64,000 nt of DNA from Polyangiaceae bacterium (lineage in GTDB: Bacteria; Myxococcota_A; Polyangia; Polyangiales; Polyangiaceae): positions 1,116,001 to 1,180,000 of the forward strand of contig JABTUA010000001.1 of NCBI GenBank assembly GCA_015075635.1. Direction: 5' to 3'. Below, piece after piece: positions 1-64,000 of this stretch. The translations under genes were made by a program, and so were the position numbers. Under the pieces are notes generated by a model. The model was not told the DNA's origin. It was given only the letters and a program-made list of their open reading frames with translations, and ran no database searches. The first letter of the stretch is position 1. Every line of letters begins with the position of its first letter.

Positions 1-221
1 GCTCATCTCGGCGATGTCCGCGCCCGCGACGAAGGACTTGTCGCCCGCGCCGGTCAAGATCGCGACCCGCGTCGGGGCTCGCTCTCCGAGAGGCTCACGA
101 AGGCGGCCGTCAGCTCGACCAGGACCTTGCCGTTCAGCGCATTCAGCTTGTCGGGGCGGTTGACGGTGACGACGGCGATGCCGTCCGCATGCTCGACCGT
201 GATCGTTTCGTAGCTCGCCAT
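1..221 (-). CDS. Enoyl-CoA hydratase/isomerase family protein, N-terminal part (runs off window start)
   Basis: Crotonase-fold enzyme that would hydrate 2-enoyl-CoA in fatty-acid or butyrate-type metabolism. The ATG at 221 gives a protein beginning MASYETITVEH, followed by the family signature NRPDKLNALN. Further on, GAGDKSFVAGADIAEM is the oxyanion-hole region. The two parts lie in different frames: the first frame hits a stop near position 60, and a one-base correction around 72-82 joins them, so I read this as one gene with a probable sequence error. It starts 3 bp after the stop of the upstream 3-hydroxyacyl-CoA dehydrogenase, so the two are very likely co-transcribed and catalyse consecutive beta-oxidation steps. 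The 3' end is outside the window. Confidence 0.85.
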
Positions 222-224
222 GGC

Positions 225-1121
225 TCACCTCTCGAAGGCGCGACCGACCTTCTGTCCCTTGTCGTCGTACACGTAGAAGCCGCGGCCGACTTTCCTGCCG
301 TACCAGCCGGCTGCGACCAGGTTCCTGAGCAGCGTCGCGGGGCGGTACTTGTCGTCGCCGAACTCGCGGTGCAAGACCTCCGCGATGAACAGCAGGGTGT
401 CGAGGCCGATCAGGTCGGCGAGCTCGAGCGGGCCCATCGGGTGGTTCAGCCCGAGCTTCGCTCCCTGGTCGATGTCCTCGGGAGTGCCCAGACCCTCCTG
501 CAACGCGAAGCAGGCCTCGTTCAAGAACGGCACGAGCATGCGGTTCACCACGAAGCCGGGCTGGTCTTTGCTGGTGATCACCGTCTTGCCCAGGTTCTCG
601 CTGAGCTCCTTGATCGCGGCGTAGGTGTCCTCGCTGGTCTGCACGCCGCGCACCAGCTCCACCAGCTTCATCAGCGGGACCGGGTTCATGAAGTGCATGC
701 CGATCACGCGGTCCGGGCGCCCCGTCTGTCCCGCCAGGCGCGTGATGCTGATGCTCGAGGTGTTCGAGGCCAAGATCGCGTCGGATCGCATCTTGGCGTC
801 GGCCGCCTTGAACAGCGCGATCTTCACGTCCAGGTTCTCGGTGGCCGCCTCGACCACGACGTCCGCCGTCTCCAGGCCTTCGCCCGTCGCGTGCGGGGTA
901 ATGCGGCCGAGCAAGGCTTCGACCTCGTCTGGTTTCGCTTTGCCCTTCTCGACCTGCTTGGCGAGGATCTTCGCGATCTTGTCCTTGCCCTTCTTCGCGA
1001 GCTCGACGGAAGCGTCGCTCAGGATCACGCCGTAGCCTTTGGTGGCGGCCACCTGCGCGATGCCCCCGCCCATTTGCCCTGCGCCGATGACGGCGACGGT
1101 CTTGATGTCACTGGACTTCAT
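225..1121 (-). CDS. 3-hydroxybutyryl-CoA (3-hydroxyacyl-CoA) dehydrogenase
   Basis: NAD-dependent oxidation of (S)-3-hydroxyacyl-CoA to 3-ketoacyl-CoA, in the cytoplasm. The protein of about 298 aa matches the short single-function HBD/PaaH family (roughly 280-300 aa). The N-terminal Rossmann motif GAGQMGGG lies near residues 13-20. The catalytic region HFMNPVPLMKLVE follows at about 140, and the C-terminal helical domain carries NHPMGPLELADLIGLDT. The ATG at 1121 was chosen because the upstream in-frame extension has no conserved character and would overlap the divergent TPR lipoprotein. The reading frame is intact. It lies immediately upstream of an enoyl-CoA hydratase, which supports a beta-oxidation or butanoyl-CoA role; hbd and paaH-type members cannot be told apart here. 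Confidence 0.93.
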   Translation of the reverse strand: MKSSDIKTVAVIGAGQMGGGIAQVAATKGYGVILSDASVELAKKGKDKIAKILAKQVEKGKAKPDEVEALLGRITPHATGEGLETADVVVEAATENLDVKIALFKAADAKMRSDAILASNTSSISITRLAGQTGRPDRVIGMHFMNPVPLMKLVELVRGVQTSEDTYAAIKELSENLGKTVITSKDQPGFVVNRMLVPFLNEACFALQEGLGTPEDIDQGAKLGLNHPMGPLELADLIGLDTLLFIAEVLHREFGDDKYRPATLLRNLVAAGWYGRKVGRGFYVYDDKGQKVGRAFER

Positions 1122-1170
1122 GCTCGCCCCGCTACCGCTTCGTTCCCGGGCATGCAAGCCTTGGCGCACC

Positions 1171-2019
1171 ATGCTCCGCCGTCTCGCCGCCGTCGGGCTC
1201 TTCGCGTTCAGCGTGGGCTGCGCCGCGAGCGACGCGAGCAACCGCCAGCGCGCCCGCATGTTGGTGCACAAAGGCCGCGAAAAGGAGGCCATCGCGCTCT
1301 TGCGCGAGCACATCGCGGGCCACCCGGGCGCGATCGACGAGCGCAAGCTCTTGATCCGCATCATCGCGCTGACCGGCGATCTGGGCGCCGCGGAGCGCGA
1401 GGCGACTGCGCTGGCGGCCGCGCTCGGACCGGGCGACCCCACGCCATGGATCGAAATGGGGTACGCGCTCGAGCTCGCGCACGCTACGAGGACGCGCTCG
1501 CCATGTACGACCGCGCCGCGGAAGTCGCGCCACGCAGCCCGGCGGGGGCCCGGGCCGGGGGGCTGCGCGCGGCGGAGGTGGGGCGAGGCGGAGCTGGCGG
1601 AGCCACGGCTGGCGGAGGCCGTGCGACGCGACCGACGAGACGCCAGGGCCTGGCACGCTCTGGGGCTGGTTCGGCTCAAGCTGAGGGACTTCGCAGGCGC
1701 CAAGGCGGCGTACTCCGGGGGGCTCGCCGCGGCCCCGAGCTCCCTCGACAACCGCTTGGGCCTGGCCACCGTCGCCGTCGCGGAAGGGGATGCGGCGACG
1801 GCGCTCGAGCACTACGACGCGCTCGCCCGGGAGCGCCCCAAGCTCGGGGACCTCCAGCTCGGCCGGGCGTGGGCGTTGCTCGAGCTCCGCCGGCTCGACG
1901 AGGCCGAAGCCGCGCTGGCGCGGGCGGAGAGCCTCGGCGGCAGCCCGGGCGCGATCCGCGCCCAACGGCGCCTCCTGGTCAAGCTCAAAGCAGCCGCGGA
2001 ACCGCAAAGGATTCGCTGA
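1171..2019 (+). CDS. TPR-containing lipoprotein (two compensating frameshifts)
   Basis: Starts with a short signal peptide, MLRRLAAVGLFAFSVGC, ending in a lipobox-like SVGC, so it is probably an exported lipoprotein. The rest consists of TPR-type helical repeats, seen in stretches such as WHALGLVRLKLRDFAGAKAAY and LGRAWALLELRRLDEAEAAL. Between about 1485 and 1570 the repeat signature (YEDALAMYDRAAEVAPRSP) continues in another frame and then returns, indicating two compensating single-base errors rather than two genes. It is divergent from the dehydrogenase and 124 bp upstream of the giant TPR gene. TPR lipoproteins usually act as scaffolds in envelope complexes; the partner is unknown. Confidence 0.7.
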   Translation: MLRRLAAVGLFAFSVGCAASDASNRQRARMLVHKGREKEAIALLREHIAGHPGAIDERKLLIRIIALTGDLGAAEREATALAAALGPGDPTPWIEMGYALELAHATRTRSPCTTAPRKSRHAARRGPGPGGCARRRWGEAELAEPRLAEAVRRDRRDARAWHALGLVRLKLRDFAGAKAAYSGGLAAAPSSLDNRLGLATVAVAEGDAATALEHYDALARERPKLGDLQLGRAWALLELRRLDEAEAALARAESLGGSPGAIRAQRRLLVKLKAAAEPQRIR

Positions 2020-2142
2020 TTTAGAGGGCTTGTCACCCCCGCAGGGAGCCTAGTCTGCCCGAGGCCCCACGCGCGCTCAGGCGTGGCGGCGCGCGCTCCT
2101 CCGGGAGCGCATCTGGGACAGCGACTTCCATACGGGCAGAGC

Positions 2143-5100
2143 ATGCACGCAGAGACCATCCGGACCGCCCTCGGCCAGCTCCAAGACGACCCCGACCTCG
2201 CTCCGGCGTGGAGGCGCTGACCACCGCGGTCGAAGCGCCCGACCGGGACCTACCCTCGACCGAGCTCCTGCGCTTGCTCGAGCACGCGCGGACGCGCCAT
2301 GCCGACCGGGGCGAGTGGGAGGCGGTGCTGCGCTTGCTCGACGTCGCCATCCCGGCGGCCAAGGGCAGCGACGCCGAGCCCGTGCTGCTCAAGGAGCGCA
2401 TCCGGGTCCAGCGCGACGAGCTGTTCGACGAGGACGCCGCGCTACGCGCCGCGCGCCGCTACCTGGAGCTCGTCCCGGACGAGTCCGCCGTGATCGAGGC
2501 CATCGAGGAGAGCGAGGGCAAGCGAGGTCGCTGGAAGGATCTGGTGGCGACCTACACGAGCGAGTCGGAGCAGGCGCCGGACGACGTCTACAAGAGCTCG
2601 ATGCTGATGCGCGCGGCGGAGATGGAGTTCCGTTTCGGCAGCGCGGATGCCGACTCGAAGTCCATCGCCGAGCGCCTGGAGCAGTCGGTGCGGCTCGACC
2701 CGAGCAACGTGCGGGCGGCGAAGATGCTGGAGCGCGTGCTCAGGCAGTCGGAGCGCTGGCAGGACGTCGCGCGGGTGCTGGAGCGCGTCACCGATCGAGC
2801 CGAGTTGCCCAAGGATCGCATCGAGGCCGGAGTGCGCCTGGCACGCCTGTTCAAGACGCGGCTCTCCGACCCGGAGCGGGCGGCGCGGGCCTACGAGCGC
2901 ATCCTGCGGGACAAGCCGGACTTCGCCGAAGCCATGGCCTTTCTGAGCGAGTTCTACGAGCACGCGGAGCGTTGGGACGAGCTGTGCGCGCTCTACGAGC
3001 GCGACCTCAAGGGCCGCGATCTGTCCAGCCCCGAGCGCGTGGGCGACATGCTGCAGATCGCCATGCTGCTGTGGAAGAAGGCCGCCCGCCTGCGCGACGC
3101 CGAGAGCTGGTTCGAGCGCATCTCGCGCGTCGAGCCGACGCAGCCGTTGGTGCTGGAGTTCTATCGCGAGTTCGCCGCGGCCGAGCACGACGACAAGCGC
3201 CTGATGGACGTGCTCGGCGCCGCCCAGCGCGCCATGAAGGACGGTCCGGACAAGACCGCCATCAGCTCCGAGATCGCCCGGCTCGCCGAGGGCCAGGCCA
3301 ACGCCCAGAAGGCGATCGAGCAATACAAGGGCGTGCTGCGTCAGGACCCGGACAACGTCGAGGCCCGCGAGGCTCTCAAGCGACTGTACAAGCAGACCCA
3401 AGGCTACAACGCCCTCGTCGAGCTGCTGCGTCAGGAGCTGGAGCGTGCTGACCCCAGCGATGTCGCGCGCCGCGTCGGCATCCTGCGCGAGGTCGCGCAG
3501 GTGTACCGCCAGCACCTCAAGAGCGACACGGCGCTGGTCAGCGTGCTCAACCAGATCGTGCAGCTGGACGAGAAGCTCGACGAGAACGACGTGGTCGAGG
3601 TTCGCGAGCTCGTTCAGCTCTACGACAAGCTGCAGCGCTGGCGCGACCTGCTGACGAACCAGCTCAAGCTCGCCGAGATCACCCCGGACGCGGCCGAGAA
3701 GAAGGACCTGTATCGCGCCGTCGCCCGGCGTTGGCTCGAGCAGTTCTCCAACGTCCAGAACGCGACGGACGCCTACGAGGCGTTGCTCGGGGTCGACCCG
3801 ACGGACGCCGAGGCGCGGGAGCGGCTCGCGGAGCTGTACAAGAAGCGCCGCGCCTGGCCGGCCCTGTACGAGCTGTACGAGCGGGAGGTCGGCGCGCTCA
3901 CGGGCTCCGCGAAGATCCCGCTGCTCACCGAGATGGCCCAGCTCGCCGCCGAGCGCTTGAACCGCGGCGCGGACGCGGTCGAGCTCTACAAGCAGATCCT
4001 CGCGATCGAGCCGGGTCGCGTCGAGGTGTTGGACGCGCTGGAGAAGCACGCGGAGCGCAGCAAGGACTGGCAGACCTTGGCCTCCGTGCTGGAGAAGCGC
4101 GTGGACGCGACCAGCGACGAAGCGGCCCGTCTCGCCGTGCTGCAGAAGCTCGGCGGCGTGTACGCCGACCACCTCGGCGATCACGCTCGCGCGGCCAGCG
4201 CGTGGCGCCGGGTGCTAGAGCTGTCGCCGGGCCATGCCCGCGCGCTGCGCGTACTGCGCGACGCCTACCTCTCCGGCGGAGACTACGACGGGCTGCAGAG
4301 CTTGTACGAGTCGCAAGGCGACTGGGAGGGACTGGCGGAGGTGCTGAGCACCGCCGCCGACCGCGCCAAGGACGACAAGAGCAAGATCGACCTGTCGTAC
4401 CGCGCGGCGGCGGTGCTCGAGCAACACCTGCAGCAACCGACCGTGCCTTCCGCTCCTACGAGCGCATCCTCTCGGTGGACCCCACCGACGCCAGGGCGGC
4501 GCGCGCGCTGATCCCGCTCTACGAGCACGACCAGAAGTGGGCGCGCCTGCCGGCGCTCTACGAGCTCCTGGCGGAGGCGACCGACTCGACGGAAGACCGC
4601 CTCGAGTGGCTCAAGAAGCTGGTCGACACCGCGAGCCACAAGCTCTCCGACAAGAAGGCCGCGGCCGGTTACGCGCGCCGGGCCTACGAGCTCTCGCCGG
4701 GGAACGCCGAGGCGCTCGCGCTCCTGGAAGAGACGGCGCGGGCGGCTCAGGCCTTCGGCGAGCTGGCGAGCGCCCTGGAGGCGCGGCTGGAGTCGCTGCC
4801 GCGGCCGGCAGCGGGCGAAGGCGAGGCAGCCGCCGCGGAAAAGGGCAAGAAGCGCGGCAAGAAGAAGGGGCGCGAGGACGCCGTCACCGTGCCGGACGGC
4901 GCGGCGGCACGCGCGTCCGCGATGCTCGATGCCGAGCAGCGAAACCTGACGCTCAAGCTCGCCGGACTCTATGCGCGGGAGCTCGGGCGCACCGACGACT
5001 CCATCGCAGCCTACAAGCGCCTGCTCGAGCGCGACCCCGCGGATCGAGAGGTGGCGGGTGCTCTGGACGGGCTCCTGCGCGAGCACGACCGCCGCGACGA

Positions 5101-8100
5101 GCTGCGCTGGCTGCTCGACCTCCGCGTGCAGCACGCCCCGAGCGACGCCGACAAGCTGCAGATCCTGAGCGAGTGGGCCACGCTCGAGGAGGAGGTCTTC
5201 GAGTCGCAGGAGAAGGCCGTCGAGCTGTATCGTCGCATCCTGGAGGTGGAGCCCGGCGAGCCGAACGCGCTCCGTTCGCTGCCGCGCCTGTTGCTGCTCT
5301 CCGACGACGCCGCCGGCGCTGCCGAGGTCATCGAGCGGCACCGTGATCGCCTGAGCGGGGACGACCTCGCTCAGCGCGAGGTCGAGCTGGCGGAGCTCTA
5401 CCTCCTGCGCCTCGACCGCTTCGACGACGCCTTGTCCTCGGCGGTGCGCGCCCTCGAGCTGTCACCCGGGCACGCTCGCGCGATGAGCGTGCTGGAGAAG
5501 CTGATGGAACGCGACTCCACCAAGACGCGCGCGGCGGAGGTCCTGGCGACGCAATACGCCAGCGGTGGTGACGCGCGCCGGGAGGCCCAGGCGCTGAGCG
5601 TGATGCTGTCCCAGACCCGTGACGAGGCGGAGCGCCTGGACATCTACTCGCGCCTGGCAGACGTCCACGACCAGAAGCTGGGTGCCCACGGCAACGCGCT
5701 CGACGTGATGCTGGCCGCGGTGCGCGAGTTCCCGACCGAGCTCTCGCTGTGGGAGCGCGCCGACGCGCTGGCGGCCTCGGCGGGTCGTCCGACGGATCTG
5801 GCAGAGGCGTACCGAGAGATCTTGCGCGGCGGCCTGGACCGGAGCATCGAGGTCGAGCTGTGCGAGCGCGCGGCGCGCCTCTACGAGGACAAGCTCGGCG
5901 ACCCCATCGGAGCCACACCTTACCTGGAGCGAGTGCTCAAGCTGGACGCCGGCAACGAGCGCGCATTCTTGCGCTTGAAGGACATCCTGACGGCTGCCGA
6001 GCGCTGGAGCGAGCTCGAGGCGCTGTACGATCGAGCAGCGCAGGCCACCGACGACCCGGCGCGCAAGGCGGAGATGTTGGTGGAGGTAGCGCTGGTCTGC
6101 GAGGAGATCATCGACGACGCGGTCAAGGCCGCTGCGCACTACGAGCGCATCCTGGACCTCGATCCGAGCCACGACGGGGGGATCCGCGCCCTTGACCGAC
6201 TCTACGCGCGGCTCGACCGCCACGAAGACCTGGCGCGGTTGCTCGCTCGGCGCGTGGACCTCTCGAGCGGTGACGAGCTGCTCGAGCTCGAGCTGCGCCT
6301 GGCGCGCATCGAGCTCGACCGGCTGCACCACCCCGAGCGCGCCATCGGGCACGTCGAGAACGTGCTGCGCGAACGGCCCAACGACTACGACGCGCGAGAG
6401 CTCGCGGAGAAGCTCCTCGCCATCGGCAGCATGCGGGGACGAGCCGCGAAGATCTTGGAGGGCGTGTACGAGGCCCGGGACGAGATCCGCGACCTGGTCC
6501 GCGTGCTCGGCATCCGGCTCGAGGAGCTCGACGAGACGCTGCGAGGTCAGGAGAGCCCAGATCCGGTGCTGGACGACGAGCGGCGCGAGCTCTTGCGCCG
6601 GGTCTCGCGGCTGCGAGACGAGCGCATGCACGACGACGAAGGCGCCTTCGAGGCACTGGCTCGACTGGTGCCGCTCGATCCGCTCGACGGCGACTCGCGG
6701 ACCCGGCTGATCGAGATCGGCCGGCGCACGGGCGCACACGCTCGAGTCGCAGAAGTGTTGGATCGCGCCGCCGAGAAGGCCGACACCGCCGGGTTGCGGG
6801 GTGAGATCCTGATGAAGGCGGCTGCCATCCACGAGGACTTGCTCAGCGACCCCGCTCGCGCGGAGGACACCTACAAGAGGGTGCTCGCGCTCGACGAGTC
6901 CGATGCCGAGCTGGTGCTGCCGGCTGCCCGGGCGCTGGAGCGCATCTACGTCGCCTCGAACCAGCACAAGAAGCTGGCGGAGGTGCTGAAGACCCAGGTC
7001 GCCCTGGAGCAAGAAGGCGACAAGAGGCGCGAGCTCTTCGGCCGCCTGGGAGAGCTCTACCAGAGCGTGCTGGAAGACTCCGCGGGCGCCGTCGAGGCCT
7101 GGAAGGCCCGGCTCGAGGAGCACCCCTCCGACGAGCTGGCCCTGGCGTCGCTCGACGCCCTGTACGAAAAGACCGAGGACTACAGGAGCCTGACGCAGAT
7201 CCTCGATCGTCGACGCGAGGTGACCGAAGACGTCGGTCTGCGCCGCAAGCTGATGGTGCGCATGGCGGAGGTGCAGGCCCAGAAGCTCGGCAACGTGAGC
7301 GACGCCATCGAAGCCTGGCGCGCCGTGGTGGACGAGCACGGCTCGTCCCTGGAGTCGCTCTTGGCGCTGGAGAAGCTCTACCAGTCGGCAGAGCGCTGGG
7401 ACGATCTGGCCGAGTCGTACACCGCTCACCTCGAGGTGGTGCAGAACGACGGCGAACGCCTCGAGCTGCTCTCAAGCTCGGGGATCTCAAGCGCGAGCAG
7501 CTGAACGACCTGGAGGGTGCGCTGGACGCCTACCGTCGCGCGCTCACGCTCGACACCGGGCACGCGCCCAGCCGTGCTGCGCTGGAGAAGCTGCTCGACT
7601 CGGAGGAGTCGCAGGCGCGGCGCGAGGCCGCTGCGATCCTACATCCCATCTACGAAGGTGAGGGGCGCACGAGCCGCTCCTGCGCGTGCTCGAGATCGAG
7701 GTCGCCGCCACCGACGACCCCGTCGAGAAGATCGAGGCGCTGGAGAAGGCTCTGCACATCGCCGAGCACTCGCTGGAGGACACCCGTCGCGCCTACGAGT
7801 ACGCGGAGCGTGCGCTGCGCGAGGCCGTGGGCCATACGGAGCTCGGATTTGGCTCAACCATCTCGATCGTCTCGCCTCCGCATCGGGACGCCATGCCGAC
7901 CAGGTCAAGCTCCTGTGCGACGTCGTGCCCAACATCTTCGACGGCGATCTGCAGCTCTCGGTCACGCTGAAGGTCGCGGACCTCGCCCGGCAGAAGCTCG
8001 GCGACAAGAAGCTCGCCCGGGAGTACTACGAGAAGGCGCTCGAGCTCCGGTCGGAGGACCGTCACGCGCTCAGCTCGCTCGAGTCGCTCTACGAAGAGCA

Positions 8101-11100
8101 GGGCGACTCCCAGAGTCTGCTCGGCATCTTCGAGCGACGCATCGAGAACGCCGAGTCGGACGACGAGCGCAAGACGCTGCTCTACCGCAAGGCGAAGCTC
8201 CTCTCCGACGCGCTGAGCGACAACGCTGGAGCCGTCGGTGCCTACGAGTCCATCCTGGACATCGCGCTCGAGGCTCCGGCCATCGAGGCGCTGGAGGGCC
8301 TCTACGCGCTGGAGGAGCGCTGGCAGGACCTGGTGGACCTCCACCGCCGCCAGCTGGACGCCGGGCAGGGCAAGCCGGCGGACCTGCACGTCAAGATGGC
8401 GCGCGTGCTCGCGCAGCGCATGCAGGAGGTGCCGCGCGCCTTCGACGAGCTGGAAGAGGCACTGGGCAGCGAGAAGCAGCACGAAGGCGCGATCGGTGAG
8501 CTGGAGAGGCTGATGAGCGGCGGCGGCGACGCCGAGCACCGCGCTCGCGCCGCGGCCATCCTGGAGCCGGTCTACTTGCTCCGGGCGGACTTCGGAAAGG
8601 TCATGGAGTCCATCCAGGCTCGGCTCGAGGTCAGCCAGGACCCGGACGAACGCCGGGAGCTCCTGTCGCGGCTGGCTCAGCTCTACGAAGAGCAGAAGGA
8701 GGACTACGTCGCGGCGCTGGAGACCACCGCCAAGCTCCTGCACGAGGACCTGTCCGACGCGCCGACCATCACCGAGCTGGAGCGCCTGGCCAAGGTCGCG
8801 GGCGCCGAGAAGCGATTGGCGGAGATCTACGCCGCGGAGCTCGAGAACGTGGTCGCCGACGAGCCGGCGACGGCCAACCTCGCGCGGCGTGCCGGCGAGA
8901 TCTTCGCCGGGCTGGGCGACAACGACCGCGCGCTGGCCTTCTCGAGGCGCGCTCTGGCTTTCGAGCCCGAGAGCCGCGAGCTGTTCGACGCGGTGGACGC
9001 CATCTTGGTCAAGACCGACCGCCACGCCGAGCGCGTGGAGCACTACCGCGCGGCGCTCGACCATCGCTTCGAGCCGGCGGACAGACTGGCGGCGCTCCAC
9101 ACCATCGCCGAGCTCGAGCGCAAGCGGGCGGGCAACCCCGATGCGGCCATCGAGACCTATAGAGCCGCGCTCGACGTGGACGAGCGCGACGAGCGCACGC
9201 TGGACGCGCTCACCGAGCTGTACCGCGAGCGCGAACGCTGGACCGACCTCGCGGAGCTCCACCTGCGCCGCGCGGAGAGCGCCCTGGATCCGGAGCCCGC
9301 TGCGCCCCACCGTCTGGCGCTGGCGCGCCTCTACCTGAAGGAGCTCTCGGAGCCAGACCGCGCCGTGGACCAACTCGAGGAGATCGTCCGCGGAGTGCCC
9401 GGTCACGCCGAAGCCGTCGCGGAGCTCGAGGGCCTGCTCGGAAACGAGGGACAGAAGCAGCGCGTGGTGGAGATTTTGCGGCCCCTGTACGAGGGCGCCG
9501 ACGACTGGAAGCGACTCGTTCGCCTGAACGAGGACCGCTATGCCCTGGCCGAGACGCCGCAAGAGAAGGTCTTCGTGCTCAGGGAGACCGCCCGGCTCTG
9601 GGAGGAGCGCGGGCGCGACGCGACGCGGGCGTGTCGCGCGCTACGCGTGGCGGTGGGCCTCGACCCGGACGACGCCGAGACGCGCGCGGAGTTCGAGCGC
9701 CTGACGGACCTGACGAATTCCTGGGACAAGTTGACCGAGACCTACGAGGCCGCGCTCGAGGAGAGCCCGGACATGCTCGCGCCGCGATCTCCTGGCGAAG
9801 GTCGCGGAGGTCCATGACAAGCGCCGGGACGACCCGCGCGCCGCGCTCGGGGCCTACGAGCGGCTGCGTCAGGTGGACGAGTCGGACCTGGACGTCCTGG
9901 CGCGAATGGAGATGCTGGCCACGCTGCTCAGCGACTGGGCCGTGCTGGTCAACGTGCTGACCTCGAAGGCCGAGTACGTGCTCGAGAACGAGGAGCGGGC
10001 GAGCCTGTGGCGTCGCGTGGGCGAGTCAAAGCGCGACATGCTCGACGATCCGGCGGGTGCCATCGCTGCCTACGAGCGCGCGCTGGAGCTCGATCCGGAG
10101 AGCGCCTTCACCGTCGACTGCCTGATCGACCTCCGTGAGGGCGGGACCGAGGCCGAGCTCCTGGCGGAGCTCTACCAGCGCCGCGTGGAGCTCTGCGGTG
10201 AGGACGACGCCGAGCTGAAATACGACCTCTTGCGCCGGGCCGCCAAGCTCCAAGAGGATAAGCTCTCCGATCGCCGCAAGGCCATCGATCTCCTGGGCCA
10301 AGCGTTGTCCATCCGTGCCGCGGATCCCGAGGTGCTGCGCGAGTTGGACCGGCTCTACCGGCAGGAGGAGATGTGGCCGGAGCTGCTCGACAATCTGAAG
10401 CTCGAGGCGAGCCGCGCGGAGTCGTCGGATGAGCGCGCCCGGTTGCGGCGCGAATGGGCAATCTCCTGGCGGAGAAGCTGACCAGCTACGACGAAGCGCT
10501 GGAGGCCTACCGGCTCGTGCTGGACGAGGCGCCGAGTGATGCCGAAGCTCTGGCGCGGGTGTCGGCGCTGGGTCGCGAGCACGAGGACTTGCGCCTCGTC
10601 GTCACCGGGATCCTGATTCCGGTGCTGCGCGCGACCGAACGCCACGCCGAGCTGACGGACGCGCTGGAGATGCGCCTCAGCGTGGAGTCGGACCCGAGCG
10701 AGCGCGCCGAGACGCTTCGGACCATAGCGGAGGTGCTCGACGCGAAGCTGGGCCGGACGGCTGACGCCAAGCGGCGCTGCTCCGCGCGCTGGCGGAGCGC
10801 CCGGACGCTGCCGATCTGCACTCGGAGATCGAGCGTCTCTCGGCCGCCGCCAACGCCTGGCCGGCCTACGCCGAGGCGCTGGCGGAGCGCGCGGGCAGCA
10901 TCTTCGAGCCAGAGGTCGCCAAGGACTTGTGGGCGCGGCTCGGCCGCATCGCCGAAGAGCAGCTGTCCGACGACGCGCGCGCGGTGGAGGCCTACGTTCG
11001 TGCGCTCGAGCAGGCTGGCGAGCAGCCGGAGCTGTTGCTCGCCCTCGATCGCTTGCACGCGAAGCTCGGCAACCAGAAGGAGCTCGCCGACGTCATCGAA

Positions 11101-13503
11101 CGCCGCATCGCCCTGGAGCCCTCGGACGCCGGTCAGGCCGACCTCTACCACCGGCTGGGCATGATCCAGGTGCAGGCCTTCGAGGAGCCCGCCCGCGCGC
11201 TCGCGTCCTTTCGCATGGCGCTCGAGCGCGCGCCCGAGCACGACGGCGCCGCCGACGAGCTCGAGAAGCTCACTAGCGAGCGCGACCTGTTCGAAGAGGC
11301 CGCGGAGGTCCTGGAGTCCGTGTACCGCCAGCGCGGCAAGACCGACCGCTTGGCGTCGCTGTACGAGAAGCGCGTCGGCTTCGCCGACAGCAAGGAACAA
11401 CGCATCGAGATGCGCAAGAACCTGGCGCGCGTGCTGGAGGACGACGCCAAGGACCCGGCCGCCGCGCAGCGAGTGCTGCAGCAGGGCCTGACCGACGACC
11501 CCTCCGATGCCGCGCTCTTGGACGAAATCGAGCGCTTGGCCGCCATCACCGGCAACTGGGAGGGGCGGCTGCGGCGCTGGGGCCGCCGTGGACAAGAACC
11601 CCGAGCTCGGTCGCGACCTGGGTCGGGACCTGTGCGTGCGCATCGCCACCTGGCAGCGCGACAAGATGGAGGACGGGGTGGCAGCAGAGCGCTCCCTGGC
11701 GAAGGCCCTGGAGCTCGACCCGAACAGCGACGACGTGTTGGTGCTGCTCGAGCAGGTGCAGCGAGCGCCGGGCCGCGAACGAGACCTGGTCGAGACGCTG
11801 CGTCGCCGGGCGAAGCTTCAAGTGGACGAGGCTCGGCGCGAGGACGCCTACCGCGAGGCCAAGCGACTGGCCGACGGCCTGGGTGACGCGAAGCTGGCCG
11901 AGTCCGTCGTGCGCGAGCTCCTCGAGCAAGACGACGCGAACACCTGGGCGCTCGCGGAGCTGACCGAGCTCAGTGAGCGCGCTGGCGACTTCGCCGAGAC
12001 GTTCCGGCTGCTCAGCCGCCGTGCCGAGCTCGGGGCTGCGGGCGCCGAGATCCGGGAGCTCCGCCACCGCGCTGCTGCCATCGCGCAGGGCAAGCTCGAC
12101 CGGCGCGACGACGCCATCGGCATCTACGAGCAGCTCTTCGAGGACGATCCGCAGGACCGCGACGCTGCTGCTGCGCTACGAGAGCTGTACGTGTCGGCGT
12201 CGCGATGGGAAAACCTCGGGCGCTTGCTGGAGCGGCTCGTGGACAACGCCGACAGCGCCTCCGAGCGCAGCGCGCTGCGCATCGATCTGGCGAAGCTGAA
12301 CGTCGAGCGCTTCCAGGCCATCGACGCCGCCGTGGACTTTCTCAAGACGGTGCTCGAGGACGAGCCCGGCAACGGTGACGCTGTCGTGGCCTTGAGCGAG
12401 CTGTACGAGAAGGCGCAACGCGACGAGGAGCTCGCCGAGCTCTTGTCGGGACAAATCGAGGCGGCCCGCTCCCGCGGCGACACGCAGGCGGAGCTGCGCT
12501 TCCAGGTGCGCCTGGGCGAGATCTACGACACACGGCTGAAGAACCGCGCCAAGGCCATCGAGACCTACCAAGCCGTGTTGGACCGCGACGGCTCCCACCG
12601 CGGGGCGCTCGAGGCGCTGGCGCGCTTGCACCAGGCAGGTGGTGACCTGGCCGAGGCGGCGCGGATCCTGGACCGGTTGATCGGCGTGAGCGAGGGCGCG
12701 GATGCCGTGCGCTCGTGCGGCACCCTGGCGGACGTCCACGAGAAGCTCGGAGACAAGGTCGCTGCTGCCGCCGCGCTGGAGCGCGCGCTCGGCGTGGACA
12801 AGGCGGACAAGGAAGTGCGAGCCCGCTTGCTCGCGCTCTACGAGGCGACCGAGTCCTGGGAGAAGCTCGCCGCTCACCTGGTCGTGGACGCCGAGCTGGC
12901 CGAGGGCGTCGACGCGCAGATCCCGCTCCTGCGTCGCGCCGCGGACACGCATGCCAAGAAGCGTGGCGATTGGGCAGAGGCCAGCCTGGTGCTGGAGAAG
13001 GCCAGCGCGCTCAGGCCCGACGACCGCGAGCTCTTGCTCGCTCTCTGTGACGCTTACAGCGCGTCGGGCAAGGGGAAAGCGGCGGCGGCGGTCCTGGAGA
13101 AAATCGTGAGAGCTACGGCGGCAAGCGTTCGAAAGAGCTGGCGGAGATCCACCGCCGACTGGCGGACGCACACATCGCCGACGGGAACACGGAGAAGGCA
13201 CTGGAGGAGCTCGACAAGGCGTTCCGCATCGAGCCCGGGAACGTCCATGTGCTCAAGGCGCTCGGCTTGGTGGCCATTCAGGTCGACGATCTGAAGAAGG
13301 CGATGCAGATGTTCCGCGCGCTGCTGCTGCAGAAGCTCGAAGCGGACTCGCCGATCACCAAGGCGGAGGTGTTCTTCCACTTGGGCGAGATCCACGCGAA
13401 GCAGAACGAGAAGCCCAAGGCCATCCAGATGCTGGAACGCGCGATCCAGGCGGATGACAAGCTCGAACGCGCCAAGCAGCTCATGGCCGAGCTCAAGGGC
13501 TGA
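2143..13503 (+). CDS. Giant TPR-repeat protein, about 3,790 residues (about 10 apparent frameshifts)
   Basis: A near-continuous array of TPR-like helical repeats about 34-40 residues long, for example YERILRDKPDFAEAMAFL and AYRRALTLDTGHAPSRAALE, with no catalytic domain, signal peptide or membrane segment visible. The ATG at 2143 opens with MHAETIRTALGQLQDDPDLA and, after a one-base correction near 2205, runs into the repeats. Further frame changes occur near 4440, 7475, 7665, 7850, 9785, 10445, 10775, 11570 and 13105. At each one the repeat pattern continues without loss in the next frame, which argues for sequence errors rather than a decayed gene. The C-terminus ends in ordinary TPRs and AKQLMAELKG. 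A paralogue with a kinase-like N-terminus lies at 48643-53967. Such giant TPR proteins are common in Polyangia; their function is not established. It is probably a cytoplasmic scaffold. Confidence 0.8.
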
Positions 13504-13517
13504 GCCCCGGAACCACA

Positions 13518-14156
13518 GTGCATGACTTGGATGGCATGCGCCGGCTCATCGGCTTTCTGCTCGGCCTGGTGGTGCGGGCGTGGGTCTGGACCTTTCGCGT
13601 GAGGGTGACTGCGCCGCTCACCTTCGACTCCGCACCGCCCAGTGTGTTCGCGTTCTGGCATGGCCGGCAGATGGCGCTCCTCCGCGCGCGCCGCGGACGC
13701 CCGAGCGTGGCGATGGTGAGCCGGTCGCGGGACGGTGAGCCCAGTCGGGCATCCTGGGCGCGGTGGGCGTGCGGAGCGTGCGCGGGTCGAGCTCGCACGG
13801 GGCGCCGCCGCCCTCGGCGCTCTGGTGCGCCGCCTCTCGCGGGCGGGTGAGCACGCGCTGTTCGCGGTCGACGGCCCGCGCGGACCGGCGTTTCGCGCCA
13901 AACCCGGCGCTGCCAAGGCGGCGCTCCTGGCCCAGGCGCCGCTCTTCCCTGTCGGCAGTTGCGCGGCCTGGGCCTTCAGGCTCTCGCGCGCGTGGGACGA
14001 CTTCCTGGTGGTGCTGCCTTTCTCCCGCGTCGTCGTCGTGGTCGGCGAGCCCCTGGACCCGCGCGCCGCAGCGGCCGACCTGGACTGCTCGAGACGGCCA
14101 TCGCCAGCGCAGGCGCCCGGGCCGAGATGGAGCTGTCGAGCTGGGGTCGAGCGTGA
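13518..14156 (+). CDS. DUF374 / lysophospholipid-acyltransferase-like protein (frameshifted)
   Basis: Resembles the DUF374 family, related to LPLAT/LpxL-type acyltransferases that modify membrane lipids or lipid A. Visible features are a hydrophobic N-terminal segment (RRLIGFLLGLVVRAWVW), then VFAFWHGRQMALL, whose histidine corresponds to the family active-site region. The conserved SRSRDGE block and FAVDGPRGP follow. The blocks lie in successive frames, with shifts near 13735, 13802 and 14088; joined, they give about 212 residues, which fits the family. A GTG at 13518 is taken as start; the ATG at 13536 (MRRLIGFLL) is an alternative. The stop overlaps the start of the aminotransferase gene by 4 bp, so the two are translationally coupled. 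Confidence 0.75.
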
Positions 14157-15006
14157 CGACCGTCGTCTCGATCGACGGAGTCGCGCACGCGCCCGAGACG
14201 GCTCGGGTCAGTGTATTCGATCGCGGATTCCTCTACGGAGACTCGGTGTTCGAGACCATCCGCACCTATGGCGGGCGTCCGTTCGCGCTGCCGGAGCACC
14301 TCTGCCGGCTCGAGCAGAGCGCGGCTCGGGTGTTCATCGATCTGCCAGTGCCGCGGAGCCGCATCGCGGCGGAGGTCGCGGAAGCGTTGGCGGCCGCAGG
14401 CAATCCCGAGAGCTACGTCCGGGTAATCGTGACTCGCGGCAGCGGACCGTTGGGGCTGGACACGGGGTTCGAAGTCCGGCCCCTGCGCGTGATCATCGTG
14501 GCCCTCTGACGCCGCCCGCGCCGGAGCTCTACGCGGAGGGATCGCCGCGGTGACCTACCGGACCCAACGCGTCGCAGAGGCTACGGACGCGGCTGGGACG
14601 AAGGTCGGAAATTACCTGGTGGCCGTGCTGGCGATGCGGAAGGCGCGTGCGGAAGGTGCGGCCGAAGCATTGATCGTGGACCACGCTGGCAACGTCGTGG
14701 AGGGAGCGTCGTCGAACGTCTTCGCGGTCTGCGCGGGGTCCTCGTGACGCCCCCCGAGAGCGCCGGCATCCTGCCGGGGATCACCCGGGCGAAGCTGCTC
14801 GAGGTGGCTGCCGAGCTCGGGCTCCCGGTCGAGCTTCGGGCGCTCCCGGTCGCGGAGCTGAGCGCGGCGAACGAGGTCTTCATCTCGTCGAGCATCCGGG
14901 AGCTGCTCGCCGTGGTGCGGGTGGATTCCCGGGTCATCGGCGCCGGCAGGCCCGGCCCGTGAGCGCCCGTCTGCTCCGGGCATTCCGAGAAAAAGCAATG
15001 ATCTAG
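14153..15006 (+). CDS. Class IV aminotransferase (BCAT / D-amino-acid aminotransferase / ADC lyase family)
   Basis: PLP-dependent fold-type IV enzyme. Diagnostic stretches are SVFDRGFLYGDSVFETIRTY near the N-terminus, RVIVTRGSGPLGLD in the middle, VGNYLVAVLAMRKA around the catalytic lysine region, and LIVDHAGNVVEGASSNVFAV followed by TPPESAGILPGITR near the C-terminus. Frames change near 14505, 14745 and 14958. With the last correction the protein ends at the stop at 15004-15006, giving about 284 residues, the usual length. The GTG at 14153 overlaps the preceding stop. Sequence alone does not decide between branched-chain aminotransferase, D-amino-acid aminotransferase and 4-amino-4-deoxychorismate lyase. 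Confidence 0.82.
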
Positions 15007-15130
15007 AAGGTTTGTGTGTCGGGTCCGGCGGGTGAATCCCACCCCGGCGGCGGCCGTCGAACCCGGGCGGAGACGGGGAAGAAACCGGGACAATCCACGT
15101 AGACTGATGGGACGAGGTAGGCGGAGAACC

Positions 15131-16119
15131 ATGAAACACTTCTTTGGCACGTTGACTCTGGGGCTCTTGGGTTTCGCGCTTTTCGGCACCAGCGGCTGCA
15201 AGCTCTCCGACTGTGGGCCCGACGAGCAGGAATCGGACGGCGTTTGCATCCAGGGCAAGTCGCTGACGAAGTTCGACGGCACGGACGTGTCGAAGACCGT
15301 CCCCTATCAAGGTGGCGACGTCACGATCGCCACGGTGTACGGCAACGTCACCGTCGAGGCGGGGCCGCCTCCGGCACCGTCGAGGTGATCTTCAAGCCCT
15401 TCGACTTCGAGGCCTACGACGAGAAGGAGCTGGCCACCCGTCAGATGAACGAGAACCTCCTCCTCACCATCCAGGACGGGGCGAACGTCAACGTGACCGC
15501 CGCACGTCAGGGGAACCCGACCAACGGGCTCGGCGCCTCGGTCACGGTGAAGCTACCGGCTGACTTCGCCGGCAACTTGACCATCATGAACCACGGAGAC
15601 GGCCCGCTAGCCAACAAGGGCGAGTTCGACGTGGACGTCAAGTCGGTGTCGCAGGCCAAGACCGTCACCTTGACCAACAAGGCTTCCCTCGGCGACTGCT
15701 ACGTGAACGGTGCGGCCAGCGTCGTCGCCACTGGCGTCACCTGCCACGGCAAGGTCTCGGTGCTCGGTGTGAGCGACGACGTGAACATCACCACCGACGG
15801 TGAGGGCATGGACGACCCCTCCGTCGTGCTGCGGGTCGTCGGGGTCTCCGCCGGCGCCAAGGGCGGCAAGATCACCGTCGCGGACGAGGGCAGCATCGAC
15901 GCGACCTTCCCGGCAAGCGGCAACTACTCGGTGCACGCCAGCGCTCCCCTCGGAGCGGTGGACACGGGCGCCCCGCCCGCGACCTGCACGGTTTCGGAGA
16001 CGGCAGCGGCGGACAAGAAGGTGACCTGCGGCAGCGACGGGCCCGCCTACGACCTGTTCACGAACGGCGAGAACGGCAGCGTGTTCCTGGAAGGGAACAT
16101 CGTCATCAAGTACCAGTGA
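15131..16119 (+). CDS. Beta-rich putative lipoprotein (one frameshift)
   Basis: The ATG at 15131 begins MKHFFGTLTLGLLGFALFGTSGC, a clear lipoprotein signal peptide ending in SGC. The mature part is a series of short beta strands rich in G, N, T and V (for example KTVTLTNKASLGDCYVNG), reminiscent of DUF4097-type or right-handed beta-helix adhesin-like folds. It has several cysteines and ends VFLEGNIVIKYQ. One frame change near 15362 splits the first 78 residues from the rest; after correction it is about 329 aa. It has no co-directional neighbour within 100 bp and is followed by an intergenic repeat cluster. The function is unknown; an outer-membrane or surface location is inferred from the signal. 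Confidence 0.65.
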
Positions 16120-16134
16120 GACCTGGCCGCGCGC

Positions 16135-16310
16135 AGAAGAGAAGTGCGCCACGATGCCACGACGCCACGGCGGAATTTCTTGGTGGTGTCGCGGGTTGAG
16201 GCGCGAGCGAGAGCCGATGGCCTCCGGGTGGTCCGAAGGCAGAAGAGAAGTGCGCCACGGCGCAACGACGCAACGACGCCACGGAGGAATTTCTCTGTGT
16301 GTCGTGAGAG
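16135..16310. repeat. Two direct copies of a GCGCCACG-rich repeat, antisense orientation
   Basis: Two copies begin at 16135 and 16241 (period 106 bp). Each starts AGAAGAGAAGTGCGCCACG, continues with 9-bp-like units of the form CGCCACGAN, and ends near GCCACGG(C/A)GGAATTTCT. Between them lies a spacer unique to this locus. The same core, in the opposite orientation, appears at 16490-16707, and related cores appear at 30035-30074, 33418-33455 and 47931-48620. No convincing gene lies in 16120-16739. Confidence 0.8.
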
Positions 16311-16374
16311 TTGGCGGGCCTGCATCGGGCGAGGACCGTCGAGAGTCGGTAGCCCCGGGTCCTGTTCGGACGTC

Positions 16375-16707
16375 AGAACTCGAGGTCGGGCGATCTCCAG
16401 ACCGTGGGCACGCTCAACTCATCGGCCGTTCGATGAGGCAGCGGGTCGAGCTCGCGCTCGGACGCTGAAGGGCGCCGCCAGCTCGAGAGACAAAAATTCT
16501 CTTCGTGGCGTTCGTGGCGTCGTTGCGTCGTGGCGCAACCAGAACTCGAGGTCGGGCGATCTCCAGACCGTGGGAACGCTCAACTCATCGGCCGTTCGAT
16601 GAGGCAGCGGGTCGAGCTCGCGCCCGGACGCTGAAGGGCGCCGCCAGCTCGAGAGACAAAAAATTCTCTTCGTGGCGTTCGTGGCGTTCGTGGCGTCGTG
16701 GCGCAAC
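16375..16707. repeat. Tandem duplication of a 166-bp unit ending in CGTGGCGTTCGTGGCG cores
   Basis: Two nearly identical copies begin at 16375 and 16541 (AGAACTCGAGGTCGGGCGAT...). Each ends with a run of five or six A residues, TTCTCTT, and a core of CGTGGCGTTCGTGG-type 9-bp units. Seen from the opposite strand, the core reads CCACGAACGCCACGAAGAGAA, the same sense as in the 16135-16310 copies read from the plus strand. The two halves of this intergenic region are therefore mirror images placed between two convergent genes. Confidence 0.85.
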
Positions 16708-16739
16708 TTCTCCATCGGCTGGAAGGAGCGCGCCGCGGG

Positions 16740-17869
16740 TCACGGTGCCGGTGCGGGCTCGGCGGGCTTGGCTCGCACCGGGATGCGCAGGCTGCCGCCG
16801 CCCTGGGCCAGGAGCAGGCTCACCGCCTTCTCGAAGAAGCCCTTCAAGAAGCCCACCTCGTGCGGAGCGTCGCTGAGGATGCCGCGTGACTCGATGCAGC
16901 TGATGGTGGCGGCGACCTCCAGCGCCTTCTGCTCGCCTTCCCGCGCCAGGATGGAGAGCGCGCTGTCCTTCATCGCGCGCACGAGATCGGCGCGCCGTTC
17001 GGGGAGAAGTAGCGATCGGTGGTGGCGACGATCTCGGCCTCCAGCGCGAGGCGCAGCTGCTCCGGGGCGGGCTCCTCGCCCGCCGGGACCGTCTCGCCGA
17101 CCTTGACCAGCATCTCTTCCACCGCGCCCCGCGTCGGGAACCAACCGCGGAACTCCGGCAGCGAGTGCAGCGCCGCCGAGGCCAGGCCGACCTCCTTGGC
17201 GTCGTCCGGCGCGAGCTCTAAGCCCTCGTCGTCGAAGGGATGGCTCGGGGCGCTCGAAGGCGCGGGCTCGAGCAGGGCGCGGGCGCTGGTGAACCCCAGC
17301 GGCTCCGGCACGCCGCGTTCGCCGTGGAGCTTGCGCGCCTGCGCAATGCGATGACGGACCCACTCGACCGGGACCTTCACCGGCCGGTAGGAGGCGCCCG
17401 GCAGCGCCTTGCTCATGTTTCCCTTGAGCTGCGAGAGCGACAGCTCGGCGACGTCCACGCGGTGTACTCCGAGGGCGTCGTGCAGCACCACGAAGGCGCT
17501 CTTGTAGCGGCTGGCGCCCGAATGAGAGGCCACGACGAGCAGCGTGTTTCCCGCGGTGTCCGGCGGCATGAGCCAGGCTTCCGTGACCTCCTCCTGGGCT
17601 TGCCGGCCGAGCGTGGCGGTGCGCTGCCGTTCCGGGATGGCGACGCCACGGCTCTTCAACACGCCGATGGCGCGGCGCGCCGCCTTGCGTTCGGCGCCTT
17701 GGGCGTGCTCGGCGGCCTCGGCGACGGCGGCCGCGTTCCCGCGCTTCACCCAGGCGTCGATCAGCTGAGGCGCGCGCTTGCCTGCGCTGGCGAGCGCGGC
17801 CAGCGCGCCGTCGGCGGTGGCGTCGAGTTGTGCAGCGTCGAAGTCGGACTTGGTCGTGTCTTGGGCCAT
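16740..17869 (-). CDS. Conserved protein of unknown function (one frameshift)
   Basis: The ATG at 17869 gives MAQDTTKSDFDAAQLDATAD. The first third is alanine-rich and helical (LIDAWVKRGNAAAVAEAAEH). The middle part is more conserved in character (EAWLMPPDTAGNTLLVVASH and YKSAFVVLHDALGVHRVDVA). The C-terminal part is helical, containing RAMKDSALSILAREGEQKAL and FLKGFFEKAVSLLLAQGGG. The last 85 residues are in another frame from about 16997; after correction the protein is about 376 aa. There is no signal peptide or membrane segment. It starts 3 bp after the ridA stop, so it is probably in one operon with ridA, recR and dnaX. I do not recognise the family. Confidence 0.65.
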
Positions 17870-17872
17870 GGG

Positions 17873-18263
17873 TCATCCCTTGTTCGGCAAACGTGCGATG
17901 CCGTCGATCTCGACGCGCGCGCCCTTGGGCAGCGCGGCCACCTGCACGGTGGCCCGAGCGGGGATCTTGGGCGAAGCGTTCCGCGTACACGCGATTGACC
18001 GCAGCGAAATCGCCGAGGTCGGTCAGGTAGATCGTCGTCTTGACCAGATCCTGGAAGCCGGCGCCGGCAGCTCCGAGAACGGAGCCCAGGTTGTCCAGCA
18101 CGCGCCGCGTCTCCAGCTCGATGTCGCCAACGACGAGCTCACCGGTGCTCGGATCGATGGGGATCTGGCCGCTCAAGAACACCAGGTCACCGGCCGACAC
18201 GGCCTGCGAATAAGGTCCGATGGCGGCGGGGGCGCTCGGGCTCGAGATCACCTTGCGGGTCAT
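17873..18263 (-). CDS. ridA: RidA/YjgF family enamine/imine deaminase (one frameshift)
   Basis: RidA proteins hydrolyse reactive enamine/imine intermediates released by PLP enzymes. The protein begins MTRKVISSPSAPAAIGPYSQ and shows the family landmarks IGPYSQAV, FLSGQIPIDP, TRRVLDNLGSVLGAAG and LVKTTIYLTDLGDFAAVN. The C-terminal signature (RATVQVAALPKGARVEIDGI) is in another frame from about 17965, so one base is probably missing or extra. Total length of about 129 aa fits the family. An alternative start at 18275 adds four residues. It lies between recR and the unknown gene, all on the minus strand. Confidence 0.85.
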
Positions 18264-18345
18264 GAGGCGGCGCATATTGGCGCCGGAGGCGCCGCAGATC
18301 AACCGCGCGGCTGCGCCGGCTCGCAAGCAGTCAATCGAGACACCT

Positions 18346-18959
18346 TCAGCCCCCCATGGAACGGCGCCCGTCGATGGCGCGTCCCAAGGTGATCTGGTCG
18401 GCAAACTCGAGATCTCCGCCGTGGGGGACGCCGCTGGCGATGCGCGAGATGCTGACGCCCGCCCGAGCGAGCTCGCGCGCGAGCAGGAGCGCCGTGGCCT
18501 CTCCGTCCACGCTGGGGGCGTCGCGACGATGACCTCGCGCACACCCTCGCTGGCGATGCGCTCGAAGAGCGCCTGCATCGGCAGCTCCTCCGGCCCGATG
18601 CCGTCGAGGGGCGAGAGCAGGCGACCGAGCACGAAATAGCGACCGCGCATAGCGCCGCTCTTCTCGATGGCCAGCAGATCCTGCACCCGCGCCACGACGC
18701 ACAGGAGCGAGCGGTCGCGACGGCTGTCCAGGCACACGTGGCAAACGCGGTGCCCTTCGGGATCCACCTCCGCCAGGTTGCCGCAGCGCTCGCAGGGACC
18801 AACGCTGTCGGCCGCCCGGAGCAGCTCCTCACCCAGCTCGCGACTGAGCTCGGCGCTCTCGGTGGCCAGGAACAGGCAATAGCGTTGAGCCGTCTTCTCG
18901 CCGACGCCCGGCAGGCGCGCGAAGAGTTGCATCAGACGGGACAGACGCTCGGGAAGCAC
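18346..18959 (-). CDS. recR: Recombination mediator protein RecR (one frameshift)
   Basis: RecR works with RecF/RecO to load RecA at single-stranded gaps. The N-terminal helix-hairpin-helix region reads RLMQLFARLPGVGEKTAQR. A four-cysteine zinc motif follows (CERCGN... HRVCHVC). The Toprim-domain start contains LLCVVARVQDLLAIEKSG, then RYFVLGRLLSPLDGIGPEEL. The conserved end (ALLLARELARAGVSISRIAS, then ADQITLGRAIDGRRSM) lies in another frame from about 18515. After correction there are about 204 residues, the usual RecR length. A GTG at 18959 is the start. It lies just downstream of dnaX, the common bacterial arrangement, although no ybaB/ebfC gene lies between them. Confidence 0.92.
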
Positions 18960-19001
18960 GGCGGGAGTGTTCTCTCTCTCGGATTCGAGCGCAAGCCGAC
19001 G

Positions 19002-20804
19002 TCAGTCGGACGCGAGCTTGAGATCCTTCCAGTCGCGCGCCCAGGACCTCCATGGCGTCGACCACTCGAGGGTGGCGTTTGGCCTCCGCGATGGCGTGCT
19101 GGACCTTGGCGCGGCGCTCCCGCACCTGCTGCTGGGCCAACGTGTCGAAGCCCCGGGAGCGCTCCGAGTCGAGCTCGACCACGACGTGCACGCGCGCGCC
19201 GAAGTGCTCGCTGGCAGCTCGGGTGAGGGCGGCCACCGCTTCCTTTCCCGCCGCCTGCGCCGCCACCACGCTGCCCGGCTCGAATCCGACCACCAGCTCG
19301 GTCGGCGTCACCGTGAGCGGAGCGGCGTGCTCGAAGAACGCGGCGAGCTCCGGGCGCTCCGCAGCCAGCCGCTCCAAGATGCCGACGAACGCCACCACCG
19401 CGAAGTCGGAGGGCGCTCCTCCGGCTCGGGCTCGGCGCGCGTCGCGGGAGCAACCGGCGGAACCGCCGCCAGCGCGGGACGTGCGAGTGGGGGTTCCTCG
19501 CGGCCGTCCTTCGGCCTGCTCGGGCGCTCCGCCGGGCGCGGATCCGGGGCCGCGGGCGCGCCTCGGGGCGGCGCGGGGCGTCGGGCAGAGGAGGGCTCTC
19601 GCGGCCGACGTCGCGACGCGGCGCGCTGCCGAGCCGCCGCTCCAGCTCCCGGAGCCTGCCGAGCAGATCGTCGATGGGCAGGAGCGGCGGACGGCGGGCC
19701 AGGCGTACCAGCAGCATCTCGAGCGCGGCGCGGGGCTGTCCGCTCCTGACCACGTCGTCGAAGCCCTGGGAGAAACCCTGGTGCAGGCGCACCAGATCGT
19801 CCGCGTTCTCGTGCTTCGCGAGCTCCATCACGTCGCGCCGCTCTTCGTCGGCGAGATCGAGCAGCTCACCGGGCTCCGGGCAGACCTTCGCGACGACGAC
19901 GTCTCGGAGCAGAGCGAGCAGATCCCTGGCGACGTGCGGGATGTCCTGGCCCTCTCGGGAGAGCTCCGCGACCACGCCGAGCGCGCGGGCTGCGTCGCCG
20001 CGCACCAACGCGCCGGTGATGTCGTGGAGGACCTGGTGGCTGGCGACGCCCAACACGCGGGCCACGTCCGGCCCGGTCAGCCTGGGACCGCCCCAGGCGA
20101 TGACCTGATCGAGCAGGCTCATCGCGTCCCGCATGCTGCCGGCTGCTTCGCGAGAAATCAGCGCGAGGGCGGCATCGTCGGCGTCGACGCCCTCCTTCGC
20201 CGTCACTTTCCGCAGGCTGTCCGCGATCAAGCGCGTCGGAATCAGCTTGAAGTCGAAGCGCTGCACGCGGCTCAGGATCGTGATCGGAACCTTGTGCACC
20301 TCCGTGGTCGCGAAGATGAATTTCACGTGAGGCGGCGGCTCCTCCAGCGTCTTCAGGAAGGCGTTCCACGCGCTCTGCGAGAGCATGTGGACCTCGTCCA
20401 CGATGAAGATCTTGAAGCGGTCGCGGGCGGGTCGGTACGGGATCATCTCTTGGAGGCGCCGCACCTCGTCCACGCCGTTGTAGCTGGCGCCGTCGATCTC
20501 CTGGACGTCACGTCGCTGCCGGCGGCGATCTCCAGGCAGGGCGCGCACTTCAAACAGGGGAAGCGGTGGGGCCGGGATCGGTGCCGGCGGGGACGCTGCC
20601 CGGTGCGCGCACGCAGTTGAGCGCCTTGGCCAGGATTCGGGCGCTGGTGGTCTTGCCGACGCCCCGCACCCCGGTGAACAAGAATGCGTGCGCCACCCGT
20701 CCCGCGTCGATGGCGTTGGCGAGGGTGCGCGCCACGTGCTCCTGCCCGACCAAGTCGTCGAAGCTCATCGGTCGCCATTTGCGGGCCAGGACCACGTAGC
20801 TCAT
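19002..20804 (-). CDS. dnaX: DNA polymerase III subunit gamma/tau (frameshifted)
   Basis: Clamp-loader ATPase. The protein begins [20 protein letters not shown], with Walker [10 protein letters not shown] near residue 45. A zinc-binding cysteine cluster (CLKCAPC) follows, then [15 protein letters not shown], Walker B-type [20 protein letters not shown] and the SRC-like [12 protein letters not shown]. The tau-like tail is proline/arginine-rich and then shows a C-terminal polymerase-binding-like segment. Frame changes occur near 20565, 20512, 19400 and 19038. With the last correction the protein ends [10 protein letters not shown] at 19002, giving about 600 residues. It is upstream of recR in the same direction. 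Confidence 0.93.
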
Positions 20805-20874
20805 GGGACATCGGGGCTACCAGAGCTGGCGGCGCGCCGGTAGTCCCGGTCGCGTCCGCCAAGGCGGCGCGGAA

Positions 20875-21769
20875 ATGCGCTACCTTGCGCTGGTGAATCG
20901 AGCTCGTACCGCGAGCACTCTGGCCACCTCGGTGGCGCTGGCCTGCGCCGCGGCGTCCCCGCCACCGGCGACGCCGCCGGGCCCGGCGACGGCCCGCCCG
21001 GCGCCGCGCCCCAGCGCTTTGCCTCCTCCAGCACCGAGCGCGACGGCGCCGACCCCAGCGCCGTCGCCGGCTCGCCTCGAGCCGAGCGCGAGCACGACGA
21101 ACGCCGACGCTCACGTCGAGATCCTGTTTCCCTTCGCCGAGCAACGCATCCTGATCCCGAAGGCCTCAGGCTACACCGTGCGGACCAAGGTCGCCGGGTG
21201 GCCGCAGGCGGCGGAGGGACGAGGCGTGCTCATCGCGCTCGATCACCACCGACCGAGGCGAGTGCTCGACAAGGCGGAGGTCAAGCTGGGCGGGTTGGTC
21301 GACGACGCGGTGGGACTGTCGGCGGGACCGCACTGGCTCTCGCTGGCGGCCGTGGACGAGCGCTCGGCCCTGGTCCGGGGACCGGCGGCTCGCGGGCGCC
21401 GTTCGCGCTGGTGCGCTTCTGGGTGGGCGAGCGGGACCGTTCGCGCGCCCCGGCGCCCGAGCTCGCGTTGTTCTCGCCGGCAGGCACCTACAACGGCGAA
21501 GACGCGGCGCGTTCCGTCACCATCGATTTCCTGGCCGCGCCCGAGCGCCTCTCGGCCGCGGCGGCGCGAAGGTCAGGGTCGTGGGCCCGAACCTCGAGCT
21601 CGAGCGCCGCCTGGAGCGCTGGCAACCCCTCACGCTCCACGACGCGCCGAACGGTGACATCGACGTCGAGGTCAGCCTGCTCGACGAAGCCGGGACGCCC
21701 GACGCGACGAGCCGTGTAGCCCGGACAGTGAGCGTGAACCGCGAGCTCGCGGACAAGCCCGTGAAATGA
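20875..21769 (+). CDS. Hypothetical exported protein, Pro/Ala-rich N-terminus (two frameshifts)
   Basis: Begins MRYLALVNRARTASTLATSV with a weak signal or lipoprotein-like segment (ALACAAASPP), followed by a Pro/Ala/Thr-rich linker. The C-terminal part looks beta-rich: HVEILFPFAEQRILIPKASG, GPHWLSLAAVDE, and APFALVRFWVGE with VTIDFLAAPE. It changes frame near 21385 and 21570; joined, it is about 298 aa ending RELADKPVK. The stop overlaps the start of the histidine kinase gene (ATGA), suggesting co-expression and possibly a sensory or periplasmic partner. I do not recognise the family. Confidence 0.55.
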
Positions 21770-23268
21770 CGGAGTCGTTGCTCGCTGGGGTGCTGGTCGC
21801 GTGGGGCGTCGCGCAGGTCGCGGTCGGCGTGTTCTTCTGCCTGGTGTTCGCCTGGGGCCGGCGCGAGCGCGACTACCTCCTGTTCGGCCTCCTCTGCTTC
21901 GCGCTGGCGCTCACCACAGGCGGCATGGCGTGGATGAGCATGGCGACGTCGCCGGAGGTCTGGCTCCGGGCCTCGCAGGTCGTCCTGGTCGGAGCCATCG
22001 CGGCGCCGGCGTTGAACCTCCACTACGCGCTGCGCTACGCCGCCCCGGAGCGGGCTCGGAGCGCCGCGCTGGCCGCCTACGCTGCGGCGTCGTTCTTCGA
22101 GCTCGCGAACCTGTTCGGGCTGTGGTGGCGGCCCGGCACCGCGGTGATCCGCCCGCACTCGATGTTCGGAGGCGTCGTGCTCCAAGGCGGCGCGGATCCG
22201 ACGGCGCTCGCGGTCGTCTATTTCGCCGTCACCGGACTCCAGCTGGTCGGCACTCAGCTCTTGTTCCTGCGGGCCTACCGCCGCGGCGATCGCGAGGCGC
22301 TGATCGCCTTCATCGGCGGGCTCTTCGTCTTCGCCGCCGGGATCAACGACATCCTGATGGCCACCGGCGTGCTCACCGGCACGCTGTACGCGCTGCCCCA
22401 CGCCTTCATGCTCTACGCGTTCGCGGTGGCCAGCACGCTGGTGCTCCGCTACCGACTGACGGCAGGCGAGCTGCTCGCGACCAAGTCCCACCTGCAGCAG
22501 GCGACGGAGGAGCTGCGCGTCTCTCACGCCGAGCTGCGCGAGGTCCAGAGCACCTTGGAGACGAAGGAGCAGCTCGCCGCGGTGGGCGAGCTGGCCGCGT
22601 CCATAGCCCACGAGGTGCGGAACCCCCTGGCCATCATCAGCAACGCCGTCGCGGGCCTCAGGCGCGCGCAGGCGGGCGAGGCCGACCAACGCATGCTCCT
22701 CGACATCGTCGAGGAGGAGGCCGGCCGGCTCAATCGCCTGGTGACGGATCTGTTGCGCTTCGCCGGACCGGCCAGCTTGCGTCCGGCACCGGTGGACCTT
22801 GGAGAGCTGGCGCAGTCGGTGGTCGGGAACGCGGAGGCGGTGCCGCCGCAGGAGCTGCGCGTCGAGGCCGCGCCGGTGCAGATCGACGCGGACGAGTCGC
22901 TGCTCCGAGTCGCGCTCGGCAACCTGCTCGACAACGCTCGCCAGGCCAGCGCCGAAGGCGGAACCATCGTCGTGGCGGTGGACGAGTGCGAGCTGGAGGG
23001 GACGCGCTACGCTCGCATCGAGGTGCGTGACCACGGCAGCGGCATGGATGAGGGCGTGATGGCTCGCGCCGGCGAGCCATTCTACACCACGCGTCCGAGC
23101 GGAACGGGGCTCGGCTTGCCCATCGTGCAACGCATCGTGCGTGCGCACGGCGGCAGGCTCGAGCTCGAGAGCAAGCTGGCTCGAGGCACCACGGCGCGCA
23201 TGCTCTTGCCAGCGGAGCACGCGGGTGGCGCCTCGCCGGAGCGCATGGGGAGCAGCGCGCGTGAGTGA
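21766..23268 (+). CDS. Membrane-bound sensor histidine kinase
   Basis: The N-terminal half (residues about 5-225) holds several hydrophobic helices, probably seven, giving a 7TM-type sensor. A short coiled-coil linker (LQQATEELRVSHAELREVQS) follows. The dimerisation/phosphoacceptor domain contains ELAASIAHEVRNPLAIISN, with the phosphorylated His near residue 282. The ATPase domain shows the N box NLLDNARQAS, the G1 box DHGSGMD, and GEPFYTTRPSGTGLGLPIVQ. There is no receiver domain. The frame is intact over 500 residues. Its start overlaps the upstream hypothetical and its stop overlaps bioA by 8 bp. No response regulator is adjacent; the nearest is the sigma54 regulator at 28515. The signal is unknown. 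Confidence 0.9.
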   Translation: MTESLLAGVLVAWGVAQVAVGVFFCLVFAWGRRERDYLLFGLLCFALALTTGGMAWMSMATSPEVWLRASQVVLVGAIAAPALNLHYALRYAAPERARSAALAAYAAASFFELANLFGLWWRPGTAVIRPHSMFGGVVLQGGADPTALAVVYFAVTGLQLVGTQLLFLRAYRRGDREALIAFIGGLFVFAAGINDILMATGVLTGTLYALPHAFMLYAFAVASTLVLRYRLTAGELLATKSHLQQATEELRVSHAELREVQSTLETKEQLAAVGELAASIAHEVRNPLAIISNAVAGLRRAQAGEADQRMLLDIVEEEAGRLNRLVTDLLRFAGPASLRPAPVDLGELAQSVVGNAEAVPPQELRVEAAPVQIDADESLLRVALGNLLDNARQASAEGGTIVVAVDECELEGTRYARIEVRDHGSGMDEGVMARAGEPFYTTRPSGTGLGLPIVQRIVRAHGGRLELESKLARGTTARMLLPAEHAGGASPERMGSSARE

Positions 23269-24553
23269 CCGAGCGCGCATCGTGGGCGCGGACAAGCGCC
23301 GGGTCTGGCACCCCTACACCCCGATGCAGGACTACGTGGAGCGAACGGAGCCGCTGTGCATCAGCGAGGCTCGAGGCGCGCGGCTCTACGACGCGGACGG
23401 CCGGAGCTACCTCGACGGGAACTCTTCCTGGTGGACTGCCGCGCTCGGACACGGACACCCGCGCTTGGTCCGAGCCCTGTGCCGGCAGGCCGAGGCGATG
23501 AGCCACGTACCGCTCGCGGGGATCGCCCACGAGCCCGCCGCTCTGCTGGCCGAAGAGCTCGTCGCGGTCGCGCCGGAGGGCCTCGAGCGGGTCTTCTTCA
23601 GCGACGACGGCTCGACGGCCGTGGAGGTCGCGCTCAAGCTCTCGCTGCAGTACTGGCAGCAGAACGGCCGCCCGAGCCGGACGCGCTTCGTCGCTCTGGG
23701 CGGCGCGTTTCACGGCGAGACTCTGGGTGCCAGCGCGCTCGGTGGCGTCGAGGTCTTCCGCCGCCCGTTCGCCAGCGTCCTGCTCGACTGCATCCACGTT
23801 CCAGTCGATGCCTCCGGGCACGAGCGCGCGTTCCGCTCGCTGGCACGCGTCCTCGACGAGTCGCGCGACACGCTGGCCGCAGTCGTGCTCGAGCCCGTCG
23901 TGCAAGGCGCAGCAGGGATGCGCATGTACCCGCCGGAGCTCTTGACGAAGGCGGCGGAGCTGGCGCGCGAGGCCGACGTGTTCCTGGTCCTGGACGAGGT
24001 GTTCACGGGCTACGGTCGCACCGGTCCGATGTGGGCGCTCCAGCACGCCGGCGTGCGCCCGGACATGTTGTGCACGGCGAAGGCCTTCAGCGGCGGCATG
24101 CTGCCGATGGCCGCGACGCTGGTGAGCGAGCGTGTGTTCGAGGGCTTCCTGGGCGACGCTTCCCGGGCGTTCTACTACGGGCACACCTACTGCGGGAATC
24201 CGCTGGGAGCGGCCGTCGCGCGCGAGGTCCTCGCGGTCTACCGCGACGAGCGCATCCTGGAGCGCGCCAGGCCCAAAGCGCCGCGCATCGCCGCCGCGTT
24301 CGCGCGGCTCGGCGACCTCGCCGGCGTCACGAACGTGCGCTGCCTCGGCATGATCGGCGCGCTCGACCTGGGCGGCGGCGAGGGCTACCTCGCGGGCAGC
24401 GGATGGCGGGTCTACGCCGAAGCGCTGCGGCGGGGCGCATACGTCCGCCCGCTCGGCAACGTCGTGTACGTGGCTCCGCCGCTCAACATCGACGACGCGG
24501 AGCTCGACGAGCTCTTGGCGATCGTGGACGAGTCGGTGCGCGCGGTGCTCTGA
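23261..24553 (+). CDS. bioA: Adenosylmethionine-8-amino-7-oxononanoate aminotransferase
   Basis: Class III PLP aminotransferase that makes 7,8-diaminopelargonate in biotin synthesis, using S-adenosylmethionine as amino donor. The N-terminal VWHPYTPMQDY is typical of BioA. Others are YLDGNSSWWTAALGHGHPRL, FFSDDGSTAVEVALKLSLQYW, HGETLGASALGG and the PLP aspartate in VFLVLDEVFTGYGRTG. The PLP lysine is in TAKAFSGG, near residue 273, and YYGHTYCGNPLGAA follows. It is about 430 aa, the usual length, with an intact frame. A GTG start at 23261 overlaps the kinase stop by 8 bp. No other biotin genes are visible nearby. Confidence 0.92.
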   Translation: MSDRARIVGADKRRVWHPYTPMQDYVERTEPLCISEARGARLYDADGRSYLDGNSSWWTAALGHGHPRLVRALCRQAEAMSHVPLAGIAHEPAALLAEELVAVAPEGLERVFFSDDGSTAVEVALKLSLQYWQQNGRPSRTRFVALGGAFHGETLGASALGGVEVFRRPFASVLLDCIHVPVDASGHERAFRSLARVLDESRDTLAAVVLEPVVQGAAGMRMYPPELLTKAAELAREADVFLVLDEVFTGYGRTGPMWALQHAGVRPDMLCTAKAFSGGMLPMAATLVSERVFEGFLGDASRAFYYGHTYCGNPLGAAVAREVLAVYRDERILERARPKAPRIAAAFARLGDLAGVTNVRCLGMIGALDLGGGEGYLAGSGWRVYAEALRRGAYVRPLGNVVYVAPPLNIDDAELDELLAIVDESVRAVL

Positions 24554-25734
24554 TCAGGCGAAGTGCTGGTCCCAGCGTCGGAGCTCGGCGAGGAGCGCCG
24601 CGCCGGCTGCGCTGGGCCGAGCGTGCTCCAGCAAGGTGCGCGTGCCCTCGCGGTTGTTCTGGAGGACTTGGCGAAAGCGCCGCTCGGCGGCCGGCGTCAG
24701 CGCCTGCGGGTCACGGGCGCTTCGCATGCGCTCGTAGAGCACCGCCACCGGCACGAAAGCGTGCACCGCCAACAGCACTCCGTGGAGCGGTCGCGGATCC
24801 GGGCGCACCGGAGAGGTGAACGTCTCTCCCGTGCTCTCGAGCAGGGGCCCGAGCGCCGAGAGCGCGTTGAGCTTGCCGTGAGAGTGCTCGTGGATCAGCG
24901 CCTCCGCCAGGGTCAAAGGGTCGGGGTGGAGCGAGAGGTAGAGGCTGCCGACCGCCTCCGCGTAGGAGGCAGACTCGTGACGCTCCCGGGAGAACCCCAC
25001 CGGGATCAGCTGAGTGGAGGCGAGCGCGAGCTCACGGGCGAGCTCCGGCAAGTGCTCACGGATGATCGAGAGCGCCGCCTCCAGCGAGGAGAGCCAGGTC
25101 CCGGTGTCGTGCCCGCCGAGATCGACCCGGCTACCGGCCTTCTCCGGGTGCGCCTCGACTCCGGCGAGTGGGTTGTTGTCCACGGTCGCGAACACCAAGT
25201 CGGCGTCGAGCGCGTGGTAGCCGTGGAGGTCGACCAGCGGCGGGTCGAGCTCGGCCTGGTCGAGCCTCAGGCGCACGCCTCCGGTCGACACCTCCGCGCC
25301 GTTCGGCCCGCAGCCGAGGAGCGCGCCGCTCGGCAAGGCGATGGCGCGCCGGGCGCCGAGAGCGCACAGGATCGGCGGACACGGCAGCTCGAGCGGCGCC
25401 GCCGGCAGCTCGCCGCCGAGCGCGAGCTCGAGGGACACGAGCGCCGCGAGCTCCCCGCAAATGGCAGGGTGCGGGTGCTCGCCCCGCGCGAGTGCGCCGT
25501 CCACGAGCCGGACCAGCACCGAGACCGTGGGGAGCCGCAGCGCAGCGAAGAGCGCGCCGGGGCGCCGGGCCGCGAGCAGCTCCTTCGCCCAGCGGGTCAC
25601 CGGCTCCAGGCCAGGAGCGCGGTCGGAGAGCGCGACGAAGCGCGCCGTCAGGTGGCGCAGGTACTCGCCGTAGAGCCAGCGTGCCGTGTCTCGGCCCCGG
25701 CTCGGGGTACGGTCAGGTCGTCGATGGCCCGCAT
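24554..25734 (-). CDS. HExxH-motif protein resembling aKG-HExxH peptide beta-hydroxylases
   Basis: The C-terminal third carries HEHSHGKLNALSALGPLL, preceded by SLHPDPLTLAEALI and followed about 40 residues later by PLHGVLLAVHAFVPVAVLYE. This layout resembles the TIGR04267-type family of putative peptide-modifying enzymes. Some members are 2-oxoglutarate-dependent beta-hydroxylases of RiPP peptides rather than peptidases. The C-terminus ends WDQHFA. The open frame starts at 25600, but coding sequence continues upstream in another frame (ARWLYGEYLRHLTARFVAL). Adding one C to the CCCC run near 25706 joins it to the ATG at 25734, giving about 393 aa. It is divergent from the ferredoxin gene with 70 bp between. 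No precursor peptide gene is visible, so the substrate is unknown. Confidence 0.65.
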
Positions 25735-25804
25735 CCGCCCCAGTCTACGCCAGCCGGGATCGACTTGACCGGCGGCGCCGCGAGGGTGACGTTTGTCGCC
25801 CCGC

Positions 25805-26143
25805 ATGTCTCAGCGCAAGCGCTACCTGTTCGTGTGCGTCAACCGGAGGCCCGACGGCACGCCCAAGGGCTCGTGCGCGGCCCGCGGCTCGGTCGAGCTG
25901 CACGAGCAGCTGAAGGCGCTCCTGAAGGAGAGGGGCCTCGCGGCGCTCGAGGCGCGGGCCTGTAGCGCGAGCTGCCTCGACGCCTGTTGGGCCGGCCCGA
26001 CCATCGCCGTCGAGCCGGACCACTACTTCTACGGGCGCGTCCAGCCGGCGGACCTACCGGAGATCGTCGATGCGCTCGCCGAGGGCCGGCGGGTCGAGCG
26101 CCTGGTGCTCGCCCCCGAGGACTTCGACGAGCCCGGGGCATGA
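25805..26143 (+). CDS. Thioredoxin-like [2Fe-2S] ferredoxin-domain protein
   Basis: A small (112 aa) protein with the thioredoxin-like 2Fe-2S ferredoxin layout. A first cysteine in YLFVCVNRRPDG is followed by KGSCAARGS, then CSASCLDACWAGPTIAVEPD. The last two ligand cysteines lie in that segment. Such proteins are electron carriers or sulfur-metabolism accessory proteins. The ATG at 25805 was chosen; a TTG at 25793 would add four residues. The stop overlaps the next gene by 4 bp (ATGA). Confidence 0.85.
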   Translation: MSQRKRYLFVCVNRRPDGTPKGSCAARGSVELHEQLKALLKERGLAALEARACSASCLDACWAGPTIAVEPDHYFYGRVQPADLPEIVDALAEGRRVERLVLAPEDFDEPGA

Positions 26144-26565
26144 TCCGCCGCGAGCCGTTTCGACAGCTCTTGGTCGGGAGCTGGCGACCCGAGGGACGAG
26201 CGGGCGGCGGGCTCCCGGCCACTCTGGAGCTCTGGGGCACCCGGCCGCTCTTGCTGCCGGGGCTCGGGCGCTCGATCGCGGTCGAAGGCGTGCTCGACGC
26301 CAAGGGGCTGTGCGAGCGGCTGCCGGTGCGCGGCCGCGTGACCTTCGACCGCTGGACGCCGCTCGCGGCGGCGTACGACCTCGAGCTGACGCTCGGCGAC
26401 GGCACGCCGGGGCGGCTGCACGCCGCGCGTGGTCGCGAGCTCCGCGGCTTTTTCTCGGCGCAGAGCAGCGTGTCGGCCGATCTGGTCGACGCCGGCGGCC
26501 GCTGCCTGGCGAAGCTCGATCTCCGATTCGACTACCGCCGCGACCTCATTCGCTACCTCACCTGA
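26140..26565 (+). CDS. Hypothetical protein, possibly beta-barrel
   Basis: A 141-residue protein starting MIRREPFRQLLVGSWRPEGR. It has alternating hydrophobic/polar stretches, as in LRGFFSAQSSVSADLVDAGG and LAKLDLRFDYRRDLIRYL, consistent with a small antiparallel beta fold such as a lipocalin-like barrel. There is no signal peptide or membrane segment. The start overlaps the ferredoxin gene stop, so the two are translationally coupled and may work together. I do not recognise the family. Confidence 0.6.
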   Translation: MIRREPFRQLLVGSWRPEGRAGGGLPATLELWGTRPLLLPGLGRSIAVEGVLDAKGLCERLPVRGRVTFDRWTPLAAAYDLELTLGDGTPGRLHAARGRELRGFFSAQSSVSADLVDAGGRCLAKLDLRFDYRRDLIRYLT

Positions 26566-26606
26566 GGGGCTGTCCGCGTTCTCTGCTCTGGTGTAGACGG
26601 CAGGGC

Positions 26607-27164
26607 ATGCAGCGCCTCGATCCGAAGAAGACCGCCGTCGTCGTCGTGGACGTGCAGGACCGCCTCGCGGCGGCGATGCCCGCCGAGCAGCTCGAGCGCG
26701 TCAAGCGCTCGGCCCGCATCCTGGTCGAAGCGGCCCGCCTGCTCGGGGCACGGGTGCTCGCGACGGAGCAGTACCCGAAGGGCCTGGGCGCGACCGTGCC
26801 GGAGGTCGCCGAGGCGCTGAAGAGCGCGGACGCGCCGTGCTTCGAGAAGCTCGACTTCAGCGCCTGCGACGCCGCCGGGTTCGGCGAGCGCCTGTCCGGG
26901 TCGGGCGTCACCGCGGCCGTGGTGCTGGGCATGGAGACCCACGTCTGCGTCTACCAGACGGTGCGCGACCTCGTGGCGCGCGGGCTCGAGGTCCACGTTC
27001 CCATCGACGGTGTGGCGTCGCGCCGCGAGGACCACCGCGAGGTCGGCCTCGCGCTGTGCGAGAAGGCCGGCGCCACACGTACCACCAGCGAGACCGTGGT
27101 GTTCGACTGGCTCGCTCGGGCCAGCGGGGACGCCTTCAAGCAGGTCTCCAAGCTGGTCCGCTGA
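26607..27164 (+). CDS. Isochorismatase-family cysteine hydrolase
   Basis: A 185-residue protein of the isochorismatase/nicotinamidase fold. The catalytic aspartate is in VVVVDVQDRLA near the N-terminus, the lysine in FEKLDFSAC near residue 80, and the cysteine in GMETHVCVYQTVRDL near residue 113. DGVASRREDHREVGL and ETVVFDWL complete the family pattern. Substrates range from isochorismate to nicotinamide and N-carbamoyl compounds and cannot be predicted here. It lies 41 bp downstream of the hypothetical gene in the same direction; the frame is intact. Confidence 0.9.
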   Translation: MQRLDPKKTAVVVVDVQDRLAAAMPAEQLERVKRSARILVEAARLLGARVLATEQYPKGLGATVPEVAEALKSADAPCFEKLDFSACDAAGFGERLSGSGVTAAVVLGMETHVCVYQTVRDLVARGLEVHVPIDGVASRREDHREVGLALCEKAGATRTTSETVVFDWLARASGDAFKQVSKLVR

Positions 27165-27195
27165 CGCCGGGCGCGCTCCGGGTATTGTCCCGAAC

Positions 27196-28483
27196 ATGGT
27201 GCGACGAACCGGGCTCGCCTTGACCGCCGTGCTCCTCTCGGGTTGTGGGGAGGAGCGCGACGCGGGGCAGGTGGGGCGCATCCGCGAAGCGGTCAAGGCG
27301 CCGCTCGCTGCCGCCTACTGCCAGATCAACGTCAACGGCACCAATAAGGACACCGAGACCGACTACCTGCCGCACGTGATCACCTGCGAGAACGGCGGCG
27401 CGAACCTCGAAGCGCTGAAGGCGCAGGCCATCGCCGCGCGCTCGGTCGCGTATTACTCGATGGCCACCAGCGGGAAGATCTGCGACGGGCAGGGCTGTCA
27501 GGTGTACACCTGCGGCGCCAGCCCAGGGCCAAGGCCTTTCAGGCAGTGAAGGAGACGAGCGGCATCTACCTGTCCTACGACAGCATGCTGACCTACGGCT
27601 TCTACGTCGCCGGCGACAAAGATCCGCCGCCGCCATCCTGCAAGGGCGCAGGGACATCGTCCACGGAGCACTGGATCACTTACAACGAGGGCAAGACGGG
27701 CGCCGACGTGGAGATGACCGCGCTCGGCTACATTCCGCCGAACCAGCCCGTCTACGGTCAGAACCGTGGCTGCATGGGTCAGTGGAGCGCGCGCTGCCTC
27801 GAGAACTCGAACGGCTACGACTACGACGAGATCCTGCGCTTCTTCTACGGAGCCGACATCAAGCTCTTGCAGGCCACGGGTCCGTGCGTAGAGCCGGTGA
27901 ACCAGCCACCCGCTGGGTATCTGGACGAGGCGACGTGCGCCACGATTCGCGGCTGGGCCTACGACCCAGACGAGCCGGCGAAGGCCCTCGACGTGCAGAT
28001 CTACGTCGACGCGGCGCCGGGCAGCGCCGGCGCGACTCCGCTCGTCACGCCGGCCAACGTCAATCGCCCCGACCTCTGCGCGGCCATCGGCTCCTGCGAG
28101 CACGGCTTCGAGCTCGCGACTCCCGCCGCTCTGCTCGACGGGCAGTCGCACACGATTTGGGCCGTCGCCGCCGACGCCACGGGCGGGCCTGCCAAGGAGC
28201 TGTCGGGCAGCCCGATGACGGTGAGCGCCTGCGCCGGCGCGGGCGGGGCAGCCGGCTCAGGAGGTGGGTCCAGCGCCGGGACCGGCGGTGGCAGCGGCGC
28301 GGCACCCGGCAGCGGCGGCCAGGGCCAGACCACCAAAGTGACCCGAGACGACGCGGGAGCTGTTCCTGTCGTCAGCCCGGAAGTTCCGGGAAAGACGTGA
28401 AATTCTCCGCAGTGGCGCTGGCCCTCCTGAGCCTCGCGGCAGTGCGCCGCCGACAGGAACGCGACAAATTGACCAGACGTTGA
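27196..28483 (+). CDS. SpoIID/LytB-domain-like exported protein with MYXO-CTERM-type tail (two frameshifts)
   Basis: A lipoprotein-like N-terminus (MVRRTGLALTAVLLSGCGE) is followed by a SpoIID/LytB-like block (LEALKAQAIAARSVAYYS, CQVYTC), a domain known in peptidoglycan-associated amidase enhancers and lytic enzymes. A later module contains TIRGWAYDPDEPAKALDVQI, followed by a Gly/Ser-rich linker. Frame changes occur near 27520 and about 28350. After the second, the tail reads GCSCRQPGSSGKD, then a hydrophobic segment (FSAVALALLSLAAV) and RRRQERDK. That is the layout of MYXO-CTERM signals: an invariant Cys, a membrane helix and basic residues. Such proteins are processed by myxosortase and linked to type II secretion, whose operon lies 5 kb downstream. 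Confidence 0.75.
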
Positions 28484-28514
28484 CAATCAGTCCTTGCTAA
28501 GACAATCTGGCGAC

Positions 28515-29919
<1,405 letters not shown>

Positions 29920-29948
29920 CTCTGGTGTGGAGAGTTGCGCACCCCGAA

Positions 29949-30074
29949 ACCCATGTCCGCCCTGCAAGTGCGGCAAGCGCTCGTCGGCTGAGGCCTGCGC
30001 CTCTGCCTCTGGGACAAAGACTCCTTCTTCTTCTTTCGTGGCGTTCGTGGCGTCGTGGCGCTCGTGGCGCATTT
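29949..30074 (+). pseudogene. Internally deleted copy of the DUF559 cassette
   Basis: Starts ACCCATGTCCGC, identical to 33004-33015 (the start of the DUF559 gene), then jumps directly to CCTGCAAGTGCGGCAAGCGC, identical to 33343 onward (the 3' end of the gene). It continues through the stop codon and the CGTGGCG repeat tail to GTGGCGCAT. About 327 bp of the coding region are missing. What remains is a non-coding unit with both cassette ends kept, similar to how MITEs derive from transposons. It is followed directly by R-repeat sequence (CCTGCCCCAACTCGCC). Confidence 0.8.
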
Positions 30075-30086
30075 CCTGCCCCAACT

Positions 30087-30439
30087 CGCCGCCGCTGCGC
30101 GGCGTCGGTCTTCCCCAAATTCGCGCTTCGCGCGAATGGGGAAGACGGGTCGTCCCGAGCTCGGTGCGTCTTCGCTCGTCGCTACGTGCGGTGTTCCGTA
30201 GCTGGCACGTCGTCGCACGCTGCTGCGAGCGGCCTGGTGTCCTCGGCCCGGCGCGGTGGTCGGGCTCCGCTCAACCGGCGCACGCTCTGCGCCACGCCGC
30301 TCGATCACTCGAAGCAACGGGCCGAATGTGTCGACGAATACGAAGCTGAGAGCGCCACAGGCGGCGTGTCACAGATCGTGCGCCCTGGGTCGCGAAGCCC
30401 GCCCACCACGCCGGGCCTCGGAGTCTTCCTGCCCCAACT
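30087..30439. repeat. Diverged copy of repeat R (R0), left part of the IS110-interrupted array
   Basis: Similar to the R units at 32081-32999 but diverged in the middle. The strong hairpin at 30108-30146 is kept (GTCTTCCCC / GGGGAAGAC outer arm, ATTCGCGC / GCGCGAAT inner arm). Compared with the other copies the inner arm has a compensating G-C to C-G swap. The 3' half (about 30281-30430) is nearly identical to 32851-32999. It ends GCCCCAACT, where the IS110-family element begins. Confidence 0.8.
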
Positions 30440-30629
30440 CCTGGAGGGGGAGATGTCAAGAATGGTTCTTCGCGTGGCCAGGGCCCACGACGCAGTTCGC
30501 GCGTCGGGCGGTTGGCTAGCAGTCACGGAGTAGCGCTCGGGGCTGGCGCCTTTCCAGGTACGCGAGTCTGGCGGCGCTGATCGAGACGGCGTGTCGCGGT
30601 GCGGAGACGATGAGCTGCTGATGGCGTGC

Positions 30630-30800
30630 TGAGAGTAGATGTCCGTGCCTGTCCGATTAGGGCGGCACGATCCTCCTGGAAGGGCCTCTTGGGTCCATGG
30701 CTTCAGTAGATGCTCCGAGGACGCACAACCTCGCATGGGGACCTCCGCTGCGCGTACAGGGGCCAGTTGGGGCATGGGTGCTTGTCCTCGAAGTTTTGGG
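30630..30800 (-). ncRNA. Candidate bridge RNA (seekRNA) of the IS110-family element
   Basis: Lies in the non-coding 3' end, downstream of the transposase on its strand. An 11-bp stem with a 2-nt bulge (30716-30726 with 30778-30790) encloses an internal loop. One side of the loop (30765-30774) reads TGCCCCAACT on the minus strand, identical to the plus-strand target at 30430-30439. The other side (30729-30734) contains CCTCGC, whose reverse complement pairs with the right half of the target. A second hairpin (30644-30649/30664-30669) lies next to 30672-30680, CCTCCTGGA, which equals the predicted circle junction of the element. The order, target loop then donor loop, matches known bridge RNAs. 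The RNA ends are not determined. Confidence 0.5.
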
Positions 30801-30853
30801 AGCCGCCGGCGAGCATTCGCTCCATCTGCACCGAGAGCGCGAGTGGCGAGCAG

Positions 30854-31908
30854 CTACTTCGCGTCTGTCGTGCAGTGCTTGGCCGGGTCGTACTCCTCCC
30901 TTTTCTTCCAGATCGCCAGGGTGGCCGAAGCGATGCGACGTGCAATCGTCAGGCGGGCGAGCGGTGGCTTGAGTTCTGCAGCAGCCGGTCGTAGTCGCGG
31001 CGCAGCGGGTGATCGGTCTGGGCGATGACGCTGAGCGCCGCGCCTTTGAATATGGCCTTCAGCAGGGGATTGCGGTTGCGGTTGAGGCCGCGGGTGTGGG
31101 CGACCTGACGGCGCACCCAGCGCTGGCTCCGCTCGTCGCGCTCGTAGTCCGACGAGCTGCGCGTGACGATGCCGAGGCCGCAGTACCCGAAGAAGTCGCG
31201 CTTCGTGGAAAAGCGGAACGGCGTGACGACGATCGCGACGATGTACGCTGCGCGCACCGGGCCGATACCTGGCAGCGTCGTCAGCCGGCGCACCTCCGCA
31301 TGCTCCCGTGCTTGCTCGAGCAGCCATGTCTCCGCCTGTTCGCGGACTTCGCACAGACCGTCGAGCTCGGTCGATAGCAGCTGAGCCATGCGCGCTCGGG
31401 CCGGCGGCAGCTTCGGCAGCCACTGATCCCGGGTATCCGGGTCGTAGATCTCGTCTCCCATGCCGTGGATGCCCCGAGAGCGATACAGCGCATTGAGCCT
31501 GAGCTTCGTGCGGACCACGTCGGCAGTAGTGACCCGATGAGCTCGCACCGCCTCGCGCAGCTGCGTGAAGCGGCCGCGCGCCTTGAAAACGACGTTCTCG
31601 AGGTCGCCCTTGCGGAGCTTCGAGGCGAGATTCCAGGCATCGATGGAGTCGTTCTTCGCTCCGGCATGCTTGTCGGGCTGGACCACCACGAGTTCCGCCA
31701 CGTGCGGCTCCAGGACCTCGCAGAGCCATTCGCTGAGGGTGCCCTCCTCCATGCACAGGCGACGCTGTCCGGGAATGGTGCGAACGAAGTCGATCAGCAC
31801 TTTCGCGTTCGTCTCGAGCGTTTGCTCGCGTAACTGACGGCCTGCCGAGCCCATCACCGCGAACGTGCAAGTTTGCGAATGCGCGTCGAGTCCTATATAG
31901 CGATCCAT
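30854..31908 (-). CDS. IS110-family transposase (DEDD recombinase; one frameshift)
   Basis: The protein starts MDRYIGLDAHSQTCTFAVM. The N-terminal DEDD (RuvC-like) domain shows the first Asp in GLDAHSQ, a Glu in CMEEGTLSEWL, and two Asp in KHAGAKNDSIDAWNLA. The C-terminal Transposase_20 part has LTTLPGIGPVRAAYIVAIV (helix-hairpin-helix) and FFGYCGLGIVTRSSSDYERD, where the catalytic serine is expected. The open frame ends at 30949. A one-base change near 30975 restores the C-terminus (ARLTIARRIASATLAIWKKR) to a stop at 30854, about 351 aa. A strong ribosome-binding site, AAGGAGG, sits 6 nt upstream of the ATG, inside a hairpin. Confidence 0.88.
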
Positions 31909-31909
31909 C

Positions 31910-31971
31910 GGTGTCCTCCTTGGTGGCTGTTTCGGTTTGCACTTGAGGCAGTACCACCACCGGAGGACGCC
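31910..31971 (-). promoter_or_regulatory. Stem-loop sequestering the transposase ribosome-binding site
   Basis: 31910-31919 pairs with 31962-31971 (10 bp, one G-U) and 31922-31926 pairs with 31954-31958 (5 bp), with small bulges between and a loop of about 27 nt. In the transposase mRNA the 3' arm contains AAGGAGG followed by the ATG at 31908, so the Shine-Dalgarno sequence is inside the stem. This would hold translation low in read-through transcripts, as seen in several other IS families. It could alternatively belong to an RNA made from this end. Confidence 0.5.
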
Positions 31972-32080
31972 GGTCGCAGAGCACGCGTTCCAGGCGATGG
32001 GCGCTCAGCCACACAGTCAGCGCGAGCACTCTGAGAACAGCTGAACCGAGCGTTCCAACCGCCACCCCCGTCTTATGCCT

Positions 32081-32999
32081 CGCCGCCGCTTCGCGGCGTC
32101 GGTCTTCCCCTTATTCGGGCTTCGCCCGAATGGGGAAGACGGGTCGTTCCGAGATTGGCGCGGCGTCGCTGAGGGTCACGAGCGGCTCGTGGTTCCTCGG
32201 CCCGGCATGGCGGTCGGGCTCCGCTCAATCGGCGCACGCTCTGCGCCACGCCGCGCGGTGAGCTGACGCGTGATGGTGAGTGGCCCGCGTCAGCGCGCTC
32301 GAGCGCGACTGGGGCGGCGTGTCACAGATCGTGCGCCCTGGGTCGCGAAGCCCGCCCACCACGCCGGGCCTCGGAGTCTTCCTGCCCCAACTCGCCGCCG
32401 CTTCGCGGCGTCGGTCTTCCCCTTATTCGGGCTTCGCCCGAATGGGGAAGACGGGTCGTTCCGAGATTGGCGCGGCGTCGCTGAGGGTCACGAGCGGCTC
32501 GTGGTTCCTCGGCCCGGCATGGCGGTCGGGCTCCGCTCAATCGGCGCACGCTCTGCGCCACGCCGCGCGGTGAGCTGACGCGTGATGGTGAGTGGCCCGC
32601 GTCAGCGCGCTCGAGCGCGACTGGGGCGGCGTGTCACAGATCGTGCGCCCTGGGTCGCGAAGCCCGCCCACCACGCCGGGCCTCGGAGTCTTCCTGCCCC
32701 AACTCGCCGCTGCTTCGCGGCGTCGGTCTTCCCCTTATTCGGGCTTCGCCCGAATGGGGAAGACGGGTCGTTCCGAGATTGGCGCGGCGTCGCTGAGGGT
32801 CACGAGCGGCTCGTGGTTCCTCGGCCCGGCATGGCGGTCGGGCTCCGCTCAACCGGCGCACGCTCTGCGCCACGCCGCTCGATCACTCGAAGCAACGGGC
32901 CGAATGTGTCGACGAATACGAAGCTGAGAGCGCCACAGGCGGCGTGTCACAGATCGTGCGCCCTGGGTCGCGAAGCCCGCCCACCACGCCGGGCCTCGG
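32081..32999. repeat. Tandem repeat R: two 312-bp units plus a 295-bp unit, hairpin-rich
   Basis: R1 (32081-32392) and R2 (32393-32704) are nearly identical 312-bp units. R3 (32705-32999) starts the same way but switches to the R0-type 3' half. Each unit begins with CGCCGC-TTC-GCGGCG (hairpin 1). It continues with a 17-bp stem (R1: 32102-32110 with 32132-32140, 32113-32120 with 32124-32131; loop TTC, bulge TT) and later GGCGCA-CGCTC-TGCGCC. The unit length is divisible by three, so long open frames run through the array, but I see no protein-like signal in them. R3 is followed directly by the DUF559 cassette. Confidence 0.88.
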
Positions 33000-33007
33000 A
33001 GGAACCC

Positions 33008-33373
33008 ATGTCCGCTCGCCCCATCACTCAGCTTCGTCGCCAGCAAGTCCTCTCGCAGCGTGCCGCCGAGATGCGTGCGGCGCCCACCCGGTCGGACGCC
33101 GCCCTCTGGCAGGCGCTGCGGGCCAAGAAGCTCGGCGTCGAGGTCCGCCGTCAGGTGGTGCTCGGGAACTACATCGCGGACTTCGTCGTGCCCTCGGCGA
33201 GGCTCGTCATCGAGGTGGACGGGGGCTACCACTGCAGGCGAGTCGCCGCCGACGCGCGGCGGGAACGGGCGCTCCGGCGCCTCGGCTACCGCGTGCTCCG
33301 GCTCGACGCACAGCTCGTGCTGGGCGCCCTGCCGGAAGCGCTCCTGCAAGTGCGGCAAGCGCTCGGCGGCTGA
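33008..33373 (+). CDS. DUF559 (Vsr-like PD-(D/E)XK nuclease fold) protein
   Basis: A 121-residue protein. The ATG at 33008 is preceded by GGAGG with 5-nt spacing. The DUF559 core is clear: PTRSDAALWQALRAKKLGVE, then RRQVVLGNYIADFVVPSARL, VIEVDGGYHCRRVAADARRE and RALRRLGYRVLRLDAQLV. The D in YIADF and the E-x-D in VIEVDG are the putative metal-binding residues of an endonuclease fold related to Vsr. It lies at the end of the R array and upstream of a CGTGGCG repeat tail. An internally deleted copy with both ends preserved is found at 29949. The gene and its flanks therefore look like a small mobile or duplicating cassette. The biological substrate is unknown. Confidence 0.85.
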   Translation: MSARPITQLRRQQVLSQRAAEMRAAPTRSDAALWQALRAKKLGVEVRRQVVLGNYIADFVVPSARLVIEVDGGYHCRRVAADARRERALRRLGYRVLRLDAQLVLGALPEALLQVRQALGG

Positions 33374-33455
33374 GGCCTGCGCCTCTGCCTCTGGGACAAA
33401 GACTCCTTCTTCTTCTTTCGTGGCGTTCGTGGCGTCGTGGCGCTCGTGGCGCATT
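33374..33455. repeat. CGTGGCG-type repeat tail of the DUF559 cassette
   Basis: After the DUF559 stop codon the sequence reads GGCCTGCGCCTCTGCCTCTG, a CTTCTTCTT tract and then TTCGTGGCGTTCGTGGCG, continuing with further 9-bp-like units to GCGCAT. It is nearly identical to 29983-30074. The core is the same family as in the repeat clusters at 16.1-16.7 and 47.9-48.6 kb. From 33456 to 33604 no gene is visible; a small inverted repeat TTGACAACTTGTCA lies at 33486-33499. Confidence 0.8.
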
Positions 33456-33604
33456 CTTCCGACGCGGGGCTGCCCGCGGCGCCGATTGACAACTTGTCAC
33501 ACTGAGCACCCGTGAAGCCGTTTTGCTGCCACTCTGGCGAGAAGAAGCCCTCCAACCCCTTGCGTAAGACCAGGAAATTCCGAGCTTTCTTTATCCATTG
33601 ACCC

Positions 33605-33620
33605 TGGCACGCCTCTGGCT
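33605..33620 (+). promoter_or_regulatory. Candidate sigma54 promoter upstream of gspC
   Basis: The sequence TGGCACGCCTCTGGCT matches the -24/-12 consensus TGGCACG-N4-TTGC(A/T) at all but one fixed position (G for the second T of the -12 element), with the correct GG-to-GC spacing. It ends 19 bp before the GTG start of gspC, so the leader would be very short. A sigma54 activator gene lies at 28515-29919. This is a pattern match only. Confidence 0.35.
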
Positions 33621-33639
33621 TTAAGCGGTCCCAGCATCC

Positions 33640-34626
33640 GTGGCCTTCGACGCCCTCCTCAAGAAGTACTTCTCCGTGGTCGTGCTGACCTTGGTGGCCG
33701 CCATGGCGTACTTCCAGGCGTCCGGGGCGATGAAGCTTTTCGGCGCCTCGCTCGCGGCCGACGAAAAGACGCTGACGCAGGCTCCGATGCCGCCGCCGAA
33801 TGCGCGCCCCGCGCACCAGGACGTAGCTACCCGCAGCGGCGAGGCCATCCTCGCGCGCAACCCCTTCGACCACGAGACCGGTCCTCTCAATGCGACGGAG
33901 CTCGACATGAGCGCGCTCCCGACTCCCAGCGCCGATCTCAGCAATCCGCTCTCGGCCGGGCAGTGCGACGGGATCCGCGTCAGCATCATCACGGAGTCTT
34001 CTGACCCCACCTGGTCCATCGCCGCGCTCCAAGGTCCCGGCGAGCCGCGGCCGACCATTCGGCGGGTCGGCGACAAAGTCGGAGCGCACGACGTCACGTA
34101 CATCGGCTACAACCCCCGGGAGAACAGCCCGTCCGTCTGGCTCACGAGCGCCGGCTCCCTCTGCCAGCTGGTGCTCTTCTCGGCGCAGCCGGCGCCCAAG
34201 CCTGCCGCGGCGGCAGCGCCCCCCCCCGGCGCCGCCCCGCCTGCTGCCAAGGGCGGCGCGGGCGCCGTGCCTCAGGACATCGCGTCGAAGATCCAGAAGG
34301 TCAGCGAGACGGAGTTCAACGTGGACCGCTCGGTAGTCGACAAGATCCTGGAGAACCAGGCCGAGCTGATGCGCTCGGCCCGCATCGTTCCGGAGCAGCA
34401 GAACGGCAAGGTCGTCGGCATCCGCATGTTCGGCATCCGTCCCGATACGCTGCTCGGCACCCTGGGCTTCCAGACGGGCGACCGTCTCGAATCCATCAAC
34501 GGCTTCAACATGGCGAGCCCCGAGAAAGCCCTCGAGGCCTACGCGCGGCTACGGACCGCGAGCAACCTCAACGTGAAGATCAACCGCCGCGGCAAGCCCC
34601 TGAGCATCGACTTCCGGATCAAGTGA
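33640..34626 (+). CDS. gspC: Type II secretion system protein GspC
   Basis: Inner-membrane clamp protein linking the assembly platform to the secretin. One N-terminal membrane helix (residues about 8-30; YFSVVVLTLVAAMAYFQASG) is followed by a periplasmic region containing ILARNPFDHETG. A Pro/Ala-rich linker leads to a C-terminal PDZ-like domain (VVGIRMFGIRPDTLLGTLGF, then TGDRLESINGFNM). It is 328 aa with an intact frame. The GTG at 33640 is the only start that keeps the membrane helix near the N-terminus. It is first gene of the gspC-N operon; gspD starts 1 bp after its stop. Confidence 0.93.
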   Translation: MAFDALLKKYFSVVVLTLVAAMAYFQASGAMKLFGASLAADEKTLTQAPMPPPNARPAHQDVATRSGEAILARNPFDHETGPLNATELDMSALPTPSADLSNPLSAGQCDGIRVSIITESSDPTWSIAALQGPGEPRPTIRRVGDKVGAHDVTYIGYNPRENSPSVWLTSAGSLCQLVLFSAQPAPKPAAAAAPPPGAAPPAAKGGAGAVPQDIASKIQKVSETEFNVDRSVVDKILENQAELMRSARIVPEQQNGKVVGIRMFGIRPDTLLGTLGFQTGDRLESINGFNMASPEKALEAYARLRTASNLNVKINRRGKPLSIDFRIK

Positions 34627-34627
34627 G

Positions 34628-37186
34628 ATGAAGCGCAAGTTGCAATCGGTCGCGGGGGTGCTCGCGCTCTCGGCGATCTTCACCGTGCTGCCCGCCTTCG
34701 CGCAGCAGGCGCCGCCCATTCGCAGGCCGGTCCCGGCGCCTGCAGCCATCCCCAAGCAGCAGCCCGCCCCGGCGCCCGCCGCGCCGGCGGCTCCGGGCCG
34801 TCCCGGGGCGGCCCCGGCGGCGCCAGACAAGGAACCTCCCGGCGCCAAGGGCGCGCTGCCGGACAGCACCGAGGCCATCGCCAAAGCCGCCGACGTGCCG
34901 TATCGCCCGAAGCCCGGCGGGCACCTGGTCAAGTTCAACCTGCAGGACGCCGACCTCGCGGAGCTGGTCAACCACATCAGCGGCATGACGGGGCGGCGCT
35001 TCATCTACGGGCCGAAGGTGCGCCAGGTGAAGGCGACGGTGGTCTCGCCCGAGCCGGTCACGCTGGGCGAAGCCTACGAGGCCTTCCTGTCGATCCTCGA
35101 GGCGAACGGCATGACCGTGGTGCCGCACGGCCGCTTCTTGAAGATCATCGACAGCGCCGGCTCCGTCGCGGCGCCCACGCCCATCTACGCGCGTGGCGAG
35201 CCGGTGCCGGCGTCGGACCGCTACGTGACGCGGCTCTACCGCCTGAAGAACGTCGGAGCGGACGAGGCCATGGCACTGCTCTCGAAGTTCAAGAGCAAGG
35301 AAGCCGACATCTCCGTCTACGGGCCGGGACAGCTGCTGATCATGACGGACACCGGCACCAACATCCGGCGCATGATCCGCATCCTCGAAGAGATCGACGT
35401 CGGCGGCGCCGGGTCGCGCATGTGGATCGAGCCGGTCCACTACGGCTCCGCCGCCGACATGGCCAAGCGCATCAACGAGCTGTTCGAGCTCGACAAGGGC
35501 CAGGGCGCCGGCGGCGCCGGCGGAGGGGGCCTCTCCAAGGTCGTCGCCGACGAGCAGACCAACTCGCTCATCGTGGTCGGGACGGACGACAGCTACCACA
35601 AGCTGCTCGAGCTGATGAAGCGCATCGACACGCAGCCTGCCGCCGAAGGCAAGGTGCACGTCATGCCGCTCCAGCACGCGACGGCGGAGGAGCTGGCCAA
35701 CGTGCTCACCCAGATGCTGCAGGGCGCGCGTCAACCCGGGCAGCAGGGTGGACCCGCCGGCATGTTCGAGGGCGACGTGCGCGTCATCGCCGACAAGGCC
35801 ACCAACTCGTTGGTCGTGACCTCGTCCGGGCGCGACTACTCCGCGATGCGGCTGGTCGTGGGCAAGCTGGATCGTCCGCGCCGTCAGGTCTTCATCGAGG
35901 CCGTGATCATGGACGTGTCGGTGAAGCACTCCAGTAACCTCGGCGTGTCGTTCCACGGCGGCACCACGGCGGATCTCGGCGGCGGCGGCGACACGCTGTT
36001 CCTGGGCGGCTTCGAGGCATCGAACTCGCTGACCTTCCCGGCGAACCCGGAGCTGCTCCAGGGCGTGGCCCTCGGCGCCCGCGGTCCGGAGCTGGCCGGC
36101 ACCTCGAACCTGCTCGGGACCGGGCTGTCGATCCCCGCCTTTGGCGTGGTGCTCCAGGCCCTGGCCTCGAGTGGCGACGCCAACGTGCTCGCCACGCCGC
36201 ACATCCTGGCCACCGACAACACTGCCGCGGAGATCAGCGTCGGCGAGAACGTGCCGCTGCAGACCAACCTGGGCGGCGGCGGCCTCGGCAGCCTGGCGGG
36301 ACTGGCCGGCGGTCAAGCGGGGGCCGCGGGAGCCCTCGCGAACCTGCCGCTCCTGGCCGGGGGCATGGGCTTCAACGCGCCCCGTCAGGACGTCGGGATC
36401 AAGATCAAGGTCACGCCCCACCTGAACGAGACCAACCAGGTACGGCTGGAGATCGAGCAGGAGATCAGCGAAGCCGGCTCCGCCGTCGGAGCGCTGGGCG
36501 TGGTGCCCATCACCAAGCGCACCGCCCGGACCACGGTCGAGGTCGACGACCAGCAGACCATCGTGCTGGGCGGACTGATGCGCGAGGCGGAGCGCAAGAG
36601 CCGGAAGAAGATCCCGGTGCTGGGTGACCTGCCCGTGCTCGGATTCTTGTTTCGTCACTCGGAGGTCACCCGGGAGAAGCTGAACTTGCTCCTGGTGCTG
36701 ACGCCCACGGTCATCCACGGCCAAGAAGATCTGCGCAAGATCTTCGAGCGCAAGATGCAAGAGCGGCAGGAGTTCATCGACCGCTACTTCGTCTTCAGCG
36801 GGCAGGACTGGAAGCCGCCGCTCGACTACCAGAAGACCAACGGGCTGGTGGAGGAGATCCGACAGGCCTACGCCGCCGTCGAGGAGCAGCAGCGGCTCGA
36901 GAACGAGACCCGACCCCGCAAGCTCGAGCACACTCCCGGCGAGCCCATCGAGCTGCCGCACTCGGTCAAGGCGGGTGGGGCCGGCGGAGCCGCACCGGCC
37001 CCACCCGCGCCGACCCCGCCGCGCCCCGTGCGCCCGCGCCAGCCGCGTCCAGCCACGCCCCCGGCCGCCGACCCGGGCGGCAATCCGCCGGCCCCGACGC
37101 CGCCCCCCGCGCGAGGCGGCTCCCTCGACTCGCCGATCCGCATCAACCCCATCGCGCGCAGCGTCGGCGTCGAGCGCGTGGAGTGA
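34628..37186 (+). CDS. gspD: Type II secretion system secretin GspD
   Basis: Outer-membrane channel. A signal peptide (MKRKLQSVAGVLALSAIFTV... AFA) is followed by a Pro/Ala-rich segment and the N0 domain (VKFNLQDADLAELVNHISGM). Three KH-like N domains come next (SRMWIEPVHYGSAADMAKRI and GKVHVMPLQHATAEELANVL). The secretin domain begins near residue 400 and includes QVFIEAVIMDVSVKHSSNLG, ISVGENVPLQTN and TVEVDDQQTIVLGGLMRE, then KKIPVLGDLPVLGFLFRHSE. The C-terminal tail is Pro-rich. 852 aa, intact. There is no separate pilotin gene in the cluster. Confidence 0.96.
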   Translation: MKRKLQSVAGVLALSAIFTVLPAFAQQAPPIRRPVPAPAAIPKQQPAPAPAAPAAPGRPGAAPAAPDKEPPGAKGALPDSTEAIAKAADVPYRPKPGGHLVKFNLQDADLAELVNHISGMTGRRFIYGPKVRQVKATVVSPEPVTLGEAYEAFLSILEANGMTVVPHGRFLKIIDSAGSVAAPTPIYARGEPVPASDRYVTRLYRLKNVGADEAMALLSKFKSKEADISVYGPGQLLIMTDTGTNIRRMIRILEEIDVGGAGSRMWIEPVHYGSAADMAKRINELFELDKGQGAGGAGGGGLSKVVADEQTNSLIVVGTDDSYHKLLELMKRIDTQPAAEGKVHVMPLQHATAEELANVLTQMLQGARQPGQQGGPAGMFEGDVRVIADKATNSLVVTSSGRDYSAMRLVVGKLDRPRRQVFIEAVIMDVSVKHSSNLGVSFHGGTTADLGGGGDTLFLGGFEASNSLTFPANPELLQGVALGARGPELAGTSNLLGTGLSIPAFGVVLQALASSGDANVLATPHILATDNTAAEISVGENVPLQTNLGGGGLGSLAGLAGGQAGAAGALANLPLLAGGMGFNAPRQDVGIKIKVTPHLNETNQVRLEIEQEISEAGSAVGALGVVPITKRTARTTVEVDDQQTIVLGGLMREAERKSRKKIPVLGDLPVLGFLFRHSEVTREKLNLLLVLTPTVIHGQEDLRKIFERKMQERQEFIDRYFVFSGQDWKPPLDYQKTNGLVEEIRQAYAAVEEQQRLENETRPRKLEHTPGEPIELPHSVKAGGAGGAAPAPPAPTPPRPVRPRQPRPATPPAADPGGNPPAPTPPPARGGSLDSPIRINPIARSVGVERVE

Positions 37187-37189
37187 GCC

Positions 37190-38962
37190 GTGATCGAGCA
37201 GCGAGCCCTCGGCAACATCCTGGTGCGCCACGGCGTGGTGACGCCGGAGGGTCTCGAGCCACTGTTCCTCCAGCAACGTGAGAAGGGTACCTCGCTCACG
37301 GAGCTGGTCGTGCAGTCTCGCATCGCCAGCGAGAGCGACGTGGCCCGGGCGCTGGCCGCCGAGTGCGGCCTGTCGTTCGTCGAGCGCATCGACCTCGCCG
37401 CGGTGCCGACTCAGCTCGCGACGCGCCTGCCCATCGGCTACTGCAAGAGCCACAAGATCCTGATCACCGCCGAGCGCGAAGATCGCGTCGAGGTGCTCTC
37501 GGCGGACCCGCTGGACACCGCCGCGCTCGACGACGTGCGCGCGACGTTCGGCAAGCCGGTCAGCGCCGTGGTCGGCGCGCCGGAGATGGTGGTGGACGCC
37601 ATCAACCGCGTGTTCGAGAAGCAAGACACGCAGAGCGAGCTCGAGAGCGACGACAAGCTGAGCGACGACGACGAGGTCGACATCCTCGAGTCCGACGAGG
37701 ATGCGCCGATCATCCGCTGGGTGAACGGGCTGTTCTTCAGCGCCGTCAAGGAACGAGCCAGCGACATCCACATCGAGCCGGAGGAGAAGGAGGTCCTCGT
37801 CCGCTATCGCATCGACGGCGAGCTCTACGTCGCGCGCCGCGCGTCGCGGCAGTTCATGAGCTCGGTCGTCGCCCGCGTGAAGATCATGGCCGGGCTGAAC
37901 ATCGCGGAGAAGCGCCTGCCGCAGGACGGGCGTATCTCGCTGCGCATCGCCGGTCGCAGCATCGACATCCGCGTCTCCACCATCCCGACCAGCCGGGACG
38001 CCGAGCGCATCGTGATGCGCCTCCTGCACAAGACCAACGTCCTGCTCGATCTGACGGACCTCGGCTTCTCGTCCCGCGACTACGCCCTGATGAGCAGCCT
38101 GATCGAGCGCCCGGACGGCATCATCCTGGTGACGGGTCCCACCGGCAGCGGCAAGACCACCACGCTCTACGCCTGCCTCAACAAGATCAACCGCCCCAAC
38201 GTCAACATCCTGACGGCGGAGGATCCGGTCGAGTACGAGATCGCCGGCATCCACCAGGTGCCGGTGCAGGCCAAGATTGGCCTCACCTTCGCCAGCGCGC
38301 TGCGCGCCTTCCTGCGGCAGGACCCCGACGTGATCATGGTCGGTGAGATCCGCGACAAGGAGACGGCGGAGATCGCCATCCACGCCTCGCTCACCGGTCA
38401 CTTGGTGCTCTCGACCATCCACACCAACGACGCGCCGGGCGCCGTCACGCGGCTGGTCGAGATGGAGATGGAGCCATTCTTGGTGCGCTCCACCGTGATC
38501 GGGATCCTGGCGCAGCGCCTGGTGCGTGTGTTGTGCAAGGAGTGCAAGGAGCCCTACCAGGCCAGCGAGTGGGAGCTCCGGCAGATCGGCATCGACCCGG
38601 AGCGCACCCGGCGGCGCGACGCGCGCCGGCTCTCGCCGCGCTACGTGGTGCCTGGTACCGAGTACGATCCGGTCGGCTGGCGCGGCCCGGGCATGCCCAC
38701 CTTGTACCGCGCGCGCGGCTGCGACAAGTGCGACGGCAAGGGCTTCAGCGGCCGGCTCGGCATCTACGAGCTGCTCGTGATGGACGACGCCGTCGGCGCG
38801 CTGGTGCTCCAGAGCTCGGACGCGCAGAGCATCAAGCGGGCGGCGCAGTCGCAGGGCATGGACACGCTGCGCGACGACGGAGCGCGCAAAGTGCTCGAAG
38901 GCAAGACCACGGTGGAGGAGGTCGTCGCTGCGACGCAGGAAGACTTCCTGATCGACGAGTGA
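37190..38962 (+). CDS. gspE: Type II secretion ATPase GspE
   Basis: Hexameric cytoplasmic ATPase that drives pseudopilus assembly. The N-terminal MshEN-type domain begins MIEQRALGNILVRHGVVTPE. Then follow FFSAVKERASDIHIEPEEKE, Walker A GPTGSGKTTTLYACL (about residues 316-330), the Asp box EDPVEYEIAGIHQV, Walker B IMVGEIRDKETAEIA and the His box LVLSTIHTNDAPGAV. A four-cysteine zinc element (CKECKE near 449, CDKCDGKG near 510) completes it. 590 aa, intact. A GTG start lies 3 bp after the gspD stop. Confidence 0.97.
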   Translation: MIEQRALGNILVRHGVVTPEGLEPLFLQQREKGTSLTELVVQSRIASESDVARALAAECGLSFVERIDLAAVPTQLATRLPIGYCKSHKILITAEREDRVEVLSADPLDTAALDDVRATFGKPVSAVVGAPEMVVDAINRVFEKQDTQSELESDDKLSDDDEVDILESDEDAPIIRWVNGLFFSAVKERASDIHIEPEEKEVLVRYRIDGELYVARRASRQFMSSVVARVKIMAGLNIAEKRLPQDGRISLRIAGRSIDIRVSTIPTSRDAERIVMRLLHKTNVLLDLTDLGFSSRDYALMSSLIERPDGIILVTGPTGSGKTTTLYACLNKINRPNVNILTAEDPVEYEIAGIHQVPVQAKIGLTFASALRAFLRQDPDVIMVGEIRDKETAEIAIHASLTGHLVLSTIHTNDAPGAVTRLVEMEMEPFLVRSTVIGILAQRLVRVLCKECKEPYQASEWELRQIGIDPERTRRRDARRLSPRYVVPGTEYDPVGWRGPGMPTLYRARGCDKCDGKGFSGRLGIYELLVMDDAVGALVLQSSDAQSIKRAAQSQGMDTLRDDGARKVLEGKTTVEEVVAATQEDFLIDE

Positions 38963-38969
38963 GGCGCTG

Positions 38970-40196
38970 ATGGCCGTCTTCGAGTACCGAGGCATACAGA
39001 TCGAGTCCGGCAAGGCCGTCAAGGGCTACCGCGACGCCGACAACGCCAAGGCGCTGCGCGCGCTCCTGCGCAAGGACGGCATCTTGCTGACGCTCGCCAA
39101 CGAAGAGGGCGAGAAGCAGAAGAAGTCCAAGCGCGAGATCGACCTGTTCGCGATCTTCCGCCGCGTCAGCTCGGCGGACGTCGCGGTGATGACCCGGCAG
39201 CTGGCGACGCTGGTGCGGGCCGGCGTGCCGCTGGTGGACTCGATCTCCGCGCTGACCGAGCAGGTGGAGAAGGAGCAGCTGGTGCGCGTGCTCTCGGCGG
39301 TGCGCGAGACGCTGAACGAGGGCACTAGCTTCGCCAAGAGCTTGGAGATGCACCCGAGGGTGTTCCCGCCGCTGTACGTGAACATGGTGGCGGCGGGGGA
39401 GGCCTCGGGCACGTTGGAGAACGTGCTCGAGCGCCTGGCCGACTTCATGGAGGGCCAGGCGCGGCTGAAGGGCAAGGTGGTGTCGGCGCTGGCCTACCCG
39501 GTGCTGATGATGCTCATCGGCAGCTTGCTGGTAGGGTTCCTGATGGTCGCGGTGGTGCCGAAGGTGACCAGCATCTTCGAGAACCTGGGGCAGACGCTGC
39601 CCTGGAACACGCAGCTGCTCATCTTCGTGTCGAACACCCTCGGCGACTACTGGTGGCTCCTGATCGCGCTCGCGCTGATCGCGGGCTTCTCGTTCCAGCG
39701 CTGGAAGAACCGCCCGGCCGGGCGCATGCGCTGGGACGTGCTCCAACTGCGCTGGCCGGTGTTCGGACGGCTCAACCTGCTGGTCGCCGTGGCGCGCTTC
39801 ACGCGCACGCTGTCGACGCTGCTCTCGAGCGGGGTGCCGCTCTTGAAGGCCATGGAGATCGGCCGCAACGTGCTCGGTAACGTGCGGCTCGAGAGCGTCG
39901 TGACCGATGCCATCGGCTCAATCCGCGAGGGTGAGAGCATCGCCGAGCCGCTGAAGCGTAGCGGCGCCTTCCCACCCATGGTCATCCACATGATCGCCGT
40001 GGGCGAGCGCAGCGGCCAGCTCGAGGCCATGCTCGAGAACGTGAGCCGTGCCTACGAGTCCGACGTCGAGACGCGCGTGACGGCGCTGACCAGCCTGCTC
40101 GAGCCGGTGATGATCCTCGCGCTCGGTGCGGTCGTCGGCTTCATCGCCATGTCGATCTTGATGCCCCTGATGCAGATGAACCAACTGGTCCAATGA
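38970..40196 (+). CDS. gspF: Type II secretion platform protein GspF
   Basis: Polytopic inner-membrane protein, 408 aa, with two T2SF domains. The first contains VMTRQLATLVRAGVPLVDSI, the second ARFTRTLSTLLSSGVPLLKA. Membrane helices are visible in LAYPVLMMLIGSLLVGFLMV, WWLLIALALIAGFSF and the C-terminal PVMILALGAVVGFIAMSIL. It starts 7 bp after gspE with an intact frame. Confidence 0.96.
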   Translation: MAVFEYRGIQIESGKAVKGYRDADNAKALRALLRKDGILLTLANEEGEKQKKSKREIDLFAIFRRVSSADVAVMTRQLATLVRAGVPLVDSISALTEQVEKEQLVRVLSAVRETLNEGTSFAKSLEMHPRVFPPLYVNMVAAGEASGTLENVLERLADFMEGQARLKGKVVSALAYPVLMMLIGSLLVGFLMVAVVPKVTSIFENLGQTLPWNTQLLIFVSNTLGDYWWLLIALALIAGFSFQRWKNRPAGRMRWDVLQLRWPVFGRLNLLVAVARFTRTLSTLLSSGVPLLKAMEIGRNVLGNVRLESVVTDAIGSIREGESIAEPLKRSGAFPPMVIHMIAVGERSGQLEAMLENVSRAYESDVETRVTALTSLLEPVMILALGAVVGFIAMSILMPLMQMNQLVQ

Positions 40197-40202
40197 GCCC
40201 CC

Positions 40203-40616
40203 ATGCGCCGCCGCCGAACCGCAGATCAGCGCATCTTCTTCCCCTGGGAGGGGCGGGGCGGGCTGGTGCGCCGGCTGGGGCTCGGGCGCGTGCGCCCGGT
40301 GCTCTTGGCCTTGGCGGTGGTCGGGGTCGTGGCCTGGGTGGGCGTGCGCGAGCGGACTCGGGCCGGCGTGCGCCAGACGCGGGCGACCTTGCTCGATGCG
40401 CGCCGCGCGGTGGACTCCTACATGGCGGAGCGCGACGGCGGCTGTCCGCCGGATCTCGGGGCGGTGGTCCAGTACGCGCACTTCGACGCGCCGCCCAAGG
40501 ACGCATGGGGCCGACCCCTGCGCCTGGTCTGCCCGGGCAAGCGCGAAGGCACCGCCTACGAGTTGATGAGTGACGGACCCGACGGCGAACCCGGCGGTCT
40601 GGATCGGATTGAGTGA
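40203..40616 (+). CDS. GspG-like pseudopilin homologue without a prepilin-peptidase motif
   Basis: A 137-residue protein between gspF and gspG. A basic N-terminus (MRRRRTADQRIFFPWEGRGG) precedes one membrane helix (VRPVLLALAVVGVVAWVGV). The C-terminal part has the GspG fold signature: ARRAVDSYMAERDGGCPPDL, APPKDAWGRPLRLVCPGK and ELMSDGPDGEPGG. The last corresponds to the calcium-binding loop of the major pseudopilin. It lacks the G-F/V-TLxE cleavage motif, so it would not be processed by the prepilin peptidase and probably stays as a bitopic membrane protein. It may be a duplicated gspG recruited as a platform subunit. Confidence 0.75.
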   Translation: MRRRRTADQRIFFPWEGRGGLVRRLGLGRVRPVLLALAVVGVVAWVGVRERTRAGVRQTRATLLDARRAVDSYMAERDGGCPPDLGAVVQYAHFDAPPKDAWGRPLRLVCPGKREGTAYELMSDGPDGEPGGLDRIE

Positions 40617-40632
40617 GTTAGAGGAGAAGGAA

Positions 40633-41169
40633 ATGCTGACGGAAAGACCCGAAATGATCATGCGTGAGGGACCGGAGAGCGAGCAGAGCGAGCCCGCGAC
40701 GAGCGCAGCCAGCCGCGTCCGGCCCCCGCGGGCTCGGAGCGGTCTACGACGAAAGTGGCTGAGCGGGGCCGCGAGCCTCCGCGGCGTGACCCTCCTCGAG
40801 GTGCTGATCGTCGTGGCGATCATCGCCATGGTCGCCGGCGGTGTGGCGTTCTTCGCGCTCCCTCGCTTCCGGGAGTCGCAGATCAAGACCGCCGAGACCG
40901 GCGCGCGGGTGATCCGCCAGGCCACCCAGAGCTGGCAGGCCTCGAACAACGAGACCAACTGCCCGACCATGAGCCAGCTGGTGCAGGACAAGCAGCTCGA
41001 TCCGGGCGCGAACACCAACGACCCCTGGGGTCAGCCTTACGCGATCACCTGCACTGACGGCGACGTCTCCGTGACCTCGATGGGGCCCGACAAGAAGAAG
41101 GGCACCAAAGACGACATCAAGGTGCCGAAGGCCGCCGCGGGCGCCGCCGAGGGTGCCGCCGGAGAGTGA
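40633..41169 (+). CDS. gspG: Type II secretion major pseudopilin GspG
   Basis: Major subunit of the pseudopilus. The prepilin site is in ASLRGVTLLEVLIVVAIIAM; cleavage would follow the Gly. The leader is unusually long (about 50 residues from the ATG at 40633, which has GGAGAAGG upstream), so a later start is possible. The mature domain contains QATQSWQASNNETNCPTMSQ, NDPWGQPYAITCTDGD and SMGPDKKKGTKDDI, corresponding to the pseudopilin beta sheet and Ca-binding loop. The C-terminus is Ala/Gly-rich. The stop overlaps the gspH start (TGATG). Confidence 0.92.
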   Translation: MLTERPEMIMREGPESEQSEPATSAASRVRPPRARSGLRRKWLSGAASLRGVTLLEVLIVVAIIAMVAGGVAFFALPRFRESQIKTAETGARVIRQATQSWQASNNETNCPTMSQLVQDKQLDPGANTNDPWGQPYAITCTDGDVSVTSMGPDKKKGTKDDIKVPKAAAGAAEGAAGE

Positions 41170-41900
41170 TGACGACTAGCCTCGACCAGACGGAGACCCC
41201 CGTGCGGCGCCGGCGCGCCGGGCGGCGAGGACTGACGCTGATCGAGGTCCTGATCGTGGTCGCCCTGATCGCGCTGATGGCCGGCACGGTGATCTTCGGC
41301 TCCGGGATGCTCACCTCCAGCCGGCAGCGGGCGGCGGCCACGCTGATCGTGAGCGCGGTGCGCATGGGAGTGACGCGCGCCAACACCACGGGCAAGCCGG
41401 TGCGTTTGGTGTTCGACCTCGACGCTCACCGCTTGCTGCTCGAGGAGTCGAGCGGCGTGATGCTGCGCGTGAAGGAGGAGAAGAACACCGGGGGCGGGGC
41501 CGAGGCGGCGACGGAGGCGGAGCGGAAGGCCAAAGAGGAAGCGGAGCGGATCATCGACGGGCCGAAGGCGCCGCGGGCGGAGTTCAAGCCGGTGAAGCAG
41601 TTCGGCTTCGACGGCGACGAGCCGGCCGCCGGTCGGGGCCTGGGCGCCGGCGTGTTGCTCAAGCAGGTACAGACCGAGCACGACGAGGAGCCCCGCACCA
41701 GCGGCCGCGCGTACCTCTACTTCTGGCCCGGTGGCGGCACCGAGCGCGCCGTGGTGCAGGTCGTGCGCGAGGGAGATCCGGAGGGCCTGAGCGTGGTCGT
41801 GAGCCCGCTCACGGGCCGGGCGAAGATCGAGCGCGGCGCGGTCAAGCTCGAGGGGACGCGCAACGACGACGACTTCGGCCAGATCGAGGAGGAGCGGTGA
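41169..41900 (+). CDS. gspH: Type II secretion minor pseudopilin GspH
   Basis: The prepilin motif RRGLTLIEVLIVVALIALMA near residues 20-40 is followed by GSGMLTSSRQRAAATLIVSA and TTGKPVRLVFDLDAHRLLLE, typical of GspH. An insertion rich in Glu/Ala/Lys (about residues 100-140) is unusual. The C-terminal strands include AYLYFWPGGGTERAVVQVVR. 243 aa. The ATG at 41169 overlaps the gspG stop. Assignment as H rather than another minor pseudopilin follows from position and similarity. Confidence 0.87.
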   Translation: MTTSLDQTETPVRRRRAGRRGLTLIEVLIVVALIALMAGTVIFGSGMLTSSRQRAAATLIVSAVRMGVTRANTTGKPVRLVFDLDAHRLLLEESSGVMLRVKEEKNTGGGAEAATEAERKAKEEAERIIDGPKAPRAEFKPVKQFGFDGDEPAAGRGLGAGVLLKQVQTEHDEEPRTSGRAYLYFWPGGGTERAVVQVVREGDPEGLSVVVSPLTGRAKIERGAVKLEGTRNDDDFGQIEEER

Positions 41901-42667
41901 GGGCGCGCCGTGGCTTCACCTTGCTCGAGGTGCTGGTGGCCATCGCCATCCTCGGCCTCGGCATGACCGTGCTGCTCAGCTCGCAGGCCGGCCTGTTCTC
42001 GAGCTCGCAGCGCGCGCAGAACCTGAGCGTGGCCACCGGGCTGGCGCGCTGCAAGATGGCGGAGGTCGAGCTCGAGCTGCAAAAGAAGGGTTTCTCGCTC
42101 CTCGACCAGAACGACGAGGGGACCTGCTGCGAGGACGAGAGCGAGAGCCGCTATCGCTGTAGCTGGAAGATCGAGACGGTGGAGCTGCCCCAGCCCAAGG
42201 ACCTGAGCAGCTCCGGCGACGGTGGGACGGACGATCCAGGTGGGCTCGGCGCGTTCGGCGGGCTCGCGGCGCTGCAGTCCGGCGGCTCCGCGGTGCTGGG
42301 CGGCGACGGCGGCATCGGAGGGCTGTCCAGCCTGCTCTCGTCCGGCGCTGCCGCCGGCGGCGTTCAGGGCATGGCGCCGCTCGTGATGAGCATGGTCTAC
42401 CCGGATCTCAAGCCGATGCTGGAGGCGAGCATCCGCAAGGTCACGCTGACGGTGCACTGGAAGGAGGGCTCGAGCGACCGCGACCTCTCCGTGACGCAGT
42501 ACATCACCAACCCGCAGATGGGGGGGCTCGATCCGAACGCCGCAGCGGGGCTGGGAGCGCTCGGCGATCAAGTCGGTGGGCTGACTGGCGGTACGGGTAC
42601 CGGCGGCGGTGCTGCCGCCACGACGCGTGGGGGCAGTACCCGCCCCACGACCGGAGGTGGCCGTTGA
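41897..42667 (+). CDS. gspI: Type II secretion minor pseudopilin GspI
   Basis: The prepilin motif is at the very N-terminus: RARRGFTLLEVLVAIAILGL. VATGLARCKMAEVELELQKK follows, a common GspI/PulI pattern. The protein contains a Gly/Ser-rich central region (about residues 105-165) and ends in a Gly/Thr-rich tail. Cysteines cluster in EGTCCEDESESRYRCSW. 256 aa; GTG start at 41897 overlapping the gspH stop. Confidence 0.88.
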   Translation: MRARRGFTLLEVLVAIAILGLGMTVLLSSQAGLFSSSQRAQNLSVATGLARCKMAEVELELQKKGFSLLDQNDEGTCCEDESESRYRCSWKIETVELPQPKDLSSSGDGGTDDPGGLGAFGGLAALQSGGSAVLGGDGGIGGLSSLLSSGAAAGGVQGMAPLVMSMVYPDLKPMLEASIRKVTLTVHWKEGSSDRDLSVTQYITNPQMGGLDPNAAAGLGALGDQVGGLTGGTGTGGGAAATTRGGSTRPTTGGGR

Positions 42668-43380
42668 CCCGTCGTCGAGTCGTCCGCCTGCTTCGCGGCT
42701 TCACGCTGGTCGAGCTGCTCGTCGCCATCGTCGTGTTGTCGATGATCTCCGTCCTGATCTACTCGGCGTTCGCGGGAATGCGGCGCAGCCGCGAGGGCAT
42801 TCAGCGCATGGGAGACCGCTACCGCGAGGGACGCCTGGCCATGGCTCGCCTCACGCGGGAGCTCCAGAGCGCCTACGTCTCCTCCCACGTCCCCATCGAC
42901 CAGAGCATCATCGTGGTGAAGACCGCCTTCGTCGGCACCCGCGGCACTCCGGCGGATCGCGTCGACTTCGCCTCCTTCGCCAACGTGCGCACGGATCGGG
43001 ACTCGCACGAGTCGGACCAGGCCGAGATCTCCTACTTCGGCGAGGCCGACGACAAGAAGCAGGGCACGACCAACCTGGTCCGGCGTGTGAGCACGCGGCC
43101 CGATCTGAAGCCCGAGCGCGGCGGTCGCATCGAGATCCTGGCGACGGACATCGATCTGTTCGACCTCGAGTACCTGGACCCGCTCACGGGACAGTGGACC
43201 GAGACCTGGGACACCAGCCAGGCCACCGGCCAGCTCGGCCGCTTGCCCTACCAGGTGCGCATCATCCTGGTCCTGAACGAAGGCCGCCGGGCCGCCGAGG
43301 GCCGCGGCCGCGAGCCGATCCGGTTCACGAGCAAGATCGGCATTCCGGTGCAGAAAGGGCTGACCTTTGCCACGCAGTGA
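42664..43380 (+). CDS. gspJ: Type II secretion minor pseudopilin GspJ
   Basis: The prepilin motif is LLRGFTLVELLVAIVVLSMI, then IYSAFAGMRRSREGIQRMGD and RLAMARLTRELQSAYVSSHV, the GspJ pattern. Later strands include RIEILATDIDLFDLEYLDPL and QVRIILVLNEG. 238 aa. A TTG start at 42664 overlaps the gspI stop. The stop overlaps the gspK start by 14 bp. Confidence 0.88.
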   Translation: MTRRRVVRLLRGFTLVELLVAIVVLSMISVLIYSAFAGMRRSREGIQRMGDRYREGRLAMARLTRELQSAYVSSHVPIDQSIIVVKTAFVGTRGTPADRVDFASFANVRTDRDSHESDQAEISYFGEADDKKQGTTNLVRRVSTRPDLKPERGGRIEILATDIDLFDLEYLDPLTGQWTETWDTSQATGQLGRLPYQVRIILVLNEGRRAAEGRGREPIRFTSKIGIPVQKGLTFATQ

Positions 43381-44791
43381 ACGGAGGGCCGCGCGGCGGC
43401 GGCGCCGCAGCAAGCAGCGTGGCGTGGCCATCGTGCTCGTGCTCTCGGCGCTGACGATCCTCGCGGTCATGCTGGCGGAGTTCCAGGACGAGACCAGCGC
43501 GGAGCTCGGCAGCGCGCTCTCCCAGCGCGACGCGTTGAAGGCGGAGTACGCCGCCAAGAGCTCCGTGAACCTGTCGCGCCTCCTGATCGCCTCGGAGCCG
43601 ACCATTCGCAAGGCCTTGGCGCCGCTCTTCCTCTTGATGAAGCAGGGGCCGCCGCAGATCCCGGTCTGGGAGTTCGCCGATCGGGTGCTCGGCGCGTTCA
43701 ACGACAGCGAAGGCAACGAGGCCTTCCTCAGCTTGTCCGGCGTCGGCGTCAGCGAGGGCAAGAACCTGGGCCTGGAGGGCGCGGGCTTCGAAGTGAAGAT
43801 CGTGGACGAGGACGCGAAGGTGAACGTCAACACCCCCGCGCGGGGTGACGCCTTCAGCCAGGCGCGGCTGGCCGCTCAGCTCATCGGCCTGCTCGCCAAT
43901 CCTCAGTACGACCCACTCTTCGCCAACCGGGACGCAGACGGACAGTTCTCCGATCGACAGGCGATCTGCGGCGCCATCATCGACTGGACGGATCCCGACC
44001 AGGAAGCCTACGTGTGCGATCCGCACTCCGGCTCCGCGCAGCAGGCCGGCGCCGAGGACTCGTATTACCAGCTGCTCAAGAAGCCCTACCCGCGCAAGAA
44101 CTCGGCCTTCGACAGCTTGGAGGAGCTGCGCTTGGTGCGGGGCGTCGGCGACGACTTCTGGACCGCCTTCGTGGACCCGGATCCGAGCCGCCCGGACAAG
44201 CGCGTGATGACGGTCTGGGGGCAGGGCAAGGTCAACGTCAACACCGCCAACCCGCAGACCGTGCTGGCGGTGATCTGCGGCGCCGCCGTGCCCGGCACGC
44301 CGCTCTGCAGCGACCCGGCCGAGGCGGCGAAGTTTCTGACCGCCTTCGATCTGGTCAAGTCGTTCACGGCGGGCGCGCCGCTGTTCGGCTCTCCGAAGGC
44401 CTTCATCAGTGCGCTCAAGGGCAAGGGCATGTTCGGCGCGGCGCTCGCGGCCCTGGAGATGAAGCCGATCCAGCTCTTGTCGGACACCGAGACCGTCAAG
44501 GCCATCACCACCGAGAGCCTAGTGTTCAGCATCTACTCCACGGGCTACGTCAAGGCCGGGCAGCGCGAGACGCGGGTGAAGGTCCACGCCGTCGTGGACT
44601 TCCGCGGCGCGCCGCCGCCGGGCGCCGCCCCGGGCGCAATGAGCGCCCTGGAAGCCGCCGCCGCCGCCGCTGGCGGCGCCGCCGCTGCGGCCAGCGGCAC
44701 GAACCTGCCAGATGGTGCTACAGAAGCCACCATCGCGGCGGCCTTCCAGCCGAGCCCGGGTGGAAACGTGATTTATTACCGAGTCGACTGA
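43367..44791 (+). CDS. gspK: Type II secretion minor pseudopilin GspK
   Basis: A basic N-terminus is followed by QRGVAIVLVLSALTILAVML, the GspK-type leader and helix. The large periplasmic part includes KVNVNTPARGDAF, ICGAIIDWTDPDQEAY and YPRKNSAFDSLEELRLVRGV, then QGKVNVNTANPQTVLAVICG, the helical SAM-like repeats of GspK/PulK. 474 aa, intact. An Ala-rich linker precedes the end. GspK caps the pseudopilus tip with GspI and GspJ. Confidence 0.92.
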   Translation: MPRSERRAARRRRRSKQRGVAIVLVLSALTILAVMLAEFQDETSAELGSALSQRDALKAEYAAKSSVNLSRLLIASEPTIRKALAPLFLLMKQGPPQIPVWEFADRVLGAFNDSEGNEAFLSLSGVGVSEGKNLGLEGAGFEVKIVDEDAKVNVNTPARGDAFSQARLAAQLIGLLANPQYDPLFANRDADGQFSDRQAICGAIIDWTDPDQEAYVCDPHSGSAQQAGAEDSYYQLLKKPYPRKNSAFDSLEELRLVRGVGDDFWTAFVDPDPSRPDKRVMTVWGQGKVNVNTANPQTVLAVICGAAVPGTPLCSDPAEAAKFLTAFDLVKSFTAGAPLFGSPKAFISALKGKGMFGAALAALEMKPIQLLSDTETVKAITTESLVFSIYSTGYVKAGQRETRVKVHAVVDFRGAPPPGAAPGAMSALEAAAAAAGGAAAAASGTNLPDGATEATIAAAFQPSPGGNVIYYRVD

Positions 44792-46266
44792 TGGCACGCC
44801 TAGTGGGAATCGATCTCCGCTCGTCGCATGTGCGCGCGGTGCTGCTCCAGACGAGCTACCGCCGCGTGGTGGTGGAGCGCATGCTGGAGGTGGAGATCGC
44901 GGCGCCGGAGGAGCTCGAGCAAGCCCTCGCGAGCTGCGCGCTGCCGCTGCTCCAGCACAGCGAGGCGGTGTCGGTCGCGATGGACGGCGAGCAGACCTTC
45001 CTGCACCGGCTCAAGCTGCCGAGCACGGCGATGAAGCAGCTCGCGGAGGTCATCCCGTTCGAGCTCGAGGCGCAGATCCCGGTCGACTTCGACGAGCTGG
45101 TCTTCGACTACCGCCTGCTGCGGCGGCAGGGCGGGAGCGCTCCGATCGTGGTGCTCTCGGCCGCGGCGCGCATCGAGCACGTGCGCGCGCGCCTGGAGCA
45201 GGTCGCCCGGGTGCTCGGGCGGCCGGTCGAGCGCATGGCGGCCGGGCCGCTGCCGCTGGCGAACCTCGCGTCGGTCTGCCCGGAGCTGGCGGTGCCGGGG
45301 CCCGTGGCGCTGGTCGATCTGGGCGGCAAGCACTCGGAGGTGGTGGTGCTGTCGTCCGGCGAGCCCGTGTTCGCGCGCACGCTGTCGCGGGGCGTGGCGG
45401 GGCTTCCGGAGAGCGCGCCGGCCCTCGCCTCCGAGCTCCGGCAGACAGCGGCGGCGTTCGCCGCGTCCGGCGGCGAGCCGCTGGCCCAGGTTTATCTCGT
45501 CGGCGGTGGCGCCGGCGCACCGGGGGCCGAGGCCTATATCGCGCACGAGCTCGGCGTGCCCGTCGGCGCGCTGCCGCCGCTCAGGATCGAAGGCGTGTTG
45601 CCCGAGCTGGCGGAGGCATTGCCGCGCTTCGCCAAGGCCATCTCCATTGGACTCGGGCTGGCGGGTCGCGCGCACGATCTGGATCTCCGGCGCGGACCCT
45701 TGGCGTTCCAGCGCGGCTACGGCTTCCTGAAGGAGCGCGTTCCCCTGCTGACCGGCCTCGGCGTCGCCATCGTGGTGAGCTTCGCGTTCGCAGCCTGGGC
45801 GGAGCTGCGCACGCTCGGGCGCGACGAAGAGGTGCTCACGAAGGCCCTGGCCACGCTCAGCAAGGAAGTGCTCGGCCAGGAGACCACGGATCCCGAAGAG
45901 GCGAAGACCCTCTTGGAGAAGGCCCAGGGCAAGGACGAAGTGGACCCGCGCCCGGCGGTCGACGCCTTCGACGTGATGGTCGAGATCTCCAAGGCGGTGC
46001 CGTCGAGCGTGACGCACGACATCGAAGAGCTCGACATGCAGCGCAATCACGTGAAGATCACCGGCGTGGTCGGCTCCGCCGAGGACGCGCAGACCATCCT
46101 CGCCAACCTGAAGAACGTGCGCTGCTTCAACGACGCGAAGATCTCCAAGGTGACGCAGGTCATCAACAGCGACCGCCAGAAGTACGTGCTGGAGCTCGAG
46201 GTCAAGTGCGCCGACGCGACCAAGGCCAAGAAGAAGACGGAGGGCGGCGAAGCCGCGCCGGAGTGA
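44791..46266 (+). CDS. gspL: Type II secretion protein GspL (PilM-like actin fold plus periplasmic domain)
   Basis: The cytoplasmic actin-like domain begins MARLVGIDLRSSHVRAVLLQ. It includes LPSTAMKQLAEVIPFELEAQ and ALVDLGGKHSEVVVLSSGEP, a PilM-like arrangement. A single membrane helix (VPLLTGLGVAIVVSFAFAAW) near residue 325 is followed by a PilN/GspL-like periplasmic part containing HVKITGVVGSAEDAQTILAN. 491 aa, intact. The start overlaps the gspK stop (TGATG). GspL recruits the ATPase GspE to the platform. Confidence 0.9.
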   Translation: MARLVGIDLRSSHVRAVLLQTSYRRVVVERMLEVEIAAPEELEQALASCALPLLQHSEAVSVAMDGEQTFLHRLKLPSTAMKQLAEVIPFELEAQIPVDFDELVFDYRLLRRQGGSAPIVVLSAAARIEHVRARLEQVARVLGRPVERMAAGPLPLANLASVCPELAVPGPVALVDLGGKHSEVVVLSSGEPVFARTLSRGVAGLPESAPALASELRQTAAAFAASGGEPLAQVYLVGGGAGAPGAEAYIAHELGVPVGALPPLRIEGVLPELAEALPRFAKAISIGLGLAGRAHDLDLRRGPLAFQRGYGFLKERVPLLTGLGVAIVVSFAFAAWAELRTLGRDEEVLTKALATLSKEVLGQETTDPEEAKTLLEKAQGKDEVDPRPAVDAFDVMVEISKAVPSSVTHDIEELDMQRNHVKITGVVGSAEDAQTILANLKNVRCFNDAKISKVTQVINSDRQKYVLELEVKCADATKAKKKTEGGEAAPE

Positions 46267-46269
46267 GCC

Positions 46270-46854
46270 ATGGCCCTCGGTGATCGCATCCAGCAACTCG
46301 AGCCGCGCGAGCGGCAGCTGCTCGGCATCTTGCTCACGGTGTTCGCGGCGCTTCTGCTCCTGGCGTTGCCCGCGGGCGTCGCCGCGGTGCTCGGCCAGAA
46401 GCGCGCGCACAACGACGCGCTGCGCGAGTCCGTGAGCTCGATCCAGGCCAGCCGCGCCGTGATCGCCACGCGCGACAAGGAGAGGAAGGACATCGCTCAG
46501 CGCTACGCCAACGTGACGCCGCCCTTGGCCTCGTTCCTGGAGAAGCTGGCGAGCCAGTCGCAGATCGAGATCCCGGAGAGCCAAGACCGTGCCGTGGTGC
46601 CGCACGGCAAGCGCTTCGAGGAGCGCTCGACCAAGATCGTGCTGCGCAAGGTGGGCATGCTCAACCTGGTGAAGTTCATGGAGAAGATCGCGCAGTCGGG
46701 GCACCCCGCCAGCGTGTCGAGGCTCAATATCAGGAAGCGCGCCACCGAGCCGGACTCCTACGACGTCGAGATGATCGTCAGCGCCTTCGACCGCAAGGCG
46801 GAGGACAAGAAGAAGGACGCGAAGCCCGAGAAGGACAAGGGGGCGGTGCCATGA
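46270..46854 (+). CDS. gspM: Type II secretion protein GspM
   Basis: A small bitopic membrane protein (194 aa). The N-terminus LEPRERQLLGILLTVFAALL is the typical GspM start and membrane helix. A coiled coil follows, then a ferredoxin-like periplasmic domain (LRKVGMLNLVKFMEKIAQSG). The C-terminus is Lys/Asp/Glu-rich. It starts 3 bp after gspL and overlaps gspN by 4 bp. Confidence 0.87.
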   Translation: MALGDRIQQLEPRERQLLGILLTVFAALLLLALPAGVAAVLGQKRAHNDALRESVSSIQASRAVIATRDKERKDIAQRYANVTPPLASFLEKLASQSQIEIPESQDRAVVPHGKRFEERSTKIVLRKVGMLNLVKFMEKIAQSGHPASVSRLNIRKRATEPDSYDVEMIVSAFDRKAEDKKKDAKPEKDKGAVP

Positions 46855-47891
46855 GCCCGGGTGGCAAGAAGATCCTGAAGGGGGTGCTCTACCCCTCGTT
46901 CTACTTCGGGGCCCTGATCGGCTTCCTGCTGCTCTCCTTCCCCTACGATCGGCTGAAGGAGCGCCTGGTCGCGGAGTTCAACGCACGCCAACCCGCGGGT
47001 GCCGGCACGCGCCTCGAGATCGACTCGATGAGCGGCTACTGGATCTCCGGCGTCGAAGCGCAGGGCGTGAAGCTGCACGGCGCGCCCGGGCCAGCGGGGG
47101 AGGACGGCAAGCAAGAGGAGGGGCGCGTGGTGACGGTGGACGACATCCACCTGCGAGTCTCGCTCTTCCGCCTGCTGTTCGGCACGCTTCAGGTGGGCTT
47201 CGGTGGCGAGGCCTTCGGCGGCAGCCTGAGCGGCAAGACCTCGGACGCCGACGGCGCGCGGAGCTTCTTCCTCGAGCTCGACGGCGTGAACGTCGGGGAC
47301 CTGCCCTTGCTCCGCGAGATGGTCGGCTTGCCCCTCGAAGGCAAGCTCAGCGGGACCATCGACCTGCGCATGCCGGAGGCGAAGCTCTCCAAGGCCGAGG
47401 GCAAGATCGATCTCAAGATCCTTGACCTGGCCTTCGGCGACGGAAAGGCCAAGATCCGCAACACCATCGCGCTGCCGAAGGTGGAGGCCGGGGAGCTCTC
47501 GCTGGTCGCCGAGGCCACGGAAGGCCGGCTCAAGCTGGAGAAGCTCGCCGCGAGCGGCAACGACGTGGAGCTCGCCGCCGACGGCAGCATCCGCCTGCGC
47601 GAACCTCTGGACACGAGCCTGGCGGAGCTGTCGCTGCGCTTCAAATTCGCCGACAAGTTCAAGGCGAAGAACGACACCACCAAGGCGCTGTTCGGCGAGC
47701 CGGGCTCGTCCCTGCCGGGACTCTTCGATCTCGATCCGAAGAACCAGCGCGCGAAGCGCCCCGACGGTTTCTACGCCTTCCGGCTCACCGGGCCGCTCGG
47801 CAAGCTGGACGCCCAGCCGGCCCCGCTCGGCTCGGCGGGCGGGGCGCAGAACCCGCGCGGCGTGCGGGGCTTCTCGGGCGGCGCGAACTAA
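46851..47891 (+). CDS. gspN: Type II secretion protein GspN
   Basis: The N-terminal membrane helix (YPSFYFGALIGFLLLSFPY) is followed by a large beta-rich periplasmic domain: LEIDSMSGYWISGVEAQGVK, DIHLRVSLFRLLFGTLQVGF and GLPLEGKLSGTIDLRMPEAK. This is the AsmA-like pattern of GspN. It ends NPRGVRGFSGGAN. 346 aa, intact. It is the last gene of the operon and is followed by the second CCACG repeat cluster and then a convergent gene. Confidence 0.88.
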   Translation: MSPGGKKILKGVLYPSFYFGALIGFLLLSFPYDRLKERLVAEFNARQPAGAGTRLEIDSMSGYWISGVEAQGVKLHGAPGPAGEDGKQEEGRVVTVDDIHLRVSLFRLLFGTLQVGFGGEAFGGSLSGKTSDADGARSFFLELDGVNVGDLPLLREMVGLPLEGKLSGTIDLRMPEAKLSKAEGKIDLKILDLAFGDGKAKIRNTIALPKVEAGELSLVAEATEGRLKLEKLAASGNDVELAADGSIRLREPLDTSLAELSLRFKFADKFKAKNDTTKALFGEPGSSLPGLFDLDPKNQRAKRPDGFYAFRLTGPLGKLDAQPAPLGSAGGAQNPRGVRGFSGGAN

Positions 47892-47900
47892 TCTGGCGGA

Positions 47901-48185
47901 GCCCTGAAGCGTCGATCTCCAACCTGTGATTTGGCGCCACGAGCGCCACGGCGCCACGAAGAGAAGTTTGGGTTTGTGCTTCGCGCGGGTCGGGGCGCGT
48001 GCTTCCTGAAGCGTCGAGCGAACTCGAGATCTTTGCGCCACGAACGCCACGGCGCCACGAAGAAGAAGGAGTTTGGGTTTGTGCTTCGCGCGGGTCGGGG
48101 CGCGTGCTTCCTGAAGCGTCGAGCGAACTCGAGATCTTTGCGCCACGGACGCCACGGCGCCACGGCGCCACGAAGAAGAGAGTTT
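47901..48185. repeat. Three-copy tandem repeat with GCGCCACG cores (plus-strand sense)
   Basis: Cores starting GCGCCACG at 47934, 48035 and 48140 are made of 9-bp-like CGCCACGAN or CGCCACGGN units and end in GAAGA(A)GA(A)G. They are separated by a shared spacer of about 80 bp (for example GTTTGGGTTTGTGCTTCGCG). The spacers are copies of each other, so this is a minisatellite-like tandem array rather than CRISPR. It lies directly after gspN. 48186-48284 holds nothing recognisable. Confidence 0.85.
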
Positions 48186-48284
48186 GGCCTCGGCCGTTCG
48201 GGCGAGGGCGGCACTAGCGCAAGTCCCGCCGCCGCGGCGGACCGAGCGCTGCGTCGGCGGGTGCCTCTGCTCGGGAGAAAATCG

Positions 48285-48620
48285 AGAGCTCTTCTGCCGT
48301 CGTGGCGTTCGTGGCGTTCGTGGCGCCGTGACGCGAATCTCCGTGCACGGCGCGTGCGCGAGCTCTGGAGAGAAGTGAAGAATCTTCTGCTGTCGTGGCG
48401 TTCGTGGCGTTCGTGGCGCCGTGGCGCGAATCTCCGTGCACGGCGCGTGCGCGAGCTCTGGAGAGAAGTGAAGAATCTTCTGCTGTCGTGGCGTTCGTGG
48501 CGCCGTGGCGCAAATCTCCGTGCACGGCGCATGCGCGAGCTCCGGAGTGAAGTGAAGAATCTTCTGCTGTCGTGGCGTTCGTCGCGCCGTGGCGCCGTGG
48601 CGCAAATCTCCGTGCAGCTT
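48285..48620. repeat. Four-copy tandem repeat with CGTGGCG cores (minus-strand sense)
   Basis: Copies begin TCTTCTGC(C/T)GTCGTGGCG at about 48290, 48384, 48477 and 48560. Each has two or more GTGGCGTTC-type units and then a spacer AATCTCCGTGCACGGCG... AGCTCTGGAGAGAAGTGAAG. On the minus strand the core reads as in the 47901-48185 array, so the two arrays form a mirror-image pair between convergent genes. The spacer differs from that of the left array. Confidence 0.85.
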
Positions 48621-48642
48621 CGGCGGGAGGCCGGCGGAGCGC

Positions 48643-51600
48643 TCAGGAATCGACCGAGATGCGGAGCTTCTTCCGCAGCTTGAAGTAAGGCTCGCTGACG
48701 CTGTAGAGCACCAGCTCCTTCATGCGCTCCTGCTGTGGCACGGCGCTCGAGCTCTCGTCGCTGGCCTTGATGATCTCGACGGCGGTCTCCAGATCGTGCG
48801 CGCAGACGAAGCCGGCGCGGTCGGCGGTCATGTCGATGCCGCCCAGCCACTTCTTCAGGTCCAGGGCGCCGCCCGACTGGATGAGCTTGGCGACGATGCG
48901 CGCCAGCTGGTCCTTGGCCTGGCCGTGCAGGCTGCGCTCCAGGGCCTGGCGCGCCTCGGTGACCGGTCCTTCCATCTCGGCTGCCACGGGGAACTGCGGC
49001 GCGATCATCTTGATTGCGGCGAACAGCCAGGCCTTCAATCCCGTGCCGCTCGGCACCAGGTGCCGCACGTACATTCCAGGGCGGAAGTAGCTGATGTGGC
49101 GCGCCGCGATGAAGGCCGCGGCCTGCGGCGGCACGTCCGCGGAGAGCGCGGCCATGCCGAGCACGACCGACGGCTGGTAGGCGTGCAGGTAGGACAGCCC
49201 ACCGGGGTCGTTGTTGTTCTGGAAGGTGGGCGGTGGCTCCATGCCGAGCACGCCGCAGGCGTAGAACAACGTCTGGCTCATCGGGTAGGGGTGTCGAGCC
49301 AGGTCGATGGCGTAGCGGCGATCGAAGCCCAGGGCTTCGAAGTGCTGGCCGCGGGCCGCGATGACCGCCGGCTCGATCAGCGCGAACACGCTGGTCAGGA
49401 GCGGGTCGGCGTCGGCGTGCATCAGGTGCACGAGCCAGTCGTCGTCGGTGAGCGCGGCCTGCGCCGGCGCGGCTGTCTCGGGGCGCATGCGCTTGAAGAA
49501 GCGCTCCTCGTCCGGCTCGGCGAGGTTCAACACGTAGAGCGCCTGGCACAGCGCCCAAGCGGCATCGGCGTCCTTCACCTCGGTGTAGAGCTTGCGCATC
49601 GCCTTGTAGATCTCGGGGCGATACGGGTTCTGGCGCAAGATGACCTGCTGCGCCGCGACGGCTTTGTCGAGGTACTTCTTGGGATCGGAGCCGTACAGCT
49701 CGGCGAGCTTGGTCTGGCGCGCGGCGTTCTCCGGCTCCAGAGTCTGCGCCGCCTCGTAGGCGTCGATGGCTCGGTCCATCCAGCCCAGGTTCTTCTCGTA
49801 CAGCTCCGCGAGCTCCGAGAAGGTGGCCAGCATCGCGTTCCGGTCCTTGTCGGCCGTCGCCATCTCGAGCTTGCGCTGGAGCAGGCGCTCGACCCCTTCG
49901 TAGTCGCCCTTCTCGCGGCGCAGCTCGGTGGCCTCGTTGAGCGCCTTCTCGAGCTTGGGCTCGACCTCCAGCACGCGTTGGTAGAGCTCGAGCGCGCGAT
50001 CGACGTCGCCCATCTGGCGCGCGCACACGACCGCTGCCGTGTGCAGGTACTTCACCCGCTGCTTGGGCTCCTCGACGAAATCGGCCAGACGCAGCACGAC
50101 GTCGACCAGCTTCCCCCAGTCCTTCTCTTCGCTGTAGAGCTGCATCAGCTTGGTGAGCAGCCGCCGGTCGTCGGGCTTGTCCTCGAGCGCGGCGACGTAG
50201 CTCTTCGCCGCGCGGGTGCGGTCGTTGAGCTTGGTCGCGGCGATGTCGCCCATGTCGAGCAGGATCTGCACGCGCTCCTCGCCCGTCGCGAGATCGAGGT
50301 GACGGTTCTTGACCTTCAGGACCTTCTCCCAGTCCTCCTTGGTCTCCCAGTACTTCGCCAGGGACTCGAGCGGAGCCGGCAGCGACGGGTCGAGCTCGGC
50401 GGCCTCTTCGAGCGGGCCGAGCGCGCCGTCCAGGTCGTGGGCGCGGCGCAGCGATTCGCCGAGGCGGTACAGGCTGAGGGCGCGATCCTTGCCCTTCTGC
50501 TGCTTGCCGAAGCGCTCGAGCAGGTCCTTGTAGAGCTCCGCGGCCCGGCCCGGCGAGCCGTGCTCGAAGGTCACGGCGGCGACGCGGCCGATGGCGTCGG
50601 CGTCGTCCGGCGCGATGCGCACCAAGGTGTCCATCGGCGCCAGCGCCTGCTCGGTGGAGCCCGTCTGGCTCAAGGCGTCCACGTAGTGGACCAGGATGCG
50701 AGTGGCGTCTTTCTTGTCCAGCGAGTCTGCGCGCTCGGCGATCAGACCGAAGTGTTTGGCGGCCTCCAGGAAGCGCTTGCTCTCGAAGGCGAGGTCACCC
50801 AGGACCATCAAGCCCTGGAGGTTCGTCGGGTCGAAAGAGATGGCGCGCTTGGCGCTCTCCTCCGCGCGCTTGTCGTCCTTCAGTCGGTCGCGGAACAAGA
50901 CGGCCATCTCTCCGGCCAGCTTGGCCTTGGCGCGCTCGCCGTCGGTCTCGTTGATCTCGCGGTCGAGGAGCTGGATGGCCGCGTTGACGTCGCCGCGCGA
51001 CAGGTACGCGCCGCGCAGCGCGGCGGACGCCCCGGCGTCCCTCGGGTTCGCGTCGAGCGCGAGCTTGTAGCGCTCGATGGCGCCGTCGCGGTCGCCGCGG
51101 CCCTCGAGCAGCTTGGCCGCGCGCACGTATTGCTCGGCTCGTGCCTCCTTGCTGGCTGCCTTCTCCGCCAGCGCTTCGATGGCTGCCAGCGCCGCGTCAG
51201 CGTCGCCCGACGTCTCGCGGATGCGCGCCAGCGCCTCGAGCGCGCCGGGGTGCTCGGGGTTGAGGGTCAAGACGTGCTCGTACGCCCGCGTCGCACGCTC
51301 GGGGTTCCCGATCTGATCCATGAGCACGCGAGCCAGCCCGAGCCAGAGCTCGAGCTGGCGCTCCGGCTCGGCGGCGAGCTTGAGCTGCTTCTCCATCAGC
51401 GCGGCGACGTCTTCCCAGCGGTCGAGCGCGCGGTAGTGGCGCCCGAGGGCCGAGAGCGCGGCTTCGTGGACGTTGTCCACCGCCAGGACTTGCTCCCAGG
51501 CTTCGGCGGCCTTCGCGTGGTTCAAGAACTCCTCGTCGTGGATGCCGGCGATGCGCTCCCAGAGCGTGATCTTCTGGCGCGGCGTGGCGGCCAGCGCGAG

Positions 51601-53967
51601 CTGCGCGTGCAGGTTCTCGAGCAAGTCCTGGAAGCGCCCGTTCTTGCTGTAGAGACGGTCGAGCGCCCTCAGCGCGTCGAGGTTCTTCGGGTCCTCGCCG
51701 AGGACCGCGTCGAGTCGACGCATGGCCTCGGCTTCGTCTTTGAGGTGGTCCTCGTACACGTCCGCGATGCGGCACAGGACCTTCAGCCGCTCCTCGCCCC
51801 GGAGCGCCTCGGCCCGGCGCTCGAGGAGCTTGACGTAGCCAGCGAAGTCGCCGGTGCGCTCGTAGATCCGCGCCAGCGCCTCGTTCGCCTTCGCGTGCCC
51901 GGGGTCCTCGGCCAGCACCTGCTCGTAGAGGTCGCGCGCGCGCCCCGTGTCGCTGAGCTGGAGCTCCAGGATCTCGGCGGCCTCCGCCCGGAGGTCGCGG
52001 GCTCGGGCGGGCGTGACCGCGCCGTCCGCGCGCCTGGCGAGCACCATCACCAGCTCCGGCCACTGCTGGGCCTTGCGGTAGATCTGGGTCATACCCTCGA
52101 GGGCGGCGTCGCTGGCCGGGTCGCTGGCAATCACCGCCTGGTAGCAAGGCAGCGCCAGGTCGGGACGAGTCAGCTTCTCGGTGTACCAGCGGCCCATGCG
52201 CGTGAGCAGCGGGTTCTTCGTCTCCTGCGGGATGTCGCTGGTCGCCGTCTGCGCGGCGGTCGCGAGCACGTCGTTCCAGCGCTCGGTCTTGGTGCCGGCG
52301 AGGCGATCGATCTCCTCGACGTAGCTCGCCTGGCTGGGGTCCTCGCAGAAGGCCTGGGTGTAGGCCACGATGGCTTGCTCGGGATCGTCGAGCTCGGCGA
52401 CGTAGAGCCGCCCGATCTCGGCGTAGGCGCGGGCGCGCTCGGTGCGGCTCTCCGCCTTCTCGGTGCGAGTGAGCAACATCTCGATCAGCTCTTCGTATTT
52501 GCCGAGCTGCTTGCGCACGTCTTCGAGCGCGGTGACGGCGATGTCGTCGGCCGGGTCGAGATCGACCAGCCAGGTGTACATCTGCTCGGCCTTCTCCAGA
52601 TCCTTGGCCTGGTACTCGAACAGGCGCGCCGCGCGGAAGAGCAGGCTCTTCTTGGTCTCGCGCTTCTTCTTGTCGTCTCCGACCTCGATGCCGTCGGCGG
52701 CCATGCTGAAGGCTTCGGCGACTCGCGCGGCATCGGCGCCCTCCTCGACCGCGGCCTCGAGCGCCACCGCCGCGTCTCCGTCCGCGGGATCGGCGACCAG
52801 GGCTTCGACGCGCTTGTCGAGCTCCGCGTCGGAGAGCTTGGACTCTTTCTTGGCGACGGCAGAGCGGCCCATGGTCTCCAGCGCCTCGAGCAGCGCGCCG
52901 GCGTTCTTCGGCCGCTTCTCCGGCTCCTTGTCGAGCATCGACTTGACCCAGTCGTCGATCTCCTTCGTGACCCAGCCGCGTGGGGCCACGCTGCTCGGCG
53001 CCGGCGGCGCCTCGGTGAGGTGACCGATCGCGGCGTGGATCGCCGTCGGTCCGCCGAACACCGGCTTGCCGCACAAGATCTCGTGGAGCACGCAGCCGAA
53101 CGAGTAGACGTCGCTGCGGGGATCGGCGGGGATGCCGCGGATCTGCTCGGGCGCTACCGACTTCGGCGAGCCCACGGTCGAGAACAGCTCGGTCTGTCCG
53201 GCGCTCTGCACGCGCGCGCGGGCGCGCAACCGGTCGGAGCCCGCGTCCACCAAGATCGGTTGCTGCGAGCCGTCGGCGTTGCGATGGACCAGCAGGTTTT
53301 CCAGGCGCAGGTCGCCGTGCGCCAGGCGGCGGTCGTGGATGGCGCGGAGCGCCTCGAGCACCGCGCGCAGGAGCGGGCGCGCTTCGTTGATGTGCATCGG
53401 CCCAGTCCGTGAGATCCGTACCGAGAGCGGCTGCGCGTCCACGAATTCGTGCGCGACCAGGAAGCGGTCGTCGACCTGACCGGCGGTCAGGCGCTTGGGC
53501 AAGCCCGGGTGGGAGATGGTGCCGATCAGGCGACTGACGGTCAGAAACCGGTGGAGGCCGCGCCGATCTCGCGTCGCTTCTCGGCGCAGCACCCGTAGCC
53601 TGTATTCGCCGTCGGCGCCCTTGGCTAGGTAGGTGAGCGCGAGCCTGCCCTCGCCGAGCTTGCGCACGATGGTGTAGTCGCCGAGCGCCTGCCCCGGTCG
53701 CAGCTCCTCGTCGAACGGCAGACCGCTGAGCCGAATGGTGGCGATCTTGGCGTTCACGTCCGGCTTCGAGGCCAACAGGGCGTCGCACAGCGCTTCAACG
53801 GCGTCGGCCTCGACGCAGTGCTGGGTCAGCGCGTTGGCGAAGGAGCCCTTGGCGGCCGCTCCGCCCACGACTTCGGGATCGAAGCCGAGCACGTTACGAC
53901 TCAGGTTCAGGAGCTCGTCCAGCTCGAAGGTTCGTTCCAGCTCTGCTCGAAGGATGTCCGTCTCCAT
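48643..53967 (-). CDS. Kinase-like / TPR repeat protein with degenerate kinase motifs
   Basis: The first 70 residues (METDILRAELERTFELDELL...) resemble the small helical effector-associated/death-fold domains. A Ser/Thr-kinase-like domain follows (about residues 90-360) with glycine loop KLGEGRLALTYLA, catalytic loop LAHGDLRLENLLV, metal loop VDAGS and VAPEQIRGIPADPRSDVYSF. The VAIK lysine position is occupied by Arg (RLRVLR), HRD is HGD and the following Lys is Arg, so activity is doubtful. A long TPR array follows, then a conserved-looking C-terminal domain of about 280 residues (ARHISYFRPGMYVRHLVPSG) that I do not recognise. About 1,774 aa, intact. The ATG at 53967 is chosen; an upstream start at 54063 adds 32 unlikely residues. 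Confidence 0.85.
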   Translation of the reverse strand: METDILRAELERTFELDELLNLSRNVLGFDPEVVGGAAAKGSFANALTQHCVEADAVEALCDALLASKPDVNAKIATIRLSGLPFDEELRPGQALGDYTIVRKLGEGRLALTYLAKGADGEYRLRVLRREATRDRRGLHRFLTVSRLIGTISHPGLPKRLTAGQVDDRFLVAHEFVDAQPLSVRISRTGPMHINEARPLLRAVLEALRAIHDRRLAHGDLRLENLLVHRNADGSQQPILVDAGSDRLRARARVQSAGQTELFSTVGSPKSVAPEQIRGIPADPRSDVYSFGCVLHEILCGKPVFGGPTAIHAAIGHLTEAPPAPSSVAPRGWVTKEIDDWVKSMLDKEPEKRPKNAGALLEALETMGRSAVAKKESKLSDAELDKRVEALVADPADGDAAVALEAAVEEGADAARVAEAFSMAADGIEVGDDKKKRETKKSLLFRAARLFEYQAKDLEKAEQMYTWLVDLDPADDIAVTALEDVRKQLGKYEELIEMLLTRTEKAESRTERARAYAEIGRLYVAELDDPEQAIVAYTQAFCEDPSQASYVEEIDRLAGTKTERWNDVLATAAQTATSDIPQETKNPLLTRMGRWYTEKLTRPDLALPCYQAVIASDPASDAALEGMTQIYRKAQQWPELVMVLARRADGAVTPARARDLRAEAAEILELQLSDTGRARDLYEQVLAEDPGHAKANEALARIYERTGDFAGYVKLLERRAEALRGEERLKVLCRIADVYEDHLKDEAEAMRRLDAVLGEDPKNLDALRALDRLYSKNGRFQDLLENLHAQLALAATPRQKITLWERIAGIHDEEFLNHAKAAEAWEQVLAVDNVHEAALSALGRHYRALDRWEDVAALMEKQLKLAAEPERQLELWLGLARVLMDQIGNPERATRAYEHVLTLNPEHPGALEALARIRETSGDADAALAAIEALAEKAASKEARAEQYVRAAKLLEGRGDRDGAIERYKLALDANPRDAGASAALRGAYLSRGDVNAAIQLLDREINETDGERAKAKLAGEMAVLFRDRLKDDKRAEESAKRAISFDPTNLQGLMVLGDLAFESKRFLEAAKHFGLIAERADSLDKKDATRILVHYVDALSQTGSTEQALAPMDTLVRIAPDDADAIGRVAAVTFEHGSPGRAAELYKDLLERFGKQQKGKDRALSLYRLGESLRRAHDLDGALGPLEEAAELDPSLPAPLESLAKYWETKEDWEKVLKVKNRHLDLATGEERVQILLDMGDIAATKLNDRTRAAKSYVAALEDKPDDRRLLTKLMQLYSEEKDWGKLVDVVLRLADFVEEPKQRVKYLHTAAVVCARQMGDVDRALELYQRVLEVEPKLEKALNEATELRREKGDYEGVERLLQRKLEMATADKDRNAMLATFSELAELYEKNLGWMDRAIDAYEAAQTLEPENAARQTKLAELYGSDPKKYLDKAVAAQQVILRQNPYRPEIYKAMRKLYTEVKDADAAWALCQALYVLNLAEPDEERFFKRMRPETAAPAQAALTDDDWLVHLMHADADPLLTSVFALIEPAVIAARGQHFEALGFDRRYAIDLARHPYPMSQTLFYACGVLGMEPPPTFQNNNDPGGLSYLHAYQPSVVLGMAALSADVPPQAAAFIAARHISYFRPGMYVRHLVPSGTGLKAWLFAAIKMIAPQFPVAAEMEGPVTEARQALERSLHGQAKDQLARIVAKLIQSGGALDLKKWLGGIDMTADRAGFVCAHDLETAVEIIKASDESSSAVPQQERMKELVLYSVSEPYFKLRKKLRISVDS

Positions 53968-54134
53968 GTCCGTCCCGTGCGCCGCGGTGTCGTCCGTCCC
54001 AGAGCGTCCGGGGGACCCGGCCGGCGGCGGGGCATGATAGCCAAAGCCCGCAGGGAAAAGCACGCGGAAGAGCGAAAGAAAATGGCGTGCCGCGGCGCGT
54101 CGGGGAGGGGTCTCCGACCCCGCTTTCTGGACCG

Positions 54135-54458
54135 GTGCGGCGGCTCGTGAGAAGGCTCGTGCGCGTGTCTTCGCGAGCCGTCCTGCTCGAGCGGGTCCTG
54201 CCGCTCGCCATCCTGGTGGTGGCCGTGGTCGCGGTTCCCGTGCTGATCCTGTCCCCGACCGGGCTCGGGAGGCTCAGCGCGCTGCGCCAGGAGCGCGCCA
54301 AGGCCGACGAGGAGATCTCGCGGCTGAGCCAGCAAATCACCGAGCTTAGGGCCCAGGTGAAGCGCATCAAGGACGATCCTGCGGCGGTCGAGCGGGTGGC
54401 GCGCGACGAGCTCGGCCTGATCCGCCAGACCGAGGTCGTGTTCCAGTTCAAGGACTGA
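54135..54458 (+). CDS. FtsB/DivIC-family septum formation initiator-like protein
   Basis: A small bitopic protein: basic N-terminus, a membrane helix (LPLAILVVAVVAVPVLIL), a coiled coil (ADEEISRLSQQITELRAQVK), then the conserved end DDPAAVERVARDELGLIRQT, which is the FtsB/DivIC signature. About 107 residues from the GTG at 54135. A GTG at 54087 in frame would add 16 residues, and a short hairpin GGGGTC-TCC-GACCCC lies at 54107-54121 between the two. FtsB-like proteins link FtsL and FtsQ in the divisome. It is divergent from the kinase/TPR gene. Confidence 0.82.
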   Translation: MRRLVRRLVRVSSRAVLLERVLPLAILVVAVVAVPVLILSPTGLGRLSALRQERAKADEEISRLSQQITELRAQVKRIKDDPAAVERVARDELGLIRQTEVVFQFKD

Positions 54459-54505
54459 GCGCGACCCAGTTGCGGCCTGGGGTTCGTCGGTGTTCGCTCG
54501 GGGGT

Positions 54506-55705
54506 GTGAGCGCGGAGCTGGCGCGTCGTCTGCTGGAAACCGGCGTCGTGCCGGCGGAGGAGATCTACGCGGCGCTCACGGATGCCGTGGCGCTCGGCGT
54601 GCCCTTCGTGCAGGCGCTGGTCACGCGCGGCCCGGACACGGCCGATCTCGTGGACCGCGAGCTCGGGCGCGCGCGCGGCCCGGTCCTGTCGACGGTCAGC
54701 GTCTCGCTCGAGCTGAGCGAGCACCTGCCGACCGGTATGTGCGAGCGCCTGCTGGCGGTGCCGATCGGGCGCTCGCCTGCCGGGACCGTCGAGGTCGCTG
54801 CGGTCGATCCGTTCGATCCTGCGGTCGGCATCGAGCTGTCACACCAACTGGGGGCACCGGTCTCCATCGTGCGGGCTCCGCTCGGCGAGCTCTTGCTGGC
54901 GCTGGACCGCTGGCTGGACGAGCGCGATCGGGCCGCCGTCAGGAGCACGCGGACGCCGGCGTTCGGCACCCGCGTGGTGCGGCGCGAGTCGTCCCCGGCG
55001 TTTCGGCAAGCCTACCGCGTCACTGCCGAAGGGCGCCCGGCCGAGAGCCCGAGCGAGCACCAGAGCTGGCCGCCCATTCCGCTGGTTCGTCGCTCGATCG
55101 AGCCCGCTCGCTCGCGCGTGGACACCAACCCGGGAGTCGGCTCGACGCGAGAGAGCATGCCGCTCGGCTTGGACGAGACCGGCACCGAGGTCATCGGCCT
55201 GGTTCGTTCCAAGGTCCCGCCGCCGCCCGAGCCCGCCCCCCGCGCCCTTCCCCGCGAACCGGATCTTTCGCTCCTCGACCGCGCGGAGAGCGCAGACGAC
55301 CTGGTGCAGCAGATGTCCGTGATCGCCGGGCCCTTGGCCGAGCGTGTGCTCGTGCTGGCCGCGCGGGGCAAGGGGCACGAGGCGCGCGCCGCCGAGCCGC
55401 CGGACCCGGCAGCGCTCGGCCTGTGGCTCCCTGCGGCACGCCAATCGATCGTCGCGGCAGCAGAAGCGCACGGCCACTTCTTGGGTCGCCTCCCCGACGA
55501 TGAGCTGCACCGCGAGCTGCGGAGCTGGGTCGGAGCCCGCGAGCTGTACGCGGTCCCGGTTCGCCTCGGCGAGCGGGTGCCCATCTGCCTGGTCCTCGCG
55601 GGCCTGGCTCGGTCGGCCGAGTCGAGCCGCCACGCCGACGCCATCGCGGCCCGCGCCCAGCAGGTACTCGAGCGGATCCTGCGCGAGAGGAAGCGCGGGG
55701 GTTGA
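54506..55705 (+). CDS. Stand-alone GspE-N-terminal (MshEN-like) domain protein
   Basis: The N-terminal 150 residues (AELARRLLETGVVPAEEIYA, LSEHLPTGMCERLLAVPIGR, AAVDPFDPAVGIELSHQLGA) match the layout of the GspE/MshE N-terminal domain, which binds GspL or cyclic-di-GMP in some ATPases. No ATPase domain follows. Instead there is a Pro/Arg/Ser-rich linker and a C-terminal GAF-like or unknown domain (ERVLVLAARGKGHEARAAEP ... ELYAVPVRLGERVPICLVLA). About 399 aa from the GTG at 54506. It is a recurrent myxobacterial architecture; the role is probably regulatory. It lies between the FtsB-like gene and parC. Confidence 0.68.
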   Translation: MSAELARRLLETGVVPAEEIYAALTDAVALGVPFVQALVTRGPDTADLVDRELGRARGPVLSTVSVSLELSEHLPTGMCERLLAVPIGRSPAGTVEVAAVDPFDPAVGIELSHQLGAPVSIVRAPLGELLLALDRWLDERDRAAVRSTRTPAFGTRVVRRESSPAFRQAYRVTAEGRPAESPSEHQSWPPIPLVRRSIEPARSRVDTNPGVGSTRESMPLGLDETGTEVIGLVRSKVPPPPEPAPRALPREPDLSLLDRAESADDLVQQMSVIAGPLAERVLVLAARGKGHEARAAEPPDPAALGLWLPAARQSIVAAAEAHGHFLGRLPDDELHRELRSWVGARELYAVPVRLGERVPICLVLAGLARSAESSRHADAIAARAQQVLERILRERKRGG

Positions 55706-55741
55706 CAGCCTCGCGCTGAACGGGCTAGCAGCGTCGTCGCG

Positions 55742-58162
<2,421 letters not shown>

Positions 58163-58167
58163 CGCGC

Positions 58168-60072
58168 ATGCCGACCTACTCCGCCAAGGACATCACGGTG
58201 CTCGAGGGCCTCGAGCCCGTTCGCAAGCGCCCCGGCATGTACATCGGCGGCGTCGGCAGCGCCGGACTGCACCACTTGGTCTGGGAGATCGTCGACAACT
58301 CGGTAGACGAGGCGATGAACGGCTTCGCCAGCCAGATCACGGTGACGTTGCACAAGGACGGGCAGAGCGTCACGGTGAGCGACGACGGCCGCGGCGTGCC
58401 GGTGGACGTTCACCCGAAGCACAAGAAGACGGCGCTGGAGATCATCTTCTGCACCCTGCACGCGGGCGGGAAGTTCGAGCACGACAGCTACAAGACGGCC
58501 GGCGGCCTGCACGGCGTCGGCGCCAGCGTCGTGAACGCGCTCTCGGCGCGCCTGGTCGCCACCGTCAAGCGCGACGGCGCCGAGCACCGTATGGAGTTCC
58601 AGGGTGGCAAGCCCGTCGGCAAGTTGACCAAGGTCGGCAAGGCTCGGGGTAGCGGCACCACCGTGTTCTTCCGCCCGGATCCCGAGATCTTCCCCAAGAC
58701 GGACTTCTCCCCCGAGCTGATGCGCGAGCGGCTCGAAATCGCGAGCTACCTGCACAAAGGCCTCACGGTCAGCTTCGCCGACGAGACCCACGGCACGAAG
58801 GAGTCCTTCCACCACCCGGAGGGCATCGCGGAGTTCCTGACCCGCATCGTCAGGGAGCGTGGGGCGCGTGCCGTGCACGAGCAGCCCTTCTCCTTGTTCC
58901 GGGACAATGGGCTCAGGCTCGAGCTCGCGTTCCAGTGGACCGAGTCCACGGAGGAGCAGCTCAAGAGCTACGTGAACGGGATCCCGACCGGCTCCGGCGG
59001 CACTCACGAGATGGGCTTCCGCTCCGGCATGGTGAAGGCCGTGCGCAACTACATCGAGACGCACAACCTGACGCCGCGTGGCGTCACGCTCAGCGCCGAA
59101 GACATCCGGGAGGGCCTGACCGGCGTGCTCAGCGTGTTCGTGTCCGATCCGCAGTTCCAGGGCCAGACCAAGGACCGGCTCAACAACCCCGAGGTGCAGG
59201 CCGCGGTGGACGGCGCCGTGCGTCCGTCGCTGGAGCAGTGGCTGAACCAGAACCGCAGCACGGCCGAGCAGATCGTGGCTCGCATCATCCTGGCCGCCCG
59301 GGCCCGCGAGGCGTCGCGCGCGGCCAGTCAGGCCGTCACGCGCAAGACTGCGACCAGCGGGCGCACGATGCTGCCGGGCAAGCTCAGCGACTGTAGCGCG
59401 AGTGACCGGCGGGACACCGAGCTCTTCATCGTGGAGGGCGACAGCGCCGGCGGCAGCGCCAAGCAGGGGCGGGACCGCAATACGCAGGCCGTGCTCCCGC
59501 TCCGCGGCAAGGTGCTCAACACGGAGGGCATGGCCCTGGGCAAGGTGATGGAGAACAAGGAGATCGCCGATCTCGTCACCGCCCTGGGCTGTGGCGTCGG
59601 GCAGAGCTTCGACATCGGCCGCCTGCGCTACGAGCGCGTCGTGCTGCTCGCCGACGCCGACAGCGACGGGCACCACATCACCACGCTGCTCCTGACCTTT
59701 TTCTACCGCCACCTGCCGGAGCTGATCCGTCAAGGCAGATTGTTCGTGGCCGTGCCGCCGCTCTACCGCATCGACATCGGCAAGGAGACGCACTGGGCCG
59801 CCGACGACGCGGACAAGGAGCGTATCCTGAAGGAGAAGGCTCGGGGCAACGCTCGGCCCGAGATCACGCGCTTCAAGGGCCTGGGCGAGATGATGCCCAA
59901 GGTGCTCTGGGAGACCACGCTGAACCCGAAGACGCGCCGGCTGATGAAGATCGACGTGGCCGACGCGCTCGCCACCGACCGCGTCGTCAACGAGCTGATG
60001 GGCAAGGACCCGCAGGCGCGCTTCCACTTCATCATGGACCGGGCGGACCAGGCCGAGGCGCTGGACGTTTGA
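58168..60072 (+). CDS. parE: DNA topoisomerase IV subunit B (GyrB/ParE family)
   Basis: ATPase subunit. The GHKL ATPase domain shows VLEGLEPVRKRPGMYIGGV, the Asn in EIVDNSVDEAMNG, SDDGRGVPVDVHPKHKKTAL and GGLHGVGASVVNALS. The transducer follows. The Toprim domain has ELFIVEGDSAGGSAKQGRDR (near residue 420) and LLADADSDGHHITTLLL. The end contains FKGLGEMMPKVLWETTLNP. 634 aa without the long insertion of some GyrB proteins. The order A-then-B with 5 bp spacing is unlike the usual parE-parC order but supports a paired topoisomerase IV. Gyrase cannot be fully excluded without seeing the other pair in the genome. Confidence 0.9.
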   Translation: MPTYSAKDITVLEGLEPVRKRPGMYIGGVGSAGLHHLVWEIVDNSVDEAMNGFASQITVTLHKDGQSVTVSDDGRGVPVDVHPKHKKTALEIIFCTLHAGGKFEHDSYKTAGGLHGVGASVVNALSARLVATVKRDGAEHRMEFQGGKPVGKLTKVGKARGSGTTVFFRPDPEIFPKTDFSPELMRERLEIASYLHKGLTVSFADETHGTKESFHHPEGIAEFLTRIVRERGARAVHEQPFSLFRDNGLRLELAFQWTESTEEQLKSYVNGIPTGSGGTHEMGFRSGMVKAVRNYIETHNLTPRGVTLSAEDIREGLTGVLSVFVSDPQFQGQTKDRLNNPEVQAAVDGAVRPSLEQWLNQNRSTAEQIVARIILAARAREASRAASQAVTRKTATSGRTMLPGKLSDCSASDRRDTELFIVEGDSAGGSAKQGRDRNTQAVLPLRGKVLNTEGMALGKVMENKEIADLVTALGCGVGQSFDIGRLRYERVVLLADADSDGHHITTLLLTFFYRHLPELIRQGRLFVAVPPLYRIDIGKETHWAADDADKERILKEKARGNARPEITRFKGLGEMMPKVLWETTLNPKTRRLMKIDVADALATDRVVNELMGKDPQARFHFIMDRADQAEALDV

Positions 60073-60074
60073 GC

Positions 60075-60935
60075 TCAGGACGGGGTGACTGCGGCGGGAT
60101 CGCCCAAGATCCGCTCCGGATCTTCGAAGACCTCTTTGACCAGCCCGAGCGACGCTGCGCAGTAGAAGCCGTCGTTGATGCGCTCGTCGAAGCTCCAGCG
60201 GATCTCCACGGTGTCGCGCACCGCCGGCTGTTCGTCCTCCCCGACCACTACTCGCGGGCCGCTCGTGCCCATGGCGCCGAACAAGCTGACGTTGCCGTAG
60301 TCGTAGAGGTGATGCGACACGCGGTCCAGGCCCACGGAGCCCAGGTTGGCCAAGAACAAGCTGGCGAACATCGGATCCGGGCGGATCATCGAGACTGGCA
60401 AGAGGTTCACGTGGTCGAGCCAGATGAGCAGGCGGACCGCCAGTGACAGCAAGAAGCCCGGCAGGATCAGGGCGAGCTTCATCTCCTTGTCCGCGCGGTC
60501 TTGCTTGCCGGCGCGCACGTCGCGCACGCCGCTGGTGAGGCGCTCCACCGTGTCTGCGAAGGACACTCCCTCCGCGAAGCCGTGCTTGCGCGTGACGATC
60601 GGCTCGTCGTCGGAGAACCCGCGCTTGGCGGCGAACGAGATGCTGACCTCGCGACGCTGATAGACCCGCGAGCCCGAGACGAAGCGGTTCAGGCCGGGAC
60701 GCGCGTGCAGCGCGCGCGCAGCGGCCCAGATGAGCAGGTGGAACAGCGTCGCCTTGGGGCGCTCGGGCCGCGCGGCGTTGAACGCTTCGACCCAGGCGCG
60801 CGCGCGCCCGATCTCGTACACCGTGTCGTGGAACACGACCGCGCCGGTGCGCGAGCGCATCAGGTAGGGGATCATCCGGCGCACGGGCGGCAGGTCCTTG
60901 ACCAGATCCCCGTCGGAGCGGCCGAAGAGAGGCAT
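60075..60935 (-). CDS. E2-type (2-oxoacid dehydrogenase) acyltransferase-like catalytic domain, catalytic His absent
   Basis: A 286-residue stand-alone protein similar to the catalytic domain of lipoyl acyltransferases and chloramphenicol acetyltransferase. Landmarks are KATLFHLLIWAAARALHARP and GLNRFVSGSRVYQRREVSIS. The C-terminal active-site region reads SFDERINDGFYCAASLGLVK where active enzymes have DHRVxDG. The Asp is kept but the His is Glu, so classical acyl transfer is doubtful. There is no lipoyl or subunit-binding domain. It has a hydrophobic segment in the middle (LILPGFLLSLAVRLLIWLD). It is convergent with parE, the stops 2 bp apart. Confidence 0.8.
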   Translation of the reverse strand: MPLFGRSDGDLVKDLPPVRRMIPYLMRSRTGAVVFHDTVYEIGRARAWVEAFNAARPERPKATLFHLLIWAAARALHARPGLNRFVSGSRVYQRREVSISFAAKRGFSDDEPIVTRKHGFAEGVSFADTVERLTSGVRDVRAGKQDRADKEMKLALILPGFLLSLAVRLLIWLDHVNLLPVSMIRPDPMFASLFLANLGSVGLDRVSHHLYDYGNVSLFGAMGTSGPRVVVGEDEQPAVRDTVEIRWSFDERINDGFYCAASLGLVKEVFEDPERILGDPAAVTPS

Positions 60936-61038
60936 GCCGAGGCGATCATGCCCCCCGTCCGGCTGCGGCGGGCGGACTATCGACGAGCAGGTATTTCCGC
61001 CGGATTTCCGGCAGTGCTAGGCTGCGCCCTCACGCGCC

Positions 61039-61884
61039 ATGCGCTTCGACTGCGTGCTCCTGGATTTCGACGGAACGTTCACCCTCGCCGAGGAAGAGGG
61101 CGCGCCCTTCGTCGAGGCTTACCGCGCCGATCTGGCCGAGCGCCTGGGGCGCGACATCGCCGCGGATTGGAGCGAGTGCGAGGCTACGGTGCGCGCGCGA
61201 CCAGCGGAGTACGGCTGGCTGTTCCAGGGCAAGCTGGTCGCCCCGGGCAACGCGGATCCCTACATCCGTTCGACCACGGTGGCGCGCATGCTCATGGACC
61301 GCTTCGGCGCCTACCTCGATCCGGCCGAGCGAGAGCGGGCGCTCTCCGAGCTGTATGGGCAGAGCTACGAGCGTTCGGCGACGGTGTTTCGTCCCGGGGC
61401 GAAGCTCGTGCTCGAGCGCCTGCTGGACACCGGCGTGCCCGTCTACGTCGTCACCAACTCCGGAACGGAGGCGGTGACACGCAAGGTTCGCTCCCTGCTC
61501 CCGGCCGCGGCCCGGCTGCCCACGGTGCGCGGCAACGCGAGGAAGGCGTTCATCGAGGAGCCCGTGGGCGTCGACGGCACGTTCGCCGGTTTGCCCGAGA
61601 CGCAGGCGCTCGCTGGCCTGCCGCGTCCGGTCTACCTGCGTCGGGGGCGTTATTACGAAGTCTTGCGCGGGATCTGGGATCAGACCGGCACGCGTCCGGA
61701 GCGCACACTCCTGGTCGGAGACATCTACGAGCTGGACCTGGCGATGCCGTTCCACTTGGGCGTCTCCATCCACCTGATCGTGGGCGAGACCACACCCGAC
61801 TACGAACGCCGATTCGTCGAGGACGCAGCGCTGGGCGGGCTGTCCGAGACGCTGGACGCGGTGCTCGAGCGAGTCGGGATATGA
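61039..61884 (+). CDS. HAD-superfamily hydrolase (phosphoglycolate-phosphatase-like)
   Basis: Motif I is LLDFDGTFT at the N-terminus (nucleophile Asp), motif II VYVVTNSGTEAV near residue 140, and motif IV LVGDIYELDLAMPF near 237. The helical cap lies between motifs I and II. 281 aa, somewhat longer than classical Gph. It is likely a small-molecule phosphatase. The stop overlaps the start of the BtpA-family gene (ATGA), and that gene overlaps the GNAT gene, so the three form one operon. Confidence 0.85.
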   Translation: MRFDCVLLDFDGTFTLAEEEGAPFVEAYRADLAERLGRDIAADWSECEATVRARPAEYGWLFQGKLVAPGNADPYIRSTTVARMLMDRFGAYLDPAERERALSELYGQSYERSATVFRPGAKLVLERLLDTGVPVYVVTNSGTEAVTRKVRSLLPAAARLPTVRGNARKAFIEEPVGVDGTFAGLPETQALAGLPRPVYLRRGRYYEVLRGIWDQTGTRPERTLLVGDIYELDLAMPFHLGVSIHLIVGETTPDYERRFVEDAALGGLSETLDAVLERVGI

Positions 61885-62684
61885 CGCGTTCGATCGGCGC
61901 TCGGGCTCGCGCCGGCGACAAGGTCCTGCTCGGCGTGATCCACCTCTTGCCGCTGCCCGGCAGCCCGCGCTTCGAGAGCCGCGGGGCAGTGCTCGGGCGA
62001 GCCCTCGCCGACGCGGAGGCTCTGATGAGCGGCGGGCTCGACGGGTTCGTGGTCGAGAACTTCGGCGACGCCCCGTTCTTCGGCGATCGCGTCCCGGCGG
62101 CCACCATCGCCGAGATGGCCGTGCTCGGCGAACGGCTGCGCGTCGCGGTCGGCGCCGAACCGCTCCTCGGCGTGAACGTGCTGCGCAACGACGCCCGAGC
62201 TGCGCTGGCCATCGCCGCCGCCATCGGCGCCGACTTCATCCGCGTGAACGTGCACACGGGGGTCATGCTCACCGATCAAGGGAGCATCGAGGGGCGCGCG
62301 CACGAGACCCTGCGCGAGCGTGCGGCGAGCGGTGCGAGCGTGGAGATCCTGGCTGACGTCGCCGTCAAGCACGCGACGCCGCCGGCCGGGTTCGACCTGG
62401 TCCAGAGCGCGAAGGACACGGCGTACCGCGGGCTCGCCGACGGCCTGATCGTGACCGGCAGCGGCACGGGTGAGGCGACCAGCCTCGAGCGCCTCGAACG
62501 CGTTCGCGCGGCGGTGCCGGATCGGCCGCTGTTGGTCGGCAGTGGCGCTGGCGCCGCGACCATCGCCGCGCTGCTGCGCGTCGCCGACGGCGCCATCGTC
62601 GGTACGAGCCTCAAGCGCGAGGGCAGGGTGGCGGAGCCGGTGGAGCTCGAGCGAGTGCGGGCGCTGATGCGGGCGGCGGGATGA
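61881..62684 (+). CDS. BtpA/SgcQ-family TIM-barrel protein
   Basis: A 267-residue (beta/alpha)8-type protein. Family landmarks are VLLGVIHLLPLPGSPRFE, GLDGFVVENFGDAPFFGDRV, LGVNVLRNDARAALAIAAAI and IRVNVHTGVMLTDQGSIEGR, then DGLIVTGSGTGEATSLERL and VGTSLKREG. BtpA is linked to photosystem I assembly in cyanobacteria; homologues in non-photosynthetic bacteria have uncertain metabolic roles. It is central in a three-gene operon with a HAD phosphatase and a GNAT acetyltransferase, which suggests small-molecule metabolism. Confidence 0.88.
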   Translation: MTRSIGARARAGDKVLLGVIHLLPLPGSPRFESRGAVLGRALADAEALMSGGLDGFVVENFGDAPFFGDRVPAATIAEMAVLGERLRVAVGAEPLLGVNVLRNDARAALAIAAAIGADFIRVNVHTGVMLTDQGSIEGRAHETLRERAASGASVEILADVAVKHATPPAGFDLVQSAKDTAYRGLADGLIVTGSGTGEATSLERLERVRAAVPDRPLLVGSGAGAATIAALLRVADGAIVGTSLKREGRVAEPVELERVRALMRAAG

Positions 62685-63160
62685 CGCGAGAGCCGGCGCC
62701 GCGCGTGCGCGAGGCCAACGCGAGCGACGACGACGCGCTCGCCGAGCTGCTGCGGCAGCTCGGGTATTCGCGGACTCCGAGCGAGGTCCGGGAACGCCTG
62801 GCGGAGCTCGCGGCATCGGCGGCGGATGTCAGCTTGGTCGCCGTCATCGGGAGCACCCCGGTGGGCTTGGCCAGCCTGCACCTGATCCCGCTGCTTCAAG
62901 AGGCGCGACCCATCGCGCGAATCACCGCGTTCGTGGTGGCGGAGGCAGCGCGCCGCCGCGGTGTGGGCCGGCTCCTGGTCGCGGCCTGTGAGGCCCGCGC
63001 CCGAGCTTGGAGCGCCGATCGGCTCGAGCTCACCAGCAGCGACCACCGGCGCGAGGCCCACGAGTTCTACGTCTCCCTGGGCTTCACCCGGGTCGCGCAG
63101 CGCTTCGTGAGGCGACTCGACGCTACTGGGCTCCGAAGTTCTGCACCCAGTAGTGAGTGA
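62681..63160 (+). CDS. GNAT-family N-acetyltransferase
   Basis: A 159-residue protein. The acetyl-CoA binding motif A is FVVAEAARRRGVGRLLVAAC (pattern R-R-x-G-V-G-R), followed by DHRREAHEFYVSLGFTRVAQ (motif B). The N-terminal half carries AELLRQLGYSRTPSEVRERL. The ATG at 62681 overlaps the btpA-family stop. The last 38 bp overlap the 3' end of the convergent CAP-domain gene. The substrate is unknown. Confidence 0.85.
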   Translation: MTREPAPRVREANASDDDALAELLRQLGYSRTPSEVRERLAELAASAADVSLVAVIGSTPVGLASLHLIPLLQEARPIARITAFVVAEAARRRGVGRLLVAACEARARAWSADRLELTSSDHRREAHEFYVSLGFTRVAQRFVRRLDATGLRSSAPSSE

Positions 63161-63659
63161 ACTTGCTGCCGTCTTGCGCCGCGTAGCCCACGCCGATGTC
63201 CTCGAACTCGGCCTTCATGATGTTCGCGCAGTGGCCGGGGCTCTTCATCCACTGGTCCATGGCGCCCTCCGGCGTCGGGCTACCGGCCGCGATGTTCTCG
63301 CCCGCCGTGCTCCACTGATAACCGGCCTCGCTCATGCGATCGAAGGGAGACTTGCCCTCCAGGTTGTCGTGAGCGAAGTAGCCCTTCTGCGCCATGTCCG
63401 CGGCGTGAGCACGGGCCGTCGCGCGCAAGGTGGAGTGCATGGTCAGCTTTCCGACGGGCGGCATCGCGTTGCCACCGCAGGTCGCGCCCGCGGCGCGGTG
63501 CTGGTTCACGAGCTCGACGATCTTGCACTCGAACGCCGCTGGGCTCGTGCCCGCGCTGTCACAGCTCCCTCCGGGGGCGCCCCCGCCGCCCCCGTCGTCG
63601 TCGTTGGAGCCGCAGCCCAGGAGCACGAGGGCCAAGGCGAAACAGCAGAGCTCACGCAT
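63123..63659 (-). CDS. CAP-domain (SCP/PR-1-like) lipoprotein
   Basis: Starts MRELCCFALALVLLGCGSND: a lipoprotein signal with lipobox LLGC, then an Asp/Gly-rich linker. The CAP domain is clear: IVELVNQHRAAGATCGGNAM, ATARAHAADMAQKGYFAHDN, GYQWSTAGENIAAG and the end HCANIMKAEFEDIGVGYAAQ, with the characteristic His/Glu residues. About 178 aa. The ATG at 63659 is preferred; a TTG at 63665 adds two residues. It overlaps the GNAT gene by 38 bp tail to tail. CAP proteins are secreted and can bind lipids or act in adhesion; the role here is unknown. Confidence 0.9.
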   Translation of the reverse strand: MRELCCFALALVLLGCGSNDDDGGGGGAPGGSCDSAGTSPAAFECKIVELVNQHRAAGATCGGNAMPPVGKLTMHSTLRATARAHAADMAQKGYFAHDNLEGKSPFDRMSEAGYQWSTAGENIAAGSPTPEGAMDQWMKSPGHCANIMKAEFEDIGVGYAAQDGSKFTHYWVQNFGAQ

Positions 63660-63728
63660 CCGCAAATCTTACACGAGGATCGGCCGGACCGAGCGATCTG
63701 GAAAAGTCGGTGGTAAGAAGCCTCCTCG

Positions 63729-64000
63729 ATGGATCCCAAGCGCCCTGCCGACCTCGAGCTCTGGCAACGGCTCGCCAAGCGCGAGCTCCGCGACAAGGAC
63801 CCGGCGAGCCTGACCTGGCACACGCCCGAAGGCCTCGACGTGAAGCCGCTCTATACCCGGAGGGACGTCGAAGGTCTGGATTTCACCGACACCATCCCCG
63901 GCGACTACCCCTTCGTCCGCGGCCCCAAGGCGACCATGTACGCCGGCCGTCCCTGGACCATCCGGCAGTACGCCGGCTTCTCCACCGCCGAAGAGTCGAA
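63729..64000 (+). CDS. Methylmalonyl-CoA mutase large subunit, N-terminal part (runs off window end)
   Basis: The first 90 residues begin [20 protein letters not shown]. They include [20 protein letters not shown], then [20 protein letters not shown] and [10 protein letters not shown], which is the substrate-channel start of methylmalonyl-CoA mutase (ScpA/MutA). This B12 enzyme isomerises methylmalonyl-CoA to succinyl-CoA in propionate metabolism. The ATG at 63729 is the first start after the divergent CAP gene. The rest lies outside the window. Confidence 0.92.

Follow-up and report, generated by a model that had tools for sequence, protein, structure and literature searches.

RNA-guided insertion is an already known mechanism, described under the names of bridge RNA and seekRNA. 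In IS621, according to PMC11208160 and PMC11208158, the RNA has two internal loops, target then donor, with two arms each, the core is CT, and the transposase has a DEDD + Ser fold; all of these features recur in the element described below. The IS1111 group is characterized (PMC11187229) by the motif GL-P----S(T)G, subterminal inverted repeats of 7–17 bp, and a long noncoding region downstream of the transposase gene (tnp). What differs in the present case is the lineage and its mix of features.

The window, i.e., the whole analysed stretch of 64,000 nucleotides, carries such an element, for which the first-pass annotation had proposed a bridge RNA with a guide matching the insertion target. 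This reading is supported by the covariation of arms and flanks. The minus strand of 30654–30795 is very probably the bridge RNA of the element, which would steer the transposase by pairing both to the host repeat and to the ends of the element once joined. Across relatives, its segments change together with the target and the ends, so a guide RNA selecting the insertion site is the likely product of this stretch. The evidence, read from sequence throughout, consists of the element ends, four arm matches (5 of 7 positions for the 5′ donor arm), covariation of the arms, and covarying stems.

The Element and Its Target Repeat

The IS110-family insertion sequence occupies 30440..32078 (1,639 bp between the core dinucleotides, tnp on the minus strand). 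Its ends and insertion point were fixed by comparing four insertions with identical ends with uninterrupted sites, which also located the left (30438..30439) and right (32079..32080) copies of the CT core on the plus strand. The four copies in the own genome (the window copy, L007, L008, and L009) have identical ends and differing outer flanks; each is inserted at TGCCCCAA-CT-CGCCG within a dispersed repeat and in the same orientation relative to it. On the plus strand of the window, the uninterrupted repeat reads ...CCTGCCCCAA-CT-CGCCGCC..., and the element sits between two copies of CT. The target position is the edge of a palindromic repeat.

The 16-mer CTGCCCCAACTCGCCG has eight exact uninterrupted occurrences in the own genome (none for a backward control), and the 13-mer spanned by both target arms leads to the same eight places, all of them inside the target repeat. 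Uninterrupted target sites identified by the 16-mer lie on the plus strand of the window at 30076..30091, 32382..32397, and 32694..32709. A 97-bp stretch of the repeat occurs at least 18 times in the genome (40 of 118 candidates scored), and the element interrupts four of these occurrences. Within 32378–32800, the target repeat and its surroundings form a tandem duplication with a 312-bp step, each copy of which is an uninterrupted target.

Between 30758 and 30970, several short runs differ in length by a single base between the window copy and the other element copies; two of these changes are unique to the window copy, while the transposase frameshift is common to L009, which has further indels of its own. 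Some of these changes may be assembly errors. A gene resembling, by eye, a response regulator/sigma-54 activator (28519–29919) appears to be divided between two frames, ORFs 28519–29319 and 29328–30533, perhaps by a sequence error. Finally, L020, a contig filed under Opitutaceae, ends with the same element and the same right flank, and its transposase residues 244–351 are 100% identical; it is perhaps a contaminant contig from a near relative of this genome.

The Transposase

The DEDD transposase ORF (30949..31908, minus strand, 319 aa) is frameshifted near residue 314, as comparison with the 351-aa frame of the intact copy L007 shows; L008 is the same as L007 at this place. The assignment to the IS110 family made in the first-pass annotation is borne out by the Pfam domains, PF01548 (DEDD) and PF02371 (C-terminal) both being over their gathering scores, and by the IS621-like fold of the structure model of the intact copy's transposase. 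It falls short in NCBIfam NF033542 (IS110 family RNA-guided transposase, equivalog), where the intact copy reaches 120 bits, under the curated cut-off of 140, and the relatives P0039 and P0117 reach 108.5 and 115.4. All 38 aligned proteins match this model with E values of 0.001 or less, the best being 2.3e-42, so the cut-off may be reached by some relatives.

In the same 38 proteins, the catalytic residues D87, D90, and S252 are present throughout, and D8 and E54 in 37 each. S252 is probably equivalent to S241 of IS621, judging by motif spacing, the loop having a pLDDT below 50 in the model. The place of P in the IS1111 motif is occupied by I (28), V (8), or L (2), and that of the Gly after the catalytic Ser by S (29) or A (9), i.e., by Ser or Ala in 38/38.

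Target-Loop Arms

The 10-nt match reported in the first-pass annotation is present: TGCCCCAACT stands at 30430–30439 and its exact reverse complement at 30765–30774, where TGCCCCAACT, read on the minus strand, is the 5′ arm of the target loop and the exact complement of the right flank in the tnp sense. CCTCGC at 30729–30734, suggested as the second target guide, is likewise present and on the minus strand gives the 3′ arm GCGAGG, of which GCGAG corresponds to the other flank plus core and the final G to the first left-end base. By itself, a run of 10 nt is no more than mildly improbable, and the weight rests on comparative data.

In relatives, the 5′ target arm is formed by the nine bases following GCATCC-like letters and is complementary to the right flank (tnp sense): ATGCCCCAA with TTGGGGCAG in the own element, AGGAGTAAC with GTTACTCCC in L012, AAGTGTCTC with GAGACACTT in L042, and ATGTGTCTC with GAGACACAT in L044. 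The segment is thus not kept unchanged at other targets but changes with the flanks. Close relatives differ jointly in arm and flank, down to a single base (L042 versus L044), which suggests natural retargeting by a change of the arm. Across 15 elements with a readable right end, the 5′ arm matches its own flank at 7.13 of 9 positions on average versus 4.22 for swapped arms, and at 7.60 versus 5.57 with wobble allowed, swapped values being as high in 0/20,000 permutations in both cases. The poorest arms are those of L016a and L071 (5/9) and of L016b, L045, and L069 (6/9). The swap test over 16 elements supports the 3′ arm as well, with 6.69/9 to the left flank plus core versus 5.45 swapped (0/20,000; 1/20,000 with wobble) and the lowest values in L069 (3/9, with the anchor one base off) and L013 (4/9). 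Since the elements are related, their independence is overstated in these permutation tests.

The conserved ends served to place the anchors by eye, and flanks or ends had been seen before the tests of the target arms and of both donor arms. Contig-end fragments and loci fetched twice (L046, L047, L049, L050, L070, L098, and L103) were removed before counting. L043, whose right end was not found, was left out of the right-flank test; L066, L067, and L014 (read as L056), which lack a right flank, entered the left tests only, and L045 and L016b the right tests only. A fixed AG core was ruled out by eye, relatives having GG, AA, AC, or CC at this place. As relatives differ from AG, the core is read as two bases included in the arms, with a U:G wobble for GG.

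Held-Out Loci

A search with the covariance model R1 (see below) of 347 genomes from the phylum of L013 yielded five matches, namely a known locus, the likely false L102, and three new loci. The new loci were held out together with L064, L072, and L073, all of them outside R1, and only the donor arm was used to position their right ends; where candidate ends tied, as many as four per locus were tried, for own and swapped arms alike. The 5′ target arm matched at 8/8 in L099, 8 in L100 and L072, 7 in L073 and L064, and 6 in L101 and L102, while swapped arms gave means of 4.65–5.69 and maxima of 6–7; the 7/8 of L064 was equalled by at least one swapped arm. L102 (26.6 bits), which has no transposase match and by eye lies inside a coding sequence, was set aside as a likely false match. 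Two further held-out loci, belonging to the own family, gave 6/8 (L104, at the automatic right end) and 5/8 (L105); the automatic end of L104 fell at a distant place, and a nearer one, picked by eye, gives 7/8. In total, 7–8 of 8 positions match in five of eight held-out loci, L102 not counted. The 3′ target arm, compared with the left flank in five loci outside R1, matched at 7, 6, 7, 7, and 7 of 8 positions (swapped 3–7). On their right-flank side, L072 and L073 lie just upstream of a frame resembling, by eye, another IS110-type transposase, so that one mobile element may here use another as its target.

These data bear on the alternative that the 10-nt match arose by chance in GC-rich DNA and that the transposase finds its site unaided. 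When the 436-nt noncoding end was replaced by 5,000 first-order Markov versions, 37 indeed reached a run of this length against the 20-nt flank, but the same arm in the same structural position fits differing flanks in relatives, and does so also in most loci where the right end was placed independently of this arm, so that chance is a very improbable explanation.

Donor-Loop Arms and Joined Ends

The nine bases CCTCCTGGA at 30672–30680 equal those spanning the joined ends (C-CT-CCTGGA), as had been noticed, and the donor arm guessed from them covaries with the right end. On the minus strand, this 3′ arm of the donor loop reads TCCAGGAGG and corresponds to the right end TCCAGG, the core AG, and the first left-end base. 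Across 14 elements it matches the right end plus core at 8.43/9 versus 7.25 swapped (0/20,000 permutations). Its variants are TCCAGGAG in the own element, ATAGAAGG in L012 and the Gemmatimonadota loci L015–L017, ATGGAAGG in L041, and ATGCAAGG in L013.

The second donor arm, which was not evident to the first-pass annotation, has been found as CTGAAGC (30700..30706, minus strand), a stretch of seven bases that ends three bases ahead of the inner stem. This arm pairs at 5/7 with the left-end start GCATAAG, and the pairs ACAAAGC/GCATTAT (L012), AAATAGC/GCAATAT (L057), and AAGAAGT/ACAACTT (L073) also reach 5/7; across 22 elements, 3 to 6 of 7 positions are paired. Covariation with the left ends is seen in 13 distinct pairs, which average 4.69 versus 3.82 swapped (0/20,000 permutations for Watson–Crick pairs, 9/20,000 with wobble), and one A-A mismatch is retained in 11 of them. 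An earlier search by mean identity had given only a weak top match, at k = 7, and it is the swap test on more loci that makes CTGAAGC credible. Loci outside the structure alignment A2 (L057, L058, L072, L073, L100, and L101) entered this test, L072 excepted, or the held-out test. The 5′ donor arm is the least certain of the four, because its register was picked with the data already in view and because L013 and L043 have doubtful left ends.

The joined ends of the own element form a promoter-like TTGACA-17-CATAAG. The right end in the tnp sense (30440..30459, minus strand, with TTGACA at 30454–30459) provides the −35-like half of this predicted junction promoter, and the left-end start GCATAAG (32072..32078, minus strand) its −10-like half, so the left-end heptamer may double as a −10-like box and a donor. 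Across the junction, 9–10 of 12 consensus positions are matched in 11 of 15 elements, 8 in L065, and 7 in L041, L042, and L044. Moreover, short inverted repeats of 4–10 bp, placed 3–9 bases inside both ends, are found in 13/15 elements.

The segment could also stem from a former insertion site, captured by the element and without a guiding role. The match would then be flank sequence copied inside the element, and each relative could have captured its own; but the copies share one loop position within a two-loop RNA that is conserved, the arms fit both sides of the insertion and both ends, and capture leaves the arm order and the donor arms unexplained, which leaves this explanation hardly any credence. 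Equally hard to believe is an RNA that is made but regulates the transposase, the target being chosen by the hairpin shape of the repeat: the position at the edge of the palindrome accords with it, but the arms covary with flanks differing in sequence, whereas regulation predicts no such covariation.

Structure of the Predicted RNA

The predicted bridge RNA (30654..30795, minus strand) scores 94.3 bits with the covariance model R1, which includes a full copy of the own element. R1 was built from A2, an alignment of 18 sequences (the own element and relatives) in which the structure covaries. L045, with a deletion in its RNA, was left out of the structure alignment and the donor test. A2 has five helices, with an outer and an inner stem round internal loop 1 and likewise round internal loop 2, and places the target loop before the donor loop, the order already expected for this family. 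In its stems, 450/468 cells are paired (96.2%), and two-sided changes occur in 12/26 pairs. This pairing and covariation is matched by 0/500 shuffles, and slid versions pair 33–55% of cells; the sole weak statistic is the number of further pair types, reached by 20/500 shuffles. The 11-bp closing stem of the target loop, seen in the first-pass annotation, is formed on the minus strand by 30778..30790 (5′ strand) and 30716..30726 (3′ strand) as 7 + 4 pairs round a two-base AA bulge, with two-sided changes in 5/9 pairs of its helices 1 and 2. RNA folding, proposed earlier as a check, proved uninformative: trimmed pieces folded alone gave z values of +1.32 (own), −1.79 (L015), and −0.37 (L041).

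In the own genome, R1 retrieves the four element copies and one solo copy and nothing further at E ≤ 1 (150 of 3,106 candidates scored). Among 25 sources, the window included, 15 have no match at E ≤ 1, many of them contig ends or fragments; L052 has only a cut-off match (E 0.46), and L021 and L024, both with a transposase C-terminus, belong to these 15. Rfam 15 gives no match at the gathering score across the window. That the noncoding end is instead coding is the least credible of the alternatives: ORF 30305–30775 (minus strand, 156 aa), which starts inside the target arm, is open, but it extends past the end of the element into flanking sequence, a one-base indel inside the ORF and near its start distinguishes the window copy from the other three, and the two-sided stem changes point to RNA constraint.

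Distribution and a Solo RNA Copy

The lineage is present in the own phylum and in genomes labelled Latescibacterota, Gemmatimonadota, and Acidobacteria, mostly metagenome-assembled. At the set cut-offs and with known loci included, transposase relatives occur in 6/377 genomes of the own phylum, 4/80 of the phylum of the Latescibacterota locus, and 8/298 of that of the Gemmatimonadota locus. In the phylum to which the Acidobacteria locus belongs, there are RNA matches in 5/347 genomes, one of them likely false; among 59 relatives there are 4, the own genome included. A protein collection contains 1,481 related proteins, 120 of them listed; no relative was found in viral contigs at the search settings used or in plasmids at E ≤ 1e-20.

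The solo RNA copy lies on contig C3 of the own genome (G000) at 959397–959581, corresponding to the minus strand of L010 at 1898–2082 (89% identity, 83.7 bits). Its 185 bp begin 12 bases past the position of the tnp stop and take in the whole donor hairpin, at whose end they stop. It sits between two ORFs, with no transposase in a protein search of the locus and no element ends by eye. The two target arms and the 5′ donor arm show no changes; in the 3′ donor arm, 8 of 9 bases are retained. The copy was not found in the two genomes of the same genus that were searched. The simplest reading is that of a relic, although such an RNA could guide the enzyme in trans.

Proposed Mechanism

Excision would yield a circle whose ends are joined as CCCCTCCAGG-AG-GCATAAG (tnp sense), and the promoter thereby formed would drive transcription of the transposase and then of the RNA. 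Of the two target-loop arms, TGCCCCAACT would base-pair to the flank AGTTGGGGCA and GCGAG to the strand opposite CGGCGAG. Of the two donor-loop arms, TCCAGGAGG would recognize the right end together with the core, and CTGAAGC the start of the left end. Strand exchange at the CT/AG core would follow, performed by a transposase tetramer that, like IS621, uses its DEDD residues and a serine (here Ser252) for catalysis. Transcription, RNA–protein binding, and strand exchange are steps that we infer from the sequences. A readable natural set of guide, target, and donor in a divergent lineage makes programmability testable with an enzyme unlike IS621.

Comparison with Known Systems

With the IS1111 elements described in PMC11187229, the own element shares several features. 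The seekRNA elements ISEc11, ISPa11, and ISKpn4 have their noncoding region downstream of tnp, which is also where the RNA is placed in the own element and in the relatives that were read; here as there, the more 5′ of the two arms pairs with the top strand and the other with the bottom strand; subterminal inverted repeats and a promoter at the joined ends, predicted in the own element, are common to them; and ISPa11 targets REP, as the own element targets a repeat. The differences are that GL-P----S(T)G reads GL-I----S(S/A) in the own lineage and that the inverted repeats of 7–17 bp contrast with a longest exact repeat of 5 bp in the own element and 4–10 bp in 14 relatives (10 bp in L100; at least 7 bp in 5/15 elements). 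Moreover, many IS1111 elements have their donor nucleotides in a multiloop, according to PMC11208160, whereas the own RNA is a plain two-loop one.

Read in the CT orientation, both loops of the own RNA pair with the same strands as those of IS621 (PMC11208160), and the RNA lies near the same end. In the IS110 group (IS621-like), the RNA lies upstream of tnp; the own RNA is downstream, and the tnp–RNA cassette therefore appears inverted between the ends relative to IS621. G242 of IS621 contacts D102 (PMC11208160, PMC11208158), while the own lineage has Ser or Ala at the place given by motif spacing. The ISCro4 transposase (9t56) is 20% identical over 290 aligned residues. TIGR-Tas (PMC12045711) has a related C-terminal RNA-binding domain but is not a transposon and uses guide arrays rather than one two-loop RNA; the own protein scores 34.8 with the TIGR-Tas protein model, far under its cut-off of 100.

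Through its inverted cassette and the same RNA–DNA pairing, the own lineage suggests a link between the IS110 and IS1111 groups. Tentatively, and with the odds rather against it, one may go further and see here a third lineage of bridge recombinases outside both groups, possibly marked by an IS621-type two-loop, four-arm RNA, an inverted tnp–RNA cassette, and replacement of the Gly by which IS621 positions its catalytic Ser loop, and whose RNA module might once have been freed as a transposase-less guide acting in trans.
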